Shown in pieces: positions 1-24,998 of a stretch of DNA of 24,998 bases. Origin of the DNA: a virus; the IMG/VR virus record IMGVR_UViG_3300042520_000898, positions 1 through 24,998 of that record, one strand, 5' to 3'. The notes below the pieces were generated by a model, which searched no databases, was not told the DNA's origin, and saw only the letters and a list, made by a program, of their open reading frames with translations. The first letter of the stretch is position 1, and every line of letters starts with the position of its first letter. A program made the position numbers and the translations under genes.

Positions 1-1299
1 AGTAGCTACATTTGGAGATACAACGATAAAGTTTGCACCACCTCTCATAGTTAATTGATGAATTTTGTTAGATACCTTTTGTAATTTGATACCTAAAGTT
101 TGGAACCAAGTGCTCTTTTGGTATGCAGAAGCTGCAGCCGCAGAAGAATCTATTGCAAATCTACCAGTAGAAGCGTTATAATCATATCCAACTTTTGCTG
201 ACCAATATTCAGTTGTGAAAGCATTTTGTTGTAACATTTCTAAGATTTCTAAGTCGATTTCTAAAGAGATGTATTCAGACAACATTTGAGTTAACTCAGC
301 TTCAGCGTCTACACTATGGTAAGCGTTTAAATCTTGAGCTAATTCAGGAGTCCAAATTGCTTTTAATTTTCTTGTCTTAGCAACGATTGGTTCAGATTTC
401 AATTCTAATTCGATTTCTGGGATTGCTAAAGCCGTTGGGTTATTGTAATCTGTACTTCTATCTTCAAAGTCACCTCTTGAAGTATCAGTTGGTTGTTTGT
501 GATATGATAAAGTTGCACCTACTGAACCAGTAGTTACAGCAGATGTATATCCTGCGAAGAAAGAAGCCGTACCATTATTAACTGAACTATATTCAGGGTA
601 AAAAGTGAATCCAGAACCTGATTGAACTAATTCAAATGCTCTTACTGCTTGATAATCAGCACCTTCGGGTAGGTTAATAGTTAATTTTTTAATTTTTTCA
701 GCTGCGAATGATGCAGAGAAAGTTTCATTTTGTAAATTGAAATTGATATCAGCAATCGAAGCAGAAGTGATAACAGCAGTTGCTGCAACATCTATATCAT
801 TGATTGTGTATCCGAAACGTCCTGCTCCGTAAAGACCACCTTCAGCTGCTTGAGTTGAACCTAATTTGTTTGTGTTTCTATCTAAAGAATCTTTACCAAA
901 AGTACCACTGTTACCAAATAAAGAAGAACCAGAAGCTGGTCTACCTACTGTTGTATCAGTACCATATTTGAAATCCATGTAGAAAATAAGACCTGAAGGT
1001 AAGTTCATTGGTTGAACTGAAACGAATTCTTTTGCTGCAATTGCACCAAAGATACGTCTTACCAAAGGTAATGCTACACCTGCCCACTCTTCTGAACCAG
1101 AAGATGTACCTGTTCTTGTAGCCTCATCTAATAATTGCTTTGCTTGGTTTTCTAACATTACTGCCATACCATGCTTAGTTGTTTCAGAACCTACTCCTTC
1201 AAGTAGACCTGTTTTTTCCCATTTGCTTTTCAAACCTCTAGTTTGTTCAAGCATTACGCTTTGAGGGTTAGCGCCAGTCATTAATTTTTTAATGTCCAT
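1..1299 (-). CDS. 23: Major capsid protein, gp23-like (C-terminus cut by window edge)
   Basis: The reading frame is open from the ATG at 1297-1299 to the window edge, giving 433 residues without a stop; T4 gp23 has about 521. It forms the hexameric shell of the head. Early landmarks match the gp23 layout: KSKWEKTGLLEGVG near residues 24-37 (T4 has a KWxPLLEGEG stretch), a VRRIFG then VQPMNLPSGLIFYMDFKYGT block at about 80-113, and RGGANFIVVSPNVAT at the truncated end, typical of the gp23 fold. LxE tripeptides at 32-34 (LLE) and 57-59 (LDE) are candidate gp21 maturation sites, as T4 gp23 is cut after an IAE. The gene directly follows the gp22-like scaffold, the classic 21-22-23 order. The leader is A/T-rich without a Shine-Dalgarno sequence. 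The frame was read by hand; the family call is firm. Confidence 0.93.
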   Translation of the reverse strand, partial: MDIKKLMTGANPQSVMLEQTRGLKSKWEKTGLLEGVGSETTKHGMAVMLENQAKQLLDEATRTGTSSGSEEWAGVALPLVRRIFGAIAAKEFVSVQPMNLPSGLIFYMDFKYGTDTTVGRPASGSSLFGNSGTFGKDSLDRNTNKLGSTQAAEGGLYGAGRFGYTINDIDVAATAVITSASIADINFNLQNETFSASFAAEKIKKLTINLPEGADYQAVRAFELVQSGSGFTFYPEYSSVNNGTASFFAGYTSAVTTGSVGATLSYHKQPTDTSRGDFEDRSTDYNNPTALAIPEIELELKSEPIVAKTRKLKAIWTPELAQDLNAYHSVDAEAELTQMLSEYISLEIDLEILEMLQQNAFTTEYWSAKVGYDYNASTGRFAIDSSAAAASAYQKSTWFQTLGIKLQKVSNKIHQLTMRGGANFIVVSPNVAT

Positions 1300-1319
1300 T
1301 GTTTGTTTTTTTAATATTT

Positions 1320-2573
1320 TTATTTAATAATACCTGCTAATTTCTTAAATCTGTCAGAGAAATCTGTGTTCTCAGCAATTACTTGCTTAGATTGTGCTGG
1401 CTTAGTAGATTTTGTTACTTTGCTTGCGATTCCTTCAGAAATAGATTTTTTAGTAGATTTGTTTGTAGAGAATTTGAAGTTTTCTGCTAATGTAGAATAC
1501 ACCAATTTAACTTCTCTAACTGAATTTGTTCTATCTAAAGTTTCAATGACTTTAACTTTTTGTTCGTTAGTCATATTGTGAGCTCTAAATAATTTGTTTG
1601 CGAATAACAATTTAGCGTTTAACAAATTAACTTCATTGATTGTTTTTTGTAAAGATTTGATTACTTTGTAAGCTTCATTTAATTCAACTTTCATTTCTTT
1701 CTCATCTTCTTCTTTTTCTTCATCAACTTTGTCTTTGTCATCTTTCATGTCAGCTTCCATCTCACGTAAGATTTCTTCTAAGTCAACAACATCTTTGTCA
1801 TCTTCTTCGGCTTCGTTAGTTACAACAACTTTTGGTGTTTCACCTTTGTCAGTACCAGCTTCAGAACCGTCAGCTAAATTTTCATTTTTTGCTTCTTCAT
1901 CTTCCTCTTCAGCTTCATACATACCTTCTTCAGTTTCATCATCACCTTTGATTGATGCTTCTAATTCACGAATGATTGCTTCTAAGTCCATATCATCTTC
2001 TGATTCTTCATCATCAGAGTCCATGTCCATTGAATCATCACCCATTTCAGAATCCATGCTCATGTCATCCATGCCCATTTCATCTTCACCTTCTGCTTTT
2101 GCAAATGGATTTTCTTCTTCAGAATCTTCACCTTCTAATTCTGCAAGTCTAGCTTTCAATTCTGCAATTTCTGCATCTTTGTCACCATCCATAGCATCAT
2201 CAGCAAATGGGTTTTCTTCTTCAGAAATGTCTGCTACTTTCTTATAGTCAGTACCAGCTTGTTCAGGTTTGCCACTATCTTTCTTTACACCAACTGATAA
2301 ATCAGTCATTGCATCGTAAGAAGGAGTTGCACCTGGAGTCTCAGCGTATCCTGCGTCTACTTTAGACCCGATACCTGTTGAACTTAATTCTTCGTCAACT
2401 TTTTCAGCTTCTTTATCTTCAACTTCTGCTTCTGCTCTCATCTTTTGAGATAAGATAGATTGAAGTCTAGGAGTAAAAGCTTCTTCAAGTGCGATTTTAG
2501 CGTTTGCTAAAGCAGTTTCTTTAACGGCTTTGGCATCAGCGATTGCTTCTTTCAATAATTTTGAATTTGCCAT
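1320..2573 (-). CDS. 22: Prohead core scaffold protein, gp22-like
   Basis: 417 residues, strongly acidic in the middle and lysine-rich at the end, the composition expected of a T4-type internal scaffold that is degraded by gp21 during head maturation. Residues 1-60 are predicted helical. Residues 115-290 are Glu/Asp-rich with a Met/Asp-rich patch at 166-195. Residues 290-350 form a helix with the LLNAKLLFANKLFR and VREVKLVYSTLAENF stretches that I recognise from gp22-like scaffolds of marine T4-like phages. Two internal duplications are visible: SEEENPFA at 117-124 and 151-158, and DLEAIIRELEASIK (196-209) against DLEEILREMEADMK (264-277). It lies immediately before the gp23 gene and after a 188-base gap. 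A weak purine stretch (AAGGAA) lies about 13 bases before the ATG. Confidence 0.88.
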   Translation of the reverse strand: MANSKLLKEAIADAKAVKETALANAKIALEEAFTPRLQSILSQKMRAEAEVEDKEAEKVDEELSSTGIGSKVDAGYAETPGATPSYDAMTDLSVGVKKDSGKPEQAGTDYKKVADISEEENPFADDAMDGDKDAEIAELKARLAELEGEDSEEENPFAKAEGEDEMGMDDMSMDSEMGDDSMDMDSDDEESEDDMDLEAIIRELEASIKGDDETEEGMYEAEEEDEEAKNENLADGSEAGTDKGETPKVVVTNEAEEDDKDVVDLEEILREMEADMKDDKDKVDEEKEEDEKEMKVELNEAYKVIKSLQKTINEVNLLNAKLLFANKLFRAHNMTNEQKVKVIETLDRTNSVREVKLVYSTLAENFKFSTNKSTKKSISEGIASKVTKSTKPAQSKQVIAENTDFSDRFKKLAGIIK

Positions 2574-2761
2574 CTTGTTTTTTCCTTAAATTTGTTTGTG
2601 AAGTTATTCTTGTAGGGAACTCCAATGTAATTATGTTGATTGTTCGGTCACACCTTATAAAGAAGGGTATTCATTAATCAACTCTGTCTTGTAATCTTAT
2701 AATAAAAAATAAGATATTTGATAATATATATGTAAATTTTTTAGAAAACTAAAGAAAACTA
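2574..2761 (-). promoter_or_regulatory. Leader/intergenic gap before the scaffold-capsid pair
   Basis: This 188-base gap is the largest non-coding stretch of the window and lies just upstream of the two genes expected to need the highest late expression. It contains an inverted repeat, ATCTTAT at 2694-2700 and ATAAGAT at 2709-2715, with an 8-base A/T loop. No T-run follows the hairpin on the minus strand, so it is a poor intrinsic terminator. Further toward bS21, 2716-2735 is a very A/T-rich run that could hold a promoter. I see no open frame of useful length on either strand. A promoter plus 5' leader, or an mRNA processing or stability element, are the plausible roles; this is inferred from position. 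Confidence 0.3.
2694..2715. repeat. Inverted repeat (7-bp stem, 8-base loop)
   Basis: ATCTTAT at 2694-2700 pairs perfectly with ATAAGAT at 2709-2715. All but one pair are A-T, so the stem is weak. It could be a transcript hairpin between bS21 and the scaffold gene; no U-tract follows it in the direction of transcription. Confidence 0.35.
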
Positions 2762-2938
2762 CTAAAATAGTTTGTTTTTTCTTATAGTTTCTTCTTTTTG
2801 TAACCTCTTTCTTTTAGAAGGTTTGATAAAGTTCTTCCTTTCTCTAAGTTCTTCTATTTGTTTTATGGACTGAACTCTCTTTTTGTAATCTTTTATTGCC
2901 CACTCTATGTTTCCACCTTTAACACTTACTACTAACAT
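2762..2938 (-). CDS. rpsU: Phage-encoded ribosomal protein bS21 homologue
   Basis: A 58-residue basic protein from ATG at 2936-2938 to TAG at 2762-2764, found by reading codons by hand. It starts MLVVSVKGGNIEWAIKDYKK and continues with LRERKNFIKPSKRKRLQKEE (residues 31-50). This matches the bS21 pattern: a short beta start, an N-I/F-[DE]-x-A-[LI]-[KR]-x-[YF]-K-[RK] helix, then the LRxRxxFxKPSxxKR segment and a lysine-rich tail. The ML[IV][IV]xVK start and the Tyr in the DYKK position look more like Bacteroidota bS21 than the proteobacterial form. bS21 sits on the 30S subunit near the anti-Shine-Dalgarno end of 16S rRNA and acts in initiation; several phages are known to carry it. The start is 4 bases after the preceding stop, so it is part of the head operon. 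AGAAGA precedes the ATG. Confidence 0.9.
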   Translation of the reverse strand: MLVVSVKGGNIEWAIKDYKKRVQSIKQIEELRERKNFIKPSKRKRLQKEETIRKNKLF

Positions 2939-2942
2939 TCTT

Positions 2943-3314
2943 CTATTGTAAATTTGTCAACTTGTATTTTGTTGAGTATAATAAAGTTACAACCGTATCT
3001 ATATCGTTTTGTAACCAACTCATTTGTAATTTTTCGTCTTTTCTTAATTTTGCAACTACTGCAATCAATTTATCAAAATATGCAATTACATTTTTGATAT
3101 CATTATTTGTATCTAAACCACTTACCGATTGTAATTTAATTAATCCGTATTGTCCTTGATATGCCTCAACTAAACCATCTACTAAACCACCAATTGTATC
3201 GTAATAGTTTCCCAACGCAATATGTGCTGAAAATGAACCAACACCTTTAACTCCTACATGGAATGAATGTGTTTGTGTTCTACTATGTAATAACAATGAA
3301 GCTAATTGTTCCAC
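2943..3314 (-). CDS. Dps/ferritin-like helical protein, DUF5856-type
   Basis: 123 residues, all-helical in appearance. The N-terminal half has LLHSRTQTHSFHVGV, then GSFSAHIALGNYYDTIGGLVDGLVEAYQG (residues about 8-55). The spacing of His, Asp and Glu is like the first two helices of Dps/ferritin-like four-helix bundles (H..H then H....Y....VD...E). I recognise this as the small DUF5856-like protein often seen in marine T4-like phages; its function is not established. It overlaps the upstream gene by 13 bases and is 4 bases from the bS21 start, so it is co-translated with both. Iron or DNA binding would be inference only. The alternative is a head-core component with a fortuitous four-helix pattern. 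Confidence 0.6.
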   Translation of the reverse strand: MEQLASLLLHSRTQTHSFHVGVKGVGSFSAHIALGNYYDTIGGLVDGLVEAYQGQYGLIKLQSVSGLDTNNDIKNVIAYFDKLIAVVAKLRKDEKLQMSWLQNDIDTVVTLLYSTKYKLTNLQ

Positions 3315-3739
3315 TTTGTATTTTTTATTTGTTTCTCTATTTTATTCACCAATCCTCTTTCTTGTGCTTCTTCATACATTGCTTTTGTAAGGACTGCGGT
3401 TAATTCTTTTTTAAGTTCTTCAAAATTAATATCCTTATCATTTTTATATGAATTTAATTCCGATTTTAATTCTGGATATGACATTATTGCTGATACTAAT
3501 CCACCACCAATGCCCATCTTATCTACATCATTATCTATTCTACTTAAAAATGTTGGGTTTTTATATATAGATTTTAATATTTTTTTTAATGCTCTTTGTA
3601 TTTCAACACTTCTACCATTATAATATGCATCAATATTATCTGCTAATTTACCAAACAGCATACTAAACCATGCAAATAATGCAATACCACCTAATATAGC
3701 TATTAAAGAAAATTCGTTTAATTGTTGTTTATTTTCCAT
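3302..3739 (-). CDS. Small membrane-anchored protein in the prohead cassette
   Basis: 145 residues. A hydrophobic stretch at about 11-29 (FSLIAILGGIALFAWFSML) is a convincing single membrane helix; the remainder is a charged helical domain, predicted cytoplasmic by the positive-inside rule (KKILK follows). It overlaps the upstream gene by 11 bases and the downstream DUF5856-like gene by 13 bases, so all three are translationally linked. I do not recognise a family. In T4, prohead assembly starts on the inner face of the membrane with help from gp40, so a membrane protein here could serve as an assembly anchor; that is inference from context. The start MENKQQLNE is the first ATG of the frame. 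Confidence 0.7.
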   Translation of the reverse strand: MENKQQLNEFSLIAILGGIALFAWFSMLFGKLADNIDAYYNGRSVEIQRALKKILKSIYKNPTFLSRIDNDVDKMGIGGGLVSAIMSYPELKSELNSYKNDKDINFEELKKELTAVLTKAMYEEAQERGLVNKIEKQIKNTKWNN

Positions 3740-4163
3740 TGCAAGTTTTACATTCTTGTAATCCCAATCTTTGTTTCATAACATCTTCCGATAAATCCGC
3801 TATTTCAAAATATCTTCCTAATACATGCCCCATATCTTCATACAATGCTTCCAATCTTTCTTGTTGTGATTTTGCTTCTACTGCTTCTTTTTCAAAACCA
3901 GCTTGTAATTTTTTTAATTCGTTCATGTTACGCTTGATTGTAACTCTATCGAACCAATCACCACCTTCTCTTAAAGTATATTCTTGTGCTGCATCTGCAA
4001 TTCCACCCAATGTTTCTGCAATTTGCATAATATCAGATTTTCTATTCATCCCCTCTCTATGTTGTCCGTATGTAGAAATGATTTCTAAAAAATGTCTTTT
4101 TAATTCGGTTGGAAGTTGTTGAAACTCTTCGGTTTCTCTCAATATATGTTTTAACTTTATCAT
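3729..4163 (-). CDS. Conserved hypothetical helical protein of the head cassette
   Basis: 144 residues beginning MIKLKHILRETEEFQQLP. The MIKLKxxLxE start is shared by many small proteins in marine T4-like head clusters. The body (residues 20-130) is helical, with LKRHFLEIISTYG, GDWFDRVTIKRNMNELKKLQ and LYEDMGHVLGRYFEIADLSEDV blocks. A terminal CKTCNGK gives a single CxxC pair, too little for a confident zinc site. It starts 3 bases upstream of the next gene boundary and overlaps the membrane-protein gene at its end. Function unknown; its position between gp21 and gp22 suggests a prohead core or assembly protein. Confidence 0.7.
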   Translation of the reverse strand: MIKLKHILRETEEFQQLPTELKRHFLEIISTYGQHREGMNRKSDIMQIAETLGGIADAAQEYTLREGGDWFDRVTIKRNMNELKKLQAGFEKEAVEAKSQQERLEALYEDMGHVLGRYFEIADLSEDVMKQRLGLQECKTCNGK

Positions 4164-4166
4164 AAG

Positions 4167-4418
4167 TTATCTATTTACAATTTTATTTTTCTTCAATTTT
4201 TGAACCGCTTGCATTAATTCGGATGGAGTCATACCTAATGCATCAATCATTTTTGCAATTACATATTGTTCTTTTCTTTTATTAAGATTATATCCTTTTA
4301 ATGCTTTAATTGCTCTATCTAAAAATCTTTCTGCAGATGCCGGCAATGCAACATCCATATCATCTAATTCTTCTTTTACAATTTCTCTACCAGGTATTAA
4401 GTTTATTAACTTTGCCAT
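4167..4418 (-). CDS. Small prohead core-like protein
   Basis: 83 residues if started at the ATG at 4416-4418 (MAKLINLIPGREIVKEEL), which lies one base beyond the gp21 stop; a longer form from 4433 would overlap gp21 by 14 bases and adds only five residues, so I prefer the shorter start. The sequence continues with ALPASAERFLDRAIKALKGY and a C-terminal helix ending MTPSELMQAVQKLKKNKIVNR. It is helical, mixed-charge and small, like T4 core proteins gp67/gp68 in size, though I see no specific similarity to them. The gene sits between the protease and other small core-like genes. Confidence 0.65.
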   Translation of the reverse strand: MAKLINLIPGREIVKEELDDMDVALPASAERFLDRAIKALKGYNLNKRKEQYVIAKMIDALGMTPSELMQAVQKLKKNKIVNR

Positions 4419-4419
4419 A

Positions 4420-5010
4420 TTAATTAAGTTCAATTATAATTTCTCTCATTAAATCTTGTGACCTACACCACTTACCACATTCCTCTGCTATCTTTGCCCA
4501 TTGTTTTGACTCCTGTAAAGGTGCCATAAATGCTCCATGTGTTGATGGGTTTGAAACAAAATCCCACCCTACCAATTCGAAATCTTCTGCTACCATTACG
4601 GTACCATCTCTTAATTCTTTAACTGAACCTAAACCTCTAGATGAAATACCTAAACGAATATTGTTCTTTAATAATTCTTTTAAAATGTTTCCAGATGGTG
4701 TTGAAAGTATTTCCACTACTCCACACACATCATCACCTTCCCAATAGATTTCTCTAATGTTGTGTGATACATTCTTTAAATTAATAACAGGAGATTCAGG
4801 ATGGTCTAATTCACCTAAAGCTCTTCTTTCTTTAATAAGTTGTTGATATTTTTGACACTCTCTTTCTAATATTTCTTTAGGATATCTTCTATTATTTTGA
4901 TTTGGAGCACCTGCTCTTTGAAGAATTCCCTTAACTAAATAAGTTCCATTTTCTTCTTGTTGAAGTTTTGCTTCAAACAAATGTGTTTCAATTAATAATC
5001 CTTTACTCAT
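4420..5010 (-). CDS. 21: Prohead core protease, gp21-like
   Basis: 196 residues, close to T4 gp21 (about 212). The serine protease processes the scaffold and capsid proteins during head maturation. Visible catalytic landmarks are the His in GELDHPES (His70), the Ser in GISSRGLGS (Ser123/124) and the acid in VGWDFVSNPS (Asp150), arranged as in the HK97-like/gp21 prohead protease clan. The N-terminus has the YLVKGILQRAGAPNQNNRRY segment typical of this family (G.L...G..N.N.R.YP). The genes around it are the small core proteins and, further down, gp22 and gp23, its expected substrates. ATG at 5008-5010 overlaps the stop of the upstream gene by one base. Confidence 0.92.
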   Translation of the reverse strand: MSKGLLIETHLFEAKLQQEENGTYLVKGILQRAGAPNQNNRRYPKEILERECQKYQQLIKERRALGELDHPESPVINLKNVSHNIREIYWEGDDVCGVVEILSTPSGNILKELLKNNIRLGISSRGLGSVKELRDGTVMVAEDFELVGWDFVSNPSTHGAFMAPLQESKQWAKIAEECGKWCRSQDLMREIIIELN

Positions 5011-5303
5011 TATTTTTTATTTCTTAATGCTGCTAAATCCGAACCTTCTATTTCACCATCACCATCCACATCAATTTTCTTTTGGCCTGCTGATAATTCA
5101 GCTTCGTTGTATCCTGTTAATTTACCTTCTGATTTTGCTTTATATGCTTTATCTACTGCACTAAAAAATTTTACCTTTTCACCATCGGACATATCAGGAA
5201 TAGATTTACCTGTTCTATCTAACATATGTTTAAATAATTGTTGGTAGTCTGCCTCTTCTTTAACTACTTGACGGATAAGTTCTTTTAATTCTGTATGTTT
5301 CAT
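5010..5303 (-). CDS. Small prohead-cassette protein with an EF-hand-like loop
   Basis: 97 residues. Residues 1-20 (MKHTELKELIRQVVKEEADY) form a basic/acidic helix of the kind that starts many phage core proteins. The middle contains FFSAVDKAYKAKSEG. Near the C-terminus, DVDGDGEIEGSD (about residues 79-90) fits the EF-hand/dockerin calcium loop D-x-D-x-D-G-x-I-x-x-x-D exactly, followed by a short helix LAALRNKK. Calcium binding is a prediction from that motif. It overlaps both neighbours by one base (TAATG junctions), so translation is coupled from the 147-residue gene through to gp21. Similar small proteins occur beside gp21 in other marine T4-like phages, to my recollection. Confidence 0.72.
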   Translation of the reverse strand: MKHTELKELIRQVVKEEADYQQLFKHMLDRTGKSIPDMSDGEKVKFFSAVDKAYKAKSEGKLTGYNEAELSAGQKKIDVDGDGEIEGSDLAALRNKK

Positions 5304-5746
5304 TATTCTGATATTTGTCTGATTTTTTGGTCTAATTTTAATAATCTCTCCTGTATACTATAAATATGACTATTTGTTCTTTTCCAATAGGATTTATTAC
5401 TAACACCACTTTCATTTTTAATCTTACCATACCAATTAAGAAATCTTTCCATTTCTCTCAATTGTTTATTGATATTAGATATACCTCTACCAATTTTAGA
5501 TTGTGCGGTTGATTCATCTTGTTTTAATGCCAACCATCTATTTTCATTAACTGGAGTATATCCTGTTAGGTCTGCTTGTCTTTTGGCTTTTTTCTTTTCA
5601 CTATCTTTACCACTAAATGCATATGGAGTATTATATCCTTCAATATTACCTGTGGTGTTCATTTCGTCAATCATTCTTTCTCTAACTATTTTACGAACGA
5701 TTTCTCTAATCTTACTTAATTGTTGTTCTTTAGATACTTCTGGCAT
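5303..5746 (-). CDS. Hypothetical helical head-cassette protein
   Basis: 147 residues. The N-terminus (MPEVSKEQQLSKIREIVRKI) is a basic helix; residues 28-60 have a Gly/Tyr-rich piece (GNIEGYNTPYAFSGKDSEKK then LTGYTPVNENRW); residues 75-145 are helical with likely coiled-coil character (ISNINKQLREMERFLNWYGK and the final IQERLLKLDQKIRQISE). Length, composition and place before gp21 suggest a prohead core component. No family recognised with certainty. It overlaps the following gene by one base. Confidence 0.68.
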   Translation of the reverse strand: MPEVSKEQQLSKIREIVRKIVRERMIDEMNTTGNIEGYNTPYAFSGKDSEKKKAKRQADLTGYTPVNENRWLALKQDESTAQSKIGRGISNINKQLREMERFLNWYGKIKNESGVSNKSYWKRTNSHIYSIQERLLKLDQKIRQISE

Positions 5747-5759
5747 TTTTTTGTGTTTA

Positions 5760-6020
5760 TTATGCTAATAAATATGCTGTTCCAGATGTTACTGTAATAC
5801 TTCTAACATAACAAGGAATTGGTTCACCTTGTGCCAATGATTCTAATTTTAAAGTAGAACGAGTGCTAGCCGGTGTTGAACCTGACGGAGTTACAAATCC
5901 TTCTAAGTATACTGAACCTGAACAAACTGCTGAACCTCTCATTACACCCCATGCATTTTCCAATGAACCGGATTGTCCTGCGGTATATTCTTTTGCGTTA
6001 AATATTCTATAATTTACCAT
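5760..6020 (-). CDS. Small beta-rich hypothetical structural protein
   Basis: 86 residues, rich in Gly, Ser, Thr and small hydrophobics, with alternating polar/hydrophobic strands (for example GSVYLEGFVTPSG and SITVTSGTAYLLA). It has only two Cys and no membrane helix. This composition contrasts with the helical lysine/glutamate-rich neighbours and fits a small beta-sandwich or beta-barrel, such as a head decoration or portal-associated protein; that role is inference. It starts at ATG 6018-6020, three bases after the preceding gene's stop. Confidence 0.65.
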   Translation of the reverse strand: MVNYRIFNAKEYTAGQSGSLENAWGVMRGSAVCSGSVYLEGFVTPSGSTPASTRSTLKLESLAQGEPIPCYVRSITVTSGTAYLLA

Positions 6021-6023
6021 TTT

Positions 6024-6896
6024 TTATTTTTTTATTGATTCTTTTAATTCTTTTAATAATTCATATGTCATCATCATTGCCGATAAGTGTTGTTCTTTAA
6101 TCTTTTTAACAGATTTAATTTTTCTAATATTTGTAATAGTTTCTGCTAATTTAATTTTTGTTACTTTGTCAGAAATTTTAGAACCAACTTGTTTTAATCC
6201 TTCTACCAATTTAGTTACCTCATTTGAAACATATTCACTTAATTTACCAGTATTATTGATATTATTAATATATTCTCTCAATAAACCCTTTTGGTCATTT
6301 GTAAGATTACTATATTTGTTATTAAATGATTCAACTAATAATTTATAAGAAACCGCTCTTAAATCATCATCTTGTTTTCTATATTCTTCTAAAACTGCAT
6401 CTTTAAGTTTTACATCTTTATTTTGAATAGAAGAATTAATAATATTTTCTGCAATTGTAAATCTTGCTGATACTATATCGGTTGGTTCGTATTGTGTATC
6501 GGTTACAACTGTTTCAAATATTTTATAAATAGATGCTAATGTTTTATAATTAGAAATTGGAGATTTGATAAACTCATCTAAATCATAAGTTTCTTTAATC
6601 TCTTTTATAAGATTGTATTTTTCTTTTGTAAGTTTTTTCTCATCGATTTTCTTACGAGCTTCTAATATTGTATTAATGAATTGTTCAGCCTTTGATTCTG
6701 AATTATATTTTTCATTAATAAGATATTGATATAATTTCAATTCTTTTGATAATTCTTGCTTAGAATTAAAGTGTTCTTTTAAAAGTTTTTCAGCTACTGA
6801 CTTACTAGATGACATTACTTCTGCAGTAATTTGTCTTACTAATAATTCAAATATAAATCCCGTATTTTTAAATTTCGAATGTTTTATTTTTTTCAT
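6024..6896 (-). CDS. Conserved helical protein next to the portal
   Basis: 290 residues starting MKKIKHSKFKNTGFIFELLV. A TTG four codons upstream (6906-6908) could extend it, but the ATG at 6894-6896 gives the KxSKxKNTGxxFELLVRQIT start that I associate with homologues beside gene 20 in marine T4-like phages. The protein is almost entirely helical and charged, with a conserved-looking block LASIYKIFETVVTDTQYEP near residues 120-140. It is Lys/Glu-rich and ends with MMMTYELLKELKESIKK. Function unknown; it may belong to the prohead core or initiator complex that forms on the portal. The 50-base gap before it holds the motif ATATTTATAT on the coding strand. Confidence 0.72.
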   Translation of the reverse strand: MKKIKHSKFKNTGFIFELLVRQITAEVMSSSKSVAEKLLKEHFNSKQELSKELKLYQYLINEKYNSESKAEQFINTILEARKKIDEKKLTKEKYNLIKEIKETYDLDEFIKSPISNYKTLASIYKIFETVVTDTQYEPTDIVSARFTIAENIINSSIQNKDVKLKDAVLEEYRKQDDDLRAVSYKLLVESFNNKYSNLTNDQKGLLREYINNINNTGKLSEYVSNEVTKLVEGLKQVGSKISDKVTKIKLAETITNIRKIKSVKKIKEQHLSAMMMTYELLKELKESIKK

Positions 6897-6916
6897 CAAA
6901 TTATACAATTATTCTG

Positions 6917-6926
6917 ATATAAATAT
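6917..6926 (-). promoter_or_regulatory. ATATTTATAT gap motif (site 1)
   Basis: Exact 10-mer ATATTTATAT on the coding strand, 20 bases before the ATG at 6896. The same 10-mer occurs in the gaps before the 9929 and 17022 starts. It could be a late promoter element, although T4's late consensus TATAAATA would read on the opposite strand here. Confidence 0.25.
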
Positions 6927-6946
6927 ATTTTATTATTGGTTTAATA

Positions 6947-8683
6947 CTATTTTGTGTTATCTTCTGTTAAAATAGTCTTTTTATTTCCGTTCATGTCTTT
7001 AAATATCTCTAAATACGAATCTCTTGCTTTGTATTTTACCGAACCTTCTTTTTGTTTAAGGGTTTTAATACCTAATGGGTCTCTACCTTCTGGGTGGTCA
7101 TCTTTACCATATCTAACAGGGTCTTTTGGTCTACCAACACCATCTTCTTCTAGTTCCGATTTTAATCTATCCAATTCTTCTTCTACATTTGTTGCACCAT
7201 CCGTACCTGTTTCTTTTGCAGGGTCTACACCTTGTGTTTCAATTGAGGTTAAACGGAATGTTTGTTTTGTATCATCTAATACCTGTAATGTCATTGTATC
7301 TTGCTCATCTTTTGCAAGTTTCATTACTGCCTCATACATCCATTCTTTAGAGAACATTTTAGTTTGTTGCATTTGTTGAATTAATGCTACTTTAGAAGTG
7401 TATAATTCAACTTGCTCTTGTTCGTAAATTTTTGATGGTATTGTAAGTTCCAATGTAAAATCAGTTAATCTATCATCAGTAATACCTTGTGCATATAAGT
7501 GAACAATTGCTACTTTAGTTAATTCCGAAATCAATACTCTTTGTATTCTTTCAATAGTTTTTGCAAATCTAACATCTTGTGCTGCAAGAGTTGCTTTACC
7601 ATTTACATCTTCTTCATATCCTAAGAATGCTTTTGGAATTTTTAATGCTGCCATTAACTTACCCTTTAAGTAGTTAATATCATCAATCATATTATATTCC
7701 AAACCTTTTAATGTATCAATTGAAGTACCATTATCATTACCACGAACTGGCATGTAATAATCTTCAATAAGGTTTTGCATATTGTACTTTAAATTATAAT
7801 CACCAGTTCTTTCGTCTACAAATGGAACCTTTTTAGAACCATTGATAATTTTTTGCATGTAGTTATCGACCTCATTCGGTGGAATATTACCTACATCAAT
7901 TTTGAATATTCTTTTTTCAGGAGCTCTCATTACTCTATGAATTAACATCGCATCTTCCATCAACATCAATTGTTTCCAAACTCTTCTTGCACCTTCAATC
8001 ATAGATTTTCCGTAAGGTAAAAAGTTTGAATCTGAGTTTAATCTAAAGTGAGCCATTTCATAGTTTTCAAATTCTTTCTTTGGAGTTTGACCATATCCAC
8101 CTGATGGGTTTTGGTATGGTGCGTATATGAATTTAACTCTTTGTGGATTTTCTGGGTCAAAATTTTCAACTCTACTAACTTCGTATGTTGATAATGGCAT
8201 TACATTTACAATACCCAATTTATCTGCTATTTCCAATTGTAAAAAGAAATCACCATATTTTACTAAATTTCTAGTCCATGGCCATAAATTGAATTCTACA
8301 TTAATAATATCGTAAAATAAATTTTCTAATATTTGTTTTATTTGGTCATCTTCATGATGAATTTTTAAAACATTACCCATTTCGTTTCTTGCAGTAGTTT
8401 CATCCGAATATACATCTAATGCCGATGATAGAATCGGGTCCATATCCATAGAATCGTAATCTCTAAACAAGTCAATTCTAACTTGTTGATATGCCATTGA
8501 TGATTGTGTTGCACCCGTACCATAGTTAGTCACTTTCATTTTCATAAAGCGGTCAACTAAGTTTGTGGTCATGTTCTGCCACTCATCGGTATCAACAACC
8601 TTTACACCATCTTGCGTTTTACGGACAATAGTATTTGTTGAAAATAATTTTTGTAACCTACTAAATATTGTTTTATCTGCCAT
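6947..8683 (-). CDS. 20: Portal protein, gp20-like
   Basis: 578 residues (T4 gp20 is 524). The portal dodecamer is the DNA gate at the head vertex and binds the terminase. Diagnostic stretches include YDSMDMDPILSSALDVYSDE (about residues 74-93), then LPYGKSMIEGARRVWKQLML, EDAMLIHRVMRAPEKRIFKI and DVGNIPPNEVDNYM (about 222-280), and the IPKAFLGYEEDVNGKATLAAQD wing/stem block near 347-368; these are highly conserved in gp20-like portals. The C-terminal 100 residues are charged and less conserved. It lies downstream of the terminase and upstream of the prohead protease, as in T4. The leader is A-rich with no Shine-Dalgarno sequence. Confidence 0.95.
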   Translation of the reverse strand: MADKTIFSRLQKLFSTNTIVRKTQDGVKVVDTDEWQNMTTNLVDRFMKMKVTNYGTGATQSSMAYQQVRIDLFRDYDSMDMDPILSSALDVYSDETTARNEMGNVLKIHHEDDQIKQILENLFYDIINVEFNLWPWTRNLVKYGDFFLQLEIADKLGIVNVMPLSTYEVSRVENFDPENPQRVKFIYAPYQNPSGGYGQTPKKEFENYEMAHFRLNSDSNFLPYGKSMIEGARRVWKQLMLMEDAMLIHRVMRAPEKRIFKIDVGNIPPNEVDNYMQKIINGSKKVPFVDERTGDYNLKYNMQNLIEDYYMPVRGNDNGTSIDTLKGLEYNMIDDINYLKGKLMAALKIPKAFLGYEEDVNGKATLAAQDVRFAKTIERIQRVLISELTKVAIVHLYAQGITDDRLTDFTLELTIPSKIYEQEQVELYTSKVALIQQMQQTKMFSKEWMYEAVMKLAKDEQDTMTLQVLDDTKQTFRLTSIETQGVDPAKETGTDGATNVEEELDRLKSELEEDGVGRPKDPVRYGKDDHPEGRDPLGIKTLKQKEGSVKYKARDSYLEIFKDMNGNKKTILTEDNTK

Positions 8684-8735
8684 TTTTGTTTATATTATCT
8701 TTAAATATACGGAAAATATTTGAGTTTTCCAAATA

Positions 8736-9929
8736 TTACCATTTTCTACAACTCCAATATCTTGCTTTATGTCTTGGTCCTGGACTATCACAATTATGTC
8801 TTGCTCTAAATGATTTTCTAGCAGCAGGATTGGATTTTCTTATTCTCATTGTTTTTTCACCTTTGGATGCTGCGGATGTTCCACCATGTCCAAAGTTTAC
8901 CTTCACTACATTACCAGCTGGGTTTTTTACATATACTTTAAATTTCTTTACATCACCTGCCATTGGTTTTCCCAACTTAACTTCTCTACCCTGATATTCT
9001 GCTTCTCTTAAACATTGACATCCTTCATTTAAGTTTTTATCATATGCTCTCATAAATGAAATGAAATCCTCCATATCCTCATCTTCTACATCATATTCTT
9101 CAGGTTCAACTAAACCATAATTTACATCATCGTCACTATTAATATCTTCACTTATAGGAACACAATTTGGAACCATTTTACCATTTTTCATTTTACCACC
9201 AACTTGTTTATATCCTTCCCAACAAGCTTCGTTTACTATACTTTCACCAAACATACCTACAAAATCACCTTGATATCTATTACCAGGTCTACCTGACATT
9301 GCAGTTGCAAAATCTTTTCTAACTTTTTCTTTTCCTTTAGTTATAAAGTTAAAAAGGTTTTTAGCATTCAAATTAAAATCATCTATAAATTTTTGTACTA
9401 TACTATCACGTGTGCCGGTCAATCTAGCAATTTCTTTTGCTTCTCTGCCCACCATTTCACTTACTACATTTTCACTACAAGTTTTCCAACCTCCACCTTT
9501 TTCTTTGTAATTTTTTGCTGCCCAACCATTTGCATATGCAGAAGGATATACATCGAACTTAGATTTTGCTGCCGATTTACTTGCCGACCATTTACCTGGG
9601 TCTGTTGGGCAATTCTTTTCTAAAAATAAATTTAGTCTTTCTTCTATATTCATAGTTTCATTTTTTGGTTTTGTTGAAACATATATTGGTTTCTTACCTT
9701 GTCCACTACTATCCTTACCACCTCTCCCTGCATCATTTTGTGCTGCTCTTTTCCTTTGAGTTGCACTTTCTTTTTCTTTTTTACTCATTCCGGCTGCTTT
9801 TGCTGCAGGAACACATTTTGCATAACCTCTTTTTTCTCCCGAAGTTCCACATGGTGGGTGTTTACCATCGATTTTTTTACCGATGTTCACCCATTTTTCT
9901 TTAAACCATTTATCCAAATCTTCGTTCAT
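8736..9929 (-). CDS. Multimodular Cys/Trp-rich phage protein
   Basis: 397 residues made of at least four short modules that I recognise as recurring pieces in marine phage and large-virus proteins. Module 1 (about 4-65) is a WFKEKWVNIG domain with HPPCGTSGEKRGYAKCVPA, resembling DUF5872-like sequences. Module 2 (107-151) contains DVYPSAYANGWAAKNY and GGGWKTC. Module 3 (234-258) is ACWEGYKQVGGKMKNGKMVP then NCVP. Module 4 (327-397) is a basic domain ending RARHNCDSPGPRHKARYWSC. An acidic linker lies at 260-300. Each module has a pair of Cys or a Cys next to aromatic residues, so metal binding is possible but unproven. The gene lies between terminase and portal, suggesting a virion or head-assembly role. 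Confidence 0.75.
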   Translation of the reverse strand: MNEDLDKWFKEKWVNIGKKIDGKHPPCGTSGEKRGYAKCVPAAKAAGMSKKEKESATQRKRAAQNDAGRGGKDSSGQGKKPIYVSTKPKNETMNIEERLNLFLEKNCPTDPGKWSASKSAAKSKFDVYPSAYANGWAAKNYKEKGGGWKTCSENVVSEMVGREAKEIARLTGTRDSIVQKFIDDFNLNAKNLFNFITKGKEKVRKDFATAMSGRPGNRYQGDFVGMFGESIVNEACWEGYKQVGGKMKNGKMVPNCVPISEDINSDDDVNYGLVEPEEYDVEDEDMEDFISFMRAYDKNLNEGCQCLREAEYQGREVKLGKPMAGDVKKFKVYVKNPAGNVVKVNFGHGGTSAASKGEKTMRIRKSNPAARKSFRARHNCDSPGPRHKARYWSCRKW

Positions 9930-9945
9930 CTATAAGAGTTTCAAC

Positions 9946-9955
9946 ATATAAATAT
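9946..9955 (-). promoter_or_regulatory. ATATTTATAT gap motif (site 2)
   Basis: Exact copy of the 10-mer seen at 6917 and 17025, in the 33-base gap after the terminase gene's upstream-to-downstream junction (between the 9963 stop and the 9929 start), 16 bases before the ATG. Confidence 0.25.
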
Positions 9956-9962
9956 AAAAAAA

Positions 9963-11570
9963 TTACTTAAGTAACCAAGTTAGGTTTTCTATTTCACCTC
10001 TACCCACTTCCATTTCATATGGATTTTGTTTTAGATGACCTGATGAAACAAATCCTGTGTATTGACTTACTTGAGTTGAGTTTAACATTGTCTTTGTCAA
10101 ATCAATTCCTTCTTGTTTTAAACGAAGTGCTGTATTACGAACCCAAAGTCCAATTGCCAATGCCATTGTTAAGTCATCATTATATCCTTTCATTGCTTCC
10201 GCTCTACCGGCAGTCCAAATGAATGTAAATAGTTCATCTATAAGTCTTTGAGAACGAATTAGGATATCTTTACCATTTATGTATGTATCTAAAGTAGAAA
10301 TAATAAGAGGTCTTGTTTTTGATGTTGTACCAAATCCTGCAACCAATTTCTTTTCATCTCTATAAAACTTATTAGACATTTGTTTTTCAACATCGATATA
10401 TTTTAAATCATTACTCATATAGAATAAATTACCATATCCTCTATCAATTACCTGTTGGATAGTTGCCCATCCTACATTTGAGTTTTCTATAATTAATAAT
10501 GCATTATTCCATTCTGTTGATACTGCAACTAAAAAGTTTCCAAAATCTTTTGTTTCAATTTTGCCTCTATATTCTGCAACTTGTGAACTATCTTCGATAT
10601 CAATAACTTGAAATGTGGAATAATCCGAACCATCACCTCTCGCGACATCGGCAACTACCATATATGCTCTATTGTAATTAGGGTGTTCCCATTTCCAATA
10701 ATTTCCGTCAAACCCACTTTTTTCAATCGGGTCCATAACATATGTGTCTTTATACCATGTTAATAATGCTGGGTCGATTACAGTATCTCCTGAACCTACG
10801 AAATCACAATCACACTCTTGTGCTGCACCTTTTACTCCCAATATACGAGTTTGTTCATCTCTCCATGATTGATTTCTTTCAGGATGAACAGTCCAATGTA
10901 AATTTATATTATTAAATCCGTTTGCACCACTCTCACCATCGACCCACATTTTATGGAACCAGTTACCCACACCATTCGGAGTAGATAATACAATTGCAGA
11001 ACCACCCGTTGATAATGTAGATTGTGCCGATAACCAAATTTCATCAATATCTCTAATGAATGCAGCTTCATCCACAACTAACAATGACAATGCTTCCGAA
11101 CGACCCGCGTCTGGAGAACTTGCGATTGCTTTTACTTGTGAACCATTTTTTAATTTAAGGGAAAGTTTATTATCTTCTACTGAACTATTACCACCATCTC
11201 TTAACCATACAGGAAGTAAGTCGTGCATTACTCTTACCTTTTCAACTAAGTTTTTTGCTACAGTTACTTTTGTTGCAATAACCAATGCGTTAAAGTCTTG
11301 GTTAAATAACATTTTCCAAAGAATAAATCCTGCTGATAATGTTGATAAACCCAACTGACGGGATTTAAGAATAATATTTAATCTATTTTCTTTAAAATCC
11401 GTTAAACACTCCTCCTGGAAAGGATAAAGGTGAAAGGGTATTTTTCCTCTCACCGGGTGCTGAATAACACAATACTTCTTCATAAAGTAAATGGGGTCTA
11501 ACGCACATTTACGATATTCTTCAGCTATTATTTCTTTTAATGACTTCTTAGGTTGCCCTTGAACTCCCAT
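9963..11570 (-). CDS. 17: Terminase large subunit, gp17-like
   Basis: 535 residues. The packaging motor ATPase and nuclease. The ATPase domain shows the Walker A-like SRQLGLST (70-77; T4 has a SRQLGKTT), Walker B with catalytic Glu in LLVVDEAAF (163-171) and the coupling motif STPNG (196-200). The RNase H-like nuclease shows a first acidic motif VVADVARGDGSDY (305-317, Asp308), Glu362 in IENSNVGW, and NDDLTMA (464-470). The order and spacing match gp17; length is slightly shorter than T4 (610). Walker A has Leu-Ser instead of Lys-Thr at the end (GLST versus GKTT); the lysine-first variant is at residue 69 (LKSRQ), which agrees with the usual gp17-type deviant Walker A. The stop and start with the upstream lipoprotein-like gene overlap by one base. 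Confidence 0.96.
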   Translation of the reverse strand: MGVQGQPKKSLKEIIAEEYRKCALDPIYFMKKYCVIQHPVRGKIPFHLYPFQEECLTDFKENRLNIILKSRQLGLSTLSAGFILWKMLFNQDFNALVIATKVTVAKNLVEKVRVMHDLLPVWLRDGGNSSVEDNKLSLKLKNGSQVKAIASSPDAGRSEALSLLVVDEAAFIRDIDEIWLSAQSTLSTGGSAIVLSTPNGVGNWFHKMWVDGESGANGFNNINLHWTVHPERNQSWRDEQTRILGVKGAAQECDCDFVGSGDTVIDPALLTWYKDTYVMDPIEKSGFDGNYWKWEHPNYNRAYMVVADVARGDGSDYSTFQVIDIEDSSQVAEYRGKIETKDFGNFLVAVSTEWNNALLIIENSNVGWATIQQVIDRGYGNLFYMSNDLKYIDVEKQMSNKFYRDEKKLVAGFGTTSKTRPLIISTLDTYINGKDILIRSQRLIDELFTFIWTAGRAEAMKGYNDDLTMALAIGLWVRNTALRLKQEGIDLTKTMLNSTQVSQYTGFVSSGHLKQNPYEMEVGRGEIENLTWLLK

Positions 11571-12211
11571 TATTTTTTAAGTTTCAATTTCCAATACACA
11601 CCACCACCAATATAAGGTGATAATGCCCCACTTGTACCATCGGTTGTTCTATTTGCAACTCCCAATCCTAAATGGAACATCTTATCTTTTTTCGTATTAA
11701 CTAAAACACCAAATCCTAAATGAGATACTACATCTGCTTTGTTAAATCCACCTTCAAAACCATAAAATAGTTTAGTCTTTGGTAATTCTTTTACAATTGT
11801 TGTTTCTTTAATAGTTCTTTGTTTAACACTTGCATTAAATGTTCTACCTAATATTTTATTTTGAGTAATGGTATCAATTAAAGATACAATACCTAAACTA
11901 TCTGGTAATTGTAATGTATCTTTGTAAATGTTCTTTGCAAAATAATCTTGTAATAAAGCTTGAGTATCTACAATTGCAGGAATAGTTACTTCCTTAATTG
12001 TTTCATGGTAAATATCTTCACCTTTTTTAGTTACTACCTTTGTCTTAACTACTTCAATTGTATCAATTTCATGCTTAATAAGTTCGTACTTTTTACCATC
12101 TACTTTTACAATTTCACCCGTTTTTGTTTTGTCTCCACCACATTGTTGGAAAACTACTATTACAATTAATAATGCTATTGCAATGTTTTTTAAATTTAAT
12201 AATTTTTTCAT
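11570..12211 (-). CDS. Lipoprotein-like / membrane-anchored envelope protein
   Basis: 213 residues. A charged start (MKKLLNLKN) is followed by a hydrophobic segment at about 10-22 and then FQQCGGDK, a signal-anchor or lipoprotein-like pattern with Cys near residue 24; FQQC does not fit a strict lipobox. Residues 30-140 carry repeated polar beta/coil segments (DGKKYELIKHEIDTIEV; DTLQLPDSLGIVSLIDTI). The C-terminus (about 148-213) looks like a short run of amphipathic strands (LFYGFEGGFNKADVVSHLGF; LSPYIGGGVYWKLKLKK). I associate this architecture with a family in Bacteroidota phages. A spanin-like or envelope-modifying role is possible but unproven. It sits between the Cys-rich gp16-position gene and terminase. 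Confidence 0.65.
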   Translation of the reverse strand: MKKLLNLKNIAIALLIVIVVFQQCGGDKTKTGEIVKVDGKKYELIKHEIDTIEVVKTKVVTKKGEDIYHETIKEVTIPAIVDTQALLQDYFAKNIYKDTLQLPDSLGIVSLIDTITQNKILGRTFNASVKQRTIKETTIVKELPKTKLFYGFEGGFNKADVVSHLGFGVLVNTKKDKMFHLGLGVANRTTDGTSGALSPYIGGGVYWKLKLKK

Positions 12212-12214
12212 ATT

Positions 12215-12883
12215 TTATTTTTTTACTAATTCTGGATGATTTAACTCAACCAATTTTTCTTCTAATAATCTTTTTCTTTCTATTAATAATTCAATGGCTT
12301 CAAATGCACCATCAATATCTTTTTTCAAATCTTCTTTTACTTTCTCAATATCTACTTCCCATGACCACTTTTCAACTTTACCATCTTCGGTAATTATTTC
12401 CATTTGTTGTTTTACACCCCCCAATGCCTCTTCCATTTTAGCCTTATAATCCCTTACATACGCAAGTTTATTATTTGTTATTTTATAATCTTCATAAAAA
12501 GGAAATGTACCATCCGCTCTCAATTGAGTTTCAAATTTTGCCAAACAAGTTGTGCACATACCAGTTTTACTAATTAACTTTTTGTCTGCCCAACTATATG
12601 GAACCGTTTTACAATCTTCTGAAGAACAATGACTTAATTTATGTAAGAAATCTCTAACATCGTCCATTTCAGTAACGACTGTCTTAAATCCCTTTTCTTG
12701 TCTCCACTCTTTACCTTCACTATCTACCCACGTTTCACCAACTTCTCTTTTTTGTTCGGTTTCTTTTTCATAACCAAACGACTTTTTATTGTTGTCCTCT
12801 CTACCAAATACCGTATCTATAATTAATTTACGAGATTTGTGAATGTTTTTGTTTTTCTCATCAAAACTTTTTCTTTTTGCCAT
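12215..12883 (-). CDS. Cys-rich, coiled-coil protein at a gp16-like position
   Basis: 222 residues. The N-terminal 60 residues are basic and polar; residues about 86-115 contain CSSEDCKTVP and KTGMCTTCLAKFE, that is C-x4-C then C-x2-C, which could form a zinc ribbon. The C-terminal third is a long Lys/Glu-rich helix (DLKKDIDGAFEAIELLIERK onward) with coiled-coil character. Its place two genes before gp17 makes it a positional candidate for the small terminase subunit, which is usually helical and DNA-binding, but I see no sequence proof. Alternatives are a packaging accessory or transcription factor. It is one of the few genes here with a recognisable purine-rich leader (AAGGAAG about 8 bases before the ATG). 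Confidence 0.65.
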   Translation of the reverse strand: MAKRKSFDEKNKNIHKSRKLIIDTVFGREDNNKKSFGYEKETEQKREVGETWVDSEGKEWRQEKGFKTVVTEMDDVRDFLHKLSHCSSEDCKTVPYSWADKKLISKTGMCTTCLAKFETQLRADGTFPFYEDYKITNNKLAYVRDYKAKMEEALGGVKQQMEIITEDGKVEKWSWEVDIEKVKEDLKKDIDGAFEAIELLIERKRLLEEKLVELNHPELVKK

Positions 12884-12930
12884 ACTAATCTTCCTTTTTG
12901 TAACTGTTTATTATTATAATATATATCAAA

Positions 12931-15900
12931 TTAAGAGTAAAAAATGCCAAGTATCTGATTTAATGGTGCAAAAGTACCTGTAAGTTTATATGTTTTACCA
13001 TTATAAACAAATACTAACCCTTCACTTGCTACTATTTTTTCAATTCCACCTAATTGATTTAATCTAGATAATTCTTGTTTTAATTTAGCTATTTTAGATG
13101 GGTCACCACCATTTCTAACTTGTTGTGCAACTGACTTTAATTTGTCTTTCATTGCTCTAATTGCGTTATCAGGATGAACAGTTAATACACTTCCAACAAA
13201 TTCTAATACATCTGCACCTACTCCTAAAAATATTTCTTCAAATGGTTTGATATTATTTTTTTGTTGTTTTACAACATTAACTTTATCATTTTGTATTGCC
13301 CACTTTTGTAATTCTGGATTTGATATTGTATTTAATCTAAACCCTTTATCACCAAAGGCCCATCTTCTAATCAATGACTCTTTTGTAATTTTATCAATCT
13401 TAACAGGTACGTTTGATGTAATCCACCAATCCCACCAGCTTTGATGATAGTCTGCAACATTATCCGAATCGGATAAACTAAATTCGGATTGTAATTTATT
13501 TAATTTTGATAAATATTTTCCTTTTTTTGAATTTAAATCATCATTTTTAGGAATAGATGTAATTGGAGGGCCTTGGATTGTATATTTTGATTGAACATCC
13601 GCATTTACTTGTTTAATCATTCCTGCCAATGTACTCTCTGCACCATCCACTTTACCAATTGAATTACCACTTATATCATATTCTATACAATTATGAAAAA
13701 CCAATAAAGCTTGGCCGTAAGGAATTACATTCACTGATGTAGGCCATATAACTTCAATGTTCATAAAGTTTTTACCTTCACCGAATATTTTTTCTCTTTG
13801 TTTTTGTGATAGAGACGATATTGCTGCTGATAAGTCTTTCATTGCAAAATTGTATGCATCCGTCAATCCACCTCTATTATTAAATTTTGATGCAATCCCT
13901 TCTATTCCTAATGCGTTTGCTCCCGCGTTTGATAAGTGACCTTTGTTACGAGCTGCTATTAATCTTCCTTTTTTCCAACTAATTGCCAAAGCCTGTCCGT
14001 CTGTTTTTTCTCTAACTACTCCTAAATCACCATTAAGTGCGGATGATATAATATTTTTTAAATCTCCAAATGTCAAATCCATATCATCAAATGGATGTGC
14101 CATGTGACCATATGCACCACCTTCTAATAATAATCCTTCTTTAATAAATTCTGTTTCTACATAATCTACTTCTGGTAAATTTTTGATACTATATGTAATC
14201 GTTCTTTCTTCTCCTTCTTCGTCACCAAATATTGCATCTGCTTTTGGAAAATCAGTTTGAGTATATCCACCATTTGTATACCAATCTTCTGATTTATTTA
14301 CACCATCATTTCCGTCTAATTTTCTTTTTTTTCCTTTAGGAACATATCCACCATCTGGTACACCATCTTCTCCAGTATTTACACTAACTTCACCCAAATA
14401 ATTGTTTATGAAATTTTCAACATCATTATATAGTTCATCAATTTGTTCATCAAAACTTGGTTTAAGATTTAATTCTTTTTCCATTTGAGTTATTTCATCA
14501 TAATTCATATTACGAAGTACTTTTGCTACCGCATTTGGATTATTTTGATTTGGTTTACCAAAAAGATATGCATTTATTCTTTTTCTAAAAGTTGAATCTC
14601 TATATAGTTTTATCATATTCATAAAATGTACATCCGTAGATTTCATTTCATCAATATTTTCATCTTTTTTAAATATATTTTGACCTTTGTCACCCAATCT
14701 AAATGTTGTTGCTTTCTTACCATTAATTGTTGGCATTCCGTAGTCATCCTTTCCAATATCTTTTACAACAACTTTTTTGTTTTTAAATTTACCCATCAAA
14801 ACAGTATCACCTTTGTCAACATCTATATTAATACTTTCGTTGTAAATTTGTTTATTTATCTTACCATAATTTCTCATTAAGATTCCCGCTACCGCATGTG
14901 CTTGGTTTTCTATTGGAGAACCCGTTGCACCATCTTTAACTTCATCTTTAACTAAACCCAATTCATCTTGTTTTCTATGAACCATCTCATGTGCAAGAGT
15001 TCTAAGTATGTCTGCCGTCAATCTACCTTCTATTGCAACATATATTTCTTTTGACATTGGATTGTATCCACCTAAACTGGTTTTTGCTTCAGAATATTCT
15101 CTACCACTTAATAAAGTAATTTTTGGAGTTTCTTTTAACTTTAATTTTTTAGTTGCGTATTCTACAAAATGATTTATTGAATTTTCTTTTGATTCTGAAA
15201 GGTTTTCGTTTAGTTTAAATTTTGATTCTAATTTTTTATTATTATAAGAATCAATCATATCCTCCATTATTTTAGGAGTTATTTTCATATTTTCCATTCT
15301 TTCTGCAATTGCAGCTGCGAATATATTAAGTGTGGTTGCGGGGTTTGTACCTTCTGCAAACATTGCAGCCTTTGCAACACCACCTATTGTCACCTCACCA
15401 ATAGCATGTGGAATTAATTCAATTGCAACGTGTTTTGCAAATGCAGCTGCACCATGTGCTAAACCTCCTGTGATAGCTGCAGTTAAACCTGTTATTACAA
15501 TTTTTTTACCAACGGATAACATTGCTTTTTTATCATGACCATCTAACTTCTTTCCACTCATTAATTTCATTACACCCTGTCCGGCTGCTTTAAATTCTTG
15601 TGCTTCATGTTTTAAACCACGCATAATTGCAAGACCTGCACCCTTTGCTTTATCCATTATTGCTTTACCCCAACTTCTTCTTTCGGTAGAACCACCATTG
15701 TGTAACTTTTCTTTAAAAAATTGTTTTTCTTCTTCTGACCAGCTTTTAATTTTATCACCAATTCTTTTTACATATCCTTTTGCAAAATCGGATGACTTTT
15801 CTTTTTCTATATTTTTTTCTGCCGATGATTTTAATTCTACACCACTTAATTTTTGTTCAGGTGATGGGCCTTGTTCTTGTCCTGCTTCTGGATTTGTAGT

Positions 15901-17022
15901 AGAAAGTGTTTCTTTATCCATCTTACCTTGAGCCGTTTGTCCTTGTTTTACAGGTTGGCCAGGTTCAGATGGTTTGGCAGATTGTGTTGCTGCTTTTCCT
16001 GGTTGTTCTTTTTTCTTAGGTTCATTTACAGGTGCATCGGTGGGCCCTTGTATTTTTGCAGCTTGAATATGTGCCGGATGGTCTTTTGGTAATCTCAAAG
16101 CATTTCTTGCTTTAATTTTCTTTTGTTTACCATCTGCTGCTGTATATGTAATATCTACATCTAAGTTTTTATTTGGAACTTCGTTAAGATATTCCATTAA
16201 CCATTCCTCAAACATTTCATTAGTTATAGTATTTCCAATTATTTCTGCAATTGGGTCATATGGGTCGTTCTTTTTATGCCAATCCGGTTCATCTGATGGA
16301 TGTTCCGTTTGATGTCTTGTAGGATGTGGTTCAGGTCTCATTTCGTAAGAAGGTTTTGTATTATTACTTTCTTCTACTGAACCTGTTGGTGCACCATTGA
16401 TATATCCACCTGGTAAAACTAACCCAACACCTATTCCACCCGGCATTCCATCTTCATTTAATTTTGAAGTAATCATTTTAAAAACTTCTCTATCAAATGA
16501 TGGGTATGCTTTTAAGAAAAACTTTTTTGCTACCTCTTTATTTGAACTTCCTAATTTTTTTCTAACATCAGTTCCACTTATTGGATTTGCTTCTGCAGGA
16601 ACTGGGTAATAATAACCAACCTCATCATAACCATATCCGGCTTTACCTTTGTATGGTTTAAAATATCCACTCTTTAACCTACTGGCATCCTTTTCTCCGA
16701 CTGCTGCAATGTATTGAGTAGTCTTACCATCGTATTTAGAAAGTATCTCTACGGGTCTGTAAGGGTTGTTTACTTTGACAAATTTAGATGCTGGTACTCC
16801 AAACATCTTAATTGCAATTTCTTTTTTCTCCTTAAATGTAAATGGAGATTTGTCTGAACTTGTATCGTTAGAGGTTCCAATATATACATTTGCTTTTCCA
16901 AATTTAGAAACTAAATCTTCGTAAGCCGCATAATGTCCTTTGTGGAATGGTTGAAATCTACCACCATATATAACAATAGTTTGTGTAACTATTGGTTTAT
17001 TTACTTCTTTCAATAAATTCAT
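12931..17022 (-). CDS. 1363-residue fusion: nucleotidylyltransferase + metallopeptidase + KxDG ligase-like domain
   Basis: Domains in order. (1) Residues about 14-188: a NMN/cytidylyltransferase-like fold with GGRFQPFHKGH (20-30, the HxGH nucleotide site) and ISGTDVR (148-154, the ISGTxxR motif). (2) 190-430: polar, Pro/Gln-rich linker. (3) 505-550: Gly/Ala-rich hydrophobic segment, possibly membrane-interacting. (4) About 610-725: metallopeptidase-like, with HEMVH at 678-682 and a candidate third zinc ligand Glu705. (5) 738-776: small domain GDTVLMGKFKNKKVVVKDIG onward, also seen alone or fused in other marine phages. (6) 960-1363: ligase/mRNA-capping superfamily nucleotidyltransferase, with EKTDG (Lys1006), FMNIEVIW (Glu1090), SEGLVF (1333-1338) and YKLTG (1345-1349). 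It is uninterrupted. Substrates are unknown. In cyanophages a cytidylyltransferase-like gene also lies among head genes. Confidence 0.85.
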   Translation of the reverse strand: MNLLKEVNKPIVTQTIVIYGGRFQPFHKGHYAAYEDLVSKFGKANVYIGTSNDTSSDKSPFTFKEKKEIAIKMFGVPASKFVKVNNPYRPVEILSKYDGKTTQYIAAVGEKDASRLKSGYFKPYKGKAGYGYDEVGYYYPVPAEANPISGTDVRKKLGSSNKEVAKKFFLKAYPSFDREVFKMITSKLNEDGMPGGIGVGLVLPGGYINGAPTGSVEESNNTKPSYEMRPEPHPTRHQTEHPSDEPDWHKKNDPYDPIAEIIGNTITNEMFEEWLMEYLNEVPNKNLDVDITYTAADGKQKKIKARNALRLPKDHPAHIQAAKIQGPTDAPVNEPKKKEQPGKAATQSAKPSEPGQPVKQGQTAQGKMDKETLSTTNPEAGQEQGPSPEQKLSGVELKSSAEKNIEKEKSSDFAKGYVKRIGDKIKSWSEEEKQFFKEKLHNGGSTERRSWGKAIMDKAKGAGLAIMRGLKHEAQEFKAAGQGVMKLMSGKKLDGHDKKAMLSVGKKIVITGLTAAITGGLAHGAAAFAKHVAIELIPHAIGEVTIGGVAKAAMFAEGTNPATTLNIFAAAIAERMENMKITPKIMEDMIDSYNNKKLESKFKLNENLSESKENSINHFVEYATKKLKLKETPKITLLSGREYSEAKTSLGGYNPMSKEIYVAIEGRLTADILRTLAHEMVHRKQDELGLVKDEVKDGATGSPIENQAHAVAGILMRNYGKINKQIYNESINIDVDKGDTVLMGKFKNKKVVVKDIGKDDYGMPTINGKKATTFRLGDKGQNIFKKDENIDEMKSTDVHFMNMIKLYRDSTFRKRINAYLFGKPNQNNPNAVAKVLRNMNYDEITQMEKELNLKPSFDEQIDELYNDVENFINNYLGEVSVNTGEDGVPDGGYVPKGKKRKLDGNDGVNKSEDWYTNGGYTQTDFPKADAIFGDEEGEERTITYSIKNLPEVDYVETEFIKEGLLLEGGAYGHMAHPFDDMDLTFGDLKNIISSALNGDLGVVREKTDGQALAISWKKGRLIAARNKGHLSNAGANALGIEGIASKFNNRGGLTDAYNFAMKDLSAAISSLSQKQREKIFGEGKNFMNIEVIWPTSVNVIPYGQALLVFHNCIEYDISGNSIGKVDGAESTLAGMIKQVNADVQSKYTIQGPPITSIPKNDDLNSKKGKYLSKLNKLQSEFSLSDSDNVADYHQSWWDWWITSNVPVKIDKITKESLIRRWAFGDKGFRLNTISNPELQKWAIQNDKVNVVKQQKNNIKPFEEIFLGVGADVLEFVGSVLTVHPDNAIRAMKDKLKSVAQQVRNGGDPSKIAKLKQELSRLNQLGGIEKIVASEGLVFVYNGKTYKLTGTFAPLNQILGIFYS

Positions 17023-17024
17023 GT

Positions 17025-17034
17025 ATATAAATAT
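17025..17034 (-). promoter_or_regulatory. ATATTTATAT gap motif (site 3)
   Basis: Third exact copy of the 10-mer, 2 bases before the ATG of the 1363-residue gene, within the 21-base gap after the small basic ORF. If it is a promoter element, the start of transcription would have to lie inside or downstream of the annotated ATG, so a role in translation is also possible. Confidence 0.22.
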
Positions 17035-17043
17035 CCTAAATTA

Positions 17044-17163
17044 TTAGAAACTCTTATAAACGAATGGGTCTCTTTTTTTTAATTCTGCTAATTTTTTTTG
17101 AAGCTTTTTTCTGTTTTGTCTGGTTTTGTACCAATCTTTAATTTTTTTAATAATTTTTTTCAT
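17044..17163 (-). CDS. Short basic phage protein (39 residues)
   Basis: ATG at 17161-17163 to TAA at 17044-17046, read by hand. The product begins MKKIIKKIKDWYKTRQNRKK and ends LAELKKRDPFVYKSF. It is about 40% Lys/Arg, helical, with an ELKKRDPFVY tail; I recall KKRDPFIY-like tails on short hypothetical proteins of marine T4-like phages, which favours a real gene over chance. It lies 5 bases after the E1-beta stop and 21 bases before the giant fusion gene, filling what would otherwise be a gap. Function unknown; nucleic-acid binding is a guess from charge. Confidence 0.6.
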   Translation of the reverse strand: MKKIIKKIKDWYKTRQNRKKLQKKLAELKKRDPFVYKSF

Positions 17164-17168
17164 ATTTT

Positions 17169-17705
17169 TTATTTATTGTATAATTCTGGGTATTCCGTTA
17201 ATATATGAATACCACCATTTTCAATTGCATATTTATAAGATAATTCAACATCTTGCCATGTTTTTAAATCATGTATTTCAATATTTGGACACATTGTTTT
17301 AAATTCTTCAATATAATTTGCTTTATGTTGGTGGCCAGGGTCTAATGGTGTGTCCGCACCTTTACCAACTCTAATAAGTATATTGACTTTGTTTTCCGTC
17401 ATTAATTCATATTTGTCAATGTGATTAACTAATTGATTTGTTGCTGATATAATAAAATCCCATCTTGGGTAGAATGTAATAACTCTTTTTCCAGTCATTG
17501 CCAAACCCAAACTCATACCCATTTGAGTTTCTTCCATAACAGGAACTTCAATCATTTTTTCTTTTGGTACATTTGTTAAAGTTGTACTCATAGGATTTCC
17601 GGCATAAACTATTTGTTGGCCGATGAATATTGTATCTTCCAATTTGGCCAGTTCTGTCATTACATTTATTAATGTATCTTTATATGATATTTCGTTTGTA
17701 TTCAT
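17169..17705 (-). CDS. E1-beta-like ThDP enzyme, pyrimidine-binding (PYR) domain only
   Basis: 178 residues. Similar to the N-terminal domain of 2-oxoacid dehydrogenase E1-beta/transketolase-type proteins: YKDTLINVMTELAKLEDTIF (8-27), IEVPVMEETQMGMSLGLAMT (52-71, where the Glu that activates ThDP is expected), VITFYPRWDF, and an HQHKANYIEEFKTMCPNIEI region. The C-terminal transketolase-like domain found in E1-beta (full length about 325) is missing, and the frame ends cleanly, so it is a minimal PYR-domain subunit. The partner PP-domain subunit is the E1-alpha-like gene at 23705, seven genes away in the same operon. ATGA overlap with the SGNH gene. Likely makes an acyl or ketol unit for a sugar; the exact reaction is unknown. 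Confidence 0.78.
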   Translation of the reverse strand: MNTNEISYKDTLINVMTELAKLEDTIFIGQQIVYAGNPMSTTLTNVPKEKMIEVPVMEETQMGMSLGLAMTGKRVITFYPRWDFIISATNQLVNHIDKYELMTENKVNILIRVGKGADTPLDPGHQHKANYIEEFKTMCPNIEIHDLKTWQDVELSYKYAIENGGIHILTEYPELYNK

Positions 17706-18562
17706 TTTATTTTATTAAATCTATTTGTTGAATTTATATTTTCTATAATATTATTTGCAATCACGTTATGGCATTCTTTTGATATATGTGAATCCATGGG
17801 TGGATTTTTTAAATTTTTAAAATCATTTCTTATAATAAGATTTGAATTTTCTGTTGTTAAATCCTGTATACAATTATATTCATTATCATTATATTTTAAT
17901 GTAATAAATCTTTCATTTAAAAATTTATCATTTTTTATGATATTAACATAATCGGGTGTCCAAGAAAGTAATTTTGTTTTTATACCCATTTTTTCATAAA
18001 AAATAAATTTTTCTTTAATATTATTAACAATATAATTTAATAAATCAACAGATTGCCATTCTTCATATGTTTTATTATTAGATTCCAACCATTCGTTAAA
18101 TATGTCAAAATCTGCCATGTTTAGTTCAAAATCTTTTTTAGGTTTATTATATGCATAACCTGCATTGAAAATATATTCTTTTCCTTTTAATACAAATTTA
18201 AATTTATTTCTATCCGGTTGGCTTGTTTGTAAAATAATATACGCAATATCCTCAAATTTATATTTTTCTTTATAAAAATGATTTCTCATTGGATTATTTT
18301 CAATTTGTAAACAATGGTTTATTAATTCAAATGAAACATCCTCATTACCACCATTTTCTAAATGTACTATTTCAAATGTTTCAAAATAATTTGCAACAAT
18401 TCTGGGGAATCTAATTGTTTTAATAAAATTTAAATGTGAATCAGTATATTCCGATTTTACAAATTGATTATCTTTTGGTAATACTATATTTGGTAATGTA
18501 GAATAGTGATGCAGTCCCTGTCCCCAAGTAAACGAATCTCCTGCGAATATAATTCCATTCAT
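17702..18562 (-). CDS. SGNH/GDSL-family hydrolase
   Basis: 286 residues. Block I is IIFAGDSFTWGQG with nucleophile Ser10; a Gly-Gly-Asn at 71-73 (LENGGNED) fits the oxyanion-hole Asn of block III; the C-terminal PPMDSHIS (about 254-261) supplies the catalytic Asp257/His259 pair of block V. These enzymes hydrolyse or transfer acyl esters, including O-acetyl groups on polysaccharides. There is no signal peptide, so it probably acts in the cytoplasm or on the virion. Placed between a methyltransferase and E1-beta in the sugar operon, it may add or remove an acyl group on the glycan. One-base overlap with the upstream gene, four-base overlap with the downstream gene. Confidence 0.8.
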   Translation of the reverse strand: MNGIIFAGDSFTWGQGLHHYSTLPNIVLPKDNQFVKSEYTDSHLNFIKTIRFPRIVANYFETFEIVHLENGGNEDVSFELINHCLQIENNPMRNHFYKEKYKFEDIAYIILQTSQPDRNKFKFVLKGKEYIFNAGYAYNKPKKDFELNMADFDIFNEWLESNNKTYEEWQSVDLLNYIVNNIKEKFIFYEKMGIKTKLLSWTPDYVNIIKNDKFLNERFITLKYNDNEYNCIQDLTTENSNLIIRNDFKNLKNPPMDSHISKECHNVIANNIIENINSTNRFNKIK

Positions 18563-19185
18563 TATTTAAGTTTTAAAATTATTGTATAAAATAAAGATTT
18601 TCCAGTCCAACCATAATCATTATATTCAACATATTCTATTGTAAAATCATCGTTAGTTAATTCAATAATATCGTTTTCGGTAACACCTTCACAATTTTCA
18701 ACAAGAATTATAACACCATCTTTATTTAAATAATTTTTAACATTTTTGAAAAAATTCTTATGAAAATTCATATTTTCGTCTAATGAAATTAATTCTTCAT
18801 GTTTACTTCTATATCCTCCAGGTCTTATTGTTTTAAAATGTGGTGGGTTACTAATAATTGTATCAATATCATTATTTGCAATCAATTCATTAAATCCATT
18901 TGATTGAATAAATTTAACATTATTTAAATTGTTTGTTTTTATTGTTTCGTTTATATGTTGTAAATTTTCATTGTTAATATCAACTAAATATAATTCATCA
19001 CAATATTTTTTGGCCAACAAGTGGAAACCCATAAATCCAGGGCCTGAACACATTTCCATAATATTTCCTTTCTTAATGAATTTTTTTACGTTTTCACTAT
19101 CCAATGCGTTTACACCAAATGTTGTTCCACCACCATCTAAGTGTGGTTCGTATGAAATTTTAATATTATTTGTTTCAAATATCAT
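18562..19185 (-). CDS. Class I SAM-dependent methyltransferase
   Basis: 207 residues. SAM-binding motif I is NIMEMCSGPGFMGFHLL (41-57) with the expected acidic residue after strand 2 (YLVDINNE, Asp69); NPPH at 113-116 (IISNPPHFK) is the catalytic motif IV type found in N5-Gln, adenine-N6 and some small-molecule N-methyltransferases (PrmC/HemK and MTS-like families). No DNA-recognition domain is evident. In the sugar operon an N- or O-methylation of a sugar is the likeliest job, but NPPH also allows a protein Gln or nucleic-acid target. TAATG junctions on both sides. Confidence 0.8.
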   Translation of the reverse strand: MIFETNNIKISYEPHLDGGGTTFGVNALDSENVKKFIKKGNIMEMCSGPGFMGFHLLAKKYCDELYLVDINNENLQHINETIKTNNLNNVKFIQSNGFNELIANNDIDTIISNPPHFKTIRPGGYRSKHEELISLDENMNFHKNFFKNVKNYLNKDGVIILVENCEGVTENDIIELTNDDFTIEYVEYNDYGWTGKSLFYTIILKLK

Positions 19186-20177
19186 TATGGTTTAGAATTT
19201 GGATTATATAAATGCTTATTTGCTTTATACCACTCAATGGTTTCTTTTAAAGCTTCTTTTATATTTCTCTTTGGTTTCCATCCTAAATCGTTAATCTTTT
19301 TAGATGATAATAATCTAATAGGAATCATTGGTGCTTTGTTATTAACATATTCAATTGGATTTGTATTACCATCTAATTCTTTAATGGTTGCAAGTGTTTC
19401 ATTTACTGTAAACCCTTCTCCATAACATACATTGAAAATATCATATGTATCGTTATTTTCTGCTACAAAGATAAAACCATCTGCCATATCTTCAACATGT
19501 AATAAATCTCTTACTTCCGTGCCATCACCCCAAACAGGAATTGGGTTTAAACCATCTGCTACTTTACGAATATTTGCAGGAGTAACGTGACATTTTTCAA
19601 AATCAAATTTATCATTAGGGCCAAATGCGTTTGAAGGTCTTACAATCAAGCACTGCATTGGTTCGTGAATCTGATTAGAAAAAAAATCACACAACATTTC
19701 ACCATATCTTTTCATACCACCAACTGCTTTATAAACAGGTAGCATTGGTGTAGCATGTATATTCATATCTTCGGTACAAAACTCAGTTCCCATATCAGGA
19801 TAAGTTGTGTTAGATGATATAAATAAAAACTTTCTAACTTTGTTTTTCCAACTTTGTTCCATTAAGTTTACATTCATCTCCACATTTGGAGTAACATGTA
19901 ATAGTGGGTTAAATTTGGTATCTAATGCATTTGATGTGTTTGCTGCACAATGGAATACTACATCCACATCTTTACTGATTAGGTCACAAAACTCTGCAGT
20001 TTGTAAATCTCCTTTGATGTGTTCTACTTCATTCGTTCCTTCGAAATCGTTTCTCAAATCTCTACTGAATGATGTTGAACGAAGGTTTCTATAACCCTTT
20101 TCGTATAGTAATCGTAATAAATGTGAACCTATAAATCCACTTGCTCCTGTAACTAAGACCTTGTCTGTTTTTTTCAT
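19185..20177 (-). CDS. NAD(P)-dependent sugar epimerase/dehydratase (SDR) 2
   Basis: 330 residues, the usual length for extended SDR sugar epimerases. The Rossmann motif is TGASGFIGS (10-18); VVFHCAANTS (74-83) and FLFISSNTTYPD (117-128, catalytic Ser/Thr) follow; RPSNAFGPNDKFDF and VRDLLHVEDMADGF (about 218-231) are the substrate-domain motifs. The catalytic YxxxK is atypical: Lys156 is in VGGMKRYGE, but the residue four before it is Val152, with the nearest upstream Tyr at 149. GDP-fucose synthase-, UDP-glucose 4-epimerase- or dTDP-hexose-type activity cannot be separated from sequence alone. Gap of 9 bases from the upstream glycosyltransferase-like gene. Confidence 0.85.
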   Translation of the reverse strand: MKKTDKVLVTGASGFIGSHLLRLLYEKGYRNLRSTSFSRDLRNDFEGTNEVEHIKGDLQTAEFCDLISKDVDVVFHCAANTSNALDTKFNPLLHVTPNVEMNVNLMEQSWKNKVRKFLFISSNTTYPDMGTEFCTEDMNIHATPMLPVYKAVGGMKRYGEMLCDFFSNQIHEPMQCLIVRPSNAFGPNDKFDFEKCHVTPANIRKVADGLNPIPVWGDGTEVRDLLHVEDMADGFIFVAENNDTYDIFNVCYGEGFTVNETLATIKELDGNTNPIEYVNNKAPMIPIRLLSSKKINDLGWKPKRNIKEALKETIEWYKANKHLYNPNSKP

Positions 20178-20186
20178 AACTTTGTT

Positions 20187-21383
20187 TTAAATATATATTG
20201 TTTCTTTTTTATAATTATTTATTTCATAAAATGCATTATCTTCTAATACCCATTTTATTAATTCTTTTGTTCTATCATTATCTTCTATAATTAATTCATG
20301 AACTCTTTTTTGATTTGCAATTAATCTATCTTTACATTTTAAATAAATTTCATGCATATTCAATTTTAATAATCTTTCAATTTCTTTTGCAATTAAATTA
20401 CATTTTAAATATAAAGGAGTATATTCCATATCAGTACTTGATAAATCATTTATTTCAATTTTATCATATGAATGGTCTATTATATCATCAAACATATCAA
20501 ATCCAAAACTTCTAAAATATTCAATTATTTTAGTATGTCCCAATAAAATTGGAAATTCTAAATTTAAAAATGGTTTTATAGATTTTTCAGTTATAAAATT
20601 TACTTTTGTTGGAATTGTTTCAGCTATTATATTAACATAAGCTTTATTAACAAATTGATTTTGTATTTTAAATCTATTATTAGATTCTTTCCAATTTGGG
20701 TCGTCTATATCTACTTTTAATTCAGGAATTTTTATTGAACGATACTCACATTCTTGTGCACTTAAATAACCAAAATCTTTATATTTTAATAATTTATTAA
20801 CCAATACAATTCTATGTGCTCTCATTGTATTATTTAAACATATGTACAATTTATCTCGTTTATTTTCATTCCATTTTACACCACCAATTATATTAAGACA
20901 TACATCGGTTCCGTTATTTATTTCTATATACTTATGAAATGTGTTATTATTACTATCACAAAAAAATCTAGGACCTGAAAATGGGTATGTAAATATTTCC
21001 CAATCTTGTTGGTCAAAATTTATAACATCTAATGGTGTGATTATTTTTTTTCGCTTATATGAAATATTATTTTCTTTTAAAAATTCACTCCATACTTTAC
21101 ACCTACTATCCAAATTATCAGCTTCTCCACTAAAATCAATCACAAAATCGTCACAAGATAAATTTTTTATTTTTTCAATATCTAGTTCATTTCTTTTACC
21201 ATAATCTAACCAATAACCATGTACGCAAATTATATTATAAAAATTTTTATTTTTTTCTTGGAGTGAATAAAAATTATTTTGCACAGAAATTCCACCATTT
21301 GTTGAAGTAAAAAATGAACAATCATATTTTTCTGATAATGATAATATTGTAAAATTATTGTTTAAATAAGTTTTGTATAACAC
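20187..21383 (-). CDS. Glycosyltransferase-like protein 2 (GT10-like C-terminal motif)
   Basis: 398 residues, beginning with GTG at 21381-21383 that overlaps the preceding TAG (TAGTG). The conserved core is KLYICLNNTMRAHR (178-191) and, near 250-310, YVNIIAETIPTKVNFITEK followed by PFLNLEFPILLG and EYFRSFGFDMFDDIIDHSYD. The E[TN]-x(n)-[FY][IV]TEK layout with a later P.[IL].G is reminiscent of the nucleotide-sugar region of GT10 fucosyltransferases. It is a paralogue of the protein at 22381 and its N-terminal 170 residues are unlike it. I infer a glycosyltransferase; the sugar donor and acceptor are unknown. Confidence 0.6.
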   Translation of the reverse strand: MLYKTYLNNNFTILSLSEKYDCSFFTSTNGGISVQNNFYSLQEKNKNFYNIICVHGYWLDYGKRNELDIEKIKNLSCDDFVIDFSGEADNLDSRCKVWSEFLKENNISYKRKKIITPLDVINFDQQDWEIFTYPFSGPRFFCDSNNNTFHKYIEINNGTDVCLNIIGGVKWNENKRDKLYICLNNTMRAHRIVLVNKLLKYKDFGYLSAQECEYRSIKIPELKVDIDDPNWKESNNRFKIQNQFVNKAYVNIIAETIPTKVNFITEKSIKPFLNLEFPILLGHTKIIEYFRSFGFDMFDDIIDHSYDKIEINDLSSTDMEYTPLYLKCNLIAKEIERLLKLNMHEIYLKCKDRLIANQKRVHELIIEDNDRTKELIKWVLEDNAFYEINNYKKETIYI

Positions 21384-22381
21384 TATAATCTACTTTTATA
21401 TTCTAAAATTGATTTTTTTAATCCTTCTTTTAAAGTTGTTTGTGGTAAGATACCATATTTTTTTTGTTTATCTGCACCTAAACATCTAATTGGGTCACCA
21501 TTTGTTTTTGTAGAATCCCATGTAATAAGTTTTGTTTTACCTGTGATTTCTTTATAACATTCAACAATGGTTTCAATTGTTTCTTTAATAGTTACTGCTT
21601 CTGCACATCCAAAGTTAATAATATCACTAACTTCTTTTTTAACTACATCAATTGCAGCTTGTGCAACATCATCACCAAATACAAAGTCTCTTTTAGATGA
21701 ACCATCTCCCCAACATACCATTTCTTCACCTTCTACATTAAATAATTTCCAAATATTAGAACTAATAACAGTTGCATCTTGTGCAAAGTTATCATTGATA
21801 CCATATATGTTTGAAGGTCTTATAACTGTCCAATTTTTCCAACCATATTGAACTCTCAACGAATCCAATGTCAATTCACCCATTCTTTTTGTCCAACCCG
21901 GATGCCAATCCAAACGAGATGGAGTAGATGCCCAAGTTTCTTCTTGTGACCAAATATCTTCTTCATTCATTACTTCTGCCGGCTTATAAACACCAACTGA
22001 TGAAAGATATACAAACCAATCAACCTTTGCATCAAACGATGCTTTAATCATATTAGTATTGAACATCAACATTGGGAATAGGTAATCTGCAGGTTGAGTT
22101 GATGACCTTGCTGGTGAACCTTTTACACCTGCAATATGTAATACGATATCTATTTTTTCATCTGCAAATAAACTTTCACAATGAGAAAGATATGTTAAGT
22201 CTGTTTTTACCAATTCCAATCTATCATTATATTGTCCTTTTAGAAAGTTTAAGTTTTCACTAAATCTAAGGTCTACTGCGTATACTTTTGCAGCACCTTC
22301 TTCTAAACATTTTTTAACTGCCGGCAATCCAACCAATCCGTTTGCTCCGGTTATAATAACTTTTTTTCCTGTAAATTCCAT
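21383..22381 (-). CDS. NAD(P)-dependent sugar epimerase/dehydratase (SDR) 1
   Basis: 332 residues. Rossmann motif TGANGLVG (11-18), IVLHIAGVKGSPA (79-91), VYLSSVGVYKPAE (124-136, catalytic Ser region), then HPGWTKRMGEL (160-170) and VIRPSNIYGINDNF plus KRDFVFGDDVAQA (about 231-243). Lys165 matches the catalytic Lys, but the position four before it, normally Tyr, is Pro161. RPSNIYG and KRDFVFGDDVA are typical of epimerase/GDP-fucose synthase-like enzymes. It shares operon logic with SDR 2 but is not a near-identical copy. Its start overlaps the preceding stop (TAATG). Confidence 0.85.
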   Translation of the reverse strand: MEFTGKKVIITGANGLVGLPAVKKCLEEGAAKVYAVDLRFSENLNFLKGQYNDRLELVKTDLTYLSHCESLFADEKIDIVLHIAGVKGSPARSSTQPADYLFPMLMFNTNMIKASFDAKVDWFVYLSSVGVYKPAEVMNEEDIWSQEETWASTPSRLDWHPGWTKRMGELTLDSLRVQYGWKNWTVIRPSNIYGINDNFAQDATVISSNIWKLFNVEGEEMVCWGDGSSKRDFVFGDDVAQAAIDVVKKEVSDIINFGCAEAVTIKETIETIVECYKEITGKTKLITWDSTKTNGDPIRCLGADKQKKYGILPQTTLKEGLKKSILEYKSRL

Positions 22382-23703
22382 TATATGTGTTTTTTTAAAT
22401 TTTCTACAAATACATTTTCTTTTTTAGTTGCCCATAATAAAATATGATTTCTATTATATACCAAAATATCTTTTATAGATAAATACCACTCATGTATTAT
22501 ATCTAAATCCAACTTTGATAATCTTTCTATTTCATTACAAATTGCAATATATCTTTCACCATCATTTTCTATTTCATCATAACTTTCATCAATAAATCCA
22601 TCAAATGTCTTAAATCCTAAAGAACGAAAATATTTTAAATAACCACAAGCTCCAACTAATATAAATGGTTGCAATGTTGTGATTGGATTTATGACCTTTT
22701 CTGTTATAAAAATATCTTTTTCAAAATTTGTTTCAGTAACTATGTAAATATATGAATCTAAAAATACTTCCCTCTTATAAGCTTTACCACATTCAAATCC
22801 TTGTTTATCATCACTTCCATGTGTATCTATTTCCATTATTAATTTTGATGCAAATCCATCTGCACTATTTTTTATATCATTATCAAATGTTTTATTATTT
22901 GTAATATATAACCGATGCTTTCCTTCATTATGAAATAAAAACGATGCATATAATTTATCCCATAAATTTTTACTTTCAAAAAAACAACCCATTGTATATC
23001 TAAAATCTTTATTTGAATTTCTATTTAAACAAACAAAATGTTTATTTCTTTTTATATCAATTTCGTTTTCTCTAATCCACTTTGTTTCATATCCCAATGT
23101 ATAATTTGGTTCTGATTTTAGTGATGCCATTCTTTGTGCAAACCCAATTAATAAATTATCTTCAAAATAAAAATTATAATTTTTAAATCTTTCATCTTGT
23201 TCAAATAAATTGGAAGTTCCCATAAAAAATACAAAATGTTTTTTTAAATCTAAACCCATGCTATTTACTTCAATTTCTAATTTTTTAATAAAATTAAACG
23301 AATTTAAAAATGGTTCATGTGAATAATTTATTGCAAAAATCAATCTATCTTCTAACGCTAATTTAATAGCTTCTTTTGAAATATTTTTTATATTAAATGA
23401 ATATTCTATACCATCATCTGTTATAAGATGTCCTCCTATTAAATAATTTATTTGACTAAATATTTCTATTGGATATACATATTTTTCATCATCTTTAACA
23501 TTATTTATATATTCGTGATTTCCTATTGGTGAAGAATTATACCACCATATATTTGAATGAAATGTTCTAAATTGAAATTTATTTTGGTTCGCAGTATTAT
23601 AATCTCCATCATTTTTTTCAAAATAATCTATTAAAGTTTTATCCCATAAATTTGGATATGGGTGATTTCTTTTTTGGTCGTAATTATCGTAAATAAATTT
23701 CAT
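22381..23703 (-). CDS. Glycosyltransferase-like protein 1 (GT10-like C-terminal motif)
   Basis: 440 residues. N-terminal half (1-210) is aromatic- and Asn-rich, with no recognised motif. The C-terminal core is KHFVCLNRNSNKDFRYTMG (221-239), then YIVTETNFEKDIFITEKVIN (320-339), QPFILVGACGYLKYFRSLGF (345-364) and FDGFIDESYDEIE (367-379). TETN...FITEK is close to the EN...YVTEK signature of GT10-type fucosyltransferases and of related phage proteins. It shares the ITEK...YFRSxGFxxFDxxID-x-SYDxIE block with the protein at 20187. Likely a cytoplasmic sugar transferase acting with the nucleotide-sugar enzymes around it. The E1-alpha stop is one base upstream of its ATG. Confidence 0.6.
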   Translation of the reverse strand: MKFIYDNYDQKRNHPYPNLWDKTLIDYFEKNDGDYNTANQNKFQFRTFHSNIWWYNSSPIGNHEYINNVKDDEKYVYPIEIFSQINYLIGGHLITDDGIEYSFNIKNISKEAIKLALEDRLIFAINYSHEPFLNSFNFIKKLEIEVNSMGLDLKKHFVFFMGTSNLFEQDERFKNYNFYFEDNLLIGFAQRMASLKSEPNYTLGYETKWIRENEIDIKRNKHFVCLNRNSNKDFRYTMGCFFESKNLWDKLYASFLFHNEGKHRLYITNNKTFDNDIKNSADGFASKLIMEIDTHGSDDKQGFECGKAYKREVFLDSYIYIVTETNFEKDIFITEKVINPITTLQPFILVGACGYLKYFRSLGFKTFDGFIDESYDEIENDGERYIAICNEIERLSKLDLDIIHEWYLSIKDILVYNRNHILLWATKKENVFVENLKKHI

Positions 23704-23704
23704 A

Positions 23705-24334
23705 TTAAAATGCTATCCATTTACCTGTTCCGTAATGTGGAAATTTTGATTCGTATGAATAATATATAACATCATCGGGTATTTCTCTTTTTTTATTCCA
23801 AGTTGCTTCGGTTGGAGTATAGGTTGATACTCCATTATCTTCCACCACAAATACAATTGGTAAATCAAAGTTTTTTGCGTATTTGTGCACTTCATAAAAT
23901 ATACCACTTTCAAAAGACATGTCACCAATAAATACAAATACTTTTTCATCACTACCTTTTTCTTTAATTCCCATTGCAACTCCCAATGCTATTGATAATG
24001 TGCCACCCACAATTGCAGATGAATAAAACTTTTCATTTACCTTGCAAAGAGTGATTGATTTTCCTTTAAGAATTTCTTCTTCAATCCAAACAGGACACAC
24101 TTCTTTTAATAATGCATGGTAGTGAGAACGCCATGTACTAAAAACCCAATCCGAAGTTTTAATTCGTTTGAATATTTCAATCAATTGTTCTTCATTGCCA
24201 TTTGATAAATGAATCGGGCCTCTTATTTTTGCATCTTCCCAATGCTTTACTATTAAATTTTCAAAATCAATTAAAGATTCCTTTGTTTGTTGAATATCTC
24301 TTACTATTGGATATTGTTCTAAATTTTTTATCAT
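23705..24334 (-). CDS. E1-alpha-like ThDP enzyme, diphosphate-binding (PP) domain only
   Basis: 209 residues from the ATG at 24332-24334, which forms an ATGA overlap with the RfbC-like stop; an in-frame ATG at 24400 would overlap the RfbC-like gene by 70 bases and is less likely. It matches E1-alpha/transketolase PP domains: STWRSHYHALLKE (67-79), IVGGTLSIALGVAMGIK (108-124) and the ThDP motif starting GDMSFESGIFYEVHKYA (137-153) and ending LPIVFVVEDNG (158-168). Asp138 and Asn167 are 29 apart, the spacing of the Mg2+ ligands in E1-alpha; the usual GDG is GDM and ENN is EDN. About 120-150 residues shorter than bacterial E1-alpha. Its PYR partner is the gene at 17169. Confidence 0.8.
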   Translation of the reverse strand: MIKNLEQYPIVRDIQQTKESLIDFENLIVKHWEDAKIRGPIHLSNGNEEQLIEIFKRIKTSDWVFSTWRSHYHALLKEVCPVWIEEEILKGKSITLCKVNEKFYSSAIVGGTLSIALGVAMGIKEKGSDEKVFVFIGDMSFESGIFYEVHKYAKNFDLPIVFVVEDNGVSTYTPTEATWNKKREIPDDVIYYSYESKFPHYGTGKWIAF

Positions 24335-24876
24335 CTGTCTCTTTTTTGTAATATTGGGTTTGTTGTTGGCCATTCCATTTGATATTCGGGGTCGTTCCAT
24401 TTTACTACACCTTGCTCATCTGCATCCACATAACCATCTTTATAAAATAAGTTATAATGAAACATACAATCGGTTAATGCGTAGTGTCCGTTTGCAAACC
24501 CCGGTGGTACTAGAACTTGGTTTCTATTTCTTTCGGATATAATAAATGCTTCCCACTCTCCTGATGTTGGTGAATTTAATCTCATATCTAAAACGACTAA
24601 ATAAATATCACCTACTGCAGCTTGAACCAATTTCCACGTCTTACTATCCCAATGTAATCCTCTCAATACACCTTTGTATGATTTTGAAAACCTACCATGA
24701 ATACTAATCTCACTTTTGTCATAGTGTATTTGTGTCATTACAGGATGTTCTTCCGAATGAAAAGTTGTAAATATCTCACCTCTGTATTCTCTATAAATTG
24801 ATGGAGTATATGTTGGTACTTCATAACCAAATTTTTTCGATGGAGTAATTTGAAACTCATCCCATTTGTTACTCAT
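24331..24876 (-). CDS. rfbC: dTDP-4-dehydrorhamnose 3,5-epimerase-like protein (RfbC/RmlC family)
   Basis: 181 residues, the standard length for RmlC (about 180). The cupin-like fold signature is present: YREYRGEIFTTFH (28-40), GVLRGLHWDSKTWKLVQAAVGDIYLVVLDMR spanning 69-99 with His75 matching the catalytic His of RGLHxQ, SPTSGEWEA (102-110), VLVPPGFANGHYALTD (121-136), and GVVKWNDPEYQMEWP (156-170). The family inverts C3 and C5 of 4-keto-6-deoxy nucleotide sugars. Trp-Asp replaces the frequent Trp-Gln/Gln after RGLH, so substrate may differ from dTDP-4-keto-6-deoxyglucose. It shares one base of spacing with the upstream partial gene and an ATGA overlap with the E1-alpha-like gene. Confidence 0.88.
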   Translation of the reverse strand: MSNKWDEFQITPSKKFGYEVPTYTPSIYREYRGEIFTTFHSEEHPVMTQIHYDKSEISIHGRFSKSYKGVLRGLHWDSKTWKLVQAAVGDIYLVVLDMRLNSPTSGEWEAFIISERNRNQVLVPPGFANGHYALTDCMFHYNLFYKDGYVDADEQGVVKWNDPEYQMEWPTTNPILQKRDR

Positions 24877-24877
24877 A

Positions 24878-24998
24878 TTATGTTTGATTTGCGTATCCTA
24901 AAGGAAAACCATTTCTAAATTCAAAACCCATTTTTGGTACTATCATTTGATATGCCATTATAAGTTCTTTAATACCTCTATCTAAATCCCATTGTGGG
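24878..24998 (-). CDS. Likely NAD-dependent epimerase/dehydratase, C-terminal end only
   Basis: Open from the window edge to the TAA at 24878-24880; about 39 residues are visible, beginning PQWDLDRGIKELIMAYQ and ending PLGYANQT. The [PQ]xWDLxRGIKELIxxY pattern is that of the last helices of extended SDR sugar epimerases/dehydratases. The following RfbC-like gene starts one base after this stop, so the gene opens the sugar operon seen here. Only the tail is available, so the specific enzyme cannot be named. Confidence 0.5.
   Translation of the reverse strand, partial: PQWDLDRGIKELIMAYQMIVPKMGFEFRNGFPLGYANQT

Follow-up and report, generated by a model that had tools for sequence, protein, structure and literature searches.

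Genes for the ribosomal protein bS21 are already known among the head genes of phages. Chen et al. (2022; PMC9723584) describe myoviruses in which bS21 lies among the genes for TerL, portal, prohead protease and capsid and is expressed late. They predict Bacteroidetes hosts, propose late substitution into the ribosome as a means of takeover, and also raise packaging of the protein. Mizuno et al. (2019; PMC6375957) found viral bS21 mainly in aquatic viruses and under purifying selection, with temperate signature genes in 3 of 1310 bS21-encoding viruses. Mass spectrometry detected a pelagiphage bS21 within ribosomes of E. coli, and E. coli ribosomes with phage bS21 had about 5% activity. The tested protein comes from another lineage than the one described here, and the portion of that paper available to us makes no statement on Tyr54. 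In F. johnsoniae, whose ribosome is PDB entry 7JIL (PMC9723584), bS21 has Tyr54 and the autoregulated rpsU gene carries a strong Shine-Dalgarno (SD) sequence. In this organism strong-SD reporters are translated more when bS21 carries Y54A or lacks its C-terminal end (McNutt et al., PMC9976891). Against this background, the present locus stands out by an arginine at the Tyr54 place, a bS21 gene on the strand of the operon, and an adjoining RNA.

The window (the whole stretch of viral DNA analysed, 24,998 nucleotides), which belongs to a large tailed phage, contains a real gene at 2762-2938 that encodes bS21. On the minus strand these coordinates fit a 58-codon open reading frame exactly; the plus-strand reading is interrupted by stops. 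The preliminary description, made from the sequence before any database search, had read the frame as a complete 58-residue bS21, and both this reading and the motifs it quoted proved correct. PF01165 matches the protein at 42.2 bits (gathering cut-off 27, E 6.7e-11), its single match in the whole window, the equivalog TIGR00030 at 35.0 bits (cut-off 28.95, E 9.4e-9) and phrog_21469, 'ribosomal protein S21', at 5.8e-5. The best two solved chains, 9i5v and 7jil, are both bS21. The phage protein resembles F. johnsoniae bS21 in core sequence and perhaps in a two-helix layout, as predicted by an AlphaFold model (helices H11-35 and H42-57; pLDDT 78.4, pTM 0.41); Foldseek with this model gave one insignificant match, a mitoribosome entry (E 8.2).

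The window's head genes from terminase to capsid share the minus strand with bS21, and the head-operon position claimed for it earlier holds. They comprise the terminase large subunit (9963-11570; phrog_2, 1.3e-45), the T4-type portal (6947-8683; PF07230, 1.6e-69), the prohead protease (Peptidase_S77, 4420-5010; PF03420, 1.9e-29), a scaffold-like protein (1320-2573) and the major capsid protein (1-1299, cut by the window end; phrog_138, 9.2e-47). The scaffold-like protein, acidic and 417 residues long, is named from position and composition; at the limits used, neither Pfam nor PHROG had a match for it. The placement 'between protease and scaffold' was right as to order, but four small genes intervene between protease and bS21; the scaffold gene lies 188 nt beyond it. 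The upstream gene (2943-3314, minus strand; DUF5856, 5.4e-14; phrog_858, 1.4e-17) ends with a stop codon at 2943-2945, and the bS21 start codon lies 4 nt past it. In the phages of Chen et al. (PMC9723584) bS21 and the head genes occupy opposite strands, whereas in the window clade they are co-directional. Microcystis phage Mel-JY01 (PP395634) likewise has a same-strand rpsU between prohead protease and capsid genes, together with a related scaffold leader RNA. The position within the operon suggests late expression of bS21. Gene order would also be the argument for a head-associated role, in which a basic RNA-binding protein is packaged in the virion, as Chen et al. too considered, or acts with the scaffold. 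The ordinary bS21 score over the whole length of what is, as bS21, a ribosomal protein makes such a role highly improbable.

A scan of IMG/VR viral contigs gave 79 bS21 loci at 68-100% identity; the frame is complete in 75, and a contig end truncates it in the other 4. Among the best 80 of 289 protease-bearing contigs, which are close relatives by selection, a same-strand bS21 is present in all 52 that extend more than 1,867 nt past the protease; in the 28 shorter ones it was seen in 8 and not in 20. The frame is therefore conserved in 52 of 52 testable close relatives, a check that the preliminary description had set. Across 56 distinct 58-codon genes dN/dS is 0.111, indicating purifying selection, and residues 50-58 show zero nonsynonymous differences although pS is 0.170; the count covers 58-residue variants, leaving out lineages with other C-terminal ends. 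bS21s of other lengths end in KYNN, KHSL or KNQKDLGFL. In a 20-row alignment (A1) the motif ETIRKN is kept save for one I-to-K change, and a wider circle of relatives has EAKRKN or KAIRKN instead, the Arg always being retained. The phage bS21 is probably functional and vertically inherited within this T4-like clade. In one locus (L024, 2457-2732; L174 is the same contig) bS21 is extended by 18 residues owing to the loss of its stop codon, together with the leader's first half.

When residues are counted without gaps from FIKPS (FxKPS), Arg53 of the window protein, whose sole tyrosine is Y18, stands where F. johnsoniae has Tyr54. The tail thus has no tyrosine and the Bacteroidia residue is lost, as had been noticed from the sequence. 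Among 89 distinct phage bS21s this place holds Arg in 79, Tyr in 5, His in 1 and Lys in 1; of the 3 unread, two are cut by the contig end and one (L400) was misanchored by the script and has Arg by eye. Arg accordingly occupies 79 of 86 readable proteins (75 of 82 before loci L382-L406 were added), in a set that is no survey because it was mostly found via the window's own protein, protease and leader. In Chen et al. (PMC9723584), by comparison, residue 54 is aromatic in 61 of 61 bS21s. In 77 of the 79 Arg-type tails an aromatic residue (Phe, Tyr, Trp or His), the C-terminal Phe being the most frequent, occurs further along, so that the missing tail tyrosine does not prove a free anti-SD. We consider that the Arg tail probably positions the 3' tail of 16S rRNA unlike the Tyr54 tail of the host.

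Arginine could also simply mirror the host, if the bS21 of the host lineages itself has Arg there. Bacterial loci with mostly Flavobacterium titles have Tyr in 80 of 80 cases. A sample across the phylum gave 28 loci with Tyr (23 distinct) and, in favour of mirroring, 25 with Arg (25 distinct) of 53, although this is not a frequency, since the sample consists of best hits with one genome in twice. The phage core (residues 1-41) is much nearer to Tyr54-type than to Arg-type bacterial bS21 (mean score 85.9 versus 54.4), which argues against mirroring; the tail is not clearly nearer to either (21.3 versus 24.7). A tree of host and phage bS21, which the preliminary description had asked for, also speaks against it, in that Arg-type proteins of SD-poor and SD-using phages join (97/83) in a part of the tree containing Tyr-type bacteria, on a short alignment (69 rows, 67 columns) with several long branches. 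Taken together, these data make host mirroring unlikely. The tree does not establish one origin, since the phage label needs four changes. As to a bacterial donor of the phage gene, a scan of bacterial genome contigs with the phage profile yielded no relative; the second scan, with a Flavobacterium query in place of the profile, gave the 80 Tyr-type loci above. A bacterial genome (L293, G129:C1:1660847-1661014) encodes bS21 three times, and the KQ loop of one copy resembles that of the phages, perhaps through a prophage or an old transfer. No phage bS18 was found in 10 phage records.

SD use was measured as the duplex energy of the -20 to -3 stretch with the 16S tail, against shuffles, first-ATG starts being assigned by script. 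The excess is -2.43 kcal/mol in T4 (37 contexts) and -1.84 in Mel-JY01 (35), and 0.04 in Flavobacterium phage immuto (43), -0.13 in the window (20) and -0.12 in a 202-kb relative, G001 (159). A Flavobacterium chromosome control (17 contexts) was too small and was left out of the comparison. Arg-type loci overall give -0.34 (747 contexts). With stricter de-duplication and the scaffold leaders set apart the value is -0.18 kcal/mol (479 contexts), small and non-zero; the 18 scaffold-leader contexts give -2.49. Gene starts of Bacteroidota are SD-poor and A-rich, and so are those of the phage clade. Portal identity is 47% to Flavobacterium phages and 50% to a phage recorded on Microcystis; judging from the portal identities and the SD-poor genes, the clade probably infects Bacteroidota.

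Of 13 gene families tested, the capsid gene lying outside the test, the scaffold gene alone shows an SD-like site as a rule (mean of -5.3 kcal/mol over 25 contexts, of which 92% are at or below -5); the protease gene ranks second (28% of 65 contexts). In the window the site, recognized from the sequence and this per-family test, is AAGGA at 2583-2587 on the minus strand, 9 nt ahead of the scaffold start codon. It is a weak SD, about -5 kcal/mol versus a mean of -19.6 for host rpsU (80 of 80 bacterial loci at or below -13), and it is lost in the L213 (G001) and L221 leader types. The phage bS21 gene has a mean of -1.7 kcal/mol (49 contexts, 3 at or below -5). The strong Bacteroidia-type rpsU SD, as in F. 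johnsoniae, is thus absent from it, and the gene should escape the host's SD-based autoregulation. Six sister phage loci with Arg at the site use SDs (62 contexts, -1.74; per locus -0.32 to -2.48), so that the Arg tail occurs both with and without SD use. These sister phages (L302, L334, L337, L365, L370 and L373) have the same leader and a long C-terminal extension of bS21, and probably have other hosts.

The preliminary description had proposed a phage-modified 30S with altered start selection late in infection. In the obvious form of this idea, the Arg tail would free the anti-SD and thereby steer late initiation towards phage mRNAs that carry an SD. The effect of Y54A and truncated bS21 on strong-SD translation (PMC9976891), the prevalence of Arg in phage bS21 and the conserved AAGGA of the neighbouring scaffold gene are all in keeping with such release. 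However, genes of the clade other than the scaffold gene are almost without SD signal and would not benefit as a group if the anti-SD were exposed. The scaffold SD itself is weak, two leader types lack it, and most Arg-type tails have a later aromatic residue. Altered start selection by this route is unsupported, and we regard it as distinctly unlikely. A modified 30S as such remains the leading hypothesis, already in print (PMC9723584); its anti-SD-release form is weakened, but the question behind it is sharpened.

Because the Y54A-type effect aids strong SDs and the phage genes are SD-poor, we favour a late replacement of bS21 that keeps the 30S replete for SD-less initiation in a T4-like clade probably infecting Bacteroidota, a reading to which we give a probability of roughly 0.5. 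The head operon would yield phage bS21 without an SD, its start probably being coupled to the upstream stop codon 4 nt away, and the protein would stand outside SD-based rpsU autoregulation. It would most likely exchange into the host 30S late in infection, a step also proposed by Chen et al., and would compete there with host bS21; the exchanged 30S would still be able to start on late phage mRNAs that have no SD. Translation does not necessarily profit from incorporation, given the roughly 5% activity seen in E. coli (PMC6375957). That near-inactivity, like the missing autoregulatory SD, could instead point to host shut-off, with phage bS21 making the 30S poor on host mRNAs or saturating it against host bS21. 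Phage starts, like those of Bacteroidota genes, are SD-poor and A-rich, and a general block would strike both; moreover, the operon position suggests late expression. Shut-off is in our view quite unlikely. The clade is a natural test case: a Bacteroidia-like bS21 core is combined with a changed anti-SD-burial residue and SD-poor genes. Unmasking of the anti-SD and keeping the ribosome replete can be told apart here, as they cannot in clades that have Tyr54.

Between bS21 and the scaffold gene lies a 188-nt leader (2574-2761, minus strand), conserved across 58 distinct leaders. Within it, 2585-2682 on the minus strand form a structured RNA with helices P1, P2 and P3. It scores 104 bits (E 1.2e-15) against covariance model R1, in which the window row is itself included. 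The helices were drawn by hand on the 38-leader alignment itself (A3). The 58 representatives were reduced to 42 by identity, and 36 of these with the window and Mel-JY01 make up A3, which omits L026, L073, L077, L163, L165 and L394; L050, L052 (broken off inside P3) and L325 were left out of the leader set. The 19 pairs of the three helices are paired in 97.0% of cells over the 38 leaders, with two-sided changes in 12 pairs (59 cells). None of 500 shuffles reached the pairing, two-sided-change or covariation values of the leader, and its 23 further pair types were reached in 36 of 500. Shifting the partner columns by 1-3 reduces pairing to 30-55%. The single-sequence fold is unremarkable (z -0.77).

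In Rfam 15 the leader RNA had no convincing match, and no published description of it turned up in literature listings and openings of abstracts or in the available portions of PMC2864571, PMC8040213 and PMC9004378. It is a candidate new RNA family of T4-like phages and, for a widespread aquatic group of these, a concrete candidate for a new regulatory RNA. A single strong R1 copy is present in 13 of 14 viral records and in Mel-JY01, a model member, most of the 16 records having been chosen for holding the leader; five records have a weak second match (E 0.1-0.9). R1 had no match in 198 bacterial genomes, searched with stricter filters and few candidates scored per genome, and none in phage immuto. 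There, two hairpins of similar layout precede the scaffold gene (L269 25470-25580), with no match to the RNA model.

The phage leader recalls RpsF_leader (RF02893), the bS6:bS18 operator described in PMC10931766 (a review) and PMC4647458: in both, a CCG on the 3' strand separates an outer stem from an inner hairpin. However, RF02893, which found E. coli at 2.8e-25 as a control, had no match to the phage leader up to E 10, and the CCG is missing in Mel-JY01. Mel-JY01 also differs from the window clade in its SD-using genes and in its bS21, which is extended at the N-terminus and has Lys at the Tyr54 place. It is conceivable, though very improbable, that the Arg-tail bS21 remodels the bS21-bS18-bS6 pocket and that the leader RNA, with its CCG internal loop and SD-like site, makes the scaffold mRNA a preferred client of the remodelled 30S in a late translation switch.

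The leader pattern demands GAATAC and GTGACCGAACAA, whose invariance in pattern-found rows is thus by construction; TGACCGAACAA is invariant, free of pattern bias, in the 58 leaders to which the bS21 or protease searches led. A strict tie between leader and bS21 is refuted. Among 106 pattern loci (L301-L406, several of them contigs already fetched under other names) bS21 lies within 2.5 kb upstream in 64, co-directional in every one, and is not seen there in 42; in the subset L301-L381 it is found at 51 of 81. For 21 of those 42 loci the contig reaches 1,000 nt or more upstream, and two of these 21 look like chance pattern matches (L325, of unrelated sequence, and L372, from a record without R1). 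In a 252-kb record (G307) bS21 is located elsewhere than the leader. A short upstream reading frame in the leader (ATGAATACC...TGA) was rejected, as its frame is not kept among the 58 representatives: open lengths are 4, 5, 6, 8, 13, 16, 22, 29, 42 and 45 codons, and 2 of the 58 have no ATG.

A hairpin at window 2694-2715 (minus strand) reads TCTTA..TAAGA, and TCCCA..TGGGA in relatives, with changes on both sides; in some relatives it looks like a terminator and could mark the end of the bS21 operon. At the other end of the window, genes for sugar-nucleotide and transketolase-like enzymes, among them epimerases and an RfbC-like one, form a block at 17169-24876; they are named from reading their translations, and 17169-17705 and 23705-24400 seem to be one enzyme split in two.
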